64,000 bases of DNA. Source: Gemmatimonadota bacterium (lineage in GTDB: Bacteria > ARS69). The notes beneath the pieces were generated by a model. That model saw only the letters and a program-made list of their open reading frames with translations. It was not told the DNA's origin and made no database searches. The translations under genes were made by a program, and so were the position numbers. The first letter of the stretch is position 1, and each line of letters opens with the position of its first letter. The stretch is from contig JASLLL010000013.1 of assembly GCA_030747075.1 (NCBI GenBank), forward strand, positions 6,738 to 70,737. Direction: 5' to 3'. Shown here one piece after another: positions 1 to 64,000 of this stretch.

Positions 1-39
1 GAACGCGAGGTTCTGGAGTCGCTCGGCTATGTCCGCTGA
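1..39 (+). CDS. 3' end of an unidentified upstream gene (partial)
   Basis: Reading from base 1, the frame gives EREVLESLGYVR and then TGA at 37-39. A terminal L-x-x-L-G-Y-V is common at the very end of bacterial sulfatase/phosphatase-superfamily and TPR proteins, so the lost gene may be one of these; twelve residues cannot prove it. It overlaps the next gene's first possible start (ATG 29) by 11 nt, which suggests translational coupling. Confidence 0.45.
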   Translation, partial: EREVLESLGYVR

Positions 40-2092
40 CGCATTCCGGGAGCGCCGGATGACGCGATGGACTCTGGGGCTGGCGCTGGCCATCGGTGGG
101 CTTCTCCGGTTTGAGTATCTTCGCGAACTCAGCGCGTCTCCATTCGGCCGGCACCTCTTCCTGGACGCGGGCTGGTTCTCCGAGACCGCCGCGGCGATCG
201 CTTCCGGGCACCCGATCACCGGACCCGAGGCTCTCTTCCGGCCGCCTCTGTATCCGTACTTCCTGGCGATGCTCCTGTGGTTCGGGGGGGCAGAAGTCCT
301 GGTGCCGCGCCTCGTGCAGTTCGCGCTGGGGTTGGTGCAGGGGTGGATGATCTACCGGATCGCACTTCGGACGCACGGGGTGCTGGTCGGTCGGATTGCG
401 GGCGTGCTCGCCTTCACCTTCGGGATGTTCATCTACTTCGAAGCGGAGCTCCTGACCGCCACGCTGGCCACCTTCCTCGGGACGGCGGCGGTCTTCCTTC
501 TGCTGGAGGGGAGGGATTCACGCTTTCCCGCCAAAGCCGCGGCGTCCGGGGTTCTGTTCGGGCTGGCGGGGCTGGCGCACGGTACGCTCCTGGTTGGCGC
601 GCTCGGTGCGGCGCTCTGGGTAAGCCGGAGGTTCGGGCGCGGGGCGGCGATGCTCTTCGTTGCGGCGGTGTTGCTCTGCCCGGGGGGCGTGGCCGTGCGG
701 AACCTCGTCCTTCACGGAGAGGCGATCCCCGTGGGGGGACAGGGCGGGATCAACTTCTACATCGGCAACTCCATCACGGCGGACGGGAAGTCCGCGCTGG
801 CGCCCGGTGCCGCGGAGGCGGAGATCTCGATCGAGAAGGAACGCTATCGCGACACCATGCAGGCCGCGGCACGGCTGCACGCCGAGAGAATCCTGGGGCG
901 GGAACTCACGGTGAGAGAAGTGGACCGCTTCTGGTACTCCAAGACCTTCGAGTGGATCAGCATGCACCCCCGTGATACCGCGGCACTCTGGATGCGCAAG
1001 CTGGTGTATGTCTGGAACGGGTCGGAGATCGGGAACAACCGGGACTTCCGCGACCAGGCCGGGCGGTTCACTCCCATCCTGCGTTTCTTTCTTCTCCAGT
1101 TTTCCGTCCTGCTTCCGTTCGCGCTCTACGGGATGATCCGTGGCGGGGGGCGCCGAAGAGAGCAGGGGCTTCTCGCGATTCTGCTTCTCACCCATACCGT
1201 GGTCCTCGTGGCATTCTTCGTCTGCAGTCGCTTCCGCCTGCCGATGATCCCCTGGCTCATCCCGTTTGGCGCGGCCGGGCTTGTGGCCTTTCTCCGCGAT
1301 CTCCGCGCTGGTGCCGGCTCACCGGTTCGGGTCGCCGCGGCGAGTGTTGCGCTGACGGCTCTGTTCCTCGGAACGAACGCGCGCGTTCTCGAAGCCGTGG
1401 GAATGAATGAGATTCTGGTCGCCAAGGATGCTCCGTTCCATCGGTCCAATCTTGCGAATCTCTATCGACGTGAAGGAGACTTTGACGCCGCCATTGGCGA
1501 ATACGAGGCCGCGATTGCGTACGGCGTGTCGGATCCGAGGATGCACTTGAACCTGGCCAACTGTCTCGCGCAGACGGGCCGGAGTTCCGCAGCCCGCGAG
1601 CACTACCGAACAGTGCTGGAGCTGTCGCCGGGGTACGAAGCGGTCGTCCGATGCGATCTGGGCGTCCTCTCCGCCCGGGAGGGCGACTGGGAGAGCGCGT
1701 TGCGCGAGTTCCGGCGAAGCCTGGCGGCGGATCCGGACCACGAGCTCTCGCTGGTCAATCAGGCGGCCACCTACCTGACGGCGGGGCGCTTCGAAGAGGC
1801 CATCGTGAGCTATCGCAGGCTTGTGCAGGGGGGCATCGGCGAGCCGGCGTTCGTCCGCAGCCGCCTGGGGCTGGCGTATCTGGAGGCAGGGCTTCTGGAG
1901 GAGGCGGAGTGGGAGTCGCTGGAGGCACTGCGGATGGACTCCGGGCAGATTGTGGCGGTCGTGACGCTGGGGAAGGTCTATGCGCGGCAGGGGCGCACGG
2001 AGGCCGCCGAGCGAATGTGGGAGAAGGCGCGGCAACTCGCGCCGGGTGCACCGGCCGTGGAACAGGCGATCCGGGACGCCCGGGGCGGGTAG
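29..2092 (+). CDS. GT39-like integral membrane glycosyltransferase with C-terminal TPR repeats
   Basis: The protein is 687 aa if it starts at ATG 29. An ATG at 59 has the better Shine-Dalgarno (GGGAG, 6 nt spacing) and may be the true start. Residues about 10-450 hold many hydrophobic segments. The early pattern of an acidic residue after the first membrane segment (LDAGWF) followed by FRPPLYPYFLA is typical of the ArnT/PMT-like GT39 family, which transfers sugars from polyprenyl-phosphate donors at the outer face of the inner membrane. From about residue 470 the chain turns into TPR-type helical pairs (NLYRREGDFDAAIGEYEAAI and similar, about five copies) up to the C-terminus. The TPR part would face the periplasm and may bind an acceptor protein. 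The acceptor is unknown. Confidence 0.75.
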   Translation: MSADAFRERRMTRWTLGLALAIGGLLRFEYLRELSASPFGRHLFLDAGWFSETAAAIASGHPITGPEALFRPPLYPYFLAMLLWFGGAEVLVPRLVQFALGLVQGWMIYRIALRTHGVLVGRIAGVLAFTFGMFIYFEAELLTATLATFLGTAAVFLLLEGRDSRFPAKAAASGVLFGLAGLAHGTLLVGALGAALWVSRRFGRGAAMLFVAAVLLCPGGVAVRNLVLHGEAIPVGGQGGINFYIGNSITADGKSALAPGAAEAEISIEKERYRDTMQAAARLHAERILGRELTVREVDRFWYSKTFEWISMHPRDTAALWMRKLVYVWNGSEIGNNRDFRDQAGRFTPILRFFLLQFSVLLPFALYGMIRGGGRRREQGLLAILLLTHTVVLVAFFVCSRFRLPMIPWLIPFGAAGLVAFLRDLRAGAGSPVRVAAASVALTALFLGTNARVLEAVGMNEILVAKDAPFHRSNLANLYRREGDFDAAIGEYEAAIAYGVSDPRMHLNLANCLAQTGRSSAAREHYRTVLELSPGYEAVVRCDLGVLSAREGDWESALREFRRSLAADPDHELSLVNQAATYLTAGRFEEAIVSYRRLVQGGIGEPAFVRSRLGLAYLEAGLLEEAEWESLEALRMDSGQIVAVVTLGKVYARQGRTEAAERMWEKARQLAPGAPAVEQAIRDARGG

Positions 2093-2116
2093 GCAGCCCG
2101 GGGTGCGGGCGCTTTC

Positions 2117-2146
2117 TTGACAACTTCCCGCGTCATTCGCTACCTT
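2117..2146 (+). promoter_or_regulatory. putative sigma70-type promoter for tadA
   Basis: TTGACA at 2117-2122, an 18-nt spacer, then TACCTT at 2141-2146, lying just after the preceding stop codon (2092). The -35 hexamer is a perfect consensus and the -10 keeps TA and the final T. A transcript would start near 2153, which rules out TTG 2117 as the translation start of tadA. Confidence 0.5.
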
Positions 2147-2212
2147 CGCCCCGACCGTCCCGGCATTTCCGGAGGGAATCCCATCGGGCCAGACACAAGC
2201 GACGAACGCTGG

Positions 2213-2650
2213 ATGGAGCACGCCATCGAGCTGGCTCAGGAGGCCGGGGACGCGGGCGAGGTGCCGGTCGGCGCAGTCGTCGTGAGAGACGGGCAACTGG
2301 TGGGTCGCGGGCGGAATCGGATGCGCGAATACGCGGACCCGTGTGCGCACGCGGAGATGCTTGCGCTTCGAAATGCGCATGAGCCCGGTGGTGCCGGGCG
2401 ACTGGACGGTGATACGCTGTTCGTCACGCTGGAGCCGTGTTTTCAGTGTGCCGGGGCCATTGTTTTGGCGCGGATTGCGCGGGTGGTGTTCGGCGCCTGG
2501 GATCCGCGACTCGGGGCGGCGGGATCGCGCTTCGATTTGTTCGGCGAGGGAATCCTCGGGGAGGTCCGTGTTCGATCCGGGCTTCTGGAGGATCGCTGCT
2601 CCGAGCTTCTGTCGGGATGGTTCCGGGAGCGAAGGGCGCGCGAGGACTGA
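2213..2650 (+). CDS. tadA: tRNA-specific adenosine deaminase TadA
   Basis: Zinc-dependent deaminase that converts A34 to inosine in the anticodon of tRNA-Arg(ACG). The cytidine-deaminase fold is evident: EVPVGAVVV strand, CAHAEMLAL with the zinc His and catalytic Glu, and EPCFQCAGA with the two zinc cysteines. ATG 2213 is the first canonical in-frame start after the promoter and gives 145 aa. The family's conserved N-terminus (acidic residues, then W-M-x-x-A) begins before this ATG, however. Upstream there is a strong GGAGGG at 2171-2176, placed 6 nt before an in-frame ATC at 2183, so the true start may be a non-canonical AUC at 2183. The gene ends just before the first tRNA-Ser. Confidence 0.9.
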   Translation: MEHAIELAQEAGDAGEVPVGAVVVRDGQLVGRGRNRMREYADPCAHAEMLALRNAHEPGGAGRLDGDTLFVTLEPCFQCAGAIVLARIARVVFGAWDPRLGAAGSRFDLFGEGILGEVRVRSGLLEDRCSELLSGWFRERRARED

Positions 2651-2652
2651 AC

Positions 2653-2742
2653 GGAGAGATGCCAGAGCGGTTGAATGGGGCGGTCTCGAAAACCGTTGTA
2701 CCCGCGAGGGTACCGAGGGTTCGAATCCCTCTCTCTCCGCCA
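2653..2742 (+). tRNA. tRNA-Ser(CGA)
   Basis: Class II tRNA of 90 nt with encoded CCA. The acceptor GGAGAGA pairs with TCTCTCC. The anticodon stem-loop CGGT-CTCGAAA-ACCG gives anticodon CGA (reads UCG). There is a long variable arm (GTACCCGCGAGGGTAC region), and the T-loop is GGTTCGAATCC. The discriminator base is G, as usual for serine. Confidence 0.96.
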
Positions 2743-2805
2743 GCGCGGAGGCCGGGGCATCCCGGAGCATGAGGTCCGGGACGCACGACAGGCAGGGCAA
2801 GACGC

Positions 2806-2895
2806 GGAGAGATGCGAGAGCGGTTGAATCGGCGCGACTGGAAATCGCGTAGGGCGGAAACGTCCTCGAGGGTTCGAATCCCTCTCTCTCCGCCA
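2806..2895 (+). tRNA. tRNA-Ser(GGA)
   Basis: Class II tRNA of 90 nt with encoded CCA. The acceptor stem (GGAGAGA/TCTCTCC) and T-arm match those of the preceding tRNA-Ser. The anticodon loop CTGGAAA gives GGA (reads UCC/UCU). The variable arm differs from the first copy. The pair looks like a tandem duplication followed by a change of anticodon. Confidence 0.96.
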
Positions 2896-2904
2896 TGAAG
2901 ACCG

Positions 2905-2926
2905 CCCCCGGATTTGCGACCGGGGG
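2905..2926 (+). other. GC-rich hairpin between tRNA-Ser and tRNA-Ala
   Basis: CCCCCGG (2905-2911), an 8-nt loop, then CCGGGGG (2920-2926). There is no T-tract, so it is not a classical terminator. It could be a processing or partial termination signal within a tRNA transcript. Confidence 0.3.
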
Positions 2927-2941
2927 TGGGCCGGAAGAAGT

Positions 2942-3017
2942 GGGGATGTAGCTCAGCTGGGAGAGCGCCTCGTTCGCAACGAGGAGGTCGGCGGTTCGAG
3001 CCCGCTCATCTCCACCA
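2942..3017 (+). tRNA. tRNA-Ala(CGC)
   Basis: Seventy-six nt with encoded CCA. The acceptor GGGGATG pairs with CATCTCC. The D-arm is GCTCAGCTGGGAGAGC. The anticodon stem CCTCG/CGAGG carries loop TTCGCAA, giving anticodon CGC (reads GCG). The T-loop is TTCGAGC. Confidence 0.96.
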
Positions 3018-3035
3018 TCATTCCGGGAGGAATCC

Positions 3036-3163
3036 GGAGGCGTTCTGCGGGGCGTCGTGTCGGGTCCTGTGCAGCGAAAACCTGCGAACCGCGTCAGGGC
3101 CGGAAGGCAGCAGCGCTCAGCAGATCTTTTCGGGTGCCGCAGGGTTGCCTGGCCGGCGCCTCC
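3036..3163 (+). ncRNA. ffs: signal recognition particle RNA (4.5S, small bacterial type)
   Basis: The SRP apical hairpin is recognisable at 3093-3115: GTCAGGGCCGGAAGGCAGCAGC, with the GGAA tetraloop that contacts the Ffh M domain. The outer ends GGAGGCG (3036-3042) and CGCCTCC (3157-3163) are complementary and set the approximate limits. Its position just upstream of dnaX-ybaB-recR is a conserved neighbourhood in many bacteria. Exact ends are inferred from pairing only. Confidence 0.88.
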
Positions 3164-3193
3164 AGGGACTCCTTCCTTCAGCGGGAGTTGCTC

Positions 3194-5056
3194 ATGGCCT
3201 ATCAAGTGCTTGCTCGGAAGTGGCGACCCCAGGGGTTCGACGAGGTCGTCGGTCAAGATCACATCACGCGCACGCTTGCCAACGCCATTGACTCCGGTCG
3301 ACTGGCTCACGCCTTCCTCTTCTGCGGGCCGCGCGGCGTCGGAAAGACAACGACCGCCCGGATTCTCGCCAAGTGTCTGAACTGCGAAAAGGCCACGGAC
3401 GGGCCGATCGTGGATCCGTGCAATGAGTGCCCGGCCTGCCGGGAGGTCATTGACGGCTGCAGTCTGGACATTCTGGAGATCGATGGCGCGTCCAACCGCG
3501 GAATCGATGAGATCCGGGACCTTCGCGAGAATGCCCGCTACGCGCCCAGTTCCGGCCGCGCAAAGGTGTACATCATCGACGAAGTTCATATGCTGACCAA
3601 AGAGGCCTTCAACGCGCTTCTCAAGACGCTGGAGGAACCTCCGCCGGGCGTGTACTTCGTCTTCGCAACGACGGAAGTCCACAAGATCCCCGCGACGATC
3701 CGTTCCAGGTGCCAGCGCTACGACTTCCATCGCATCCCGGCGGATGTGATGGTGTCGTTGCTGAGCCGTCTTGCGGAGAAGGAAGGGATCCGTGTGGAGG
3801 AGTCCGCGCTGCACGAACTGGCCCGTCAGGCGGATGGGGGGTTGCGCGACGCGGAGAGCCTGCTGGACCAGGCGGCCGCCGTGGCCGCTGGAAGCATCAC
3901 GGTCGAAGTGCTCCGCGAACTTCTCGGCGAAGCGGAGGAAGAGGTCTATCTGGACCTCGCCCGCGCGGTGGGGCGCTCGGATCCAGCCGGGGCGTTTCAG
4001 GTGGTGCAGGGGCTTCTGGACAGGGGGATGGATTCTTCGCGGATCGCGCTGGGCCTCGCGCGGACCTTTCGGGATCTCCTGGTCGCGTCGACGGCCGGGA
4101 AGGACGCGGCGTTACTCGGTGTTCGGAAGGATCTGGTAGAGGCGTTTCGGGAGGTGGCTGCGGCGTTTTCAGCGGAGCGTGTGACGGCACTTCTTACACT
4201 GGCGAACCGCACCGTGTCGGATCTGCGCCGGTCGGCGCGCCCGCGGCTGGTGCTGGAAGTGGCCGTGGCGCGAATGTGCTGTCTGGAAGACCCCGGGAAG
4301 ATCTCCGAACTGCTGGCGCGTCTGGAGGCGCTTGAAGCGTTGCTCGGCGGGGGGGATGATGGCGGAGACCCTCCTCGTCCGGCGGAAACGCCGGCTCCGG
4401 TGCCGTCGCCCGCCCCGAAGGCACGCGTCCGTAAGGACGCGCCCCCCCCGGCGGATGCGCCCCCGCGGAGCGAGGACGGCCCGCCACCGGAAGATGCGTC
4501 CCCGCGGAGCGAGGACGGCCCGCCACCGGAAGATGCCCCGCCGCGGAGCGAGGACGGCCCGCCACCGGAAGATGCCCCGCCACCGGAAGATGCGCCGCCA
4601 CCGGAAGAGGCCCCTCCGGTGGCGAGCATGGATTCTCCACCCGACCGCCGCGAACCTGCCGCTCCCGGTTCCTCTTCCGCTCCGGCCTTCTGGGAGGAGC
4701 TCTTGAAGGCCGTCCGCGGTCGGAAGATGATGCTGGCATCGTTTCTGGAGCATGGGATGCTGGGAGGTCTGGAAGACGAAGCTTTTTCCATTGTGTTCGA
4801 CAACAACTACTACGAAGGGATGGTGGGACGTCGGGAGAACCTCGGCGTGATCGAGGAGGCCATGGAAGGGATCGTCGGGCGGCGGGTCTCCTGTCGCGTC
4901 CGTACCGGCGTCGTGGCGTCGCGCCCGTCAGGGCAGGCTGGAACGAAGAGCGGTGGTCCCGCCGGAGACCTGCTTCAGGAGAACCCCGGGTTGCGCAGGA
5001 TCATGAATGAACTCGGTGGGCAGATGCTCCCGGGTGACACTGAGATTGGAGGATGA
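3194..5056 (+). CDS. dnaX: DNA polymerase III subunit gamma/tau
   Basis: Clamp-loader ATPase (620 aa) that loads the beta clamp and organises the replisome. ATG 3194 follows GGGAG and starts the conserved MAYQVLARKWRP. Visible motifs are Walker A GPRGVGKT (residues 45-52), a zinc module with Cys64, Cys76, Cys79 and Cys82, Walker B YIIDEVHML and the sensor/SRC motif IRSRCQRY. After the AAA+ and lid domains (to about residue 385) comes a Pro/Glu/Asp-rich linker with near-perfect repeats (4457-4609). The C-terminal tau-like domain follows. No A-rich slippery site for programmed frameshifting is present. It overlaps the ybaB region closely, consistent with one operon. Confidence 0.97.
   Translation: MAYQVLARKWRPQGFDEVVGQDHITRTLANAIDSGRLAHAFLFCGPRGVGKTTTARILAKCLNCEKATDGPIVDPCNECPACREVIDGCSLDILEIDGASNRGIDEIRDLRENARYAPSSGRAKVYIIDEVHMLTKEAFNALLKTLEEPPPGVYFVFATTEVHKIPATIRSRCQRYDFHRIPADVMVSLLSRLAEKEGIRVEESALHELARQADGGLRDAESLLDQAAAVAAGSITVEVLRELLGEAEEEVYLDLARAVGRSDPAGAFQVVQGLLDRGMDSSRIALGLARTFRDLLVASTAGKDAALLGVRKDLVEAFREVAAAFSAERVTALLTLANRTVSDLRRSARPRLVLEVAVARMCCLEDPGKISELLARLEALEALLGGGDDGGDPPRPAETPAPVPSPAPKARVRKDAPPPADAPPRSEDGPPPEDASPRSEDGPPPEDAPPRSEDGPPPEDAPPPEDAPPPEEAPPVASMDSPPDRREPAAPGSSSAPAFWEELLKAVRGRKMMLASFLEHGMLGGLEDEAFSIVFDNNYYEGMVGRRENLGVIEEAMEGIVGRRVSCRVRTGVVASRPSGQAGTKSGGPAGDLLQENPGLRRIMNELGGQMLPGDTEIGG
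4457..4609 (+). repeat. in-gene tandem repeats (39-nt and 18-nt units) in the dnaX linker
   Basis: Three 39-nt units (4457-4495, 4496-4534, 4535-4573) encode APPRSEDGPPPED-type blocks. Two 18-nt truncated units (APPPED, APPPEE) follow to 4609. The DNA is nearly identical between units, which suggests recent expansion by slippage or recombination. The units are in frame and add a flexible acidic linker. Confidence 0.9.
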
Positions 5057-5057
5057 G

Positions 5058-5369
5058 TTGGATCTTCAGAAGATGATGAAACAGATGCAAAAGGCGCAGG
5101 AGAAGATGAACGCGCTGCAGGAAGAGGTCGCCGGACGGACCGTGGAGGCCACGGCCGGCGGGAACATGGTTCGCGTGGTCATGGGCGGGGATGGCGTGCT
5201 CCATTCGATTGTCATCGACCCGGAAGTCGTGGACCCGACGGATGTGGAGATGCTGCAGGATCTGGTGGTGGCCGCTGTGAATGAGGGCAAGCGCCGCACG
5301 CAGGAACTCATGGGGCAGGAGATGCAAAGACTCGCCGGGGGCATGGGGCTCCCGCCCGGAATGCTGTAG
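5058..5369 (+). CDS. ybaB: YbaB/EbfC family nucleoid-associated protein
   Basis: Small (103 aa) DNA-binding protein that forms tweezer-like dimers. The start is TTG 5058, 5 nt after GGAGG within the dnaX stop region; it gives MDLQKMMKQMQKAQEKM, the usual N-terminal helix of the family. Conserved elements include VEATAGGNMVRVVMGGDG and the central IVIDPEVV strand. Position between dnaX and recR is the standard one, and a link to RecR-dependent repair or nucleoid organisation is known for the family. Confidence 0.93.
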   Translation: MDLQKMMKQMQKAQEKMNALQEEVAGRTVEATAGGNMVRVVMGGDGVLHSIVIDPEVVDPTDVEMLQDLVVAAVNEGKRRTQELMGQEMQRLAGGMGLPPGML

Positions 5370-5371
5370 GC

Positions 5372-5980
5372 ATGGCGGAACTGGGGTCCGAGGCACTCAC
5401 GCTTCTTGCGGGAGAGTTCGCCCGCCTTCCGGGGATCGGTCGGAAGACCGCGCGCCGCCTTGCGCTCCATGTGCTGAAGGAAGAGGCATCCTATGCGGAG
5501 TCGTTCGCGGCGGCTCTGCTTTCGGTCAAACGAAGAGTGGTATTCTGCGAGACTTGCCAGAATGTGACCGAGTCCTCCCCGTGCGCCATCTGTGCAGATT
5601 CCCGCCGCGTCACAGATCTGATCTGCGTGGTGGAGGAACCGGGTGATGTGTTGGCCATCGAAGGAACCGGCGAATATCACGGCGGCTATCATGTGCTGCA
5701 CGGCGTGCTGTCTCCGCTGGATGGCGTGGGACCGGAGGGGCTTCGCGTGAAGGAACTGACCGCGCGAATGCGGGAGTCGGACATTCGCGAAGTCATTTTG
5801 GCGCTGGACCCGGATACCGAGGGCGACGCAACCTCCTTTTACCTGCACAGCCTGCTGGCTCCGCTGGGCTGCCGTGTGTCGCGGATTGCGCGGGGGATTC
5901 CGGTCGGCGGGGACTTGGAGTTTGCGGATCAGGCCACGCTGGGCCGGGCCATTCTGAGCCGAGAGAGGATGGGCGAATGA
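5372..5980 (+). CDS. recR: recombination mediator RecR
   Basis: Recombination-repair protein of 202 aa that works with RecF/RecO to load RecA on gapped DNA. It has an N-terminal helix-hairpin-helix (LARLPGIGRKTARRLALH), a four-cysteine zinc finger (CETCQNVTESSPCAIC) and a Toprim domain (ICVVEEPGDVLAIE... ALDPDTEGDATSFYL). The start lies 2 nt after the ybaB stop, and the stop overlaps pgsA by ATGA. Confidence 0.97.
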   Translation: MAELGSEALTLLAGEFARLPGIGRKTARRLALHVLKEEASYAESFAAALLSVKRRVVFCETCQNVTESSPCAICADSRRVTDLICVVEEPGDVLAIEGTGEYHGGYHVLHGVLSPLDGVGPEGLRVKELTARMRESDIREVILALDPDTEGDATSFYLHSLLAPLGCRVSRIARGIPVGGDLEFADQATLGRAILSRERMGE

Positions 5981-6576
5981 CCATCTCCAACCAACTCACG
6001 CTGTTGCGGTTGGTGCTGTCTCCGGTGTTTGTCGTGCTCCTCCTGCGCCAGACGGCCCCATCGCTCTGGCTGGCACTTCTCGTGTTCACCGTAGCGGCCC
6101 TCACCGACGCATGGGACGGACATCTTGCCCGGAGGCACGGGTGGATCAGTCGCACGGGGAAGATCCTGGATCCCATTGCCGACAAAGTTCTCGTGGGCGT
6201 GGCCTATGTTTCGTTCCTGGCGATCGGGTTGCCTTCCATGAAGTCGTGGATGGTGGCCATCATCCTCGGCCGCGAAGTGGCGGTCACGCTGCTGCGCGTC
6301 CTTGCGGGGCGGCGCGGTGTGACCATTGAGTCGAGTCGCCTCGGGAAGTGGAAGACCATCAGCCAGATGACGCTGGTGTTTGTGTTGCTGGCGCTGATGT
6401 CCGCCCGCGCGCTCGTCGACCCGTCGCCCGCGTACTGGAAGTCCCCGGGGATCGCGCCGGTCGGCACACTCCTTCTGGTAGCACTGGTCCTGGCGACCGC
6501 GGTGACCTTCGGTTCCGGAGCCGACTACTTCTGGCGCAACCGGCGGGTCTTTTCGCCGTCGAGGCCATCGCGTTGA
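5977..6576 (+). CDS. pgsA: CDP-diacylglycerol--glycerol-3-phosphate 3-phosphatidyltransferase
   Basis: Integral membrane enzyme (199 aa) making phosphatidylglycerophosphate, the first committed step to phosphatidylglycerol and cardiolipin. The CDP-alcohol phosphotransferase signature DxxDGxxAR-x8-GxxxDxxxD is complete (DAWDGHLARR... GKILDPIADK, residues about 44-70). Several hydrophobic segments follow. It overlaps recR by 4 nt, and the next gene encodes the phosphatase acting on its product. Confidence 0.96.
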   Translation: MTISNQLTLLRLVLSPVFVVLLLRQTAPSLWLALLVFTVAALTDAWDGHLARRHGWISRTGKILDPIADKVLVGVAYVSFLAIGLPSMKSWMVAIILGREVAVTLLRVLAGRRGVTIESSRLGKWKTISQMTLVFVLLALMSARALVDPSPAYWKSPGIAPVGTLLLVALVLATAVTFGSGADYFWRNRRVFSPSRPSR

Positions 6577-7067
6577 AGCGCCTCGTGGATGGCGTTCTGC
6601 GCGTACTGGCCACGGGGTTCTGGACGGGCTTTTTCCCGGTTGCCCCGGGGACCGCCGGGAGCCTTCTTGCGGTGGCGCTCTATGTGGCGGTGCCCGCGCT
6701 TCCTCTGGGGGCGGACGGATCGTTCCCGACCCTCGCCGGAGGGCTCTTTCTTGTGGGGCTGTTTGCTCTCGGCGTAGTGGCCTCCACGCGCGCGGAGAAG
6801 GAGTTCGGTCGAGACGGCGGACCCATCGTCCTCGACGAAGTGCTGGGCCAGTGGATCACCCTTGCCGGGCTTCGTCCGGATCCGGGGGTTCTGGTCGCGG
6901 GTTTTCTCCTCTTCCGGTTCTTCGACATTGTGAAGCCGTTCCCGGCGGGCGTCAGCCAGTCGTGGAAGGAAGGGTGGGGGGTGATGGCGGATGATGTCTT
7001 CGCGGGTGTCTATGCGGCGCTGGCGCTGCGAGGCCTTCTTGCCCTGATGCCGGGGCTGGGAGGATAG
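6573..7067 (+). CDS. pgpA: phosphatidylglycerophosphatase A
   Basis: Membrane phosphatase (164 aa) that dephosphorylates phosphatidylglycerophosphate, the step after PgsA. TTG 6573 overlaps the pgsA stop (TTGA) and gives MKRLVDGVLRVLATGFWTG. Family motifs are FFPVAPGTAGSL, VLDEVLGQWIT (catalytic acidic residues) and FRFFDIVKPFP. Coupling of pgsA and pgpA makes a two-step phospholipid pair. Confidence 0.93.
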   Translation: MKRLVDGVLRVLATGFWTGFFPVAPGTAGSLLAVALYVAVPALPLGADGSFPTLAGGLFLVGLFALGVVASTRAEKEFGRDGGPIVLDEVLGQWITLAGLRPDPGVLVAGFLLFRFFDIVKPFPAGVSQSWKEGWGVMADDVFAGVYAALALRGLLALMPGLGG

Positions 7068-7097
7068 CGCTGTGCGCACCGCGTGCTGGAGCGGGAA

Positions 7098-7610
7098 ATG
7101 AAATGCACGGCGGGAGAAAACACACCTTCTGAAGAGGCGCTGGAGCGGGTCCTGGTTCGGGAACTGGAGCGGGCGGAGGAGACCCTCGCAACGGCGGAAT
7201 CCTGCACCGGAGGCGGGATTGGGGCGAGAATCACGGAGGTGCCCGGCGCGTCCGCGGTATACGCGGGCGGGGTTGTGGCGTATTCCAACCGGATCAAGGT
7301 CGCCCGACTGGGGGTGGCCGACGAGACGCTGGAGCAGTACGGTGCGGTCAGTTCCCAGGTGGCACGGGAGATGGCCGAGGGTTGCCGCAGGGCGTTTGAA
7401 GTGGACCTGAGCCTTGCGGTCACGGGCATCGCGGGCCCCGGCGGAGGACTTCCCGGCAAGCCGGTGGGGACTGTCTGGATTGCGATTTCTGATGCTGCCG
7501 GGACGACCGCCCGGGAGTTCCGGTTTTCCGGGGATCGGGGCGCTGTCCGGGAACGAAGCGTCAACAAGGCGCTCGAAATCGCGTATCGTAGGCTCCGGTC
7601 GCGCTTGTAG
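7098..7610 (+). CDS. pncC: nicotinamide-nucleotide amidase, CinA C-terminal family
   Basis: Stand-alone CinA C-terminal domain (170 aa), the family that deamidates nicotinamide mononucleotide in NAD salvage. Motifs: [52 protein letters not shown] and [15 protein letters not shown] 7098 has GGAG 7 nt upstream; GTG 7083 is an alternative. It precedes recA, as cinA does in many bacteria. Confidence 0.9.
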
Positions 7611-7658
7611 CGGATCGGCTCGTTCCCCGCGGACCGAACAGTGGAGCGACGGGGTGCA

Positions 7659-7674
7659 CCCCTCTTGCGAGGGG
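7659..7674 (+). other. hairpin in the recA leader
   Basis: CCCCTC-TTGC-GAGGGG, a perfect 6-bp stem with a 4-nt loop, placed between pncC and recA. No T-run follows. It could be a weak terminator for the upstream operon or part of the recA 5' leader. No clear LexA box was found near it. Confidence 0.35.
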
Positions 7675-7717
7675 GCGACCTGTTGTGAACATGGACGACA
7701 TCAACGGGAGGATGTGC

Positions 7718-8818
7718 ATGAAAGGCGGGAAGCGAGAGGTCGCCCGTCCCAAGGACCGGGACAAGGCGCTGGACCTCGCAGTCGGACAGATCGAACGGCA
7801 TTTTGGCAAAGGTTCCATCATGCGCCTCGGAGATCCAAGGCAGGCGCAAAGTGGGCCTCCGGCCATCTCCACGGGTTCCTTGTCGTTGAATGTCGCGCTG
7901 GGCATAGGCGGCGTGCCACGCGGGAGAATCGTCGAAGTGTTCGGGCCGGAGTCTTCGGGGAAGACGACTCTGGTACTGCACATGATGGCCGAAGCTCAGA
8001 AGGCGGGTGGAACCGCGGCGTTCGTGGATGCGGAGCACGCACTGGATCCTGCCTACGCGCAGGCGCTCGGCGTGGATGTGGAGAATCTCCTTGTGTCCCA
8101 GCCGGATACGGGCGAGCAGGCGCTGGAGATCACGGACATGCTCGTGCGCTCGGCTGCAGTGGACATCATCGCGGTGGATTCCGTGGCGGCGCTGGTGCCG
8201 CGTGCGGAAATCGAAGGTGAGATGGGCGACCACAATGTCGGGCTTCAGGCGCGCCTCATGTCGCAGGCCATGCGGAAGCTGACGGGTTCGGTCTCCAAGT
8301 CGAAGACCTGCATCGTCTTCATCAACCAGATCCGCATGAAGATCGGCGTCATGTTCGGCAACCCGGAGACGACGACCGGTGGCAACGCCCTGAAGTTCTA
8401 TGCCACGCAGCGCCTGGACATCCGTCGGATCGGGGCGCTCAAGGACGGCACGGTCGGGATCGGCAACCGGACGCGCGTGAAGGTCGTGAAGAACAAGCTG
8501 GCCCCGCCGTTCCGTCAGGCGGAGTTCGACATCATCTACGGAGAGGGGATCTCCTTCGTGGGAGATGTGCTCGACATGGCTACGGAGAAGGAGATCGCGG
8601 AGAAGTCCGGGACCTGGTTCTCCTATGACGGGGAGAGACTCGGTCAGGGCCGGGAGAACGCGAAGGCGTTCCTTACGGAGAATCCGGACATTCTGGCATC
8701 CATGGAGCGGAAGGTCCGTGAGGCCTACGGTATTCCCGCGCCCGGCGGCCAGGCTCCGGCGTCGGATTCCGTAGAGACGGAGGAAGCTGCGGTTGCCGGT
8801 GCCCCCTCCGGGAAGTAG
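7718..8818 (+). CDS. recA: recombinase RecA
   Basis: Strand-exchange ATPase (366 aa) for homologous recombination and SOS signalling. ATG 7718 has GGGAGG 6 nt upstream and yields [19 protein letters not shown]. Walker A is GPESSGKTT. The core motifs [41 protein letters not shown] and the C-terminal [21 protein letters not shown] are conserved. The acidic C-terminal tail (ETEEAAV) is typical of regulated RecA. recX follows with an overlap. Confidence 0.98.
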
Positions 8819-9347
8819 CCGAAAGAAGAAACGCGGCAGGAGTGGAGGCGCGGCCCCGGCCGCGACTCCCGTCGAGATGGCCATTCGCTATCTCGGGAGC
8901 CGGATGCGGTTCGAGTCGGAGGTCCGCTCGCACCTGAATCGCAAGGGTGTGCCCGGAGAAGCGCAGGAGGCTGCGCTGGAGCGCCTGCGGGAACTGGGGC
9001 TTCTTTCGGATCGGGACACCTGCGCGGCGTGGATCCGGGACCGGATGAACTTCTCGCCCCGGGGCACGATCCATATGCGGCGGGATCTCCTCCGCCGCGG
9101 TGTGGATCGGCAGGTGGTGGAGGACGCGCTCTCCGCCGAACTGGCACCGGGGGCGGAGACGGATCTTGCGGTTCGTGTGCTGAAGGGGCGGGCGAAGCGT
9201 TTTGTCGCAGTGTCGAAGGATGTGGCAAGGCGCAGGATGTGGTCTGTTCTCGCCGGACGGGGGTTTCCTCCGGAGGTGGTTCACGAGGCAATAGACCGGT
9301 TCGCTGTGGACAGGGAGTCCCCTTTGGAGAGGGCAGGGGAGTTGTGA
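8793..9347 (+). CDS. recX: regulatory protein RecX
   Basis: RecA filament inhibitor, 184 aa, made of three-helix repeats. Residues such as [36 protein letters not shown] and [23 protein letters not shown] match RecX repeats. TTG 8793 is 8 nt from GGAGGA and inside the end of recA (26-nt overlap), a common coupling that keeps RecX low relative to RecA. The lysine/arginine-rich start ([12 protein letters not shown]) is a local extension. Confidence 0.92.
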
Positions 9348-9393
9348 TGGGGCGGGCAGGACCCAGCGTCGCGCCCCGGGAAGGGGAAGGCCC

Positions 9394-12092
<2,699 letters not shown>

Positions 12093-12096
<4 letters not shown>

Positions 12097-12911
12097 TCGA
12101 TCTGCACTGCCATATCCTCCCCGGACTCGACGATGGTGCCGCGGATGATCACCAGGCGCTGGCCATGGCGAGAGCGGCTGTGGACATGGGCATTCAGGAG
12201 GTGGCGGCCACTTCGCACTTCGGGTTCTTCTCGTTGTTCTCCGCAGACTCCGGGAGCATTCGCGCGGAGCGGGATCGTCTGGTAGAACTCGTTGCGGCCG
12301 AGGGGATTCCTCTGGAGATTCACCCCGGTGCGGAGAACTACTACGGGGAGATGGAGCCCGCAGAGTTTGCATCGCGGGCGATCCCTCTGGCGGAAGGCCC
12401 GTATGTACTCATGGACTTCTCTTTTCGGCGGGTCCCGGAGACTCTGGCGGAGGGTCTCGCCCGGCTTCGGCAGGGGGGGCGGATCCCTGTGATCGCTCAC
12501 CCGGAGCGGAATCGGGAAGTTCAGCTGCTGCCGAAGATTGTGGTGGACTGGTTGGATGCGGGAGCCATGCTGCAGGTGAATGCCTCCAGCCTGACAGGAC
12601 TGCTTGGCGAAGATGCACAGTTGGCGGCGGAGACACTTCTGGCTGCGGGAGCCGTGCAGATACTCGGCTCGGATGCACACGACCTCAGCCGACGCCCGTT
12701 CTGCCTGAGCGCGGGAGAGGCGGCGGCGGCGGACATCGTGGGAGCGGATGCAGCAGCACGAATGGTACGCGATACCCCCCGGGCCGTGTTGCGCGGGGAG
12801 AAGATAGAAGTTCGGAGCCCGGATTCGGATCGGCTGAGCGGAGGAGCATCGCTCTTCGACCGGATGTTCGGGCGGGGGCGGGGCCAGACCGAGCAAGGAG
12901 ATCGAGAGTGA
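12093..12911 (+). CDS. cpsB: CpsB/YwqE-type PHP-domain tyrosine-protein phosphatase
   Basis: Manganese-dependent PHP-fold phosphatase (272 aa) of the family that dephosphorylates BY-kinases controlling capsule/exopolysaccharide length. The N-terminus MIDLHCHILPGLDDGAADD carries the HxH metal motif; further metal ligands are in ATSHF, IPVIAHPERN and ILGSDAHDL. GTG 12093 overlaps the alaS stop. The gene opens a glycan operon (rmlA, rmlD, wzm, wzt). A possible partner, a degenerate BY-kinase-like protein, lies at 47407. The exact substrate is inferred. Confidence 0.85.
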
Positions 12912-13975
12912 AAGGCCTGATTCTCTCCGGAGGGAAGGGAACACGACTGAGACCCATCACGCACACGAGTGCCAAGCAACTGGTGCCGGTCGCGAACAAG
13001 CCGATCCTCTTCTTCGCCATTGAAGCCGTGCGCGACGCGGGGGTCGAGGAGATCGGGATCGTGGTGGGGGAGACGGGTGCGGAGATTCGCGCGGCCGTGG
13101 GGGACGGGTCCGCGTTCGGCGTGAAGATCACCTACATCCCGCAGGAGAATCCGCTCGGACTGGCGCACGCCGTCAAGGTCTCGCGGGACTTCCTCGGCGA
13201 GGATCCATTTGTGATGTTTCTGGGCGACAACCTCATCAAGGACGGGATCACCCCACTGGTGGACGAGTTCCGGCGAGACGGCCCGAACTCGCAGATCCTC
13301 CTCGCGAGCGTGCCCAACCCGTCGGAGTTCGGGGTGGCGGAGATTGCGGACGGGAAGGTCGTCGGGTTGGAAGAGAAACCCGCGCAGCCGAAGTCGGAGT
13401 TCGCGCTGGTGGGCGTCTACATGTTCGACCGGAGCATTCACGAGGCGGTGGACAACATCCAGCCTTCCGCACGGGGAGAACTGGAGATCACCGATGCCAT
13501 CCAGTATCTGATCGACCACGACTTCGATGTACGCAGCCATGTCATTCGTGGCTGGTGGAAGGACACCGGGAAACTGGAGGACATGCTGGAAGCCAACCGG
13601 ATTGTGCTGAGCAGTCTGGAGCGACGCATCGACGGGGAAGTGGACGATCGGAGCCGTATCATCGGAGAGGTCGTCGTGGGGAAGGGGGCGCGTGTGGAAA
13701 ACTCCGAACTTCGCGGGCCGCTTATCCTGGGAGAGGGTGCGGTCGTGAAGGACTCCTATGTCGGGCCGTTCACATCCATTTCGGATCAGTGCGAAGTGCT
13801 TTCGTCGGAGGTGGAGTTCTCCATCATCCTGAAGGGCGGGCGCGTCCACGATCTGGACCGGCGTATGGAAGGGAGTCTTGTGGGGCGCAACGCCACCATC
13901 CTCTCTTCCGCCGTCCGTCCCCGGGCGTACCGGTTCATGGTGGGCGACAACTCCGAGGTCCGGGTCCCCCGATGA
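12908..13975 (+). CDS. rmlA: glucose-1-phosphate thymidylyltransferase, long form
   Basis: Nucleotidyltransferase (355 aa) making dTDP-glucose from dTTP and glucose-1-phosphate. The N-terminal motif GGKGTRLRP (residues 8-16), the conserved KQLVPVANKPILFF and FLGDNLI are clear. The C-terminal part (about 245-350) is a left-handed beta-helix with hexapeptide-like repeats, as in the StrD-type long subfamily that acts in modified-sugar pathways. It overlaps the phosphatase gene and rmlD by 4 nt each. rmlB and rmlC are not in this window. Confidence 0.92.
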   Translation: MKGLILSGGKGTRLRPITHTSAKQLVPVANKPILFFAIEAVRDAGVEEIGIVVGETGAEIRAAVGDGSAFGVKITYIPQENPLGLAHAVKVSRDFLGEDPFVMFLGDNLIKDGITPLVDEFRRDGPNSQILLASVPNPSEFGVAEIADGKVVGLEEKPAQPKSEFALVGVYMFDRSIHEAVDNIQPSARGELEITDAIQYLIDHDFDVRSHVIRGWWKDTGKLEDMLEANRIVLSSLERRIDGEVDDRSRIIGEVVVGKGARVENSELRGPLILGEGAVVKDSYVGPFTSISDQCEVLSSEVEFSIILKGGRVHDLDRRMEGSLVGRNATILSSAVRPRAYRFMVGDNSEVRVPR

Positions 13976-14871
13976 GCGCCGAACGAGGCGGTGAGTCCGC
14001 ATCTCAGGCGACGGTTCGCGTGGCGGCCACCGGGTGCGCGGGCATGCTCGGGAGGGAGCTGGGTGCAGAGGCTGCGGCGCGGGGCGTGCCGTTCACCGGG
14101 TGGGATCTTCCGGACTTTGACCTGACGGATCGAGAAGCCGTGATGCGGGAGATCGGGTCGGCGCGACCGGATGTGGTAATCCATGCCGCCGCATGGACGG
14201 ATGTGGATGGCTGCGAGTCGAATCCTTCGAAGGCGTTTCTTGTGAACGGACGGGCCACGGCGCATGTCGTGGAGGCGTGCCGGGAAGCGGGGGCGCGCGT
14301 CGTCCATGTCTCCACGGACTATGTGTTCCCGGGAGACCTCGACCGCCCGTACCGCGAGGACGATCTGCCCGGTCCGCTTTCCGTCTACGGTTGGTCGAAA
14401 CTTGCCGGGGAGGAAGCGGTCCGTTCGCTGGGGGACGCGGGTGCCATTGCGCGGACCGCCTGGCTGTATGCGGGCCACGGTGCGAACTTCCTCCGCACGA
14501 TGCTGCGTCTCGGCCGGGAGAGGGATTCCCTGGCCGTGGTCGACGACCAGTTGGGTTCACCGACCTTTGCGGGAGATCTTGCGCGGGTGTTGCTTGATCT
14601 CGCGATCGAAGGCGGGAGCGGCACATTTCACACCACCAACACCGGTTCGGTCACCTGGCACGGCTTCGCCAGCGCCATCTTTGCGGCGGCCGGAATCGGC
14701 GTCGAAGTGAAGGCGGTGACGAGTGCGGACTTCCCCCGACCGGCTCACCGCCCCGCGAACTCCGTGTTGCTGGATTCCCGGCTTGCTGATGCGGGGATTC
14801 ATCCGATGCCGTCGTGGGAAGACGGGCTGGCCCGGTGCTTTGCGGGAATGGCGAAGGAAGGTGCGGCATGA
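13972..14871 (+). CDS. rmlD: dTDP-4-dehydrorhamnose reductase
   Basis: Short-chain (extended) reductase of 299 aa completing dTDP-L-rhamnose synthesis. The Rossmann motif ATGCAGMLGREL, DFDLTDREAV, VIHAAAWTDVDGCE, the catalytic VSTDYVFPG and the YGWSKLAGE Tyr-xxx-Lys are all present. ATG 13972 overlaps the rmlA stop (ATGA). A short Ser/Gln-rich N-terminal extension precedes the Rossmann fold. With rmlA it points to rhamnose or a related deoxysugar in the glycan made here. Confidence 0.93.
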   Translation: MSAERGGESASQATVRVAATGCAGMLGRELGAEAAARGVPFTGWDLPDFDLTDREAVMREIGSARPDVVIHAAAWTDVDGCESNPSKAFLVNGRATAHVVEACREAGARVVHVSTDYVFPGDLDRPYREDDLPGPLSVYGWSKLAGEEAVRSLGDAGAIARTAWLYAGHGANFLRTMLRLGRERDSLAVVDDQLGSPTFAGDLARVLLDLAIEGGSGTFHTTNTGSVTWHGFASAIFAAAGIGVEVKAVTSADFPRPAHRPANSVLLDSRLADAGIHPMPSWEDGLARCFAGMAKEGAA

Positions 14872-15716
14872 CGGAAGACAGCGCGGCAGTCATCGCGGCC
14901 GGGCGCGCGGACTACGACTCGGCGGTTCGGCGCGGCCGGGCGATCGACGAACTGAGTGAGTTGTTCCGATTTCGCCATCTGGTCGTACAGCTCGTGAAGC
15001 GGAATGTCACCTCGCGGTACAAGCGGTCATTCCTGGGACTGGCGTGGACTCTCCTTGATCCACTCCTCACGATGGGCGTGATGGCTGCCGTGTATTCCGC
15101 GATTATCCGGGATCGGGTGGAGGCCTTCCCTGTCTACATCTTGTCCGGGCTGGTGATCTGGAATTTCTTCTCGCAGTCGAGCACTCAGGCGATCACCTAC
15201 TTCCTGCACGGGCGGGCGCTCCTCGGGCGCGTGTACATGCCCAAGGCGACGATGGGGGTGGCGGCGGTCGGCACCGGTTTCGTCAACCTGGTGGCGTCCA
15301 TCATTCCACTGATGGTGTTCATGGTGATCTTCCGATGCCAGTTCACTCCCGCGCTGCTCTTCGTGCCGGTCGCCATTCTGCTGGCGTCTGCATTCACGCT
15401 GGGTGTCGGGCTCCTGGTGTCCGCATGGTCGGTTTTCTTCGGAGACATGGAGAACATTTTCCGGTTTCTCCTGCGGCTGGCCATGTATCTGTCCGGGATT
15501 TTCTACTCGCTGGACATCCTGCCGGAGCAGCTGAGACGGGTTGTCTGGTGTATGCCGACCTATCATCTGATTGAACTGTTCCGATCCCCCGTTCACACCG
15601 GGACTCTCCCGGACGGTCAGAGCATTCTGATTGGAGTCGCATGGTCGCTGGGTTTCCTTCTCGCAGGTTTCGGGTACTTCGCACGAAAGTCGAATGCGTA
15701 TGCATACCGACTCTGA
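14868..15716 (+). CDS. wzm: ABC-2 type polysaccharide export permease (Wzm-like)
   Basis: Membrane component (282 aa) of an ABC exporter for lipid-linked polysaccharide. The soluble N-terminus leads into the family motif LVKRNVTSRYKRSFLGLAWTLLDPLL, followed by about six hydrophobic segments and the typical end (YHLIELFRSP, GYFARKSNAYAYRL). ATG 14868 overlaps rmlD by 4 nt, and the ATP-binding subunit follows at once. It would move undecaprenyl-diphosphate-linked glycan across the inner membrane. Confidence 0.93.
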   Translation: MTEDSAAVIAAGRADYDSAVRRGRAIDELSELFRFRHLVVQLVKRNVTSRYKRSFLGLAWTLLDPLLTMGVMAAVYSAIIRDRVEAFPVYILSGLVIWNFFSQSSTQAITYFLHGRALLGRVYMPKATMGVAAVGTGFVNLVASIIPLMVFMVIFRCQFTPALLFVPVAILLASAFTLGVGLLVSAWSVFFGDMENIFRFLLRLAMYLSGIFYSLDILPEQLRRVVWCMPTYHLIELFRSPVHTGTLPDGQSILIGVAWSLGFLLAGFGYFARKSNAYAYRL

Positions 15717-16515
15717 CAGCCCGCGCGTAGCGGAACAGGCGTCGGAGAGACCCCCGGCGCTTCTTCTGTCCGGAGTGTCGGTGGCTTTCGAATCGCACCG
15801 AACACCGGCGGCCACTCTGAAGGAACACCTGATCCGCTGGACCAAGCGGGATCTTGAGAAGAAGAGTGTCCGCGCTCTGGACGGACTGGATCTGCGGGTG
15901 GATCGGGGAGAGGTGTTTGGGATCGTCGGGAGAAACGGGGCGGGGAAGAGCACTCTCCTGCGCGTGATTTCCGGCATCCTGCACCCGTCTCGGGGAAGGG
16001 TTCGAGTCTGGGGGAAGGTCACGCCGCTTCTCGGCGTCGGTGCCGGGTTCCACGGCGATCTGACCGGGCGGGAGAATATCGCGCTTTACTCGGCCATCCT
16101 CGGGCGAAGCCCGGAGCGTACCCGTGAGCTGGTGGACGACATCATCCGCTTCTCCGAACTTGCGGACTTTATCGACGCGCCGCTTCGCGTGTACTCCGCG
16201 GGCATGTCCGCACGGCTCGGATTCGCCGTCGCACTGGCCGAGTCGCCGGAGGTCCTTCTGGTTGATGAAGTGCTCGGCGTCGGGGACGAACAGTTCCGCC
16301 GGAAGTGCCGGGACCGCTTTGAAGAGATCCGCAAGGCCGGCGCCACCATTGTCATCGTGACGCACTCGATGTCCGTTGCCAAAGAGATGTGCGACCGACT
16401 GGCGTGGATCGAGAATGGCAAGGTCCGCGAGTGCGGGACTTCCGAAGAAGTGGCCGCATCCTATGTGGAGTTCCAGAAGGCGGTTCGGAGCGCCTCCACG
16501 ATCCGCCCCCGCTGA
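15694..16515 (+). CDS. wzt: ABC polysaccharide exporter ATP-binding subunit (Wzt-like, short form)
   Basis: ATPase partner of the preceding permease, 273 aa. It shows Walker A GRNGAGKS (about residue 79), the signature YSAGMSARLGF and Walker B VLLVDEVLGVGD, plus the family N-terminal KEHLIRWTKRD insertion. It starts inside the end of the permease gene (ATG 15694 or 15700). The chain stops soon after the nucleotide-binding domain, so it lacks the C-terminal carbohydrate-binding domain of the long Wzt proteins that recognise capped chain ends. Confidence 0.92.
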   Translation: MRMHTDSDSPRVAEQASERPPALLLSGVSVAFESHRTPAATLKEHLIRWTKRDLEKKSVRALDGLDLRVDRGEVFGIVGRNGAGKSTLLRVISGILHPSRGRVRVWGKVTPLLGVGAGFHGDLTGRENIALYSAILGRSPERTRELVDDIIRFSELADFIDAPLRVYSAGMSARLGFAVALAESPEVLLVDEVLGVGDEQFRRKCRDRFEEIRKAGATIVIVTHSMSVAKEMCDRLAWIENGKVRECGTSEEVAASYVEFQKAVRSASTIRPR

Positions 16516-16569
16516 TCGGAACCGCACTTCTCGCTCGCGGACGGGGCGAGCCGGGTCGCGGGCGGCCGC

Positions 16570-16598
16570 TTGACTCGGCTCCTTTCGCGTGGGAGCAT
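16570..16598 (+). promoter_or_regulatory. possible promoter upstream of the sulfotransferase/glycosyltransferase gene
   Basis: TTGACT (16570-16575), a 17-nt spacer, then GAGCAT (16593-16598), in the 163-nt gap after wzt. The -10 is weak (three of six consensus bases). Its form resembles the candidate in front of selA. Confidence 0.3.
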
Positions 16599-16678
16599 CG
16601 CTCGACCCGGCCACTGATTCCCACCGTTCTGCGCAGCCCGGGCAGGTTCCCCGAGAGCCTGTGCGGAGGAGGCGCCCC

Positions 16679-19600
16679 TTGCGACCCGTGATTCTCGTGC
16701 TTGGCATGCATCGAAGCGGCACTTCCGCAGTGGCGGGGGCCGTACGGATGCTCGGCGTAGACCTCGGGGATTCGCTGATGCCGGGACGCGCGGGGGAGAA
16801 CCCACAGGGTTTCTTCGAAGACACCCGCGTCATGGCCGCCAACGAGAACATTCTGGAGTCCGCAGCGTCCTCGTGGGATGACCCCTTTGGAATCGATCCG
16901 GGCTGGTTTGATTCGGATGAAGGGAAGCCCCATGCGCGAGACCTTTCATCGCTTCTCGTGGGGATGTTCCCGGAGGATGCGCTGTGCGGAGTGAAAGACC
17001 CGCGCATCTGTCGGTTGCTTCCCGTGTGGACGGCCGCACTGGAGCAGGCGGGACTCGCGCCCCATGTCCTTCTGGTGACCAGGCCTTGCGCGGAGGTCGC
17101 CGATTCGCTGGCTCGAAGGAACGGCTTCTCGCGTGAGAAGTCGGCCTTCCTCTGGGCCGACCATGTCCTTCGGGCGGAGGAGGGGACGCGGAGGATCCCG
17201 CGAGTGTTCCTGCCCTATGCGGACCTGCTGGAGAATCCCGCCGGGGTGCTGGCCGGAGCGGGACACGCTCTGGGAATCACCTGGCCGGTATCTCCGGAGG
17301 CGGCCTCGACACGGCTGCGCGCATTTGTCACCGGCGAGCTTCGGCACCACCGGGTCGGGGACGCGGAGAAGTCGCATCGTCGCGCAGACGGATTCGTGCG
17401 GGAACTGGATCTGCTGCTGGAAAGCGTCGCGGGCGGTTGCGGCGGCGGCGGCACGACCCGGTTTGACCGAATGGCGGAGCAAGTGGCGGCCGTCCTTCCC
17501 CGAATGGATCCGCTCTGGCAGGAACACTTGAGCCGTGGCGTCCGGGTGGCGGATCAAGTTGCGGGGCTGGAACAGACCTTGTCCGATCGGACCGAGTGGC
17601 TGCGTGCGTCGGCGGAGGAAGTGAAGAGTCTTCGGGCCGCCGTGGAGGAGATGCGCAACGCCGGATCCAAAGACGCGACCCGCCTGCGGGTGGAAGTGGA
17701 GGAGATTCGCGCCGCGACGCTGGATGTCGGCCGGCGCGTGGATCGTCTGGACTTCTTCCGGCTTGGCATGCGACTGGTCCGGTTCTCTCGACGGGTGGCG
17801 GGCCGCCTGGTGCGCGGCGCGGCGCGGCGAAGGAGCGCCCTTCACGGCAGACTCCGCGACGCATTCCTGAAGCGGCCGGTGACCCGCGCGCGAGTGACTG
17901 GGATTGCACTGCCTCAGCATGAACATCCGGATGTCTCGATCATCATCCCCGTGTTCAACCAGACGGGTCATACCGTCCGGTGCCTGGAATCGCTGGCGGC
18001 ATTGCGGGAGGAGACCTCCTTCGAGGTGGTCCTGGTGGATGACGCCTCCACGGCCGCGTCGATTGGCCTGCTGGCGTCGGTAAGGTCGATCCGACTCGTG
18101 CGAAACGAACGCAATCTCGGGTTTGTGCATTCGTGCAATCGGGGCGCGAAGGAGGCGAAGGGGCGGCACCTTCTCTTCCTGAACAACGACACGCGCGTGG
18201 AGCCGGGTTTCCTGGACCGGCTTCGGGCCTCTTTGGAGGAGTTCCCGGATGCGGGGATTGTGGGTGCCCAACTGGTGTACCCGGACGGCCGCCTGCAGGA
18301 ATCGGGCGGGATCGTCTGGGAGGACGCCAGTGCGTGGAATTACGGTCACGGGAGAGACCCGTCCGCACCGGAGGTTTCGTATCTTCGCGAAGTCGATTAC
18401 TGCTCCGGTGCATGCATCCTGGTGGACCGGAGTCTGTTCAACGAACTGGGCGGGTTCGATGAGCGGTACGCTCCCGCCTACTACGAAGATGTGGATCTTG
18501 CTTTTCGCGTTCGCGAGGCCGGTCGACGCGTGCTTGTCAACCCTGTGGCGCGTGTCATTCATTGCGAAGGTGCCACTTCCGGTACGGACCCGGAGAGTGG
18601 TGTGAAGCGGTACCAGGTGCGCAACCAGCAGATCTTCCTGGATCGATGGCGGAAGGAACTTGGCTGCCACGGCCGAAACGGGGAAGACCCGGAACGGGCG
18701 AAGGAGCGGAAGGCCCGTTCCCGCGTCCTCGTCATCGACCACCGTATGCCGACTCCCGATCAGGACGCGGGATCGCAGCGAATCCAATGGATGATGCGGA
18801 TTCTTCGCGACCTCGGCCATCGAGTGACCTTTCTGCCCGACAATCTACTCCCGTCCGAACCCTACGGGGCAGACCTTCGCGCGCTGGGCGTGGAGGTATG
18901 GCAGTCACCGCACCTCAGGACGATCCGCCACTTCCTGGAGTGCCGGGGGAGCGAGTTCGATCTTGTGATTCTGAGCCGTCTGGGTACGGCGGGAACTCAT
19001 ATCGATGATGTGCGGAGGCTCTGTCCGCGGGCGCGGGTCGTCTTCGATACGGTGGACCTGCACTTTCTTCGTGAAGAGCGGGCCGCAGAGTTGACCGGGA
19101 GTGCCGCCGATCTCGCGGCCGCGCGGGAGACACGCACGCGGGAACTCTCGGTGGCCCGCCGTGCGCACGAGACGCTGGTCGTCAGTGAAGAGGAACGCGA
19201 ACTCATCCAGAGCATCGATCCGAATCTCGCCGTGCGTATCGTCCCCACCATCCACGAGACTTCCGCGTCCGGGCTTCCATTCGAGGAGCGGCACGGACTT
19301 CTCTTCGTGGGGGGGTTCGAGCATCCGCCCAATGCTGATGGCGTCCGGTGGTTCGTGGAGACCGTGCTGCCGATGGTACGGGAGGAACTGCCGGATGTTT
19401 CGCTTCGGATCGTGGGCAGCAAGCCGACACCGGAGATGGATGCTCTCGCGGGACGGGGCGTGGATGTCGCCGGGTGGGTGCCGGATCTCGAAGCGCTTCT
19501 CCGCGAGTCCCGGGTATCCATCGCGCCGCTCCGGTTTGGCGCCGGGGTGAAGGGGAAAGTCTGCGAGAGCCTCGCGCACGGGTTGCCGACCGTGGGAACG

Positions 19601-19861
19601 AGCATCGCCTGCGAGGGGATGGCGCTCACTCATCGAACAGACATCTGCATCGCGGACACGGCGCACGACTTCGCGCGGGAAGTGGTGCGTCTGCATCAGG
19701 ATCGTGCCTTGTGGACGCAGTTGGCCTCAGCGGGGCAGGAAGTGATCCGGAACCGGTTCTCTCCCGCCGTAGCCAGGGACGCACTTCGACGACTGGGGCG
19801 CGGCCCCGCCGAATCCCCCCGGGGGGGACTCCTGGCGGTGGAAGCCCAACTACTCTCATGA
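16679..19861 (+). CDS. three-domain protein: sulfotransferase-like, GT2 and GT4 glycosyltransferases
   Basis: TTG 16679 is placed 6 nt after GGAGGAGG and gives 1060 aa. Residues 1-220 resemble P-loop sulfotransferases, with VLGMHRSGTSAV as the PAPS 5'-phosphate loop and VKDPRICRLLPVW. A helical, charged region lies near 285-375. Residues about 415-660 form a GT2 domain (VSIIIPVFNQTGHTVRCLES, LNNDTRVEPGF as the acidic motif, YYEDVDLAFRVREAG). Residues about 680-1040 form a GT4 domain (GLLFVGGFEHPPNADGVRWF, GAGVKGKVCESLAHGLPT). It may elongate and sulfate the exported glycan, or the first domain may only bind. It is preceded by the exporter and followed by a kinase-like/methyltransferase fusion. 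Confidence 0.85.
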   Translation: MRPVILVLGMHRSGTSAVAGAVRMLGVDLGDSLMPGRAGENPQGFFEDTRVMAANENILESAASSWDDPFGIDPGWFDSDEGKPHARDLSSLLVGMFPEDALCGVKDPRICRLLPVWTAALEQAGLAPHVLLVTRPCAEVADSLARRNGFSREKSAFLWADHVLRAEEGTRRIPRVFLPYADLLENPAGVLAGAGHALGITWPVSPEAASTRLRAFVTGELRHHRVGDAEKSHRRADGFVRELDLLLESVAGGCGGGGTTRFDRMAEQVAAVLPRMDPLWQEHLSRGVRVADQVAGLEQTLSDRTEWLRASAEEVKSLRAAVEEMRNAGSKDATRLRVEVEEIRAATLDVGRRVDRLDFFRLGMRLVRFSRRVAGRLVRGAARRRSALHGRLRDAFLKRPVTRARVTGIALPQHEHPDVSIIIPVFNQTGHTVRCLESLAALREETSFEVVLVDDASTAASIGLLASVRSIRLVRNERNLGFVHSCNRGAKEAKGRHLLFLNNDTRVEPGFLDRLRASLEEFPDAGIVGAQLVYPDGRLQESGGIVWEDASAWNYGHGRDPSAPEVSYLREVDYCSGACILVDRSLFNELGGFDERYAPAYYEDVDLAFRVREAGRRVLVNPVARVIHCEGATSGTDPESGVKRYQVRNQQIFLDRWRKELGCHGRNGEDPERAKERKARSRVLVIDHRMPTPDQDAGSQRIQWMMRILRDLGHRVTFLPDNLLPSEPYGADLRALGVEVWQSPHLRTIRHFLECRGSEFDLVILSRLGTAGTHIDDVRRLCPRARVVFDTVDLHFLREERAAELTGSAADLAAARETRTRELSVARRAHETLVVSEEERELIQSIDPNLAVRIVPTIHETSASGLPFEERHGLLFVGGFEHPPNADGVRWFVETVLPMVREELPDVSLRIVGSKPTPEMDALAGRGVDVAGWVPDLEALLRESRVSIAPLRFGAGVKGKVCESLAHGLPTVGTSIACEGMALTHRTDICIADTAHDFAREVVRLHQDRALWTQLASAGQEVIRNRFSPAVARDALRRLGRGPAESPRGGLLAVEAQLLS

Positions 19862-19877
19862 CAGGAGGCGACCAGAA

Positions 19878-21341
19878 ATGGCATTGACCGCACTGGCCGG
19901 TCCACCCGGAGTGGGGAAGACCACCCACCTCATTGGAAGGCTCGAGGACGCGCAGAATGCCGGGAATCCCACGGCGCTCTTTTTGTGCAGCGACTCGGAC
20001 GATCTTCGATCGCGCCCGAATGTCCGGGAAGGCGGCACCATGGGATGTCGCACTCCCGGGATGGGCGCGACCATTGACCACTTCGTTTCGGCAGCGGAAG
20101 CAGGCCGTATCCTCTCGGAACTTCCCGCCGGGAGCCTGGCGGCCTTCGACGAAGCGGCGTGGTTCGGTGTGGACATCGTGGAGGCGTGGATCGAAGCGGA
20201 GCGGCGAGGAGTGGATGTCGTGGTGTCTTCGCTCTCCGAGCAGCAGGTGGCAATCCTGAAAGAGCGAAGCTACCCGGTCACGCGGCTTACCGTACCCTGC
20301 ATGCTTTGCGGGAAGGACCGGGGGCGTCACTCGCACGAACTGTTCCACACGGCGGAGCGCGGTTTCGTCGTGGTGTGCGATGCCTGTCGCGAGGCGGTCG
20401 CCAGGAACCAATGCCGATCGGAACCTTCTTCTCTGGATGGTGAACTCTGCGAGGAGCTCACTTCGGAACTCAGGCGCATGAAGCCCTTCCCGGGAAAGGA
20501 GCACGCGTATCAGCCGGTCTTCGGGTTGGACCTCCCGGGCTGGGAACTGGTGCGGGGAGACACGCCGATTCGCGCGGACCTCATTCGAGAGGTGCTGGAG
20601 GCGGCCTTCCCGGCGTGGAGCGCGTCATCGAGGGCGGGCGAAGCCGACGGTCGTCCCAGCTTCATCGATCTGGGATGCTGCACCGGGTTTTTCTGCGAGT
20701 ACTTTGCGGCGCGGGGATGGGAGGCCTGGGGGCTGGACATCGACGAGGACTTCATCGCGCTGGCTCGGCGCGTGTCACAGGCTCTTGGAAGCGGAGTGGA
20801 GTACTGCCAGTCCGCGCTTCTTCCCCATGTGCAGGGCCATCCCGGCGCCCGGTTTGATGTGACCACTTCGTTCGCGACCGTGCAGTGGGTGATCGCCCAG
20901 AGCGGTCTGGATGCGGGGCTGGAGTGCTTCGACTGGATCTTCGGCGCGGCGCGGAAGATGTGTGTTCTTGAGATGGGCTACTCGGAAGAGGAGATCTACC
21001 GGGAGAAGCTGCCCGTGCGCATCGACCGCGAGTGGGTTGAAGAACTCATGCGAACCCGTGGAGGATTCGACGAGGTTCTCGTGATTCCGAAGGGATCGCG
21101 GGGCGTCTGGCGAGATCTCTTCATCGGTCTGAAGGATCCGGAAGTGTGCGGAGTGACCGTGTCCGGGGAGGGCGCGGCCGAACCGGGCCGACCCGCGCCC
21201 GTATGGAACGCGGCCGGTATTCTAGGGCTGGCAGCGCGTGCCGTGCGAAACCCGGGGCGCGTCGTGCAACTGGGCGGGAAGGCCGTACAGGATCCGGCGA
21301 GGGCGATGCGCGAACTGGGGCGGCGGTTGCGCGGCGGTTGA
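19878..21341 (+). CDS. fusion of a thymidine-kinase-like P-loop domain and a SAM methyltransferase
   Basis: 487 aa; ATG 19878 follows GGAGG by 9 nt. The N-terminal ~175 residues resemble type II thymidine kinases: P-loop GPPGVGKTT (8-16), acidic DEAAWFG (Asp91-Glu92, where TK has DExQFF) and a zinc-ribbon pattern Cys141-x2-Cys144 ... Cys167-x2-Cys170 after a TK-like VTRLTVPC. Residues about 255-400 form a class I methyltransferase with FIDLGCCTGFF (262-272) and the acidic GLDIDED near Asp287. The last ~45 residues are basic and amphipathic with a repeated A-V-x-x-P-x-R pattern. No known enzyme with this exact make-up is recognised. Location two genes after wzm/wzt suggests glycan modification; the kinase activity is untested and deoxynucleoside salvage is the alternative. 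Confidence 0.72.
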   Translation: MALTALAGPPGVGKTTHLIGRLEDAQNAGNPTALFLCSDSDDLRSRPNVREGGTMGCRTPGMGATIDHFVSAAEAGRILSELPAGSLAAFDEAAWFGVDIVEAWIEAERRGVDVVVSSLSEQQVAILKERSYPVTRLTVPCMLCGKDRGRHSHELFHTAERGFVVVCDACREAVARNQCRSEPSSLDGELCEELTSELRRMKPFPGKEHAYQPVFGLDLPGWELVRGDTPIRADLIREVLEAAFPAWSASSRAGEADGRPSFIDLGCCTGFFCEYFAARGWEAWGLDIDEDFIALARRVSQALGSGVEYCQSALLPHVQGHPGARFDVTTSFATVQWVIAQSGLDAGLECFDWIFGAARKMCVLEMGYSEEEIYREKLPVRIDREWVEELMRTRGGFDEVLVIPKGSRGVWRDLFIGLKDPEVCGVTVSGEGAAEPGRPAPVWNAAGILGLAARAVRNPGRVVQLGGKAVQDPARAMRELGRRLRGG

Positions 21342-21349
21342 TCGTTCGT

Positions 21350-22996
21350 TCACCGAAGCGTGGACGCCAGCCTCGCGCGATGCGGATCCAGGAAGGGGCA
21401 TTCGGACTCCCGGTTCATCGCGATCGGGAGCAGCGGGTCTTCCGTCAGGCGCGATCTCCACCGCTGCCGCATGGTGATGACTTCCCGCGGGTCAAGGAGA
21501 CGGCTGCGGGTGCGGGTCTCGTGGTGGATCAACTCGGCACGCGGCTCGTACAGAATCCGCCCTCCGCGCTGAGTCAGCCGGAGGCACAGGTCGACATCGT
21601 TGAACGAGACGGGCAGATCTCCGGCGTCGAGTCCCCCCAACTCCTCAAAGGCGCCGCGACGAACCAGGAGGCAGGCGGCGGTGGCCGCCGAGACTTCCCG
21701 TGCGGTACGAGCTCCGGTTCCCGGAAAAACCTCGCGCCCTCCCGAAGAACCCCACTCCCGACCCAGATGACCCGCGACCGTGCCGATCCCGAGCCCAATG
21801 CCCGCGTGCTGGCAGGTGCCGTCGGGATAGAGCAGCCGCGCGCCCACCGCGTCCACGCCCGGCCAGTGCATGGCGGCGACGAGGTGCGTGAGCCATGCGC
21901 CGTCGATCGCTTCCGTGTCGTTGTTGAGCATCAGGAGGAAGTCCCCGCTCGCTTCCGCTGCGGCTGTGTTCGTGATCCGGGCGAAGTTGAAGGAGCCTCC
22001 CTCGCGAATCACGCGTACCCCGGCGTGCTTTTCGGCCTCTTCCAGCAGGTGAAGCGCACGCGGATCTGTCGTGAGGTGATCCACCAGAATCACCTCGTGA
22101 CGGACTCCGCCATCCAGCCGCTCGATGGAGTTGAGGAGTCGGCCGAGCAGGTCCGGCTGATCTCGCGTCGGGATCAGGAGGGACACGAGGGGGTCGGCAT
22201 CGATCCGGGGGTGGATGCTCAGTGTCTCCGGATCGTCTCCCGCACTCACCGGGGCCGCCGTCCCCCGATCGGCGAGAAACGATGCCACCGCATCCATCCG
22301 CCCGCGCAGAGGGCCGAAGAGCGGGTCGTCGTCGCGCTCCGGCCGACGAAGGACCGGCAGCGGCAGGTGGCGCACAGCGTCGGCTTCGTCGGTCGCCCGA
22401 AGAAGCACATCGGTCCAGTCGGCTCCCTCCCGCAGTCGTCTTGAGGCAGCCTGCGCGGGGATGGCGGTCGCGGCGCCCGGGAACCTACCGGGGTGCGTCA
22501 GCGCGAGAAGCGGACTCCACGCCGGCTTGAGATCACCTCGGAGGGAGCCACCGGGAGCAAGCCGGACTTCGTCCGCGTACAGCACACCGCCCTCGTCGAG
22601 ATCGGCAATGTGCCCAAGCCACGCATTTCCCGAATCGGACACGAACTCGTCGCCCGCAGCCAGCGCGACCCACCTCTCGCCGGGACGCTCCACGGCGGGA
22701 GGCGCCTCCCCGCGGCACACATCACTTGCGGGGAGACCGGCGCCGAGGAGCGAATCCCGGGTTCGCTGTTCGTCCCCCTCTCCGAAGAGCAGGACGCGGA
22801 CGGGGGCCGGGGAGCGACAAACGCGAACCGCGGGACGCGCCCGGGCCACGGCGGACAGCCATCGCCGGATCTGTTCAGCCTCGGTGCGCCGCTGCTCGAT
22901 GCGGCCGCGGAGGCGTCGCACGATTCTGCCGAACGCATGGAACCCCTCGGCGCGAATGAGAGTGCGGGCTGCGCGCACGCGGTGAAGAAGGTTCAC
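21350..22996 (-). CDS. GT2 family glycosyltransferase
   Basis: 548 aa on the minus strand, from GTG 22996 (GGGAG 8 nt upstream) to 21350. The N-terminal half (about 1-235) is Arg-rich and not recognised. The GT2 domain starts near residue 240 with VSLLIPTRDQPDLLGRLLNS; it has LLMLNNDTEAID as the metal/nucleotide acidic motif, GARLLYPDGTCQHAG and VSFNDVDLCLRL. This is the architecture of rhamnosyl- or other O-chain transferases. It is the last gene of a three-gene minus-strand operon, and its stop lies 8 nt from the stop of the convergent fusion gene with no terminator between. Confidence 0.85.
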   Translation of the reverse strand: MNLLHRVRAARTLIRAEGFHAFGRIVRRLRGRIEQRRTEAEQIRRWLSAVARARPAVRVCRSPAPVRVLLFGEGDEQRTRDSLLGAGLPASDVCRGEAPPAVERPGERWVALAAGDEFVSDSGNAWLGHIADLDEGGVLYADEVRLAPGGSLRGDLKPAWSPLLALTHPGRFPGAATAIPAQAASRRLREGADWTDVLLRATDEADAVRHLPLPVLRRPERDDDPLFGPLRGRMDAVASFLADRGTAAPVSAGDDPETLSIHPRIDADPLVSLLIPTRDQPDLLGRLLNSIERLDGGVRHEVILVDHLTTDPRALHLLEEAEKHAGVRVIREGGSFNFARITNTAAAEASGDFLLMLNNDTEAIDGAWLTHLVAAMHWPGVDAVGARLLYPDGTCQHAGIGLGIGTVAGHLGREWGSSGGREVFPGTGARTAREVSAATAACLLVRRGAFEELGGLDAGDLPVSFNDVDLCLRLTQRGGRILYEPRAELIHHETRTRSRLLDPREVITMRQRWRSRLTEDPLLPIAMNRESECPFLDPHRARLASTLR

Positions 22997-23000
22997 GGGT

Positions 23001-24113
23001 TCATCTCCCCGCCGCCCTGCGATATCCGTCCCGCGTCGCCCGCGCAGTTTCCGCCCAGTCGAAGAGGGCGGCGCGGGCCGGGCCGAGTGCCGCGAGTTCC
23101 CCGCGACGGCGGTCGTCCATCCAGAGCCGCGCGAGGGCATCCGCAAGCGCACGGGCGGTCTCCACCGATGCAAACGCGGCCGCGTCGCCCAGGACTTCGC
23201 GATGCGGAGGGATGTCGCTGGCGAGCACCGGCCCGCCGCAGGCCGCCGCTTCCAGCGCGGGGAGCCCGAAGCCTTCGCATCGCGAGGGAACGAGTACCAG
23301 TCTCGCTCCGGCATACAGAAGCGGAAGGTCGGTGTCGGTTACGGGACACAGGATGCGGACGCGCGAAACCCCCGCGGCAATGGGTTCCAGTCTGGCGCGG
23401 GTTTCGTGATCGCGTGCCGGGATGACGAGTTCCGCGTCGGCGAGTCCCGCGGCGCGAAACGCACGGAGCGCGCCGTCGAGATTCTTGTGGGGCCGATGCG
23501 AAGCGACGCAGAGGAGGAAGGGCCGTGTGAGACCCCGACCCGCCAGGAACTCCGTCACGCTCTCAGGCGATGGCGGAGCGAACACAGGCGCAACGGCGTG
23601 GGGGATCACCGTGAACCGGTCGGCCGGAGCGCGAAGGCACCGGGTCAGCTCCGCCCGGGCCGCTTCCGAGCCGGTGAAGAGAACGGCGGACGACCGGATC
23701 GACCACGCCATCATGATGCGGGCGTAGAGCCGGTGGAGCGGAGAGCGGGGGAAGAGCAAGTGGATGGGGTCATGCATCGTGACCACCACGCGGCACCCGG
23801 GAGCCGCCGAGCGCACATAGTGCGGGAAGTGCAGAACATCGAGCTGATGCCGGCTTGCCGCGCCACGGAAGGCCGCCAGTTCCTTCACGCTGTAGAGCGG
23901 CGCACGGCATTGCGCCAGCCGGAAGCGCTCCGGGTCGAGGAGTTCAGGCAGTCCCCCCGGAAGCGCACGGAGATCCGGCTCCGGAAGAAAGAGCGTGTAC
24001 CGCTCCGGACCGTGGAGTCCGGCGAGCCCCGTGAGGAGTCCCTCAAGGTATCGTCCGATTCCGAAGTCGCGGATCTTGCGCGCATCGATGCCGATGTGCA
24101 GCGGAGCAGTCAT
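23001..24113 (-). CDS. GT4 family glycosyltransferase
   Basis: 370 aa from ATG 24113, overlapping the upstream gene's stop by 4 nt. The Rossmann-like N-terminal half holds IGIDARKIRDFGIGRYLEG and TMHDPIHLLFP. The C-terminal half has the donor-binding series FLLCVASHRPHKNLDGALRA and LVPSRCEGFGLPALEAAACG with the conserved E-x7-E. This GT-B retaining fold is typical of mannosyl- or rhamnosyltransferases. Donor and acceptor are not predictable. Confidence 0.9.
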   Translation of the reverse strand: MTAPLHIGIDARKIRDFGIGRYLEGLLTGLAGLHGPERYTLFLPEPDLRALPGGLPELLDPERFRLAQCRAPLYSVKELAAFRGAASRHQLDVLHFPHYVRSAAPGCRVVVTMHDPIHLLFPRSPLHRLYARIMMAWSIRSSAVLFTGSEAARAELTRCLRAPADRFTVIPHAVAPVFAPPSPESVTEFLAGRGLTRPFLLCVASHRPHKNLDGALRAFRAAGLADAELVIPARDHETRARLEPIAAGVSRVRILCPVTDTDLPLLYAGARLVLVPSRCEGFGLPALEAAACGGPVLASDIPPHREVLGDAAAFASVETARALADALARLWMDDRRRGELAALGPARAALFDWAETARATRDGYRRAAGR

Positions 24114-25249
24114 CGGTCGGCGGCCTCCATGGCTTTGCGGTAGGTGTCCAGCGTAGCGCGTGCGGCTGCTTTCCATGAGAACTTCTTCGCCCGGACCTGC
24201 CCCGCGCTCCTCAGTGCGGCATGGAGTTCGGGATCGTTGAGCGCGCGGAGAATGCCGCGGGCGATCGAGCCCGGTTCGTGCGGATCGATCATGACGGCGG
24301 CTTCGCCCGCGATCTCCCGAATGGATGGGATCGCGCTGGCCACCACGGGCACGCCGCACGCCATCGCTTCCAGTACGGGCAGACCGAATCCCTCTTCGAA
24401 CGAAGGGAAGACGAACGCTTCCGCCCCGGAGTAGAGCGCCGGGAGATCCTTCGCATCCACGAATCCGGTTGTGAGGACGGAATCCGCGGGGTCGTCACCC
24501 TCCAGGGCGCGGACGAACTCGCTCTCAAGCCATGCGGCCTTCCCCGCCACGACGAGGCGGAGGTTGCTTTCGTGGGCGTTGCGCACTTCCCGAAAGGCAC
24601 GCAGCAGTCCGGGGAGGTTCTTGCGAGGCTCCAGATTCCCCACGAAGAGAAGGTACGGTTGCGAGATGTTCAGCTTGTGCAGGACCTCGTCCACCCGCGT
24701 GGGAGTCTCCGGGGAGAAGCGGGATGCCACGCCGTGGGGGATGGCGTCGATCCTGTGGGCCGGAATGTGGAAGGCGGCGCACAGATTCTCCCGCATGGCA
24801 CCCGATCCCGTGATGACGCGGGTCGCGCGGCGCAGGGACTTCGGGATGAGCCAGCGCATGTAGGCGGCGTATCGACGGGGGATGGTCTGCGGGTGCGTAA
24901 AGGCGATCAGGTCGTGGATTGTGGCAACAGCGACGGGCTTTCCGGGGAAGAGGGGGACGAGGTAGTTCGGTCCGTGGATGAGATCCACGCCGAGCTTTCT
25001 GGCCCGGCGGGGCAGGACGAAGTGCTCCCATGCGTCACCCGACGGATGGCTTTCGTGAGAGAAGGGGGCCTCGATCAGCTGGAATCGACCGTCGAGGTCG
25101 AGCCCCCGCAGGGCCGTCTCCGCAGGGGCAAGGAGCAGGAACTCGTGGTCGCTGTCGATCTGCGAGAAGCCCCTCACCAGCTCAAGGACATAGTTCCCCA
25201 CGCCGGAGAACTCACGCCCCACCGTTCGGGCATCGAGGAGGATTCGCAT
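24110..25249 (-). CDS. GT4 family glycosyltransferase
   Basis: 379 aa from ATG 25249, first gene of the minus-strand trio. It is related to its neighbour: MRILLDARTVGREFSGVGNY, TIHDLIAFTHP, LLFVGNLEPRKNLPGLLRAF and VFPSFEEGFGLPVLEAMACG. The mRNA leader carries a perfect hairpin whose 3' arm includes GGGAGG (25261-25278), 11 nt from the start. It is transcribed divergently from the GT4 gene at 25383. Confidence 0.92.
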   Translation of the reverse strand: MRILLDARTVGREFSGVGNYVLELVRGFSQIDSDHEFLLLAPAETALRGLDLDGRFQLIEAPFSHESHPSGDAWEHFVLPRRARKLGVDLIHGPNYLVPLFPGKPVAVATIHDLIAFTHPQTIPRRYAAYMRWLIPKSLRRATRVITGSGAMRENLCAAFHIPAHRIDAIPHGVASRFSPETPTRVDEVLHKLNISQPYLLFVGNLEPRKNLPGLLRAFREVRNAHESNLRLVVAGKAAWLESEFVRALEGDDPADSVLTTGFVDAKDLPALYSGAEAFVFPSFEEGFGLPVLEAMACGVPVVASAIPSIREIAGEAAVMIDPHEPGSIARGILRALNDPELHAALRSAGQVRAKKFSWKAAARATLDTYRKAMEAADR

Positions 25250-25260
25250 CGGTCGGTCCG

Positions 25261-25278
25261 GCCTCCCGGCGGGGAGGC
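25261..25278 (-). promoter_or_regulatory. hairpin/inverted repeat covering the Shine-Dalgarno of the minus-strand GT operon
   Basis: GCCTCCC (25261-25267), a 4-nt loop, GGGAGGC (25272-25278): a perfect 7-bp palindrome. On the minus strand it reads GCCTCCC-CGCC-GGGAGGC and ends 11 nt before ATG 25249, so the stem would hide the GGGAGG ribosome-binding site. As DNA it could also be an operator in this 133-nt divergent gap. Confidence 0.4.
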
Positions 25279-25332
25279 TCCCCCCGCGATGCGTCAGCGT
25301 ACGATGGTGCGCCCCTTCGGGCGACGCGATTC

Positions 25333-25361
25333 TTCCCGGAGAGCCGCCGGGCTGTTACCTT
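25333..25361 (+). promoter_or_regulatory. weak candidate promoter for the plus-strand GT4 gene
   Basis: TTCCCG (25333-25338), 17-nt spacer, TACCTT (25356-25361). The -10 is identical to that in front of tadA. The leader to GTG 25383 would be short and holds GGAGGGG. Confidence 0.3.
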
Positions 25362-25382
25362 GCGCCCTCGGGAGGGGATGCC

Positions 25383-26513
25383 GTGCGCGTTGCTCTGGTT
25401 CACGACTGGCTGACGGGAATGCGGGGCGGGGAGAGAGTCCTCGAAGTCTTCTGCGACCTCTTCCCGGGGGCGGACCTCTTCACGCTGGTTCATATTCCCG
25501 GCGCAGTCTCTTCGGTGATTGAAGACCGCAGAATCATCACCAGTCCGCTCTCGCGCCTGCCGGGAATCGCCCGGAGTTACCGGTACTTCCTCCCGCTCTT
25601 CCCGGCGATGGTGGAGCGCTTCGACCTTCGCGACTACGATCTCGTGGTGTCGTCCTCGCACTGCGTGGCGAAGGCCGTTCGGCCCGGTCCCGGCGCACGC
25701 CATGTCTCCTATGTGCACACGCCCATGCGGTATCTCTGGGATCGCTACGAAGACTACTTCGGAGGCGGGTGGGCCGGGCCCGCCACGCGCGCGGCCATGG
25801 CGACGCTGCGCGGCCCCTTGCGTCGCTGGGATCGGCGGACCTGCGATCGCGTGGATGCTTTCGTCGCGAACTCGCGCTTCGTCGCCGAGGCGATCGACCG
25901 GATCTATGGACGCACCGCGGAGGTGGTCCATGCGCCGGTGGATACGGATCTCTTCAGCGAGAGTGGGGAACCGCGCGGGGAGGAGTGGCTGGTCGTCTCC
26001 GCATTCGCCCCGTACAAGCGCGTGGATGTGGCCATTCGTGCCGCGCGCCGAGCGGGAGTCCGGCTTGCGATTGTCGGCGTGGGGCCGATGGAGAGCGATC
26101 TCCGTCGGCTTGCCGGTTCGGGCGTCCGCTTCCTCGGGTCGGTCCCGGCGGACGAACTCGTAAGGCTCTACTCCACGGCGCGGGGTCTTCTCTTCCCCGG
26201 CGTGGAGGACTTCGGGATCGTCCCCCTGGAGGCGATGGCGTGCGGATGCCCGGTGGTCGCGCTCGACCGGGGCGGAGCGCTGGAGACGGTGGTGGGTGCC
26301 GAGTGGGCCGGAGACCCGGCTGGCGTTTCGACCGGGGCCACGGGGCTTTTTGTCGGCGAACAGACGCCGGAGGCTTTTGCGCACGGAATCACAGTGGTAG
26401 AGAGCGCCGAGGTCGCCTTCGATCCGGACGCGTGCCGGAAACGGGCCGAGGAGTTCTCCACCGGGGTATTCCGGAGCCGAATGGCGCAGATTCTGGGAAT
26501 CGTCAGCGCCTGA
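25383..26513 (+). CDS. GT4 family glycosyltransferase (WbaZ-like)
   Basis: 376 aa from GTG 25383, preceded by GGAGGGG. The N-terminus MRVALVHDWLTGMRGGERVLE and HVSYVHTPMRYLWDRYEDYF are hallmarks of the WbaZ/mannosyltransferase branch of GT4. The donor half has WLVVSAFAPYKRVDVAIRA, LYSTARGLLFPGVEDFGIVPLEAMACGCP. It probably adds a mannose-type residue to the surface glycan. It is divergent from the minus-strand trio and followed by gmhA. Confidence 0.9.
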   Translation: MRVALVHDWLTGMRGGERVLEVFCDLFPGADLFTLVHIPGAVSSVIEDRRIITSPLSRLPGIARSYRYFLPLFPAMVERFDLRDYDLVVSSSHCVAKAVRPGPGARHVSYVHTPMRYLWDRYEDYFGGGWAGPATRAAMATLRGPLRRWDRRTCDRVDAFVANSRFVAEAIDRIYGRTAEVVHAPVDTDLFSESGEPRGEEWLVVSAFAPYKRVDVAIRAARRAGVRLAIVGVGPMESDLRRLAGSGVRFLGSVPADELVRLYSTARGLLFPGVEDFGIVPLEAMACGCPVVALDRGGALETVVGAEWAGDPAGVSTGATGLFVGEQTPEAFAHGITVVESAEVAFDPDACRKRAEEFSTGVFRSRMAQILGIVSA

Positions 26514-26519
26514 CCTTCC

Positions 26520-26562
26520 GACGCTGGGCGTCTTGACACGGGTGCGACGCGGGTGGGACTCT
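26520..26562 (+). promoter_or_regulatory. candidate promoter upstream of gmhA, with an adjoining short hairpin
   Basis: A small hairpin GACGC-TGG-GCGTC (26520-26532, one extra G in the loop) abuts TTGACA (26533-26538). At 17-18 nt the -10 would be GGACTC or GACTCT (to 26562), which is weak. The perfect -35 and its place in a 112-nt gap support a promoter for gmhA and the downstream genes. Confidence 0.35.
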
Positions 26563-26625
26563 GGCATGGGTTTCCGGGAACCCCGGACCGGGGTGACTCC
26601 GGAACGGGGCCGGGGAGGGGGAGTC

Positions 26626-27207
26626 ATGGACATCGACGGAATCCGGGAGTCCATGACGGAGACCGTGCGCGTGCTGGAGCGTCTCCGGGACGAGACCGCT
26701 CCGGCAGTGGCCGCCGTCTCCGAGGAGCTTGTTCGGTGTGTGACGGCCGGTGGGCGCATCCTGGTCTGCGGCAATGGAGGGAGCGCGGCGGACTCCCAGC
26801 ACATGGCCACGGAACTCACGGTCCGGTTCCGGAAGCAGCGCCGTGCGATTTCCGCGCTTGCCCTCACGGTGGATTCCTCGGTGCTTACCGCAGCTTCCAA
26901 CGATCTGGGCTTCGCGAAGGTGTTCAGTCGCCAGGTGGAAGCTCACGGGAAGGCGGGAGATGTGCTGATCGCGATCTCCACCAGTGGGAACTCACCGAAT
27001 GTGGTGGAGGCGGTCCGTGAGGCCCGCGTGCGGGGACTGGTCACCGTGGCGCTCACGGGAGCGGCGGGGGGGGCGCTTGCCTCGGAAGTGGACCACTGGA
27101 TCGGCGTGCCTTCCGAAGAGACTCCACAGATTCAGGAAGCGCATCTCGTGGTGGAACACCTGCTCTGCGAAGCCATGGAAGACGCGGTGGCGGAGGATGC
27201 GCCGTGA
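26626..27207 (+). CDS. gmhA: phosphoheptose isomerase (sedoheptulose-7-phosphate isomerase)
   Basis: SIS-domain enzyme (193 aa) converting sedoheptulose-7-phosphate to D-glycero-D-manno-heptose-7-phosphate, first step to nucleotide-activated heptose. Conserved parts: ILVCGNGGSAADSQHMATEL with the active-site His and Glu, ASNDLGFAKVFSRQVEA, ISTSGNSPNVVEAV, and QIQEAHLVVEH with the second zinc/catalytic set. ATG 26626 follows GGGGAGGGGG. Heptose suggests an LPS inner core or a glycosylated S-layer. The later genes of the pathway are not in the window. Confidence 0.93.
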   Translation: MDIDGIRESMTETVRVLERLRDETAPAVAAVSEELVRCVTAGGRILVCGNGGSAADSQHMATELTVRFRKQRRAISALALTVDSSVLTAASNDLGFAKVFSRQVEAHGKAGDVLIAISTSGNSPNVVEAVREARVRGLVTVALTGAAGGALASEVDHWIGVPSEETPQIQEAHLVVEHLLCEAMEDAVAEDAP

Positions 27208-28742
27208 CACCGGGAGACACCACCACGCCTCCGTCCACGGGAGGAGCCCCGCCGACGCTCCCGCGTGCGGCGATCGCGGATCGGGCGATGCGTCGCATCC
27301 TGAAGTCCGCGTCCACCGTTCCGACGCCCTCGGCCTCGTCTCTGGAACCCGCGCTCTTTGCCGCCATCTGGGTGGCACTGGACGGCATCGCGGTGACGAC
27401 GGCATTTCTTGCGGCGTACTGGATCCGGTTCACCTCCGCGTGGATTCCCGCTCCACTCGGCGTGCCGCCTCTGGCGACCTATGTGCCGGTTCTCGCGGTG
27501 GTGCTTCCGGTGTCGATCTGGGCTTATCGCCGCTGTGGCCTCTACCGGCCCGGCCGCGTCTCCTCCTTCAGCCGGGATTCGCTGTCCGGCGTGAGAGCGG
27601 CGGCTCTTGCGGTCGTGGTGCTGGTAGCGGCGGCCTTCTTCTACCGCAGCACTTCCTTCTCCCGGGGGTTTGTCGCGCTCTTCTGGGTGGCGACGACCGT
27701 GGCATTCCCGGTGTTTCGCCGCGTGGCATCGGTGGTGCATGGTGGGCTTCGCAAGAGGGGACACGGCGTGGCACGGATCGCCATTCTTGGCGGGGGAGAG
27801 GTGGCGCGTCGGCTGGAGGAAGAGATCCGCTCCGGCCCGGGCTCCGGGTTGATCGTTGCGGCATCACTCGGAGGAGACGACTGGCGTCCGCCCGGCGTTT
27901 CCCCGGAGTCTTCCGAGGATCGAGCGCTGCGGACCGCCAGAGTTCGAAACCTCGTCCGGTCCCGGAGGATTCACCGCATCCTGGTGACGGATGCCGGGCT
28001 CTCCTTCGACAGCCGCATGGACCTCATGGAAGAGTGCCATTCGCTGGGGATTTCCTGCGGATTCGTCCCGGATCTCTTTGAGGTGCTCGTGGGGAGGACC
28101 CATGTCGAGGACATCGGCGGGTTTCCGCTGGTCGGGTTCCGGATGTTTCCGCTGGACCGATGGGATCGGTTTCAGAAGCGTTCCCTGGACATCGCCGGGT
28201 CACTCCTGGGGCTGGTTGCGTTGCTGCCCCTTCTGGCGTTTGTCGCGCTCTGCGTGCGTCTGGATTCGCCCGGTCCGGTCTTCTATCGCCAGCAGCGTCT
28301 GGGGCGGGACGGCCGTGAGTTCGACATTGTGAAGTTCCGTTCGATGCATCCCGGAGTGGAGAGCGACACCGGTCCCGTGCGTGCCCGTCGTACGGATGGT
28401 CGTCCCACTCGGGTGGGACGCGTGATCCGCCGTCTCAGTCTCGATGAGCTCCCTCAGCTGTGGAATGTCCTGCGAGGGGTGATGTCGCTGGTGGGACCAC
28501 GCCCGGAGCGGCCTCATTTCGTAAGTGAATACCAGCGCAGAATCCCGCGCTATCTGGAGCGACATGAAGTGAAGTCCGGCATGACCGGCTGGGCACAGGT
28601 CAATGGTTTTCGGGGCGACACATCCATCGAGGGGCGCACCCGACTGGATCTGTGGTATCTGGAGAACTGGTCGCTGGCTCTGGATGTGAAGATCCTGGTG
28701 CTGACGGCCGTTCGGTTTCTCTTTCAGAAGGAGGCATTCTGA
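27204..28742 (+). CDS. polyprenyl-phosphate sugar-1-phosphate transferase (WbaP/EpsE-type)
   Basis: 512 aa from GTG 27204, overlapping gmhA by 4 nt. The N-terminal ~180 residues have about four hydrophobic segments, followed by a cytosolic Rossmann-like domain (RIAILGGGEVARRLEEEIRSG). The C-terminal ~200 residues are the catalytic bacterial sugar transferase domain: KRSLDIAGSLLGLVALLPLL, QQRLGRDGREFDIVKFRSMH, LDELPQLWNVLRG and MSLVGPRPERPHFV. Such enzymes start glycan synthesis by moving a hexose-1-phosphate onto undecaprenyl phosphate, so this is the likely priming step for the locus. Confidence 0.94.
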   Translation: MTPGDTTTPPSTGGAPPTLPRAAIADRAMRRILKSASTVPTPSASSLEPALFAAIWVALDGIAVTTAFLAAYWIRFTSAWIPAPLGVPPLATYVPVLAVVLPVSIWAYRRCGLYRPGRVSSFSRDSLSGVRAAALAVVVLVAAAFFYRSTSFSRGFVALFWVATTVAFPVFRRVASVVHGGLRKRGHGVARIAILGGGEVARRLEEEIRSGPGSGLIVAASLGGDDWRPPGVSPESSEDRALRTARVRNLVRSRRIHRILVTDAGLSFDSRMDLMEECHSLGISCGFVPDLFEVLVGRTHVEDIGGFPLVGFRMFPLDRWDRFQKRSLDIAGSLLGLVALLPLLAFVALCVRLDSPGPVFYRQQRLGRDGREFDIVKFRSMHPGVESDTGPVRARRTDGRPTRVGRVIRRLSLDELPQLWNVLRGVMSLVGPRPERPHFVSEYQRRIPRYLERHEVKSGMTGWAQVNGFRGDTSIEGRTRLDLWYLENWSLALDVKILVLTAVRFLFQKEAF

Positions 28743-28764
28743 TGCCCATCGGAGAATGCACTTG

Positions 28765-29133
28765 ATGAGGAATGTACTGCTCATTCTGGTGTGCGTCGCC
28801 CTCGGCGTCTGCGGACAACTTCTGCTGAAGCACGGGATGAGTTCGCCCGGTATCCGTGTCACCGCGGCTTCCCAGATTCCTGCCATGATCGGGCGGGCGA
28901 TCGCTACGCCTTCGGTCGTCTCCGGCTTCCTCTTCTACGGGCTCTCGTCCGTGTTGTGGCTCGTCATCCTCACGAGAGTGGAGCTTTCCATGGCCTACCC
29001 GATGCTCTCCATCGGATATGTGCTGGTCGTGTTTCTCTCGCGGTTCTTCTTCCATGAGCATGTGACTCCCATGCGCATTCTGGGGACACTCGTCGTTTGT
29101 CTTGGCGTGTTCCTGATCTCGCGATCCCAATGA
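28765..29133 (+). CDS. small SMR/EmrE-like membrane protein
   Basis: 122 aa with four hydrophobic segments. CGQLLLKHGM resembles the first helix of DMT/SMR proteins, and VELSMAYPMLSIGYVLVVFLS resembles the ArnE/ArnF-type half-transporters that flip polyprenyl-phosphate sugars. ATG 28765 is 10 nt from GGAG; ATG 28756 is an alternative three codons upstream. Its setting between a polyprenyl sugar transferase and a UbiA-type enzyme favours lipid-carrier flipping over drug efflux. The substrate is inferred. Confidence 0.8.
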   Translation: MRNVLLILVCVALGVCGQLLLKHGMSSPGIRVTAASQIPAMIGRAIATPSVVSGFLFYGLSSVLWLVILTRVELSMAYPMLSIGYVLVVFLSRFFFHEHVTPMRILGTLVVCLGVFLISRSQ

Positions 29134-29789
29134 GCACCGCCGAGACGACGCGCCCCATCGTCATTGGGATTGCAGGCGGGAGCGGGTCCGGGAAGACCAC
29201 GGTCGCCCTGCGTGTGGCGGACCATTTCGAGAATCGGAAGGTGGTCATTCTCCATCACGACAGCTACTACCGGGATCGATCCGATCTCCCGCTGGAGGAC
29301 CGGCGGCGCCTCAACTACGATCACCCGGACTCCTTCGAGAATGAACTGGTGGTCGAGCACCTGGTGGCGCTTCGTACGGGAGAGGCGATTCCACGCCCGA
29401 CCTACAACTACGAGAGCCACTGCCGCGAGGAGAAGCCTGTCTCCGTGGGGCCAGCGCACATCATTCTCCTGGAGGGGATTCTCGTATTGGATATCCCGGA
29501 GATCCGGGAGTTGCTGGACATCAAGCTGTATGTGGACTGCGCGGCGGACGAACGGCTGACGCGCCGCATCCTGCGCGATCTCCACGAACGCGGCCGTTCC
29601 GTGCATTCGGTTCTGAATCAGTACACGGACACGGTCCGCCCCATGCATCTTCAGTTCGTGGAACCGTCCAAGCGTCACGCGGATGTGATCATCCCGAGGG
29701 GCGGGTTCAACGAGGTCGCCATAGACCTGATCGTTTCCCGGATGCGTGAGATTCTCACCAGACTCAGCGAAGTCGAGGTGGAGCGATGA
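29130..29789 (+). CDS. udk: uridine kinase
   Basis: P-loop kinase of 219 aa phosphorylating uridine and cytidine. Walker A is GIAGGSGSGKTT; HHDSYYRD, LNYDHPDSFENEL, RPTYNYESHCR and the lid IRRILRDLHERGRS-type segment (RLTRRILRDLHERGRS) match the family. It overlaps the SMR-like gene by ATGA and the UbiA-family gene by 4 nt. It could supply UMP for nucleotide-sugar synthesis, or it may be a related phosphoribulokinase-like enzyme acting on a pentose. Confidence 0.9.
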   Translation: MSTAETTRPIVIGIAGGSGSGKTTVALRVADHFENRKVVILHHDSYYRDRSDLPLEDRRRLNYDHPDSFENELVVEHLVALRTGEAIPRPTYNYESHCREEKPVSVGPAHIILLEGILVLDIPEIRELLDIKLYVDCAADERLTRRILRDLHERGRSVHSVLNQYTDTVRPMHLQFVEPSKRHADVIIPRGGFNEVAIDLIVSRMREILTRLSEVEVER

Positions 29790-30670
29790 CCGCCCTCATC
29801 ACGCTGGCGCGCCCCCGCCAGTGGATCAAGAATATCGTGGTGTTCGCGGGCGTCGTGTTCGCCGGGAGGCTGGGGGATCCTGCCTTCGCGGTCAGAGCGG
29901 CGGCCGCGTTCGCCATCTTCTGCGTGCTGTCGAGCGCCATCTATGTGTTCAACGACTTGATGGATGTGGAGAAGGACCGTCTCCATCCCCGCAAGCGCAC
30001 ACGGCCGTTGGCCTCGGGAAGGGTCGGGCGCCCGATTGCGGCGGTGTTCCTGTTGGCGCTTGTGCTGGCGGGACTCTTCGCGGCATTCCGGGCGGGGCCG
30101 CGCTTCGGACAGGCGGCGGTGGCGTTCCTGCTCCTCAACGGGATGTACTCGCTGTGGCTCAAGCGGCACGCCATGATCGATGTCATGTGCATCTCCGTGA
30201 GCTTTCTGATTCGGGCCATTGCAGGGGTGCGGATTCTTCAGGACGCGGACCCGACCGTGGCTCTCTCCAACTGGCTGCTTCTGTGTACTTTTTTCCTGGC
30301 GCTCTTTCTGGGATTCGGGAAGCGAAGGTCGGAACTGGTTCTCCTGGAGGGGGATGCTTCTGAGCATCGCGCATCGCTGGGCGAGTACTCGGTGGAACTT
30401 CTCGACATGGTGATTTCCATCGTGACCACCAGTGCAATCCTGTCCTTTTCCATCTACACAATCTGGCCGGAGACCATCGCGAATCTCGGCACGGACAAAC
30501 TCGTTTACACGGTGCCGGTCGTCATGTATGGCTTCCTCCGGTATCTGTTCCTGATCAGGGAGAGGGGGCTCGGGGGCAACCCGTCGGAAATCCTCTTCCG
30601 GGATCCCCCCCTGTTGGCCGGAGTGGTGGCGTGGGTCGTCGCGGTGGTCGGCCTTCTGTATCTCCGCTGA
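29786..30670 (+). CDS. UbiA-family prenyltransferase, decaprenyl-phosphate phosphoribosyltransferase-like
   Basis: Integral membrane protein of 294 aa. The first acidic motif is NDLMDVEKDRLHPRKRTRP (about residues 55-73), and the opening LARPRQWIKNIVVFAG is characteristic of the subfamily that joins PRPP to polyprenyl phosphate (mycobacterial Rv3806c type). The second motif region LGFGKRRSELVLL also matches this branch. Products of this family lead to polyprenyl-phosphoryl ribose/arabinose. PRPP synthetase (prs) is encoded 1.5 kb downstream. Confidence 0.85.
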   Translation: MTALITLARPRQWIKNIVVFAGVVFAGRLGDPAFAVRAAAAFAIFCVLSSAIYVFNDLMDVEKDRLHPRKRTRPLASGRVGRPIAAVFLLALVLAGLFAAFRAGPRFGQAAVAFLLLNGMYSLWLKRHAMIDVMCISVSFLIRAIAGVRILQDADPTVALSNWLLLCTFFLALFLGFGKRRSELVLLEGDASEHRASLGEYSVELLDMVISIVTTSAILSFSIYTIWPETIANLGTDKLVYTVPVVMYGFLRYLFLIRERGLGGNPSEILFRDPPLLAGVVAWVVAVVGLLYLR

Positions 30671-30694
30671 TCCATTGCCGGGGAGGGACCAGGA

Positions 30695-31573
30695 GTGAAG
30701 AAACTCGTCGTTGAATCCCCCGCGAAGGTGAACCTGTCGCTGGAAGTGCTGGGTAGGCGCGCGGACGGGTACCATTCTCTTCGCGGTATCATGGTTCCCG
30801 TAACGCTGGAAGATGTCGTCACCTTCACGCCGGGCGGGCGGGGGTTCGTCTTCCACGCAGGCCAGGGAACTCCCCGTGGCGAAGGCAACCTTGCCCATCG
30901 GGCAGCGACGCTCCTCATGGAAAGAACCGGAGTTCGGCACGCGCTGGATCTCCGCGTCCTGAAGAGAATCCCGGTGGCGGCGGGACTCGGCGGCGGCAGC
31001 TCGGATGCGGCGGCGGTACTGGCCGGGCTCAACCGAATGTGGGACCTGGGTCTGTCCGGCGCGGATCTGGAGAGTCTGGGGCTGGAGCTCGGCTCGGATG
31101 TCCCGTTCTTCCTTCGCGGGGGGATCTGTGTTGCAGAGGGGCGCGGAGAGGAACTGGAGCGCCTGTCGGTGCCGGTCGTGCCGGAGTTCGTGCTGGTTCA
31201 TCCTCCCATTCGGGTTTCCGCGGGATGGGCCTTCGATCACATTCCGGAAGAACACCCCCGGGCAACGGGCGCGACCAACATGCTCCGCGTGGCACTGGCG
31301 ACCGGGCGGCCGGAACTCCTTGGGCCGCACCTGGTCAATGATCTTCAGCCGGGAGTAGAGGCGGAACACCCGATCGTCCGGGAAATCCGGGAGCGGCTTC
31401 TTTCGGCCGGAGCCCTCGGAGCGGTCATGTCGGGCAGTGGTCCGACGGTCCTGGGTGTGAGTGCCGACGCGGAGAGCGCGAACCGCGTTGCGGCGGAGAT
31501 GGAGGATTCCCGCTGGAGGGTCTATCGCGCGTCGGTGGCATCGAGTCAGGTGGAGGAGACGACCTCCCCCTGA
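30695..31573 (+). CDS. ispE: 4-diphosphocytidyl-2-C-methyl-D-erythritol kinase
   Basis: GHMP-family kinase (292 aa) of the non-mevalonate isoprenoid pathway. ESPAKVNLSLEVLGRRADGYH is the typical N-terminus, PVAAGLGGGSSDAAA (about residues 90-105) the ATP-binding motif, and GAVMSGSGPTVLGV the C-terminal motif. GTG 30695 follows GGGAGGGACCAGGA. Isoprenoid supply fits the neighbouring polyprenyl-phosphate enzymes, and ispE next to spoVG and prs is a common order. Confidence 0.95.
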   Translation: MKKLVVESPAKVNLSLEVLGRRADGYHSLRGIMVPVTLEDVVTFTPGGRGFVFHAGQGTPRGEGNLAHRAATLLMERTGVRHALDLRVLKRIPVAAGLGGGSSDAAAVLAGLNRMWDLGLSGADLESLGLELGSDVPFFLRGGICVAEGRGEELERLSVPVVPEFVLVHPPIRVSAGWAFDHIPEEHPRATGATNMLRVALATGRPELLGPHLVNDLQPGVEAEHPIVREIRERLLSAGALGAVMSGSGPTVLGVSADAESANRVAAEMEDSRWRVYRASVASSQVEETTSP

Positions 31574-31614
31574 AGACAGGGTGGCTGGGAGTGTGGGAGC
31601 GGGGGGATGCATCC

Positions 31615-31923
31615 ATGGAAATCACCGAGGTCCGTATATCTCTTCGAGAAGAAGAGAAGCTGAAGGCGTTCGTGACCATCACCTTCGACGGATGTTTTGT
31701 CGTCCGGGGGGCGAAGGTCATTGACGGGAACCAGGGGCTTTTCGTCGCCATGCCGAGCCGCCGAAAGTCAGACGGGACATTTCAGGATGTCGCCCACCCG
31801 ATCTGCGCGGAGATGCGAAGGGAACTGGAGGAGCAGGTTCTCGACGAGTACTATATCGAAGCGGAGCGGCAGGATGAGCCGGCCCGGGAGTATGCGGACG
31901 CTTCGAGGGACGCAGGCGGTTGA
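31615..31923 (+). CDS. spoVG: SpoVG family RNA/DNA-binding regulator
   Basis: 102 aa; MEITEVRISLREEEKLKAFV, IDGNQGLFVAMPSRRKSDG and FQDVAHPI are diagnostic. SpoVG proteins are small regulators found in spore-formers and many other bacteria, where they bind nucleic acids and influence surface or virulence genes; no sporulation is implied. ATG 31615 starts the conserved MEITEVR. The acidic C-terminal tail is a few residues longer than the core. It is followed by tRNA-Gln and prs. Confidence 0.95.
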   Translation: MEITEVRISLREEEKLKAFVTITFDGCFVVRGAKVIDGNQGLFVAMPSRRKSDGTFQDVAHPICAEMRRELEEQVLDEYYIEAERQDEPAREYADASRDAGG

Positions 31924-31967
31924 TTCTCGTCCCCCTGGGGGGGGCGCTCTTCCGGGCGGGATCACGC

Positions 31968-32042
31968 TGGGGCGTCGTCAAGTGGTAAGACACCGGCCTT
32001 TGGAGCCGGCATTCGGAGGTTCGAATCCTCCCGCCCCAGCCA
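31968..32042 (+). tRNA. tRNA-Gln(UUG)
   Basis: Seventy-five nt with encoded CCA. The acceptor TGGGGCG pairs with CGCCCCA, D-loop AAGTGGTAAGAC. The anticodon stem CCGGC/GCCGG holds loop CTTTGGA with anticodon TTG. The T-arm is GGAGGTTCGAATCCTCC and the discriminator is G. Confidence 0.96.
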
Positions 32043-32063
32043 TCACGCGTCGCCGGATTCAGC

Positions 32064-32093
32064 TTGCCCCGCCCCCGGGATCCTCGCTAGAAT
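32064..32093 (+). promoter_or_regulatory. putative sigma70-type promoter for prs
   Basis: TTGCCC (32064-32069), an 18-nt spacer, TAGAAT (32088-32093; five of six consensus bases). It lies 45 nt before the prs start, between tRNA-Gln and prs. Confidence 0.55.
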
Positions 32094-32137
32094 GCGCGCC
32101 CGTTCTGCGCCCTTCCTGTTCCGGAGGAGAGTGACCC

Positions 32138-33076
32138 TTGGCGGACGACATGGTTCTGTTCTCGGGGACGGCCCATCCCGACCTGGCCGCCCGGATCGCG
32201 GACGAGCTTGGAACAAAGCTCGGGTCCGCGGAGATCTCCCGTTTCTCCGACGGAGAGGTCTTCGTGAAGCTGAACGAGAATGTCCGGGGCGTGGATGTCT
32301 TCATCATCCAGCCGACGCTGGCCGGTGCGGATCACCTGATGGAGCTGTACATGCTCATGGACGCGGCTTCGCGTGCCTCGGCCGCCCGAATCACCGCAGT
32401 GATTCCGTACTTCGGATACGCCCGGCAGGATCGCAAGGACCAGCCGCGCGTCTCCCTGGCCGCAAAGCTCGTGGCCAATCTCATCACGACCGCCGGAGCG
32501 GACCGCGTGCTGGCCATGGATCTTCACGCTTCGCAGATTCAAGGGTTCTTCGACATTCCGGTGGATCACCTGTACGCCGCGCCGCTGTTTACAGAGCACT
32601 TCTCGCGGTTTGATCCGGGGGAGATCACGGTGGTCGCCCCGGACCTCGGCAGCGTGAAGATGGCGCGCGCCTACGCGAAGCGACTCGGCGCGTCGTTGGC
32701 CATTGTGGAAAAGAGGCGGCCCAAGGCGAACGAGGCGGAGGTGATGAATGTCATCGGCGCCAGCGAGGTGGCGGGGCGGAACCTGCTGATCATCGACGAC
32801 ATGATCGACACGGGGAAGACGCTCGTTCAGGCGGCGAAGGCCCTCCGGGAGGCGGGTGCGCGGGACATCTATGCGTGCGCTACGCACGCGGTCCTGTCCG
32901 GCGAAGCCCGGACGCGTCTCTTCGAGTCGGATGTGTCCGGGCTGATTGTCACCGACACGATTCCACCCGGAGATTCCACCGACCGGATTACCGTGCTGTC
33001 CACGGCTTCTCTTTTTGCAGAGGCGATCCTCCGGATTCACCGGATGGAGTCGCTCTCGGTGTTGTTCGACAACTGA
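32138..33076 (+). CDS. prs: ribose-phosphate pyrophosphokinase
   Basis: PRPP synthetase, 312 aa, transferring pyrophosphate from ATP to ribose-5-phosphate. TTG 32138 has GGAGGAG upstream and gives MADDMVLFSGTAHPDLA. Family motifs: FSDGEVFVKLNENVRG, YFGYARQDRKDQPRV (flexible loop), DLHASQIQGFFDIPVDHLYA and the PRPP loop LLIIDDMIDTGKTL. PRPP feeds nucleotide, histidine and NAD synthesis and here perhaps the UbiA-like phosphoribosyltransferase at 29786. rplY and pth follow, a widely conserved order. Confidence 0.97.
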   Translation: MADDMVLFSGTAHPDLAARIADELGTKLGSAEISRFSDGEVFVKLNENVRGVDVFIIQPTLAGADHLMELYMLMDAASRASAARITAVIPYFGYARQDRKDQPRVSLAAKLVANLITTAGADRVLAMDLHASQIQGFFDIPVDHLYAAPLFTEHFSRFDPGEITVVAPDLGSVKMARAYAKRLGASLAIVEKRRPKANEAEVMNVIGASEVAGRNLLIIDDMIDTGKTLVQAAKALREAGARDIYACATHAVLSGEARTRLFESDVSGLIVTDTIPPGDSTDRITVLSTASLFAEAILRIHRMESLSVLFDN

Positions 33077-33123
33077 GTTTCACTGCCTGACTCTTCGGGG
33101 CGGGCCCAGCAAGGAATGCGTAC

Positions 33124-33822
33124 ATGAAGACGATCCAGATTGAAGCAGCGCCCCGGGAGCGGCTCGGGAAGGGCGGAGCCCGTACTCTCCGCCGCGAGGG
33201 GCGCATTCCGGCGGCTCTCTACGGGCAGGGCCGGATGGAGTCGCTGTCCGTGGGACGCAAGGAGTACCTGGAAGCGCTGGCCGAATCCCACGGCGACAAT
33301 GTCCTGTTTGATGTCGTGATCAGTGGCGGCGATCCGCTGCGGGCGATCGTGCGTGAGACCCAGATCGATGTGCTGAGTCGCGAGATCACCCACCTCGACT
33401 TCCACCACATCTCCATGACGGAGAAGATCCGCGTGGCGGTGGCTATTCACCTCACGGGTGAACCCGAGGGCGTGAAGACTTTCGGCGGCGTGCTGGAGCA
33501 TGTCACCCGGGAGGTCGAGGTCCTGTGTCTCCCGTCGGACATTCCGTCTCATCTGGAAGTGGATGTCTCGGGGCTCTTGATCGGCGATTCAGTCCATGTC
33601 TCGGACCTCGCCGCGTACGGAGCCGACATCCAGGAGGAATCCGACCGCGTGATTGCCATGGTCGCCGCCCCGACGGTGGTTGAAGAGCCGACGGAGGAGG
33701 AAGAAGAAGGCGAAGAGGGTGCCGAGGGTGCCGAGGGTGCCGAGGGTGCCGAGGGTGCCGAGGAAGGTGCCGAGAAGGCCGAAGGTGCGGAGGATTCCGG
33801 GGACGATGGGGCGAAGTCCTGA
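33124..33822 (+). CDS. rplY: 50S ribosomal protein L25 (CTC family) with acidic repeat tail
   Basis: Binds 5S rRNA in the large subunit. Residues 1-95 are the L25 domain (RLGKGGARTLRREGRIPAALYG), and about 100-185 the TL5/CTC beta domain found in the long form. The last ~45 residues are Glu/Gly/Ala-rich, built from a 9-nt unit encoding EGA. ATG 33124 has a modest upstream purine stretch. The total of 232 aa is longer than most CTC proteins because of this tail. Position between prs and pth is standard. Confidence 0.94.
   Translation: MKTIQIEAAPRERLGKGGARTLRREGRIPAALYGQGRMESLSVGRKEYLEALAESHGDNVLFDVVISGGDPLRAIVRETQIDVLSREITHLDFHHISMTEKIRVAVAIHLTGEPEGVKTFGGVLEHVTREVEVLCLPSDIPSHLEVDVSGLLIGDSVHVSDLAAYGADIQEESDRVIAMVAAPTVVEEPTEEEEEGEEGAEGAEGAEGAEGAEEGAEKAEGAEDSGDDGAKS
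33718..33762 (+). repeat. five tandem GGTGCCGAG units in rplY
   Basis: Five perfect 9-nt units encode Gly-Ala-Glu repeats in the acidic tail of L25, with further imperfect copies up to 33792. Any gain or loss of units stays in frame, so tail length can vary by slippage. Confidence 0.9.
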
Positions 33823-34402
33823 ATCTGTGGATTTCATCGTCTTCGGGCTGGGAAATCCGGGCGCGGAATACGCCCGGACCCGGCACAACCTGGGCGTGAT
33901 GGTCGTAGACGCGCTGGCCGGGGGTTCCGAAGGAGCGTTCCGTGCGGGCGCGGGCTCCTGGGTGGAGCGTCGCTTTACGGAAGGTCGGCGAACGGGAGTT
34001 CTGGCGCGTTCGCTCTTGTGGATGAATCGGTGCGGGGAGTCGGCGCGTGAGGTTCTGGACTCGCACGCCGTCGCCCCGGAGGACTTTCTGGCCGTTTCGG
34101 ATGATCTGGATCTCCCCCTCGGGCGGGTTCGATTTCGTCGGGACGGGGGCGAGGGCGGGCACCGGGGGATTCGCTCGGTGATCGAGGCTTTGGGAACGGA
34201 GGCGTTTCCCCGCTTGAGGCTGGGGATCGGTCGTCCGGAGGTGGAGGCGGCGCGTGCGGGCGTTGTGGAGCATGTGCTGGACGCGTTCCGGGAAGAGGAG
34301 CGCGAGGCGGTCGATCGGACCGTGGCCGTGGCGGTGGATGGTGTCCGGTTTTTCCTTCGGGAGGGCGTGGACGCGGCCATGAACGAGTTCAACGCCGGCT
34401 GA
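33806..34402 (+). CDS. pth: peptidyl-tRNA hydrolase
   Basis: Releases peptides from peptidyl-tRNA that has dropped off ribosomes; 198 aa. [18 protein letters not shown] contains the catalytic His, and [12 protein letters not shown] plus [15 protein letters not shown] and [12 protein letters not shown] complete the conserved sites. ATG 33806 lies inside the end of rplY (17-nt overlap); GTG 33827 is an alternative start. A terminator follows at 34423. Confidence 0.95.
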
Positions 34403-34422
34403 TGGATTTAGTCGGTTTTCGC

Positions 34423-34452
34423 GGGGACGGGCAGGTTGCGCGTCCCTTTTTC
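34423..34452 (+). terminator. Rho-independent terminator after pth
   Basis: GGGACG (34424-34429), an 11-nt loop, CGTCCC (34441-34446), then TTTTT (34447-34451). It closes the prs-rplY-pth unit before the pyrophosphatase gene. Confidence 0.75.
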
Positions 34453-34484
34453 CGAGTGTTCTGAATCGGGGGTTTTTGCACCAC

Positions 34485-36542
34485 ATGAACAACCCGTGGT
34501 TGATTCCGGCGGCCGGATGTCTGGCTCTCCTGTTTGCCCTATTCAAGGCAAACTGGGTCAATCGGCAGGATCCCGGCAACGAAAAGATGGTGGAGATCGG
34601 GAAAGCGGTTCGTGAAGGAGCCATGGCGTTCCTGGGCCGTGAGTACCGTGTCCTTGGTGTGTTCGTTCTTGTTGTGGCGGGGCTGTTGTTTCTGGCCTAT
34701 CGCGGGCAGGGGATGGGGCTGATCGCGCTGTCGTTTGTGGTCGGCGCGCTCTGTTCGGGCGTAGCCGGGTTCATCGGGATGCGCGTGGCGACCGCCGCGA
34801 ACGTCCGCACCACGAACGCGGCCCGCGAGAGTTTGAATGCAGCGCTTGGCGTCGCGTTCAGTGGCGGGACCGTCATGGGGATGGGCGTGGTCGGGCTGGG
34901 GGTCATCGGCCTCGGCGGGCTCTGGATTGCCTATGGCGGATCCGGGGCGGGGGGCAGTGGGCTGGCGGATATCATCCAGAAGCTCACCGGATTCAGTCTG
35001 GGCGCCTCTTCCATTGCGCTGTTCGCGCGCGTGGGCGGCGGCATCTACACGAAAGCCGCGGATGTGGGCGCGGACCTCGTCGGAAAAGTCGAGGCGGGCA
35101 TTCCGGAGGACGACCCCCGGAACCCGGCGACCATTGCGGACAATGTCGGCGACAATGTCGGTGATGTCGCGGGGATGGGCGCGGACCTCTTCGAGAGCTA
35201 TGTCGGGTCCATCATCGGCGCCATGGTGCTGGCCACTGCGTTCGGCGCGGCTGCCGGCGTCTATGCCTTCCTGCCGCTGGTTCTCGCAGCCACGGGGATC
35301 ATCGCTTCGATCGTCGGGACCTTTCTCGTTCGGACAAAGGAAGGCGGCAACCCGCAGGCGGCCCTCAACACGGGGACCTTCGGCGCGGGCGCGCTGATGG
35401 TTGTGGCATCGTGGTTCGTCATTCCGGCCGTGCTTGGTGGAAGCGCCGGGGGGGAGGGCGCACCGCCCGCGTCCAGCGTCTTCTTCGCGACCATTGCCGG
35501 GCTCGTCGCCGGAATTCTCGTGGGCCTCTTGACGGAGTACTACACGGCGGAGTCGAAGGGGCCGGCGCGGTCCATCGCGCATGCTTCCGAGACGGGGAGT
35601 GCTACCAACATCATTGCCGGTCTCGGCGTGGGCATGACCTCCACGGCGCTGCCTGTGGTGGTGATCGGGCTGGCCATCCTGGTTTCGCACCACCTTGCCG
35701 GTCTGTACGGGATTGCGATTGCAGCGCTCGGTATGCTGGCGACCACCGGGATTCAGCTGGCAGTGGACGCGTACGGGCCCATCGCCGACAACGCGGGCGG
35801 CTGTGCGGAGATGGCGGAACTCCCACCGGAGGTTCGCGGCCGCACGGACAAGCTGGACGCGGTCGGGAATACCACGGCGGCCATCGGGAAGGGCTTTGCG
35901 ATCGGGTCCGCGGCGCTGACGGCGCTGGCGCTGTTTGCGTCGTATCAGAAGATCGCGGGAGTGGAGAGCATCGATGTCTCCAAGCCGAATGTGATGGCCG
36001 GACTCCTGATTGGGGGAATGCTGCCGTACCTTTTCTCCTCCTTCGCGATGAAGGCGGTGGGGAAGGCCGCATTCGACATGATCGAAGAAGTGCGCCGCCA
36101 GTTCCGGGAGATCCCCGGGATTCTGGAAGGGACGGCGCGGCCGGACTACGCGCGTTGCGTGGACATCTCCACGGCGGCGGCCATCAAGCAGATGGTGGTG
36201 CCGGGGCTTCTGGGGATTCTGACGCCGGTGTTCTTCGGGTTGGTCCTGCGAGATGCGGAAATGCTGGCGGGCGTGCTGGCCGGTGTGACCGTCTCGGGTG
36301 TGGTGCTTGCCATCTTCATGGCGAACTCGGGCGGCGCATGGGACAACGCGAAGAAGTACATTGAGGAAGGGGCTCACGGCGGAAAGGGATCCGACGCCCA
36401 CAAGGCGGCGGTGGTTGGCGATACGGTGGGAGATCCTTTCAAGGACACGGCCGGACCTTCGCTGAACATCCTGATCAAGCTGGTCTCCGTGATCAGCCTG
36501 GTTCTTGCGCCGATCATTGCGAAGCTGACCCCGATATTCTAG
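34485..36542 (+). CDS. hppA: membrane-bound ion-translocating pyrophosphatase, K+-dependent type
   Basis: Inner-membrane PPase (685 aa, about 16 hydrophobic segments) coupling PPi hydrolysis to H+ and/or Na+ export. The acidic active-site segments are present: [40 protein letters not shown] and [17 protein letters not shown]. The K+ determinant region reads [15 protein letters not shown] with Ala465 and Gly468, where K+-independent enzymes have Lys and Thr, so K+ stimulation is expected. H+ versus Na+ is not settled by what I can see. ATG 34485 is chosen; TTG 34476 is an alternative. It stands alone between a terminator and the rpsF promoter. Confidence 0.96.
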
Positions 36543-36609
36543 TTCTGCACCGGGCGCCGGGGGGGCGTGAACCCCTCCGGCTGTCCGGGAGAGTGCCACT
36601 TTGACGGGC

Positions 36610-36638
36610 TTGACGACGGCCTGGAGGGCGGGTAGACT
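36610..36638 (+). promoter_or_regulatory. sigma70-type promoter of the rpsF operon
   Basis: TTGACG (36610-36615), exactly 17 nt, TAGACT (36633-36638). It is one of the two best promoter matches in the window, 82 nt before the rpsF start. Confidence 0.65.
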
Positions 36639-36679
36639 GCCTCCCCTTGTGGCAGGATCCGACATTGCAGGCGCATGAC

Positions 36680-36699
36680 CGACCCCCGCGAAGGGGTCG
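36680..36699 (+). promoter_or_regulatory. hairpin in the rpsF 5' leader
   Basis: CGACCCC (36680-36686), loop CGCGAA, GGGGTCG (36693-36699), between promoter and start codon and 8 nt before GGGAGG. Many bacteria have an S6:S18-binding leader upstream of rpsF. I do not see enough of that motif to name it, so this is only a candidate autoregulatory leader. Confidence 0.4.
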
Positions 36700-36719
36700 T
36701 TCCCGGGAGGAACCCAAGC

Positions 36720-37286
36720 ATGCGAATTTACGAAACGACCTTCATTCTCGTGCCCTCTCTGGAAGAGCAGGGCATCACCGAGGAAGTAGACTCCATCAAG
36801 GAGTTCATCACTTCCCACGGCGGCGAAGTCACCGAAGAGAAGCTCTGGGGAAGACGCAGGCTGGCCTTCCCGATCCGCAACGCCACCGAAGGTGTGTACT
36901 ACATCCTCCGGTTCAGCCTCGATCAGGGGCAGATTCCCGAACTGGAGAGGACCTTCCGACTGAACAGCAATATGCTGCGCTACCTCCTGCTTGTCAGCGA
37001 GGGAACGCCGCTGGACCAGATCGGCCGGGAAAACGAGTCCGAAGAACGCGACAGAGGCTTCCGTGGGCGTGGAGGGTATCGCGACCGCGAACGGGGTGGG
37101 GATCGAGATCGGGCGAAGTCGGCCGATGCGAAGGAGGACGCACCGTCTTCCGGGAGCACGGAAACCGCAGACTCCGCCGAATCGACCGAACCCGTAGCGG
37201 AGTCGGCGGACACCGGAGCACCGACTCCGGAGCCCGTGGCGGAACCTGCCACGACCTCTGCGGAAGGGGAGAATAACCATGAGTGA
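36720..37286 (+). CDS. rpsF: 30S ribosomal protein S6 with C-terminal extension
   Basis: Binds S18 and 16S rRNA in the platform. ATG 36720 (GGGAGG upstream) gives MRIYETTFILVPSLEEQG. LWGRRRLAFPIRNATEGVYYI and LRYLLLVSE complete the ~95-residue S6 fold. Residues ~96-188 are a low-complexity extension, first Arg/Gly-rich, then acidic and Thr/Ala/Pro-rich. Typical S6 is 95-135 aa, so the tail is unusual. ssb starts 8 nt inside the gene end. Confidence 0.95.
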   Translation: MRIYETTFILVPSLEEQGITEEVDSIKEFITSHGGEVTEEKLWGRRRLAFPIRNATEGVYYILRFSLDQGQIPELERTFRLNSNMLRYLLLVSEGTPLDQIGRENESEERDRGFRGRGGYRDRERGGDRDRAKSADAKEDAPSSGSTETADSAESTEPVAESADTGAPTPEPVAEPATTSAEGENNHE

Positions 37287-37734
37287 ACTGAAGCTTCCCT
37301 CCCTGAACAAAGTCATGATCACAGGTCGGCTCACCCGGGATCCCGAGGTGCGCTATATCCAGACCGGCGTTGCCGTCGCCAAGCTGGGACTGGCTTCCAA
37401 TCGCTACATCCGGGACCGGGACAACGCCAGCGGGTGGAAGGAAGAGACCTGCTTCGTCGATGTCACCGCCTGGCGTGAACTGGCGGAGCGGTGCGCGGAT
37501 TCCCTGAAGAAGGGGAGTTCGGTGCTTGTCGAGGGGCGGCTCCAGAGCCGGTCCTGGGAAGACAAGGAGACCGGCAAGAAGCGTACCGGACTGGATATTG
37601 TCGCGGACCGCGTTCAGTTTCTGGACCGGCGTGGCGATGGACAGAGCGCTCCGGCCTACGCCGGTGGCGGACAGAGCCAATCAGCCGCTCCGGGGGGTTC
37701 GTCCCAGGGCGATGGAGACGACATTCCCTTCTAG
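37279..37734 (+). CDS. ssb: single-stranded DNA-binding protein
   Basis: 151 aa; the OB fold spans residues ~8-112 (LNKVMITGRLTRDPEVRYIQ, WKEETCFVDVTAWRELAERC, GSSVLVEGRLQSRSWEDK). A Gly/Gln/Ser linker leads to the acidic tip DGDDIPF, which recruits replication and repair partners. It sits between rpsF and rpsR, the classic order, overlapping rpsF by 8 nt. Confidence 0.97.
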   Translation: MSELKLPSLNKVMITGRLTRDPEVRYIQTGVAVAKLGLASNRYIRDRDNASGWKEETCFVDVTAWRELAERCADSLKKGSSVLVEGRLQSRSWEDKETGKKRTGLDIVADRVQFLDRRGDGQSAPAYAGGGQSQSAAPGGSSQGDGDDIPF

Positions 37735-37757
37735 ATACTCGAAGACCCCGCATGGTT

Positions 37758-37779
37758 CCTCCGGCTCCCGGGCCGGAGG
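37758..37779 (+). other. hairpin between ssb and rpsR
   Basis: CCTCCGGC (37758-37765), 6-nt loop, GCCGGAGG (37772-37779): a perfect 8-bp stem with no T-tract, in the 78-nt gap. It could be an RNA processing site, a partial attenuator or a mimic for ribosomal-protein binding. Confidence 0.4.
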
Positions 37780-37812
37780 GATCGGGTGGGTCCGCCTGAA
37801 GGAGGCAGCAGC

Positions 37813-38040
37813 ATGGGTGATCGCCGCAAGGTGTGCAGGTTTGATCAGGACAGGCTCGGCGCGGTGGACTACAAGGACATCGGTCGCGTCCGCCGCTATG
37901 TGACGGACCGGGGGAAGATTGTTCCCCGGAGGATTACGGGGAACTGCGCGTATCACCAGCGGTCTTTGACCACGGCGATCAAGCGGGCGCGCTATCTGGC
38001 GTTGCTTCCCTCCTCGGCGGAGCACTACCACCACCGGTAG
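37813..38040 (+). CDS. rpsR: 30S ribosomal protein S18
   Basis: 75 aa; ATG 37813 follows [27 protein letters not shown] and [34 protein letters not shown] are the conserved S18 sequence. It forms a heterodimer with S6, encoded two genes upstream. Confidence 0.97.
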
Positions 38041-38061
38041 CCGTCCGAGGGGGTGAGGCTG

Positions 38062-39012
38062 GTGGATCGAAGACTGACGGCTCTGGCGCTGCTGGCTCCG
38101 ACGGCCTTTATCGTCGCGGGGGCGGTTCCCGGGCTGGGTTTTCTTCCCTGGCTACTCGTCCCGGCGGCGTCGCTGGCATGGGCCGTCCGCGTGGGGGCTT
38201 TGGGCTGGGCGCTGGCGATGGGTGCGGGGGCACTCGTGGTGGCCGGGCTGATGGGGCCGCGCTTGCCGGAGTTTACGGCGGCGGTCGCGTCCGGGTGGGT
38301 CATCGCGCGTGCACTGGGGCGCGGAAGGTCACCCGGGGAAGCTCTGGTGTGGGCCACCGTCCCCATGGTTCTGCTCGTCTCTCTCTCGATTCCGGGAGGG
38401 GGCGGGTTGCTGGCCGAGGAAGTTCGCTCGGTGTTGGACGAGCTGCTCCGTGGAGCGGCCGTGCGCGGAGATATTCCCGCGGAGCGGCTGGACGAACTTC
38501 GCGTGGGGGCTGAGGTGGCGCTGGATGTGCTCGGCCGAATCTGGCTGGCCTATCTGGCGACCGTGTTCTGGGGTTTTCTGGCGCTCGGCTATGCGGGGGT
38601 ATCCCGCTGGGTTGGAGGCGGCCGGATTCCACGCCTGCCGCCGCTGGAGCTGTGGCAGGTTCCCGACCGGGTGGTGTGGGCGCTTCTGGTCGGGCTGGTC
38701 CTGGTTCTTCTCCCGATGGACGCGGGGAAGAGCCTGGGCTGGGGGTTGGTGTACCTGGCGGGTTTTGCCTGTGTTCTGCGGGGACTTGCCGTGCAGGTTT
38801 GCTTCCTCCGGAAGCGCGGACTCGGAAGACCGGGACAGCTTGTGGTCCTGGCGGGATTGACAGTGTTCTTCCTGCCTGCCCATCTGGCCGTGACGACGGG
38901 TCTTGGGGTTTTCGACACTTGGTTTGATTTCAGGGGGTTACGCCCCCCCGGTGAGAGGGACAATCCTCTGGGCTTCCTTCGGCGCCCGTCGAAACGGGAC
39001 GGTCAAGAATAG
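38062..39012 (+). CDS. DUF2232 (YybS-like) membrane protein
   Basis: 316 aa, mostly hydrophobic with about eight membrane segments and a charged C-terminus. It sits between rpsR and rplI, where a DUF2232/YybS gene is often found. Its function is not known. GTG 38062 is preferred over GTG 38053, which is too close to the GAGGGGG site. Similarity is judged from hydrophobic pattern and gene order, not from a diagnostic motif. Confidence 0.7.
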   Translation: MDRRLTALALLAPTAFIVAGAVPGLGFLPWLLVPAASLAWAVRVGALGWALAMGAGALVVAGLMGPRLPEFTAAVASGWVIARALGRGRSPGEALVWATVPMVLLVSLSIPGGGGLLAEEVRSVLDELLRGAAVRGDIPAERLDELRVGAEVALDVLGRIWLAYLATVFWGFLALGYAGVSRWVGGGRIPRLPPLELWQVPDRVVWALLVGLVLVLLPMDAGKSLGWGLVYLAGFACVLRGLAVQVCFLRKRGLGRPGQLVVLAGLTVFFLPAHLAVTTGLGVFDTWFDFRGLRPPGERDNPLGFLRRPSKRDGQE

Positions 39013-39022
39013 GGGAGATGAC

Positions 39023-39787
39023 ATGAAGGTCATACTGACGATGGATGTGGAGGAAGTCGGGAGCCGGGGTGAACAGGTCGATGTCGCGGCCGGATTCGCC
39101 CGGAACTACCTGCTTCCGCGTGGCGAAGCGGTTCCGGCAACGCCGGGCAATGTCCGCATGATGGAGGAAGAGCAGCGGCTGACGGATGTCCGGGGGCAAA
39201 GATCGCTCCGGGATGCCGAGAAGGTGGGGTCCTTTCTGGAAGCCACGGATGTCTTTGCCACGCTGAAAATTGGCCGCGAAGGCAGAGCATTCGGTTCGGT
39301 GACGAGCCAGCAGATTGCCCTTCTTCTGAAGCAGGCCGGAATGGAAGTGGACCGGCGCAAGATCCGTTTGCCGAAGCCCATTCGCCGGCTTGGCGTGATG
39401 GATGTCGCGTTGAACATCCACCCCGATGTGGAGACGGTCGTGACCGTGTTTGTGGATCGCGAGGGCGGTTCCCGCGAAGGCGCTCAGATGGAGCAGGAGA
39501 AGTTCGAGGCCGCGGAGAGAGAGGCCGAAGAGGTCCGGCGGCTGGAGGCCGAGGAGCGTGCTGTTCGGGAGAAAGAGGCCGAGGAGATCATGGCCGAGGC
39601 AGTCCGCCGCGCCGAGGAGCGCAAGGTCCGTGAAGAAGAGGAAGCCGCTGCCCGGGCAGCTCGAGAGGCGGAATCCAGGGCGACCGTGCCCGAGGGCGCC
39701 GAGGAGTCTGACGGAGAGGAAGCGTCCTCGGACGCGGATTCTCCGGCCAAGACGGAAGAGCCCGCACCGGAGTCCACCGAATCCTGA
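39023..39787 (+). CDS. rplI: 50S ribosomal protein L9 with long charged C-terminal extension
   Basis: 254 aa, against about 150 for usual L9. ATG 39023 gives MKVILTMDVEEVGSRGEQVDV, and GFARNYLLPRGEA is the rRNA-binding N-domain signature. The C-domain follows a long helix (FGSVTSQQIALLL, IKLPKPIR-type motif). From about residue 153 an extra ~100-residue Glu/Ala/Arg-rich segment, probably a long helix, ends in an acidic Ser/Pro-rich tail. No frameshift or domain fusion is visible. Confidence 0.95.
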   Translation: MKVILTMDVEEVGSRGEQVDVAAGFARNYLLPRGEAVPATPGNVRMMEEEQRLTDVRGQRSLRDAEKVGSFLEATDVFATLKIGREGRAFGSVTSQQIALLLKQAGMEVDRRKIRLPKPIRRLGVMDVALNIHPDVETVVTVFVDREGGSREGAQMEQEKFEAAEREAEEVRRLEAEERAVREKEAEEIMAEAVRRAEERKVREEEEAAARAAREAESRATVPEGAEESDGEEASSDADSPAKTEEPAPESTES

Positions 39788-39807
39788 GAAAGGGCAGGAG
39801 GGGTCGG

Positions 39808-40989
39808 ATGTTTATTCCCTGGAGGCGCGCAGCTCTTCCGGCACTGCTGCTCATCTCCGGGTGCTCCGGAGACTCCTCCACGGAGGCGGATGACGCAGTG
39901 CTCGTCGTGGTCGGGGGCACCCCCATCACCGAGTCTGCGGTCGCTTCGCACTTTGCTGAACTTCCTCCCGACATCCGGGCAGGCCTGCGTGGCCCTTCGG
40001 GTCGGGAAAAGGTCCTTGCCCGCCTCGTGGAAGAGGAACTTCTCTATCGCGGCGCGCTGGATGACGGACTGGAGCAGGATCCACGCGTTGCCGCCGCGCT
40101 GCGGGCCGCTCGCCGGAGCATCCTCTCGCGGGCGTTTCTGGACCGGCGAAGAGACCAGGTGGCACGCGTTTCCGAAGAAGACCTTCGTGCCTTCTACGAC
40201 TCCCACAAGGAGGACTACAGCGTTCGGAGAACACTCCGGGTGCGGCAGCTTCTGGTATCCACCCGGGAGAAGGCGGATGAGATCCGGGAGCAGGTGGTCG
40301 CGGGGCAGCTGGACCTAGAGGATGCCTGCTGGCGCCAGAGCGACCATCCTCAGGTGGTTCAGGAACACGGGCTTCTCCCGGAGTGGATTCGCAAAGGCCG
40401 GGCGGTGGGCTGGTTCGGGAATCACCCGCGCTTTCATGAGGTGGTCTTTGAGTTGGCTCCCGGGGAGGTGAGCGAGGTCTTTGAGACCGCATTCGGCTTC
40501 CATGTCGCCCGGATCGAAGAAGAGCGTCCCGCCAGCACGCGCCCCTTCGAGGCTGCCCGCGCAGATATTCTGGCTCGAATGTCGCAAGAGCGCATGGGCA
40601 AGCTGGTGCCGGATGTCATGGAGGCGCTGCGCGGGGAATACGGCGTGGAGTACCCGGAAGAGCAGGATCCGGAGGCTGGCGTCCGCCGGCTCTTTGAAGA
40701 AGCTCAGGCGGAACCTTCCCCCCGGCGCAGGCTGGCCCTTTACGAACAGCTGGTCGAGGAGTATTCAGGGAGCAGGTACGAGGTCGAGGCGCTGTTCATG
40801 ATCGGCTTTATCCTGCGCGAGGAACTCGCGGATGCAAACGGAGCCGAGCGGGCCTTCCGCCGTGTTGTGGAAGAGTTCCCCGAGTCGGATCTGGCCGCGT
40901 CGGCGCGTTGGCTGCTTTCACCGACAGAGGGAGAGCCTCCTTCCGCAGTCGCAGCGCCACCCCCTCCCGATGAGGAGGATTCGCCATGA
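39808..40989 (+). CDS. parvulin-type peptidyl-prolyl isomerase lipoprotein (SurA/PrsA-like)
   Basis: 393 aa with a lipoprotein signal ending LLISGC (Cys ~19). An N-terminal helical chaperone region (VGGTPITESAVASHFAELP, VEEELLYRGAL) is followed by a PpiC domain from about residue 145 (RRTLRVRQLLVSTREKADEI ... GWFGNHPRFHEVVFELAPGE ... FGFHVARIEE). The C-terminal ~90 residues look like a TPR-type helical region, then a Pro/Glu tail. It is probably a periplasmic foldase for envelope proteins, anchored to a membrane. ATG 39808; its stop overlaps the next gene. Confidence 0.86.
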   Translation: MFIPWRRAALPALLLISGCSGDSSTEADDAVLVVVGGTPITESAVASHFAELPPDIRAGLRGPSGREKVLARLVEEELLYRGALDDGLEQDPRVAAALRAARRSILSRAFLDRRRDQVARVSEEDLRAFYDSHKEDYSVRRTLRVRQLLVSTREKADEIREQVVAGQLDLEDACWRQSDHPQVVQEHGLLPEWIRKGRAVGWFGNHPRFHEVVFELAPGEVSEVFETAFGFHVARIEEERPASTRPFEAARADILARMSQERMGKLVPDVMEALRGEYGVEYPEEQDPEAGVRRLFEEAQAEPSPRRRLALYEQLVEEYSGSRYEVEALFMIGFILREELADANGAERAFRRVVEEFPESDLAASARWLLSPTEGEPPSAVAAPPPPDEEDSP

Positions 40990-41468
40990 TGGAAGTAAAG
41001 GTGTCCGGGCTGGCCATCGACGAGAGGACTCACACGCCCGTCGTTCTCCTGCGTGAAGAGGGTGGCGGAGGAATGCTCCCCATCTGGATCGGTCCCTCGG
41101 AGGCCAGTTCCATTGCGATCGAGCTGGCCGGGCGCAAGTTCCAGCGTCCGCTCACGCACGATCTCCTGAAGACCGTGATCGAAGGACTGAAGGCGCGCGT
41201 CGCCCGCGTGGCGATTGTCGGCTTGCAGGAAAACACCTTTTTCGCGCGCGTGTTTCTGGAACGGGAAGGAGAGCTCCTCTCCATCGACGCCCGTCCCTCG
41301 GACTGCATTGCGCTGGCTCTCAGGAGTTCCTCCCCGATCTTCGTGCGAGAGGAACTTCTTCGCGACGAAGAAGACCTGGCGCCCATGGCAGAGGAGAAGT
41401 CCATGGAGGATCTTCAGCGAAAACTGGAGGACATGGACCCGGAGGAGTTCGGAAAGCTGTGGTCCTAG
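40986..41468 (+). CDS. bifunctional nuclease family protein (DUF151)
   Basis: 160 aa; MMEVKVSGLAIDERTHTPVV, LPIWIGPSEASSIAIEL, RPLTHDLLKTVIEGL and IDARPSDCIALALRSSSPIF are typical of the BFN/DUF151 family, whose plant member degrades RNA and DNA. The C-terminus adds an acidic segment where some relatives have a UVR motif. The bacterial role is unclear. It overlaps its upstream neighbour by 4 nt and the next gene by 10 nt. Confidence 0.9.
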   Translation: MMEVKVSGLAIDERTHTPVVLLREEGGGGMLPIWIGPSEASSIAIELAGRKFQRPLTHDLLKTVIEGLKARVARVAIVGLQENTFFARVFLEREGELLSIDARPSDCIALALRSSSPIFVREELLRDEEDLAPMAEEKSMEDLQRKLEDMDPEEFGKLWS

Positions 41469-43288
41469 CCTGCGTGGCGCGGCAGTCTGTGCTGCGGACT
41501 TGCGGAGGCCTCTCCCTCCTGGTGCTGTCGGTGTTCCTCGCAGGATGTGGCACGCGCGCGCCGGTGGTGCCCGTCGACCCTGTTCCCCGGACTCCGAAGC
41601 CTGTCCCCGCCTCGACGACTCCCGAATACCCCCCGGCTGTTCGTGCGGCCCTGCGCCTGTCTGATCCGGGGAGTACGGTTGCGGTTTCGCGGCAATACCG
41701 GGACACCCATCCGGGGTCGGCTTTCGAGGTTCGCCTGATGCTGTTAGAGGCGGGCACTTTGGCGCAGATGGGAAGATTCCCCGAAGCGAAGCTGGCGTTT
41801 TCGCAGGTAGCGAGCGCACCTTCGGGTCGAACCGCTCGGGCAGAAGCGTGGGAGGGGGTCGCTCTTTGTGAGGCGGCGGAGGGGCACCCCGCTGAAGCGG
41901 CACGATCCTGGATGCTTGCGTGGGATGAGTCTTCCGGGGAAGGCCGGAAGAAGCGGCACACGGATCTGGTGTCTGCGCTGTCCAGAGTCCCGTTGCCGGA
42001 GTTGCGGGGCCTTTCGCGCGAGAGCGGGGCCGGGAACTCCCGGGAGCTGGTTCTGGCGGAACTGCGGCAGCGCGGAGATCTGGACCATGGGGCGTCCGTC
42101 ACCGTCCTGGCACCTCTCAGCGGCCGCCTTGCGGAGTTCGGTGCGGACTTTGTTCTCGGCGCTCGCCTGGCTCTGGAGGACGGCGCGGGCGGCGATTCCC
42201 TTCCGCCTCGTCTTGTGGTGCGAGATACGGGAGGCAGCCTCCCCGTAGCCCTGTCGGCTGCGCGCGCAGCCATCAGGGAAGACCGGAGCGTCGCGATCAT
42301 CGGGCCGCTTCTCAGCAGCAGCGCCCACGGGGTGGGTGCCATGGCTGCGGCCTGGGACATTCCCGTTCTGGCACCACTGGCGGGAGATCCGCGCCTCTCG
42401 ATGGACGGTTCCGGCGTCTTCACGCTGGCCCCCCCCGCGTCAGCTCTGGCGTCTCCTCTGGCCGAAGCGGCGGTTCATGTGCTGGGCTACCATCGCCTGG
42501 GGGTCCTTCTGCCGGAGGGAGAGGATTGGGCCGCATTCGAAGAGGCCTTTCGTCTCACCGCAGAGAGCCTGGGGGCGCAAGTGCTTCTCTCGCTGGTATA
42601 CGACCCGTCGGAAACGGACTTCCGAAACCCGATTGATCGACTGGAAGCGGAGAGCGTCGAGGCCGTCTACTTCCCCGGGGGGGTGGCGGAACTTGAGAAA
42701 CTCGTGCCGCAGCTGGGCTTCTACGATTTCACCCCGCGGGTTTTCGGCAACGGCCCCTGGCTGGATCCGCGGGTTCTGGACTCCGGGAACTCGGCGCTGC
42801 AGGGAGCGGTGTTTGCTGCCGAACGCGCGGAACTCCCCGAGTCGGACTTTCGCATGAGGCTGTCGCGTGCCGTCCACGCCCGGTCTCACGGAGAGGTGAC
42901 GCGCTTCCATGTGGGCGGCTATCGGGCCATGGCGGATCTCCTGACAGCGTGCGCGATGGGGACCGAATCCAGGCGAGCGCTGTCTCTTGCCCTGAAGCTC
43001 CGGAATCTCTGGGAGTCACCCCCGGACGCGGCCGTCGTGGAGACCGTGACCTTCCGGGATGGGGTGTTCGGCCCCGTCGAATGGGCAGCCCGATTCAATC
43101 TTCCCCCGGAGCCGGACCCGGAGCCGCCACCGCAGGCAAAGCCGGTTCCGGAGGAGGGGGAGGACACGGACGAAGTGGGCGCGGAAGGGACGGTCGACGG
43201 GGTGGAAGATGCCGGGGAAGCCGAGGAAGAGGTCGAGGAGCCCCCCACGAAGGTCTCCCGCAACCCGGCGTCTCTCTGGCGCGAGTGA
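41459..43288 (+). CDS. LpoA/periplasmic-binding type 1 lipoprotein
   Basis: 609 aa from GTG 41459. The signal peptide ends LSVFLAGC. After a Pro-rich spacer, residues ~55-190 look like TPR helices (AQMGRFPEAKLAFSQVA, EGHPAEAARSWMLAW). From about 215 a type 1 periplasmic binding fold begins (VTVLAPLSGRLAEFGADFVLGA, SVAIIGPLLSSSAHGVGAMA, VYFPGGVAELEKLVPQLGF). The TPR + PBP1 order is that of LpoA, the outer-membrane activator of penicillin-binding protein 1A. The Pro/Glu-rich tail (~545-600) is specific here. Amino-acid receptor function is the alternative. Confidence 0.75.
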   Translation: MVLACVARQSVLRTCGGLSLLVLSVFLAGCGTRAPVVPVDPVPRTPKPVPASTTPEYPPAVRAALRLSDPGSTVAVSRQYRDTHPGSAFEVRLMLLEAGTLAQMGRFPEAKLAFSQVASAPSGRTARAEAWEGVALCEAAEGHPAEAARSWMLAWDESSGEGRKKRHTDLVSALSRVPLPELRGLSRESGAGNSRELVLAELRQRGDLDHGASVTVLAPLSGRLAEFGADFVLGARLALEDGAGGDSLPPRLVVRDTGGSLPVALSAARAAIREDRSVAIIGPLLSSSAHGVGAMAAAWDIPVLAPLAGDPRLSMDGSGVFTLAPPASALASPLAEAAVHVLGYHRLGVLLPEGEDWAAFEEAFRLTAESLGAQVLLSLVYDPSETDFRNPIDRLEAESVEAVYFPGGVAELEKLVPQLGFYDFTPRVFGNGPWLDPRVLDSGNSALQGAVFAAERAELPESDFRMRLSRAVHARSHGEVTRFHVGGYRAMADLLTACAMGTESRRALSLALKLRNLWESPPDAAVVETVTFRDGVFGPVEWAARFNLPPEPDPEPPPQAKPVPEEGEDTDEVGAEGTVDGVEDAGEAEEEVEEPPTKVSRNPASLWRE

Positions 43289-43375
43289 TCGTGCCTGCCC
43301 GCCGGTCTTCGTCTTTTCGCTCGACATCCCGGCCGGGTGCCTGATACGACCTTCCCCCCAAAGGAGGGAGTTTTG

Positions 43376-44731
43376 ATGGATCGCCGCCCGGTATCTTCAG
43401 GTTCCCGCGGACGCTGGGGCAGTCGCCTGGGGTTCATCCTTGCCGCTGCCGGAAGCGCCGTCGGGCTGGGGAACATCTGGAAGTTCCCCTACATCACCGG
43501 AGAGTACGGGGGCGGGGCGTTTGTCCTCGTCTACCTCCTGTGCATCATGGTGGTCGGGCTGCCGCTCATGTACTCGGAGCTGATCATCGGGCGCCGTGGA
43601 GGCAAGGATGTGCTGGGTGCCATCCGGGGACTGACCGCACATCAGGGGCCGGCCGGGATGGCGGCAAGCTGGTTTGTGGGGATTCTCGCGGTAGGGTCGG
43701 GTTTCCTCATCCTGTCGTTCTACTCGGTCGTGGCCGGATGGGCGTTCCACTTTCTTGGCGTGTCGGTGAAGCTCATCCCCGCTCATGTCGATGGAGCTGG
43801 AGCGACCTTCGATGCACTCACCGCAAACCCTGTCATGTCAACCATTTGGCACACTCTCTTCATGGGCTTGGTCATCGCCGTGGTGGCTCGTGGAGTGCAT
43901 GACGGGATCGAATCGGCCTGCAAGCGATTGATGCCCGCACTCATTGGCATTCTGGTGCTCCTCCTGATCTATGTGGGGTTCCGGGGCGGGCTGGCGGAGT
44001 CGGCCGCGTTTCTCTTCCGTCCGGACTTCGGGAAGCTGAGTCCGGAGGCTGTGCTGGAAGCTCTGGGGCACGCGTTCTTCACCCTCTCGCTCGGGATGGG
44101 CGCGATGGTGACCTACGGATCCTACCTGGGCAGCGAACGCAATGTCGTCCGGGACGGGCTGGCCGTCGCTATCCTCGACACCGCGATCGCCCTCCTGGCC
44201 GGCCTCGTGATTTTCGCGGTGGTTTTTCAGGCAAACGGAGAACCGGGAACAGGGCCGGGGCTGGTCTTCGTCACGCTTCCCGGGCTCTTTCTCGATATGC
44301 CGCTGGGCACCTTCTTCGGGATCGCCTTTTTCGTGCTGCTCATTTTCGCGGCGTGGTCCTCGGCGATTTCGCTTCTGGAGGTGGTCGTAGCCTACCTCAC
44401 CGACGAACACGGATTCGCCCGGCCCCGTGCCACCTGGATCATCGGTGGGCTCATCTGGGCGGTGGGGGTGGCGTCGGCGGTCTGGATGCCGGTTCTCGAT
44501 TTCCTCGACGATCTGACGACGCGCTACATGCTCCCTCTCGGCGGGCTGGGGATCGCGATCGCGGCGGGGTGGCTGCTCCGTCGAGAGGATCGCGAGTCCG
44601 GACTGCTCGCTCTCGGCGGCGCTGGCCGGGGGCTTGCCGCAGTGTGGACTTTCCTCATCCGGTTTGTGACTCCGGTTCTGGTTCTTCTCGTGATCCTGTT
44701 CAAGATGGGCGCGCTTCCGTTCGGCAAATGA
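43376..44731 (+). CDS. sodium-dependent transporter of the NSS/SNF family
   Basis: 451 aa, about 11 hydrophobic segments. GRWGSRLGFILAAAGSAVGLG and NIWKFPYITGEYGGGAF form the unwound TM1 substrate and Na+ site of the LeuT-fold. The short length matches bacterial 11-helix members that carry amino acids. ATG 43376 has an excellent AAGGAGGGAG site. The ATGA overlap with a downstream binding-protein-like lipoprotein is unusual because NSS symporters normally need no binding protein. Confidence 0.93.
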   Translation: MDRRPVSSGSRGRWGSRLGFILAAAGSAVGLGNIWKFPYITGEYGGGAFVLVYLLCIMVVGLPLMYSELIIGRRGGKDVLGAIRGLTAHQGPAGMAASWFVGILAVGSGFLILSFYSVVAGWAFHFLGVSVKLIPAHVDGAGATFDALTANPVMSTIWHTLFMGLVIAVVARGVHDGIESACKRLMPALIGILVLLLIYVGFRGGLAESAAFLFRPDFGKLSPEAVLEALGHAFFTLSLGMGAMVTYGSYLGSERNVVRDGLAVAILDTAIALLAGLVIFAVVFQANGEPGTGPGLVFVTLPGLFLDMPLGTFFGIAFFVLLIFAAWSSAISLLEVVVAYLTDEHGFARPRATWIIGGLIWAVGVASAVWMPVLDFLDDLTTRYMLPLGGLGIAIAAGWLLRREDRESGLLALGGAGRGLAAVWTFLIRFVTPVLVLLVILFKMGALPFGK

Positions 44732-45846
44732 GCGACTTCCACCGATGGGCCACAGCCCTGCTTCTGCTGGCTGCCTCGGGGTGCGCGCGAGAGGCCCCGG
44801 ACCCGGATCCGCTTCCCGTGCTGGGCGCGGTCCTGCCGCTGTCGGGGCCCTACGCGGACGCCGGAACGGAAGTGCTGGCTGGATTGCGCATGGCGGCGGC
44901 TTCTCCTGGCCAGCTTGCTTTTGAGTTGCGCGTTGCTGACGGGCTGGGCACTCCCACCGGGACGCTGGCCGCGCTCCAGTTGCTGGCGGCGGACTCCTCG
45001 GTGGTCGGTATCGTCGGGGGGTGGATTGCCGCAAACGGGCGCATACTGAGCGCGGCGCCGCTGGAGAACCCGCCGGTCCGCCTTCTGCTCTCTCCGCTGG
45101 CGTTCACGGGACCCTCCTCCGGCGGCGATGGCGTCTTTGCCCTCCATCGGATTGAGTCGCTGGGCGTCGCGGCCGCAGGGTTCGCCCGGGAGGATCTGGG
45201 TGCGTCGCTGGCCGGGATCGTCGGGTCGGACGCCAGCGAGGCGTCGCGTCTCTTGCGTGCGGGGTTCGCTCACGAGTTTGAAGGCGAAGGCGGGCGGATT
45301 CTGTGGACCCTCTCGCCGGACCCCTCCGGGCGAGTGGCTCCGCCTCCGTCGGGAGGGGAACGCCCGGATGTGGTGTTCGTTGCCGGGCCGTCCGACTGGG
45401 CCGGGAGCGTGCCCATTCCCCGGGGAAGGCGTGAGAGTCCCCCTGCGTTTCTCTTCCCGGAGGGGTGGAATCTCGATGCGGCAGCCTCCCTGGGGGAGAA
45501 GGGGGCCGCGGCGTATCGCGTGTCCTTCTTCAGCGACACGGGGACTTCTCCGGGGTGCCGCCGGCTTCGGGAGGAATGCACGCTGGCGGGAGTGCGCCTG
45601 ACCCCGGCGCTGGCCGCCGGGTGGGATGCGGCACGGCTTCTCTCGCTGGGTATGGCGCGGGGAGGGGCAAGCCGGAGTGGCCTTGCCGGAGCGCTTCCTT
45701 TTGTGGAAGGGCACGACGGCGCTTCCGGACCGGTCCCGGTGTCGCGAAGCGGAACTCTCCGGGAGGCGCCGGCGGTTTCCTCTCTCGGGGGAGGAGGTCC
45801 GGTGTTCCTCCGACGGGTCGAGGCCATTCTTCCCGCAGAGGACTGA
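44728..45846 (+). CDS. periplasmic-binding type 1-like lipoprotein
   Basis: 372 aa from ATG 44728. The signal ends LLLAASGC. The rest follows a type 1 binding-protein pattern: VLGAVLPLSGPYADAGTEVLAG, FELRVADGLGTPTGTLAALQLL, VVGIVGGWIAANGRIL, LAGIVGSDASEASRLLRAGFA. It is a shorter relative in fold of the lipoprotein at 41459, without TPRs. It overlaps the NSS gene by 4 nt. The ligand is unknown. Confidence 0.75.
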   Translation: MSDFHRWATALLLLAASGCAREAPDPDPLPVLGAVLPLSGPYADAGTEVLAGLRMAAASPGQLAFELRVADGLGTPTGTLAALQLLAADSSVVGIVGGWIAANGRILSAAPLENPPVRLLLSPLAFTGPSSGGDGVFALHRIESLGVAAAGFAREDLGASLAGIVGSDASEASRLLRAGFAHEFEGEGGRILWTLSPDPSGRVAPPPSGGERPDVVFVAGPSDWAGSVPIPRGRRESPPAFLFPEGWNLDAAASLGEKGAAAYRVSFFSDTGTSPGCRRLREECTLAGVRLTPALAAGWDAARLLSLGMARGGASRSGLAGALPFVEGHDGASGPVPVSRSGTLREAPAVSSLGGGGPVFLRRVEAILPAED

Positions 45847-45885
45847 TCGCCCCATCCCGCGCGGGCAGCGGCTTTCGGGATCCGC

Positions 45886-45914
45886 TTGACTCCACGCGGG
45901 GTGCGTCGCACCAT
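45886..45914 (+). promoter_or_regulatory. candidate promoter for selA
   Basis: TTGACT (45886-45891), 17 nt, CACCAT (45909-45914). The -10 is weak but keeps A at position 2 and AT at the end. It lies in the 158-nt gap before selA; I see nothing else in that gap. Confidence 0.35.
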
Positions 45915-46004
45915 GCTCACCGCGGACGGTCGCAACCCGGGAGGCCGCCATCCGCACCCTCTGGCCGACGCACGCCGACTCCCTTCGGGTGGGCCCTCAC
46001 CGCC

Positions 46005-47399
46005 ATGAAGTGCCACCGCAATGCTCTTCGCCGGATTCCCTCGGTTGATCGGGTGCTTGGTGCTCCCGTTCTCCACGACCTTCTTCGGGATGAACCGCGT
46101 CCTCTCGTCCTTCGATTCGTGCGAGCTCATCTGGAGGGTCTTCGCGCACGGATTCTGAGCGGCGACATGGAACCCACTCCATCGCCCGAAGAGGTGGCTG
46201 CGGATATCGCGCGGCGTGTCCGGGAGCGTCCTCGCGGTCTTGCCCGTGTGTTGAACGCCACGGGAGTGGTCCTCCACACCAACCTGGGTCGTGCGCGTCT
46301 GGCGCCGGAAGCGGTGGAGGCCGTTCTGGAGGCGGCGGGAGGCGCGTGCGATCTGGAGTTCGATCTCGAGACCGGCCGGAGGTCCCGGCGGGGTGTGCAT
46401 GTGGAAGAACGCCTGGTCGAAGTCTCCGGGTTCGAATCCGCCCTGGTGGTGAACAACAACGCGGGCGGTCTCGTTCTGGCTCTGAACGAACTGTCCCAGG
46501 GGCGCGAGGCCATTGTCTCCCGGGGAGAGCTCGTTGAGATTGGCGGGTCGTTCCGGATTCCGGATGTGATGGCACGAACGGGTGCCAGGCTGGTGGAAGT
46601 GGGGACCACGAACCGCACCCACCTTGCGGATTACGAACAGGCGATCGGTCCGGACACGGCGGTTCTCGTCAAGGTGCATCGGTCGAACTTCCGGCAGGAG
46701 GGATTCGTCTCCGAACCGACGCTCGCGGAACTGGTGGAAGTGGGTCGGCATCGGGGGGTTCCCGTTCTCCACGATCTGGGGAGCGGACTTCTCCGCGCCA
46801 TTGCCGGGGCCGAATCGGAGCCCACGCTGGCCGAGAGTCTTGCCGCCGGAGTGGACCTGGTGGCCATGTCGGGGGACAAACTGCTTGGGGGTCCACAAGC
46901 CGGGATTCTCCTGGGCAGGCGTGAACTTGTGGACCGGCTCCGGGGGAACCCGCTGGCCCGCGCTCTTCGCGTGGACAAGATGACGCTCGCAGCGCTTGCG
47001 GCGACGCTGGATCTGCTGGAAGATGGCGACCGGGCGGTGGAGCGCGTGCCCACACTGCGCTCGCTGGTGGCGACCCCGGCGGAACTGGAGTCTCGGGCTT
47101 CGTGGATCGCGGAGGGGCTCTCGGCCATTCCGGGCATGACGGTCCGCACGATGCCCGGTCTCGGAGAGGTCGGCGGAGGCGCAGTTCCGGCAAGGGGACT
47201 GCCGACCACCATGGTCGGGTTGTCGCTGCAAGGGATGTCGGCGCGGAATCTGGCGGAGGAACTTCGTCGGATGCCGCTTCCTGTGGTTGCGCGGATCGTG
47301 GATGAAGAGGTGCTCCTCGATCCACGCAGTCTGGATCCGGGTGAGGATGCGGAGTGTGTTCGGGCCATTGCGGAATGGTCTGAACGCCGGGGAGGATGA
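46005..47399 (+). CDS. selA: L-seryl-tRNA(Sec) selenium transferase
   Basis: PLP enzyme (464 aa) converting Ser-tRNA(Sec) to Sec-tRNA(Sec) with selenophosphate. RRIPSVDRVL is the usual N-terminal motif; NATGVVLHTNLGRA, VVNNNAGGLVLAL, GGSFRIPDVM, VGTTNRTHLADYEQAI and SGDKLLGGPQAG follow, with Lys292 as the PLP lysine. Length equals E. coli SelA. ATG 46005 lacks a clear Shine-Dalgarno. selB, selC and selD are not here, so the rest of the Sec machinery must lie elsewhere. Confidence 0.96.
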   Translation: MKCHRNALRRIPSVDRVLGAPVLHDLLRDEPRPLVLRFVRAHLEGLRARILSGDMEPTPSPEEVAADIARRVRERPRGLARVLNATGVVLHTNLGRARLAPEAVEAVLEAAGGACDLEFDLETGRRSRRGVHVEERLVEVSGFESALVVNNNAGGLVLALNELSQGREAIVSRGELVEIGGSFRIPDVMARTGARLVEVGTTNRTHLADYEQAIGPDTAVLVKVHRSNFRQEGFVSEPTLAELVEVGRHRGVPVLHDLGSGLLRAIAGAESEPTLAESLAAGVDLVAMSGDKLLGGPQAGILLGRRELVDRLRGNPLARALRVDKMTLAALAATLDLLEDGDRAVERVPTLRSLVATPAELESRASWIAEGLSAIPGMTVRTMPGLGEVGGGAVPARGLPTTMVGLSLQGMSARNLAEELRRMPLPVVARIVDEEVLLDPRSLDPGEDAECVRAIAEWSERRGG

Positions 47400-47406
47400 G
47401 GGGATC

Positions 47407-48702
47407 ATGACCACTTGGACGGGCTTTCGTTCACCCGAAGCGGCTTCCGAGGATTTGGGAGTGCCCCTTCTGGGAGTGCTCGCGTCACCGGAGGCCCAGG
47501 GCACGCACCACCCCGTCCGACCTCCCGCCACAGACGACATCCCTGCGTTTCGCCAGGTGGCTCGTGCGGTGGCGGCGCTTCTGCATGCCCGACCGGGCCC
47601 GGTCTGTCTTGTCGGGGATATGCCCCCCGCCGCGCGAAGTGCGGTCTCTTCAGGGATCGCGTGGGCATTGGCCGAATCCGCTCCGGTGGTGCTGGTGGAT
47701 GCAGATATTCGGTCGGCCTGTCTGGCGTTTGATGATCAGGGGCGCGCGCAGGAAGGGCTGGTGGATGTGCTCCGCTACGGTGTTCGGTCCCCTCGTGTTG
47801 TCGCTCCGACGGAAGTCCCGGGCGTTCATTTGCTTCCCGCGGGATCGGGCACGGTGGATGTGGAGGGAACCTACCGATCCGAGTCCGTTGCCTCGCTCTT
47901 CGAAGATCTGGGGAGTGGTGGAGATCTCGTACTGGTGCACGGACCGGATGCTGCGGACATGATCTCAGCGAAACGGTTCTTTTCCAGCATTCCGACCGTG
48001 CTTCTCCTCCACGAGTTCGGATACTCGGAAGCGGAGCGAACGCGGTCCGTCGCCACGACCGTGGGCGCGGAGCGTTGCGCGGGACTGATCACGATCGGGG
48101 AGTCCGGGGCTGATGAGGAAGTGCACGCCACCGACCCGGCGGACGAACCGATCGTCGAGCAGGGGCCGACGGCCTATCCGGGCGCAGACTCCGGGAGAGT
48201 GGCGGACCTCGTGGACGAGTTCGCGTCCGGGCAAACGGACGGAACTCCTTCCACCGACGCGCGAAGCCATGCCCGGACCTTCCTTTGGCTGGCGGGAGCC
48301 GCCCTTGCGGCAACGCTGTTGATCCTGCTGCCGAAGTGGAGCGGGCGCTTCGCCGAGCCGCCCGCCGAGGCGCCCCCGGTCGCCGGGACGCCGCCTGCCG
48401 AGCCGCCGGTGGTGGGGCCTCGCTTTGGCGTTCATGTGACATCATTCCGCTCGCCGGAACTGGCCGCTCACGAGGTTTCGCTCCTTGTGGGCGCAGGAGT
48501 GCCTGCCGTCCATCGTCGGGTGGATGTGCCGGGACAGGGAAGCTGGTTTCGCGTATTTGCGGGACCGTGCGATACGCGCGAGGAGGCGAACCGCCTTCTT
48601 GCCCACATCCGTGAACAGGACATTCGGGGTTTCGCTCAGGTCCGGATCCTCCCCCCCGGGGAATCCGCGGACGGGTCGGGCGGGGGATGGGAGAATCGAT
48701 GA
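47407..48702 (+). CDS. degenerate BY-kinase/ParA-like domain protein with TM helix and SPOR domain
   Basis: 431 aa from ATG 47407. Residues ~30-230 have the layout of the CpsD/Wzc P-loop domain: IPAFRQVARAVAALL, Walker A' APVVLVDADIRSACLAF, GLVDVLRYGVRSP, VHLLPAGSG and LVLVHGPDAADM. The Walker A position instead reads LVGDMPPAARSAVSS, without GK[ST], so ATP binding is doubtful. A hydrophobic helix (WLAGAALAATLLILLP, ~295) and a Pro-rich stretch lead to a C-terminal SPOR domain (FGVHVTSFRSPELAAHEV ... WFRVFAGPCDTREEANRLL) that binds denuded septal peptidoglycan. No Tyr cluster is seen. It may link envelope glycans to division. Confidence 0.7.
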   Translation: MTTWTGFRSPEAASEDLGVPLLGVLASPEAQGTHHPVRPPATDDIPAFRQVARAVAALLHARPGPVCLVGDMPPAARSAVSSGIAWALAESAPVVLVDADIRSACLAFDDQGRAQEGLVDVLRYGVRSPRVVAPTEVPGVHLLPAGSGTVDVEGTYRSESVASLFEDLGSGGDLVLVHGPDAADMISAKRFFSSIPTVLLLHEFGYSEAERTRSVATTVGAERCAGLITIGESGADEEVHATDPADEPIVEQGPTAYPGADSGRVADLVDEFASGQTDGTPSTDARSHARTFLWLAGAALAATLLILLPKWSGRFAEPPAEAPPVAGTPPAEPPVVGPRFGVHVTSFRSPELAAHEVSLLVGAGVPAVHRRVDVPGQGSWFRVFAGPCDTREEANRLLAHIREQDIRGFAQVRILPPGESADGSGGGWENR

Positions 48703-51700
48703 ATCTCAAGAAGATTGAGCTGTTCGGGTTCAAGTCTTTCATGCGGAAGCTGGACTTCCACTTCAGCGACGGGATCACCGTCATCGTGGGTCCGAACGGG
48801 TGTGGCAAGACGAATGTCACGGATGCACTGCGATGGGTTCTCGGCGAGACGAACGCACGCATGTTGCGCGGGAGCCGGATGGAGGATCTCATCTTCAACG
48901 GCGCGGGCGCATACAAGCCGTTGAATGTTGCGGAGGTCAGCCTTTCGATCGACAACTCCTCGGGCATTCTCCCCACGGAGTACACGGAAGTCACCGTGAC
49001 TCGTCGTGTTCTGCGCAACGGCGAGTCCGAGTTTCTCCTGAACAAGATTCCCTGTCGCCTGAAGGACATCACCGAACTCCTCATGGACACGGGGCTGGGC
49101 AGCAGGGCGTACTCCATCATCGAGCGGGACATGGTCGAGATGGTCCTGTCGGATCAGCCGGAGAAGCGACGCGAGCTTCTGGAAGAGGCGGCCGGAATCA
49201 GCAAGTACAAGACCCGCGAAAGGCAGGCCCGGCGAAAGCTGGAAGCCACCGACGAAGACCTCCAGCGAATCACCGACATCCTTGCCGAAGTGGAGCGTCA
49301 GGTGCGCTCCCTGAAGCGGCAGGTGGGCGCGGCTCGCCGGTATCAGGAAGTACGGGATCGGCTGAAGGGGCTGGAAGTGTCGCTGGCCGCGTGTGATCTC
49401 TCGTCCATTCACAAGGAGAGGGCTTCGCTGGACGAGGGGGTTGCGGAACATCGTACGGAGCGTGACGGCGCGCAGGCCCGGATTGCGGCCATGGAGGCGT
49501 CGATTGAGGAACTGCGCCTGAAGTCCGCGGACGCGGAGACGCGGCTGTCAGGAATCCAGTCGGAGGTGGACGAACTGGCGGAGGCCGCCCGGGACGCGGA
49601 GTCGAACAACCGCGTGCGGAAGGAGCGTCGCGATGCCTTCTCCGGATCGGCACGACGCCTCGCCTCCGAGAAGGAGGATCTGACGCGCAGCATTCAGGAC
49701 GGAACGGAACGGGCGGAGGAACTCCACAGCGAGAGGGAGCAGCGCTCCACGGATCTGGAGGGGTTGGAGGGGGAACTGAAAGAAGCCCGGGAGTCTCTGG
49801 ATCGGGTGGAGTCAGACCTGGGTGAGAGGCGCTCGGCGCTGGAGTCCGCACGCGAAGCTTCAGCGGGGGCTGCGAAAACGCTTTCGGATCATGTATCAGA
49901 ACTTTCCGGGATGGTGGCGCACGGGGCGCACCTCGCGGACCGTGATGCGGCGTTGTCGGCGGAGGCGGACTCGCTGCGGCGCGCGTTGGAAGCCCGGCGG
50001 GAGGACGCCCGTTCGGAGGCGGACCGATCGGAGCAGTCGCGCACGGAGTGGGAGCGTCTGGAGGAGCGTGCGGCCGAATGCCGTCGGCGGATGGAAACGC
50101 TCGAGGAGAAGCGGGAGAACATCCGCGAAGAGGAGAGTGCGCATTCGCTGGAAGCTCAGGCGGCGCAGTCCGCGTTGGAGATGCTTCGGGGTCTGCACGA
50201 GAGTTTTGAAGGATACGGCAAGGGTGCGCAGTCGCTGCTGGCGAATGGCGGGAGTGAGCGTCTCACCGCGCTTGCTGACTCACTTCGCGTCCCGCGCGAA
50301 GACCTGATCCCCGCGATCGATTCCGCTCTGGAGTCGGCCGCCCATTGCCTGGTCGCCCCGGATTCCGGGGCCGCCGTGGAAGCGGTTCGCTCGTTGAAGG
50401 CGGGCGGCGGTCGCGCGACGCTGCTCGACCTGGAGGCGTTCCGGTCGTCAGGCAACGGAGCCACGCTGCCGGAGGTGGCGGATTCGTCCGTAGTAGGCCC
50501 GGCGCGATCGTTTCTGGAAGTCAGCGACGAGTTCACGCCGGTGCTGGATGCGCTCCTTGCGAGCGCGGTCATCGTGGAGACGCTGGAGGACGCCGTGCGT
50601 CTCTCGAATGTCCCCGCGTATGCGGGATTGCGGTTCATCGCCCGCGACGGAGACTGGGCTTCGGCGCCTGGCGTCATCCATGGCGGAAGTGGCGAACACT
50701 CCCCGGGTTCGAGTGTGCTGGGCAGGGCGGGTCGTATCGAGAATCTGGAAGGACTCGTGACGAGCGCGGGGGAGAAGCGGGAAGACGCGCGCCGTCGCGC
50801 AGAAGAACTCGCGTCCGAGCGGGATCGCGTTCGGACGGAGATCGAGGAAGCGGACCGTCTTCGGGAAGCAGCACGTCAGGCGGCTTCCGAAGCGGGAACG
50901 GCGGTCGAGCGTCTCGGTGCTTCGATTGAGGCGGCGGAAACGCGCGACACCGCGATCCGTGCAGAGCGCGACGAACTCGCGAAGCGGGAGGACGGTCTCT
51001 CCCGGGAGCGGGAGAAGTGTGAGCGGATCGTGGAAGAGGCTCGCGCCCAAGAGAAGAGACTGGGCGACGAACAGGCTCTTCGAGAGTCGGAACTGGTCGC
51101 GTCCACGGAGGACCGGGACGGCGTGCGCGATCGAGTCCACGGCTGCGAAGTTGCACGAACGAGAGTCGCCGGGGAACGGGAGAAGCTGGAACTGGAGATC
51201 GCGCGAATCGAAGAGAGCCGTCGAAGCGACGAAGCGGGGATCAAACGGCGTGACGAGGAGATCGGTTCCATTGATCGCTCCGTGGGAGAGCTGGACCGGA
51301 AGATGGACGAGGGGCGTGCCGTCCATGCGGAGCGATCGCGTGAACTGGACGGGCGACGGCATGTGCGCGACGACATCGCCCGGGGGCGCACCGGCGTGTT
51401 GGAAGAACTGCGGCAGCATGAAGAAGAACGAAACCGATGGATGCGTCTTCGGGATGACGCCACCGAAGGAGTCCATCAGTCGGAGATGGCACTCACCGGG
51501 CTCACCTCGCGGGAGTCCGAACTGGTGGAGCGAATCCGCAGGGAGTTCGAGACGGACCTTACCCTTCCCGATGCCATCGCGGTCCACGGAGATCTGGTGC
51601 GGGCACCGGAAGAGGAACAGGAGTCTGCCCGAACGGAGATGGAAGAGCTTCGCACGCAGATTCGTCGGATGGGCGGGGTCAACCTCGTGGCGCTGGACCA

Positions 51701-52346
51701 GTACGATCGCGAGTTTGCGCGGCAGGAGTTCCTGCAGACGCAGAAGCAGGATCTTGAGGAAGCTCGCGAAGCGCTCCGCCGCACCATTCGCAAGATCAAC
51801 CGCAAGGCGCGGACGCTGTTCATGGAAACGCTGGAGGAGGTGCGCGTTCACTTCCAGAAGACCTACTCGACGCTGTTCGAAGGCGGACAGGCGGACATTC
51901 GCCTCGTCGGGGAAGAGGATCCGCTGAACGCTCCCATCGAGCTCTTTGCACGGCCGAAGGGGAAGAAGCTCGGCAGCATCTCTCTCCTGTCCAGCGGGGA
52001 GCGTGCCCTGACGGCGGTGGCCTTCCTGTTCGGAATCTATCTGGTGAAGCCGAGTCCCTTCTGTATCCTGGACGAGGTCGACGCACCGCTGGATGACATG
52101 AACATCGGGCGGTTCATCGAGATGCTCCGTGAAGTCGCGGGGAAGACGCAGTTCGTCATGATTACGCACAACAAGAAGACGATGGAAGTGGCGGACTACA
52201 TCTACGGCGTCACCATGGAAGAGCCGGGAATCTCCAAGCTCGTTTCGGTTCGTCTCGGGCGCGAAGATGCGGATCCCGAGGCGGAACGCGAGCGTCTCCG
52301 CGAGATCGATCGCGACGGGGTTCTGGTCGAGGAAGGTGCCGCTTGA
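48699..52346 (+). CDS. smc: chromosome segregation protein SMC
   Basis: 1215 aa. ATG 48699 gives MNLKKIELFGFKSF. The N-terminal ATPase half has GPNGCGKTN, the hinge lies near 500-660 (LLANGGSERLTALADSLRVP ... SVLGRAGRIENLEG), and the two coiled-coil arms are rich in Glu/Arg. The C-terminal half has the signature LLSSGERALTAVAFLFGIYL and Walker B FCILDEVDAPLDD. The signature reads LSSGE instead of the common LSGGE. It overlaps its upstream gene by 4 nt and ftsY by 4 nt. Confidence 0.97.
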   Translation: MNLKKIELFGFKSFMRKLDFHFSDGITVIVGPNGCGKTNVTDALRWVLGETNARMLRGSRMEDLIFNGAGAYKPLNVAEVSLSIDNSSGILPTEYTEVTVTRRVLRNGESEFLLNKIPCRLKDITELLMDTGLGSRAYSIIERDMVEMVLSDQPEKRRELLEEAAGISKYKTRERQARRKLEATDEDLQRITDILAEVERQVRSLKRQVGAARRYQEVRDRLKGLEVSLAACDLSSIHKERASLDEGVAEHRTERDGAQARIAAMEASIEELRLKSADAETRLSGIQSEVDELAEAARDAESNNRVRKERRDAFSGSARRLASEKEDLTRSIQDGTERAEELHSEREQRSTDLEGLEGELKEARESLDRVESDLGERRSALESAREASAGAAKTLSDHVSELSGMVAHGAHLADRDAALSAEADSLRRALEARREDARSEADRSEQSRTEWERLEERAAECRRRMETLEEKRENIREEESAHSLEAQAAQSALEMLRGLHESFEGYGKGAQSLLANGGSERLTALADSLRVPREDLIPAIDSALESAAHCLVAPDSGAAVEAVRSLKAGGGRATLLDLEAFRSSGNGATLPEVADSSVVGPARSFLEVSDEFTPVLDALLASAVIVETLEDAVRLSNVPAYAGLRFIARDGDWASAPGVIHGGSGEHSPGSSVLGRAGRIENLEGLVTSAGEKREDARRRAEELASERDRVRTEIEEADRLREAARQAASEAGTAVERLGASIEAAETRDTAIRAERDELAKREDGLSREREKCERIVEEARAQEKRLGDEQALRESELVASTEDRDGVRDRVHGCEVARTRVAGEREKLELEIARIEESRRSDEAGIKRRDEEIGSIDRSVGELDRKMDEGRAVHAERSRELDGRRHVRDDIARGRTGVLEELRQHEEERNRWMRLRDDATEGVHQSEMALTGLTSRESELVERIRREFETDLTLPDAIAVHGDLVRAPEEEQESARTEMEELRTQIRRMGGVNLVALDQYDREFARQEFLQTQKQDLEEAREALRRTIRKINRKARTLFMETLEEVRVHFQKTYSTLFEGGQADIRLVGEEDPLNAPIELFARPKGKKLGSISLLSSGERALTAVAFLFGIYLVKPSPFCILDEVDAPLDDMNIGRFIEMLREVAGKTQFVMITHNKKTMEVADYIYGVTMEEPGISKLVSVRLGREDADPEAERERLREIDRDGVLVEEGAA

Positions 52347-53305
52347 TCGGGAGGCTGGGTCGCGGATTTGCGCGGCTCCGTGACGGCCTGAAGAAGTCCC
52401 GCGACGCGCTCGGTGACGGCGTACGCGGTGCCATTGGCAAGCGCACTGCCGTGGACGAAGAGTTGTGGGAGGAGATCGAGGAACTCCTGATCGTGAGCGA
52501 TGTCGGACCGGGTACGGCCATGGACATCGTGTCGGATCTGCGCGCGGAGTCGCGCAAGTGGTCGGGGCTTGCGGAAGAGGAACTGCTGGGGGCGCTGCAC
52601 CGGGCCATCGCGTCGCGTGTCGGGGCGGGGCAGGATGTGGACGCTTTCCCCCGATCCCCACTGGAGGACTCTCCGGCGGTGGTTCTTCTGGTGGGCGTGA
52701 ACGGAACCGGGAAGACCACGACTGCCGCCAAGCTCGCCCATCGCTTTCTGTCGGAGGAGAAGCGTGTCGTGCTTGCCGCGGCGGATACCTTCCGCGCCGC
52801 CGCCGCCGAACAGCTGCAGGTCTGGGGAGAGCGCACGGGAGTCCCCGTCATCCGGGGGGAAGACGGGGGAGATGCCGCCTCCGTCGCGTTTGACGCGCTG
52901 CAGTCTGCGATCGCAAAGAAGGCGGATGTCCTGATCGTCGACACCGCCGGGCGACTGCACACCAAGAGTCACCTCATGGAAGAACTGGTGAAGATCCGTC
53001 GCGTTCTGGGCCGAGCCCTGGACGGGGCGCCGCAGGAGGTTCTGCTCGTGCTGGATGGAACCACCGGGCAGAATGCGGTGGCGCAGGCCCGGATCTTTTC
53101 CGAAACGCTCGGGATCACGGGAGTCATTCTGACGAAGCTCGACGGCACAGCGCGCGGTGGTGTGGTTCTGGCGGTTCATGCGGAACTGGGAGTTCCGATT
53201 CGGTTCGTGGGCGTGGGAGAGGGCATGGAAGATCTCCAGGTGTTCGATCCGGCGGCTTTCGCGGAAGCGCTGGCACCGTCTCCCGAGAAGAACCACCGGG
53301 AGTGA
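52343..53305 (+). CDS. ftsY: signal recognition particle receptor FtsY
   Basis: SRP-receptor GTPase (320 aa). TTG 52343 overlaps the smc stop. The N domain is helical (VDEELWEEIEELLIVSDVG), the G domain has GVNGTGKTTTAAKLAH, DTFRAAAAEQL, DTAGRLHTKSHLMEELVK and TKLDGTARGG. The acidic A domain of E. coli FtsY is missing, as in many bacteria. smc-ftsY is a common pair. The SRP RNA at 3036 belongs to the same targeting pathway. Confidence 0.97.
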   Translation: MIGRLGRGFARLRDGLKKSRDALGDGVRGAIGKRTAVDEELWEEIEELLIVSDVGPGTAMDIVSDLRAESRKWSGLAEEELLGALHRAIASRVGAGQDVDAFPRSPLEDSPAVVLLVGVNGTGKTTTAAKLAHRFLSEEKRVVLAAADTFRAAAAEQLQVWGERTGVPVIRGEDGGDAASVAFDALQSAIAKKADVLIVDTAGRLHTKSHLMEELVKIRRVLGRALDGAPQEVLLVLDGTTGQNAVAQARIFSETLGITGVILTKLDGTARGGVVLAVHAELGVPIRFVGVGEGMEDLQVFDPAAFAEALAPSPEKNHRE

Positions 53306-53319
53306 AAGGGAGCGGGCGA

Positions 53320-55077
53320 ATGCAGGATGATTCCGCACGCCATGAGGGTCCGGAGGAGGTTCGCTCTCAGCGGGATCGGCTGCTGCGCGAGAACGAATCC
53401 CTCGGGCGAAGGATCGTGCACAACGATCTGGAGCGGAAGCGCACGGCCGATCAGGTCGCCCATCTCTTCCGGATTACGGCGGCAGTTCTGGCAGCGGGAG
53501 ATCTGGAAGAACAGCTGGAACTCGTCGCGCACGGGATTGTGACGGCCTGCAACTACCGCCGCTGTCTCATCAACCTGTTTGATGATGAAGGCCGCGTGTG
53601 GAAGCGCGCCCACGCGGGGCTCGGGCAGGAGGAAGCCGCGGCACTGACCGAGGCACCGCTGCTCACTCCGGAAGAACGCGCACGCATTCTCGATGAGCGC
53701 CACCGCATCGGCAACTCGTACTTCGTGCCGCACGACTCCAGCCTCGCGCAGGACTTGGCGGACACCGGCGTCTCGTCTCGCCGGGCTGAAGATGAGTTCC
53801 TCGATTGGCACCCGGAGGACTTCCTCTTCGTCCCGCTCCATGGAATGGACGAGCGTCTTGTCGGTACGGTCTCCGTAGACGATCCGCAGGACGGTCGCCG
53901 CCCGACTGCGGGAAGCTTGACGGTCCTGGAACTCTTCGCCCGGGAAGCGGCCTTCGCGATCGAACAGAGCACTCTGCTGCGGAAGCTGGAAGAGACCCGA
54001 AGCTACCTGAACAATGTAGTCGCCGGTTCCCGGGACGCCATTGTGACGACGGATGTCGAGGGTCGGATCGTGCTGTGGAATGCGGGCGCGGAACGGATGC
54101 TCGGCTGGAAGCAGGAAGAGATTTCCGGGAAGAGTGTTCTGACGGTTTATGAGGACGAGTCCAGTGCACGCGCCACGATGAAGGCGCTCCGAAGCGGACA
54201 GGATGAGGACGCCGCGGAGGTGAAAGAGACCATTCTCGTTTCGAAGGACGGGGATCGCATTCCCGTATCGCTGTCGGCGTCCGCGCTGTTGGACGAGACG
54301 GGGCGCTTCATCGGGACGGCGGGCATCTCGCGCGATCTGCGCCCGTGGAAGAAGCTGGAGAAGCGGCTTCTGGAAGCGGAAAAGGCGACCACCATCCGCG
54401 AACTGGCTGCGAGTCTGTGCCATGAGACGAACAACTTCCTGGAGACGATCCTCTCGGCGGGGCAGGTCTCCCTCCTGACGCTGGACCGCGACGAGATCTG
54501 CCGGATGTATGAGGCAGCGGGGAAGGAGAGTGAGTTGTCGGCAGAAGTGGATCGGCTGACGGTGATCTCCCAGGAAGCGCTGAAGATCGCCGCGCTGACG
54601 AACCGTCTGCAGCATGTCGCTCGCGGTGGAACCTATGAGACGGTCGAGTATATCCACGACATGAAGATGGCCGACCTCCCCGAGGGGCCGGGGCTCTCCG
54701 GGCGGATTCTTGTGGCGGATGACCGCGAGTACATCCGCCGGTTTCTGAAGGACTTTCTCGTGCTGGAAGGGTTCCAGGTGGATACCGCGGAAGATGGACG
54801 GGAGGCGGTGGAGATGGCGTGCGCTTCCCACTATGATGTGGTGCTCTCGGACATCAAGATGCCGCACCGAAACGGGTACGAGGTATTCGAGCAGGTGCGG
54901 GCGGAATCCCCCGATACGCGGGTCATCCTGATGACGGCCTACGGATACGACCCGACTCACTCCATCGCCCGTGCCTCGGACGAAGGGCTGGGTGCCGTGC
55001 TCTTCAAGCCCTTCCAGATGGCACGCGTCCGCGCGGTCATCACCGAGGCGCTCGCCGCGGGGAATGACGCTTCGTGA
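53320..55077 (+). CDS. GAF-PAS-DHp-receiver protein lacking a kinase ATPase domain
   Basis: 585 aa from ATG 53320 (GGGAGCGGG upstream). A short coiled coil is followed by a GAF domain (~40-225), a PAS domain (~235-350: SRDAIVTTDVEGRIVLWNAGAERML) and a DHp-like helix pair with LAASLCHETNNFLETILSAG (His368). No N, G1 or G2 box of a HATPase domain follows; a receiver starts near 465 (RILVADDREYIRRFLKDFL, phospho-Asp511 in LSDIKMPHRNGYE, Lys in LFKPF). It may be a phosphorelay or pseudokinase regulator using a partner kinase. It may be co-transcribed with ftsY. Confidence 0.85.
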   Translation: MQDDSARHEGPEEVRSQRDRLLRENESLGRRIVHNDLERKRTADQVAHLFRITAAVLAAGDLEEQLELVAHGIVTACNYRRCLINLFDDEGRVWKRAHAGLGQEEAAALTEAPLLTPEERARILDERHRIGNSYFVPHDSSLAQDLADTGVSSRRAEDEFLDWHPEDFLFVPLHGMDERLVGTVSVDDPQDGRRPTAGSLTVLELFAREAAFAIEQSTLLRKLEETRSYLNNVVAGSRDAIVTTDVEGRIVLWNAGAERMLGWKQEEISGKSVLTVYEDESSARATMKALRSGQDEDAAEVKETILVSKDGDRIPVSLSASALLDETGRFIGTAGISRDLRPWKKLEKRLLEAEKATTIRELAASLCHETNNFLETILSAGQVSLLTLDRDEICRMYEAAGKESELSAEVDRLTVISQEALKIAALTNRLQHVARGGTYETVEYIHDMKMADLPEGPGLSGRILVADDREYIRRFLKDFLVLEGFQVDTAEDGREAVEMACASHYDVVLSDIKMPHRNGYEVFEQVRAESPDTRVILMTAYGYDPTHSIARASDEGLGAVLFKPFQMARVRAVITEALAAGNDAS

Positions 55078-57413
55078 GTTCCTCCCGCCCCCCCGTCGTT
55101 CGATTTGCCCGCCCCCCCGTCGTTCGATTTGCCGTCAAGTTCCGCGTGGAGCTTCTCTTCGCGCTCCTGATCGTGGTGCTCTTCCGAGAGTATCTCTTCG
55201 GCGGCGGGTTGCTTTACGGAACGGACTCGATCCCCGGCGGACTCTTCTTTCGAGGGTTTCTCGTGGAGTTCGTGCGTGAGTACCATGAACTACCCCGATG
55301 GAACCCCTTTATCCTGGGCGGCCTCCCGTTTCTGGACGCGACACACGGAGACACTTTCTTCCCGAGTTCGGTGCTGCAGTTTCTCTTTCCCGTTCATCGC
55401 GGTATGGGCCACAAGCTCGTCCTGCATGTCTTCCTGGCCGGCGCGTTCATGGTGTTCTATCTGCGTTCACTGCGGATGCGCACGGCCGCGGCGGCCTTCG
55501 GCGGACTTGTGTACATGCTTTCGCCGATCCTCGTCAGCTATATCTTTGCCGGTCAGGACGGGAAGATCTATGTGACGAGCCTCGCGCCGCTGGTGTTCGG
55601 GCTGCTGGAGCGCGCGATGGCTCGAGGTGGCATGGTGCGCTTCCTGGGGCTCGGACTTGCGATTGGTGTGACCATTCTCTCCGCCCAGATCCAGATGGCC
55701 TACCACTGCATGTGGGTGCTGGGTGCGCTCTTTGTGCTCCGTCTATTCCGCGGCAGTTCGGTGGCGGAGGCCTCGGCTCCCTCGAAAGGGCGTGCCTGCG
55801 CGGGGTTCGCCCTGGCGATTGTGGTGGGACTCCTGGTGGCTGCCGTGCAACTGCTTCCGGCGGTGTCCTATGTGAAGCACCCGGCCGGATTCTCCGTGCG
55901 TTCGGAGAAGACCGATTACGAGCACGCGTCCTCGTGGTCGCTGCATCCGGAAGAAGTGGCGTCGATGATCGTGCCCGAGTTCTGCGATGCGCCGAATGGA
56001 TACTGGGGGCGGAACCCGTTCAAGCTGAACTCCGACTATGCAGGAATCCTCACGCTGTATCTGGCGGTTCTGGCCATTGCGCGTCGTCGCGATGCCACGC
56101 GTCTCTTCCTTGCGGGGACGGCCGTCTTCGCGGTGGCGTACTCGCTGGGGGGACACACGCCGCTCCACCCTCTCTTCTATCGAGTGGTGCCGCAGGTGAA
56201 GTTGTTTCGCGCTCCGCCGCTTGTGATGTTCGCGGCGGCGTTCTCGCTGGCCGCGCTGTCGGCGCACGCGATACAGGATCTGCTGGAGCGGCCTGGCGAC
56301 CGCCGCGCCCTTCGAACGAGCATGGCGTGGGGGGTGGGCGCAGCCGCGCTGATCGCGCTGGCGGGCGTGTTTGCGGAGGAGGTCGCGGGCCTCTGGAGCC
56401 GCTATGCCGGGGGAGACTGGACCGAAGAGAGAATGCGCGCTCTGGAGGCATCGCTGCCTGCTTTTCGTCGTGCGGCGCTTCTGGTCGCGGGGATTCTCGG
56501 GGCGGGCGCGGTGGCTGTGGGGCAGGCGGGGGGCGGGGGAAGCACCCGGAGACTTCTGCCATGGGTCCTGGGAGTTCTGGTGTTCGCGGACCTGTGGAGA
56601 ATAGACACGGACTTCATTCGCGTGGAAGACCCCGCAATCTGGACTGAACCGCAGGGCGTGGCGAAGCTCCTTGCGGAGGAATCCCGCAGCGAGAAGTTCC
56701 GTGTCATGCCGGTGGTCCCGGGGACCATGGCCAACGAACTGGGTTACCACGGGATTGAGTCTGCACTCGGGTTCCATGACAACGAGCTGGCATGGTATCG
56801 GGAGCTCCGTTCCGCGCCGGAAGCCGGGAACCTCCTCGCGCAGGTGGGGGAGTCCTTCCCGTTTCTGCGAGTACTCAACACGAAGTTCGTGCTGTTTGCG
56901 CCCGAGGGCGCGCCGAAACTCTGGCCGGTGTCGGATTCGCTGGGGCGTTTTCGCTTGGTGGAGGACTGGGAGGTCCTTGCGGACCAGAGAGCGGTCCCGG
57001 CGCGTTTGGCGGATCCCGAGTTTGACCCGGCGGTCACGGTGCTCCTGGAGGAGGAACCGGAGTTCGCGGGTCTTCCGACCGCTGCTCGCGGCGACACTTC
57101 CGGCCGGGTCACTCGCTATGAGTACCGGGGGAACGAGATCTTTGTGGATGTGTACGCGGAGAGGAACTCACTGCTCGTTCATTCGGAGAACTGGTTTCCG
57201 TACTGGCACGCGTTCGAGGGGGACCGCGAGTTGCCTCTGCTTCGCGCGTACGGAACGGTCCGTGCCATTCCCATCACCCCGGGGACTCACAAGATCCGCC
57301 TGGCGTTCCACTCCGCACCGTACGAAGCGGGCAAGTGGATCACGCTGGCGACGCTGTTCCTGACGGGTGTGGCTGCCGCGGCCACGGTCCGGCGCCGGGG
57401 TCGAAGCGCATGA
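55074..57413 (+). CDS. YfhO-like large membrane protein
   Basis: 779 aa from GTG 55074, overlapping the previous stop. About 12 hydrophobic segments cover residues ~20-500, with motifs of YfhO and related GT-C-like proteins (LLYGTDSIPGGLFFRG, PRWNPFILGGLPFLDATHGD, GRDGKIYVTS-like segment). A soluble C-terminal part (~500-750) and a final helix follow. YfhO relatives add sugars to lipoteichoic acid or other surface polymers. The N-terminus carries a duplicated RPPVVRFA from a 24-nt direct repeat. It forms an operon with two envelope genes downstream. Confidence 0.75.
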   Translation: MSSSRPPVVRFARPPVVRFAVKFRVELLFALLIVVLFREYLFGGGLLYGTDSIPGGLFFRGFLVEFVREYHELPRWNPFILGGLPFLDATHGDTFFPSSVLQFLFPVHRGMGHKLVLHVFLAGAFMVFYLRSLRMRTAAAAFGGLVYMLSPILVSYIFAGQDGKIYVTSLAPLVFGLLERAMARGGMVRFLGLGLAIGVTILSAQIQMAYHCMWVLGALFVLRLFRGSSVAEASAPSKGRACAGFALAIVVGLLVAAVQLLPAVSYVKHPAGFSVRSEKTDYEHASSWSLHPEEVASMIVPEFCDAPNGYWGRNPFKLNSDYAGILTLYLAVLAIARRRDATRLFLAGTAVFAVAYSLGGHTPLHPLFYRVVPQVKLFRAPPLVMFAAAFSLAALSAHAIQDLLERPGDRRALRTSMAWGVGAAALIALAGVFAEEVAGLWSRYAGGDWTEERMRALEASLPAFRRAALLVAGILGAGAVAVGQAGGGGSTRRLLPWVLGVLVFADLWRIDTDFIRVEDPAIWTEPQGVAKLLAEESRSEKFRVMPVVPGTMANELGYHGIESALGFHDNELAWYRELRSAPEAGNLLAQVGESFPFLRVLNTKFVLFAPEGAPKLWPVSDSLGRFRLVEDWEVLADQRAVPARLADPEFDPAVTVLLEEEPEFAGLPTAARGDTSGRVTRYEYRGNEIFVDVYAERNSLLVHSENWFPYWHAFEGDRELPLLRAYGTVRAIPITPGTHKIRLAFHSAPYEAGKWITLATLFLTGVAAAATVRRRGRSA
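55086..55133 (+). repeat. 24-nt perfect tandem duplication at the start of the YfhO-like gene
   Basis: Two identical 24-nt units (55086-55109 and 55110-55133), each with a run of seven C, encode RPPVVRFA twice just before the first membrane helix. In-frame slippage or a recent duplication is likely. Confidence 0.9.
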
Positions 57414-58333
57414 GGGCTTCCGGCATCATGGGGCGCCTCGTGCGCATTCTGGGTGTGGGGTTTGCCCTTGGGATCCTTGCGGCCACCGTGGTGTCCGCGT
57501 GGGGAGACCTGGCGTCGGAGAGCGTCTCCTTCGACCCGATCCGTGCGGCGCTTGCCGTCCTCCTGCTTGCCGCGATCTATCTGGGGACCGTAGAGGCGTG
57601 GCGGGCGCTGATGCGGCTTCTCGGGATTACTCTCGACTATCGGGATGTCATCCGGCTCTGGTCCTACTCCAATCTGGGCCGGTACCTGCCCGGGAAGGTC
57701 TGGACGGTCGTGGGGGTCGTGGTCCTCGCGGGGGATCTGGGAGTTCCGCCTGGCGTGGCAACGGCCCACGCGTTCCTGGGCGTGGGCTTCATGATCGGGA
57801 CGGGTGCGCTGGTTGGGCTTCTTCTGGTTCCGGAGTCCGTGACCTCATTCGGCCTTGCGGGAATGCTCATCCCGGTGGTCGCTCTGTCGTCCATCCTCCC
57901 GATCCTGCTGCCGGGATTGCTTCCGGCCGCGCTCCGCAGCCTTCCCAGGTCCTTCGGGTGCGCCCGGATTCCCACGCCGCGCCGTCGAGCTGTGGCCGTA
58001 CAAGTCGGACGCTTCGCTCTCATCTGGCTTCTCCAGGGGGCGGGCTTTCTCCTTCTCGCATCTTCCATGGGAGAGGTGTCGCTGGCGGACTTCCCGCGCT
58101 TTGCAGGCGCGTTCGCACTGGCCTATGTCGTCGGGCTGCTTGCAGTGTTTGCGCCGGGTGGCATCGGCGTTCGAGAAGCGGTGCTGGGTATGCTGCTGGG
58201 GTCTTTCGGAGGCGGGGATCTTCCGGTGCATCTGCTGGCTGTGGCGTCGCGGTTGTGGGCGATCGCTGCGGAACTTCTGATTCTTCTGCTGGCGTTCACT
58301 CTGGGCGGACCGAAGGGGGGAACGCGGGCGTGA
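57410..58333 (+). CDS. UPF0104/LPG-synthase TM-region-like (AglD/MprF flippase fold) protein
   Basis: 307 aa, about eight hydrophobic segments. YSNLGRYLPGKVWTVVG near residue 84 and LLAVFAPGGIGVREAVLGMLL near 235 are the hallmark motifs of this family, found in MprF flippase domains and in stand-alone proteins of glycan loci. It may flip a glycolipid or lipid-linked sugar. It overlaps the genes on both sides by 4 nt, so the three genes (55074-59508) are one unit. Confidence 0.87.
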   Translation: MRASGIMGRLVRILGVGFALGILAATVVSAWGDLASESVSFDPIRAALAVLLLAAIYLGTVEAWRALMRLLGITLDYRDVIRLWSYSNLGRYLPGKVWTVVGVVVLAGDLGVPPGVATAHAFLGVGFMIGTGALVGLLLVPESVTSFGLAGMLIPVVALSSILPILLPGLLPAALRSLPRSFGCARIPTPRRRAVAVQVGRFALIWLLQGAGFLLLASSMGEVSLADFPRFAGAFALAYVVGLLAVFAPGGIGVREAVLGMLLGSFGGGDLPVHLLAVASRLWAIAAELLILLLAFTLGGPKGGTRA

Positions 58334-59508
58334 GAACGGTCTTGTGGCCCACGCAGGTCTTCCCTCGCGAGGAAGGGGACATCTTCGGGGGCTTCCTGTT
58401 GCGCCTTGCAAGGGAACTCCCTGCGCGAGGGTGGAAGCCGGTTGTGGTCGCGCCTTCCGCAGCCGGTCTTTCCCTTCGAAGCGATCTGGACGGCGTGCCG
58501 ATTCGGAGGTTCCGATACGCGCGTTCCGGTAGAGAGACGCTGGGCTATTCCGGGGGCATGCATCTGGGCGCGATGCGGCATCCTCTGGGATTCGCCCGGT
58601 TCTGTGCGGCGTTCCGGCAGGGCGTGTCCGACGCCGTGAGGGAAGAGACGCCCTCGTTGGTGCACGCGCACTGGTGGTTCCCGTCGGGGTGGGCGGCGGC
58701 GGGAGCGGCCCGGCGTGCGGGGGTTCCGCTGGCTCTGTCTCTGCACGGGACGGATCTCCGCCTGGGAGATGCGTTCCCCGGCGCGCGCATTCCGGCTCGG
58801 CGGGTCATGAGGCGCGCTTCGCTCCTGCTTCCCGTATCCCCGGCGCTGGATCGCGTGCTCGTGCGATGGGGCCTTGCGGAGGTGGCGCGAGAGATTCTTC
58901 CCATGCCTGCGGACGGGCTTGTGTTTCACCCGCCCGAGTCAGGGACCGACCGGAGCGCGTTCGTGCTGGCGGCGCGCCTGACCAGGCAGAAGTGCGTGGA
59001 TGTCGCGTTGCGTGCGGTTCGCGGGAGCGCGGACAAAGGGGTGGATCTGACGCTGGACATTGTGGGTGACGGCCCGGAGCGCGACCGGCTGGAAGCGCTG
59101 GCCGGGGAGCTGGAGATCCGGGACCGGGTCGTGTTCTCGGGGGCGGTTCCCCAGACGGAGTTGGCCAATCGGTTTCGGTCTTCCCGGGCGGTACTCCTGG
59201 TATCCCGGGAAGAGGGATACGGGCTGACACTGGTGGAGGGTGCGCTCTGCGAAGCGCCGTCGATCGGAACGCGGTCGGGTGGGATTCCGGACTTCGTGGA
59301 AGACGGGCACACCGGTCTTCTCGTGGAGCCGGGGGACTCCGAAGGGCTGTCGTGCGCGATGTGTCGCCTCTCGGAGGATCCGGCCCGGGCTCGTCGATTC
59401 GGAGCGGCCGCACGGGAGCGAGCCCTGGAACGGACGGCGGGGCCGCTGGCGGATCGCCTTGCGGGGCTCTACGACGATCTTGCGCAACGATCCTCGTCAC
59501 GGGCTTGA
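58330..59508 (+). CDS. GT4 family glycosyltransferase
   Basis: 392 aa from GTG 58330. The acceptor half has WPTQVFPREEGDIFGGFLLRL, VHAHWWFPSGWAAA and LSLHGTDLRLGD; the donor half has FVLAARLTRQKCVDVALRAV, LDIVGDGPERDRLEALAGEL, LVSREEGYGLTLVEGALCEA and GGIPDFVEDGHTGLLVEPGD. GT-B retaining fold; the conserved E-x7-E is in EGYGLTLVEG. Its gene ends over the -35 of the riboflavin promoter (TGA 59506-59508 within TTGACT). Confidence 0.92.
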   Translation: MRTVLWPTQVFPREEGDIFGGFLLRLARELPARGWKPVVVAPSAAGLSLRSDLDGVPIRRFRYARSGRETLGYSGGMHLGAMRHPLGFARFCAAFRQGVSDAVREETPSLVHAHWWFPSGWAAAGAARRAGVPLALSLHGTDLRLGDAFPGARIPARRVMRRASLLLPVSPALDRVLVRWGLAEVAREILPMPADGLVFHPPESGTDRSAFVLAARLTRQKCVDVALRAVRGSADKGVDLTLDIVGDGPERDRLEALAGELEIRDRVVFSGAVPQTELANRFRSSRAVLLVSREEGYGLTLVEGALCEAPSIGTRSGGIPDFVEDGHTGLLVEPGDSEGLSCAMCRLSEDPARARRFGAAARERALERTAGPLADRLAGLYDDLAQRSSSRA

Positions 59509-59533
59509 CTCGGGCGTTCCCCCCCCCTAGATT
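59505..59533 (+). promoter_or_regulatory. sigma70-type promoter of the riboflavin operon
   Basis: TTGACT (59505-59510), exactly 17 nt, TAGATT (59528-59533). Transcription would start near 59540, about 15 nt before the riboswitch. Together with rpsF this is the strongest promoter match in the window. Confidence 0.7.
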
Positions 59534-59554
59534 CGATGGCTGGTATTTCCGCGT

Positions 59555-59674
59555 TCTCCTCGGGGCGGGGTGAAACTCCCCACCGGTGGTGACAGCCCAC
59601 GAACGGACGCATCTGCGTTCGCCGACGCGGTGGAACTCCGCGGCCGACCGTGACAGTCGGGATGAGAGAGGAGA
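59555..59674 (+). promoter_or_regulatory. FMN riboswitch (RFN element)
   Basis: The conserved core is obvious: GGGGCGGGGTGAAACTCCCC, ACCGGTGGTGACAGCCCACGA, a variable arm, GGTGGAACTCCGCGGCCGACCG and TGACAGTCGGGATGAGAGAGGA. The closing P1 stem is TCTCCTC (59555-59561) with GAGGAGA (59668-59674). FMN binding to this RNA represses riboflavin synthesis or transport genes, and ribD follows. Confidence 0.96.
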
Positions 59675-59728
59675 CAGCGCGCACCGGATCGGGGCCTTGC
59701 GGCCGTGGTCTGCGAGTGCGCGTGTCTG

Positions 59729-59761
59729 CCCCCGGGGTGTGCGCCTGCCCGGGGGTTTCTT
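59729..59761 (+). terminator. intrinsic terminator of the FMN riboswitch expression platform
   Basis: CCCCCGGG (59729-59736), 11-nt loop, CCCGGGGG (59748-59755), then TTTCTT (59756-59761). The GTG start of ribD follows at once (59762), so the stem's GGGGG is also the only Shine-Dalgarno-like sequence at proper distance. The hairpin could block both transcription and translation. Confidence 0.8.
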
Positions 59762-60895
59762 GTGCCTGACACGGTCTCATCCCAGCCCGATACGCGGTGG
59801 ATGCACCGCTCGCTGGAGCTTGCCGCCCGCGCGCGCGGCCGCACTTCGCCGAACCCGCTGGTCGGGGCGGTCCTTGTGCGGGAAGGACGCGTGGTCGGCG
59901 AGGGGTTCCATGCGCAGGCCGGCTCCCCGCACGCCGAGGCGGAAGCGCTTCGGGCCGCCGGGTTTCGGGCCGCGGGCGCCACTCTCTACATCAATCTGGA
60001 GCCGTGCGCTCATCAGGGGCGGACTCCGCCGTGCGCGGCGGCTCTCGTGGACGCGGGTGTCGCCAGGGTGGTGTCGTCGCTGGAGGATCCGGATCCCCGG
60101 GTGGCGGGACGAGGGCACCGTTTTCTGCGCGATGCGGGCGTTCAGGTCCAGGAGGGCTTCCTTGCGGATGAAGCCGTGCGCCTCAACGAGGAGTACCTGC
60201 ACCGCGCCCGGACAGGCCGTGCGTTTGGTGTGCTGAAGGCGGCGGTCACGCTCGACGGGCGGCTTGGACCGGAGGACGGGAACTCGCGCTGGATTACGGG
60301 CGAGGAGTCGCGGCGCAGGGCGCACGAAATGAGGGATCAGTACGACGCGGTGCTGGTCGGTCGCGGGACGCTGGAACGCGATGATCCCGGTCTGGATGTG
60401 CGAATCCCCGGCAGCCGCAGGAACCCGGTCGCGGTCGTGGTGGATTCAAGGCTGTCGGCTCCCCCTGACCGAAGCCTCTGGGAACGCGCGAAGTGTGGGG
60501 AGCAAGTCCTGATGGCCACAACAGATAGCGCGGACAAGGCGGCGGAGTCCAGGCTGGTGGACTGCGGCGTCACCGTGCTTCGCCTTCCGGCGGATCCGGA
60601 GGGGCGTGTGGATATGGGGTCGCTCTTTAGGGCGCTGGGCGGCCGCGGGATCAACTCCGTCATGGTGGAAGGCGGCATGGAGCTGCATACGGCAGTCTTG
60701 CGCGCGGGACTGATCGGGCGCGCACACCTCTTCGTGGCGCCCCTCATCCTGGGCGGGAGTCGCGGGCCGCGTCTCGTGGGGGACCTGGGTATCGGGAGTG
60801 TCGCGGAGGCCCTTCGCCTGCGGGAGATCACGCATGAAACGCTGGGGAGCGATGTCCTCATCACGGGGCGAATCCTCCCCGAGGAGACAGGCTGA
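59762..60895 (+). CDS. ribD: bifunctional riboflavin biosynthesis deaminase/reductase RibD
   Basis: 377 aa; catalyses the second and third steps of riboflavin synthesis. GTG 59762 gives MPDTVSSQPDTRWMHRSLELA, in line with the usual N-terminal length; ATG 59801 is a shorter option. The deaminase domain has NPLVGAVLV, HAEAEAL and EPCAHQGRTPPC (zinc). The reductase domain starts near 150 (LKAAVTLDGRL, WITGEESRRRAHEMRDQYDAV) and ends with VMVEGGMELH. First gene of the FMN-riboswitch operon. Confidence 0.96.
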   Translation: MPDTVSSQPDTRWMHRSLELAARARGRTSPNPLVGAVLVREGRVVGEGFHAQAGSPHAEAEALRAAGFRAAGATLYINLEPCAHQGRTPPCAAALVDAGVARVVSSLEDPDPRVAGRGHRFLRDAGVQVQEGFLADEAVRLNEEYLHRARTGRAFGVLKAAVTLDGRLGPEDGNSRWITGEESRRRAHEMRDQYDAVLVGRGTLERDDPGLDVRIPGSRRNPVAVVVDSRLSAPPDRSLWERAKCGEQVLMATTDSADKAAESRLVDCGVTVLRLPADPEGRVDMGSLFRALGGRGINSVMVEGGMELHTAVLRAGLIGRAHLFVAPLILGGSRGPRLVGDLGIGSVAEALRLREITHETLGSDVLITGRILPEETG

Positions 60896-61530
60896 TGTTC
60901 ACGGGGATCATTCGCGAAGTCGGGACGCTGCGCGCCGCCACCCGAACGGGCGGGGGAGCACGCCTCACCATCGAAGCTCCCCGGGCTGCGGAAGTGCTCG
61001 TGGAGGGCGGTTCGATTGCGGTGGACGGCACCTGCCTGACGGCCACCTCCATTTCGGGCGGGTGCTTCACGGCGGATGCGGTTGCGGAAACGCTGGCGCG
61101 AACCATCTGCGACGAATACCGCACGGGCGCCCGCGTGAATCTGGAGCATCCGCTGTCGGTCGGCGATCCTCTGGACGGGCATATCGTGCAGGGACATGTG
61201 GACGGTACCGGCGTGGTGTCGCGGATTGCGGACGCGGGGATTCAGCGCACGGTCTCCTTTGAGGTCGCCCGGGAAGTGGCGCCCTTCCTTGCGGTCAAGG
61301 GATCGGTGGCGGTCAATGGTGTCAGCCTGACCGTCACGAATGCGGGCGTGACGAACTTCTCCGTGGCGTTGATTCCCACGACACTTCGGGAGACGAATCT
61401 GGGAGATGCATCGGTCGGCACTCGGGTGAATCTGGAGGTGGATGTGCTGGCACGATATGTCGCGAGACTGGCCGAGTCCGGTGGGGGAAGGGGACTGACT
61501 CGGGAGAAGCTGAAAGGACTGGGCTTTTGA
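60895..61530 (+). CDS. ribE: riboflavin synthase, alpha chain
   Basis: 211 aa, two lumazine-binding repeats. [13 protein letters not shown] opens the first and [28 protein letters not shown]-type and [11 protein letters not shown] the second. It makes riboflavin from two 6,7-dimethyl-8-ribityllumazine molecules. ATG 60895 shares its A with the ribD TGA. Confidence 0.96.
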
Positions 61531-61583
61531 GAGAGACAACCGAACCCGCCGCGCGGGTGACATCCGGAGGCGGGGAGGACGCC

Positions 61584-62813
61584 ATGGATTCGATGGAACG
61601 AGCGATTGCGGACATTGCTGCAGGGAAAATGGTGATCGTCGTGGATGACGAAGACCGGGAGAACGAGGGCGACCTTGTCATGGCTGCGGAGCACGCCACG
61701 CCGGAAGCGGTCAACTTCATCACCCGCTACGCGCGCGGCATTTTGTGCGCGTCTTTGCCGGGGCGAGAGGCGGAGCGGTTGGGTCTGCCACCGATGACGC
61801 AGCGAAACACCGCGCGGATGGGGACTCCGTTCACGGTCTCCGTGGATGCCGCCGAAGGCACCACGACCGGCGTCAGCGCGGCCGATCGCTCGCATACGCT
61901 GCGGAAGCTCGCGGACCCGGCATCGGTGCCCGGTGACTTCGCCATGCCGGGACACATCTTCCCGCTGCGTGCGGCCGAGGGCGGCGTCTTGCGTCGTGCC
62001 GGGCACACGGAGGCTGCGGTGGATCTGGCTGGACTGGCGGGCCTGCGCGAGGTCGGGGTGCTTTGCGAAATCCTCAACGAAGACGGAAGCATGGCCAGGC
62101 TGCCGGACCTGGAGGCGTTTGCGGAGGAACATGGGTTGACGCTGATTTCGATCGCGGATCTGATCGCGTATCGGCGCGGTCGGGAGACGCTGGTCGAGCG
62201 ACTCGCGGAGACAGAGCTTCCCACCGAGAATGGAAACTGGCGCATGATCCTCTTCGCAGGGAAGCCGCACAACGACCTCCATGTTGCGCTGGTCATGGGA
62301 GATCCCGCCACCTTCGCGGACGCGGACATTCTGGTGCGCGTTCACTCGCAATGCCTGACGGGGGACATATTCGGGTCGCGGCGATGCGACTGCGGAGAGC
62401 AGCTGGATCTGGCCATGGCCCGGATTGCGAAGGAGGGTCGCGGTGTATTGTTGTACATGCGGCAGGAGGGTCGTGGGATCGGACTTCTCAACAAGCTCCG
62501 CGCGTACAACCTGCAGGATGGTGGAGCGGATACAGTGGACGCCAATGTGAAGCTGGGGTTCCGTCCCGATCAGCGGGACTATGGCGTTGGCGCGCAGATT
62601 CTGGCGGATCTGGGCGTGCGACGGATGCGCATCATGACCAACAACCCGGCCAAGCGGATCGGGCTGGAGAGTCATGGCCTGACGGTGGTGGATCGTGTTT
62701 CCATCTCGGTGGAGCCGCGCGAGGAGAATCGCCGCTACCTGGATACCAAGCGGGAGAAGATGGGGCACCTGCTGCCCACTTACGAGGAGGAGGTGAGCGA
62801 TCATGAAGTTTGA
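61584..62813 (+). CDS. ribBA: bifunctional DHBP synthase/GTP cyclohydrolase II
   Basis: 409 aa. ATG 61584 has GGGGAGG 5 nt upstream; TTG 61527, overlapping the ribE stop, would add 19 residues of low conservation. RibB part (~8-205): [20 protein letters not shown] and [15 protein letters not shown]. RibA part (~206-409): the zinc site [31 protein letters not shown] and [12 protein letters not shown]. It provides both starting branches of riboflavin synthesis. Confidence 0.96.
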
Positions 62814-63270
62814 AGGCTCTCTGGATGGAAAGGGACTCCGCGTCGCGCTGGTCGTGGGGAGGTTCAACGCTTTTGTCACGAACCGGTTGCGCGAAGGGGC
62901 GGTGGACTGCCTGACGCGCCATGGAGTCTGTGAGGACGACATCGACGAGATTCTCGTGCCGGGCGCGTTTGAGATTCCACAGGCGGCCTCGGCGGCGGTG
63001 TCTTCCGGACGGTATGGCGGCGTCCTCTGTCTGGGCGCGGTCATCCGGGGCGCGACGCCGCACTTTGACTTTGTTGCCGGGGAGTGCGTGCGGGGCGTGT
63101 CTCGCCTGGCGGCCGGATCCTCCGTGCCGGTGGGCCTTGGAGTGCTGACCACGGATACGGTGGAGCAAGCCGTCGAGCGCGCCGGGTCCAAGTCGGGGAA
63201 CAAAGGCTGGGACGCTGCATTGGCCGTGCTGGAGATGGCCTCGGTTCTCAAACATGTGCGTGGAGACTGA
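62803..63270 (+). CDS. ribH: 6,7-dimethyl-8-ribityllumazine synthase
   Basis: 155 aa; joins the pyrimidine and [50 protein letters not shown] with the catalytic His, and [15 protein letters not shown] are diagnostic. It starts 11 nt inside ribBA and abuts nusB. Confidence 0.97.
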
Positions 63271-63731
63271 TGGGACGACGCCGACTTGCGCGGGAGACCG
63301 CGTTCCGACAGCTGTTTCGCGTGGATCTCACCGGCAAGGACTTGACGGACGCGCTGGTTGAGATTGGAGATCTTCGGCGGGAGGCCTCGCGGGGCACGGT
63401 CACTCGCGAAGCGGACCCGGAGGATGCGGAGACATTCCGCTTTTCACAGGAGTTGCTGGAGAGCGTGGGGGCTCATCGCGTGGAACTGATGGAAGCGCTC
63501 GCGTCGGCGGCGGACCGGTTTGAGATCGGGCGCATGGCGGCGGTGGACCGAAGCCTTCTTCTGTTGGGAGCGGCGGAGATCCTCTACTGGCCCACGATTC
63601 CGGACGAGGTCACCATCGACGAGTATGTGGCCCTGGCCGGCAAGTACTCCGCGGAGGGCTCGGTGGGTTTCGTGAATGCGGTGCTTGACCGGCTCGCTCG
63701 CGAAAACGCAGCCGGAGGGGCACGGCCGTGA
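63270..63731 (+). CDS. nusB: transcription antitermination factor NusB
   Basis: 153 aa, all-helical RNA-binding factor for rRNA antitermination. RRLARETAFRQLFRVDL at the start and IPDEVTIDEYVALAGKYSAE, GFVNAVLDRLAR at the end are conserved. ATG 63270 shares its A with the ribH TGA. ribH-nusB is a widespread pair, so NusB here may come under the FMN riboswitch. Confidence 0.96.
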   Translation: MGRRRLARETAFRQLFRVDLTGKDLTDALVEIGDLRREASRGTVTREADPEDAETFRFSQELLESVGAHRVELMEALASAADRFEIGRMAAVDRSLLLLGAAEILYWPTIPDEVTIDEYVALAGKYSAEGSVGFVNAVLDRLARENAAGGARP

Positions 63732-64000
63732 TTGCCGTATTCTCGGATGTCCACGGAAACGCGCACGCGCTGGAGGCGGTGCTGAACGATGCGCGGTCGG
63801 CGGGCGCACGCGACTTCTATTCGCTGGGAGATGTTGTCGGCTACGGGGCTCACCCCGCTCGATGCGTGGAACTTGTGGAAGAGACGGCCTCCGTCAAGGT
63901 GTTCGGGAATCATGACGCGGCCGTTCTCAATCCCGCCGTTGCGCGGCAGTTCCGCGCTCACGCCCGGACAGCCGTCGACTGGACGCGCGACGCTCTCTCC
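63728..64000 (+). CDS. metallophosphoesterase, N-terminal part (truncated by window end)
   Basis: GTG 63728 overlaps the nusB stop by 4 nt. The 91 residues present have the calcineurin-like metal motifs: FSDVHGNAHALEAVL, YSLGDVVGYGAHP and VFGNHDAAVL. This spacing is typical of the YfcE/DUF-type phosphodiesterases. The rest of the gene lies beyond 64000. Confidence 0.88.
   Translation, partial: MIAVFSDVHGNAHALEAVLNDARSAGARDFYSLGDVVGYGAHPARCVELVEETASVKVFGNHDAAVLNPAVARQFRAHARTAVDWTRDALS

Follow-up and report, generated by a model that had tools for sequence, protein, structure and literature searches.

The window analysed here, a 64,000-nucleotide stretch of a Gemmatimonadota genome, contains a glycan gene cluster with the order alaS, cpsB (PHP phosphatase family), an rmlA-like gene, rmlD, wzm, wzt, a gene for a 1090-aa protein, and the gene under study, P0001. 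The rmlA-like and rmlD genes (12908..14871, plus strand) are assigned to dTDP-sugar supply, and wzm (14814..15716, plus strand) was identified by Pfam and domain searches as the ABC-2 membrane component. According to the domain search, Wzt (15631..16515, plus strand) consists of the nucleotide-binding ABC domain only and has no carbohydrate-binding domain. Both the lack of a cap-recognising domain in Wzt and the location of P0001 two genes after wzm/wzt had been reported in the first-pass annotation of this DNA; both observations hold, P0001 being the second gene after wzt. Beyond P0001, converging glycosyltransferase (GT) genes, a GT4 gene, a SIS-domain gene, a sugar-1-phosphate transferase gene, and others were found. 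A gene of the uridine kinase family (PF00485; 29097-29789) also occurs near the glycan cluster, flanked by a sugar-1-phosphate transferase/EamA pair on one side and a gene for a UbiA prenyltransferase on the other.

The 1090-aa protein (16589..19861, plus strand) combines a weak sulfotransferase-like domain at its head, a coiled coil at approximately residues 322-395, and GT2 and GT4 domains; a basic stretch is present as well. Its gene ends 16 nt upstream of the P0001 ATG, and a ribosome-binding site, AGGAGG (19863..19868, plus strand), read directly from the sequence, precedes this codon by 9 nt.

P0001 (19878..21341, plus strand) encodes a 487-aa fusion of a domain resembling type II thymidine kinase (TK1) with a class I S-adenosylmethionine (SAM) methyltransferase. 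The open reading frame (ORF), as originally annotated, is borne out by its length, the ribosome-binding site, and codon usage. Codon-usage scores of the two halves in frame are -1.12 and -1.01, compared to -1.43 and -1.50 in shifted frames. As the codon usage of both halves is that of the neighbouring genes and the score drops in other frames, the halves belong to one translated gene. Judged from the assembled sequence, there is no sign of two genes joined by misassembly. The fusion gene is genuine and unusual.

Thymidine kinase-like half

TK1 is an enzyme of nucleoside salvage. The TK1-like domain of P0001 comprises residues 1-180 (19878..20417, plus strand) and was recognized by profile and hhalign matches, an AlphaFold2 model, and a PDB fold search. 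The Pfam TK model (PF00265) did not list P0001 at E<=1, and the best curated match, to the NCBIfam thymidine kinase model, had E 0.013 and 15.6 bits versus a cut-off of 183. When TKs gathered from genomes and viruses were used for comparison, hhalign assigned a probability of 97 to the match between the N-terminal half and the collected set. In a TK profile scan of 2100 ORFs, P0001 scored 23.8 bits; real TKs scored at least 71.8, and no non-TK P-loop ORF exceeded 12.5.

Structure prediction of this half returned a TK fold, and not one devoid of TK similarity. The AlphaFold2 model (pLDDT 73.9) was built on an alignment with six viral TK rows, and all of its 50 top Foldseek matches were TKs; given the TK rows in the alignment, this agreement in fold depends in part on the agreement in sequence. 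VIA gave Z 13.8 to TK, 11.5 to MutS2 (the first non-TK), and lower values to clamp loaders. Prediction of the full-length protein from the single sequence reached pLDDT 43 and yielded no usable model of the methyltransferase half. Taken with hhalign and the profile scan, the predicted fold upholds the initial description of this half as TK-like: it is genuinely, though very distantly, related to TK1 enzymes, and we count this ancestry as an observation rather than a deduction. An ordinary TK is encoded elsewhere in the genome (G000:C40, E 1.7e-50); hence, P0001 is not the housekeeping enzyme.

Relative to TK1 (PF00265), P0001 has the same fold and shares the P-loop GPPGVGKTT (residues 8-16; 19899..19925, plus strand; seen in the sequence and the TK profile), the Walker B Asp-Glu pair within DEAAWF (residues 91-96; 20148..20165, plus strand) with the TK1 catalytic Glu retained as E92, and four zinc-ribbon cysteines in the pairs C141xxC144 and C167xxC170 (20298..20387, plus strand). 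The three motifs are those that the first-pass annotation had pointed out. Across 18 TKs, 45 columns are conserved in at least 85% of the sequences; P0001 keeps 17 of them, including G8, G13, K14, D91, E92, C141, C144, and C167, and loses 28; C170, the fourth zinc cysteine, was read from the sequence. Several differences concern nucleoside binding. First, the GLDxDFxxxPF thymidine-binding loop is largely lost: seven residues are deleted, and its second Asp and Pro-Phe are gone. Second, DExQF is replaced by DEAAWF, with Gln changed to Ala94 and Phe to Trp95. Third, the lasso between the cysteine pairs is altered: its Gly and Tyr are lost, and Phe163 aligns at the Tyr position. P0001 further differs from TK1 in being fused to a methyltransferase and in being missed by the Pfam TK model.

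In the Leishmania TK, the Glu acts as the catalytic base, and the lasso, anchored by an Arg and a Tyr, covers thymidine, that Tyr being conserved in all TKs (PMC4433323). Comparison of the kept and lost residues with these roles therefore suggests that the ATP-binding and catalytic centre survives in P0001, whereas the nucleoside pocket does not; on the strength of the aligned residues, we regard the loss of the thymidine pocket as established.

Methyltransferase half and C-terminal tail

The class I SAM methyltransferase domain occupies approximately residues 205-415 (20490..21122, plus strand), as identified by Pfam and by sequence search of the PDB. Pfam models Methyltransf_11 (E 1.7e-10) and Methyltransf_25 matched this region, and residues 440-487 (21195..21338, plus strand) form a basic amphipathic tail with a net charge of +7 and a hydrophobic moment of up to 0.80, so that both the methyltransferase assignment and the basic amphipathic C-terminus proposed earlier stand. 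A PADLOC match to mad2 (PDLC04134, 5.2e-9) suggested a defence function, which was rejected, the match being a generic methyltransferase one: the same model matches 193 of 193 genomes at E<=1e-12 and all 14 control genomes, and a match to it alone does not indicate a defence system.

The PDB search placed WbdD, the chain terminator of E. coli O9a, among the best matches of the methyltransferase, alongside UbiG and others. In an alignment with the WbdD sequence (identical letter for letter to 4uw0), YQxxFG is common to both proteins and Tyr16, Arg36, and Asp82, which are SAM and active-site residues of WbdD, correspond to Y211, R232, and D287; the position of Arg203, grouped with His132 and His133 as phosphate-handling, is ambiguous. 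The similarity is nevertheless probably not specific to WbdD, as many of the 43 methyltransferases compared score as well or better: P0001 reaches 21.9 bits against WbdD and other methyltransferases up to 39.6. The pre-core and post-core regions of P0001 each gave z 3.4 against WbdD, the former ranking fifth of the 43.

His132 and His133 of WbdD are both required for phosphate methylation, and the O8 enzyme, which has no such His residues, methylates hydroxyls (PMC3482155). Since the corresponding residues of P0001 are Gln336 and Trp337, methylation of a hydroxyl rather than a phosphate would be expected.

As regards the overall design, P0001 resembles WbdD in that a single protein, encoded in a wzm/wzt locus and probably associated with the membrane, unites a methyltransferase with a kinase-like domain, as well as in the C-terminal amphipathic helix (residues 440-487, a predicted membrane helix). 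However, its kinase-like fold is unrelated and located at the opposite terminus, the eukaryote-like kinase domain of WbdD is absent, and so is the coiled coil. A simple heptad score was 0.74 for P0001, with no coiled coil recognized; the 1090-aa neighbour scored 1.12, and a 984-aa protein of the sister locus described below scored 1.52.

Sister locus and distribution of the fusion

In a sister genome, the locus G002:C79 mirrors the gene order of this cluster with alaS, cpsB, rmlA, rmlD, wzm, wzt, and the GT2/GT4 genes; neither P0001 nor the 1090-aa protein is present. Near wzt, it encodes a 984-aa protein (L151:3226-6180, minus strand) composed of a methyltransferase, a coiled coil, GT2, and GT4. 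The layout of this protein resembles those of WsaE from Geobacillus and ORF6 of Klebsiella O7. Its methyltransferase is not closely related to that of P0001 (22% over 102 aa).

WsaE, in which the methyltransferase-GT-GT layout is that of the 984-aa protein, is itself encoded in a wzm/wzt-rml cluster, and its methyltransferase is credited with forming the 2-O-methyl cap at the end of a rhamnan (PMC2943079). P0001 shares with WsaE the methyltransferase and the type of cluster but has no glycosyltransferase domain, carrying the TK1-like domain instead. Considered together, the sister methyltransferase and the WsaE cap make glycan methylation plausible in the phylum, with enzymes differing between genera.

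No relatives of the fusion were found in viral contigs or in phage and plasmid records, none were confirmed in genome contigs, and none occurred in 386 diverse genomes; the absence of copies is bounded by the pattern searches and the genome sample. None of 35 matches to a P-loop plus DExxWF pattern, which demands Trp, was a relative. A stand-alone methyltransferase (G370:C32, L131:2626-3363, minus strand) has VFETG and REWV where P0001 has VLEMG and REWV; its gene adjoins a GT4 gene and a flippase-like fragment.

Proposed role and competing explanations

The explanation that we consider best, giving it about even weight, is that P0001 is a glycan-locus O-methyltransferase with a TK1-like ATP-binding module put to new use. 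The protein probably methylates the exported sugar chain. It would be a membrane-associated enzyme of a probably rhamnose-containing surface-glycan pathway with export via Wzm/Wzt. Its membership in the pathway is supported by the strong ribosome-binding site, the position 16 nt behind a GT gene, and the clustering with cpsB, rmlA, rmlD, wzm, wzt, GT genes, and a sugar-1-phosphate transferase gene; methylation of the glycan is suggested by the syntenic sister locus, which also has a methyltransferase, there fused to coil-GT2-GT4 as in WsaE. The C-terminal domain would use SAM to methylate the glycan during or after its growth, the target most likely being a sugar hydroxyl, while the basic amphipathic tail may anchor the protein at the membrane beside the glycosyltransferases. 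The N-terminal domain, of type II thymidine kinase descent, still has the catalytic Glu together with the ATP and zinc sites but no longer the thymidine pocket; in its new role, it could bind or hydrolyse ATP so as to shape or regulate the methyltransferase, or it could transfer phosphate to some other acceptor. Several points weigh against this explanation. First, the locus context is an association, and among the genomes searched no relatives of P0001 appear in a second glycan locus. Second, the sister methyltransferase is not a close relative, and the fold match of the AlphaFold2 model leans in part on the TK rows. Third, in an orphan protein such as this one, the conservation of E92 and of a complete P-loop could mean that real kinase activity persists.

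In the terminated systems that have been studied, a coiled-coil ruler bears the terminator at its end, and a carbohydrate-binding domain is part of Wzt (PMC11231755). For the terminator slot of the present locus, the upstream 1090-aa protein is a better candidate than P0001. It is possible, if still doubtful, that this protein terminates the chain, its sulfotransferase-like head sulfating the chain end at the far tip of the coiled coil, and that P0001 only decorates the glycan, which is compatible with the glycan O-methyltransferase reading. The Sulfotransfer_3 match of the 1090-aa protein has E 0.048, and copies in two sister genomes match this family weakly too (E 0.0024 and 0.0031); moreover, an APS kinase, which could supply PAPS, is encoded in the genome. 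However, the match is below the Pfam cut-off in every copy, no solved structure matches, and an APS kinase is a usual component of sulfur assimilation in general. This proposal also concerns the neighbour and is silent on the role of P0001.

The first-pass annotation had proposed P0001 itself as a terminator analogous to WbdD. The observation from which it started, a gene of a wzm/wzt cluster encoding a TK1-like and a methyltransferase half in one protein, is confirmed; the step from there to a chain terminator is not, and we consider it unlikely that chain growth is stopped by phosphorylation of the non-reducing end through the TK1-like half, with the methyltransferase half adding a methyl group to that phosphate or to a hydroxyl. 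Retention of the catalytic Glu, the P-loop, and the zinc site with loss of the nucleoside pocket is what would be expected for a larger acceptor, and the amphipathic tail and the wzm/wzt neighbourhood are in agreement with this role. A precedent is provided by Klebsiella O7 ORF6, a protein of a rhamnose glycan locus that, like P0001, pairs a methyltransferase with a kinase unlike that of WbdD (PMC11231755); its AmiN-like kinase, coiled coil, and C-terminal GTs are all absent from P0001. The proposal is weakened by a similarity to WbdD that is no better than that of generic methyltransferases, by the replacement of His132-His133 with Gln336-Trp337, and by the lack of both a coiled-coil ruler in P0001 and a cap-binding domain in Wzt; the layout of a coil plus a catalytic head is, besides, already found in another protein of the cluster, the 1090-aa one. 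The terminator hypothesis draws on neighbourhood and analogy, and most of the defining terminator features looked for are lacking. Its most far-reaching form is very unlikely: here, a TK1 fold would have become a glycan kinase that, joined to a methyltransferase, caps a polysaccharide exported by Wzm/Wzt, adding another independently recruited kinase fold to those of WbdD and Klebsiella O7 ORF6.

Another improbable explanation is that the TK-like half is a dead remnant with a structural or oligomerising function only and that P0001 is simply a methyltransferase. Loss of 28 of the 45 conserved TK columns is consistent with this, and, as TK1 enzymes are tetramers (PMC4433323), the fold can act as a scaffold; however, P0001 retains the P-loop Lys, the Asp-Glu pair of Walker B, and the complete set of four zinc cysteines, which is more than a remnant needs. 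Finally, modification of a small molecule (a nucleoside, a nucleotide sugar such as a dTDP-sugar, or a lipid-linked precursor) rather than a polymer, suggested by the TK1 ancestry and by rmlA and rmlD in the same cluster, is quite unlikely, given that the residues holding the thymidine base are lost and that Pfam and NCBIfam revealed no sugar-nucleotide-binding family in P0001.

A TK1 copy without the nucleoside pocket but with the catalytic centre, paired with a methyltransferase in a polysaccharide cluster, would put this fold to a new purpose. If P0001 phosphorylates or caps the glycan, it would be an addition to the short list of chain-terminating chemistries represented by WbdD, Klebsiella O7 ORF6, and WbbB; if it only methylates, it would still be a new domain pairing in glycan assembly.
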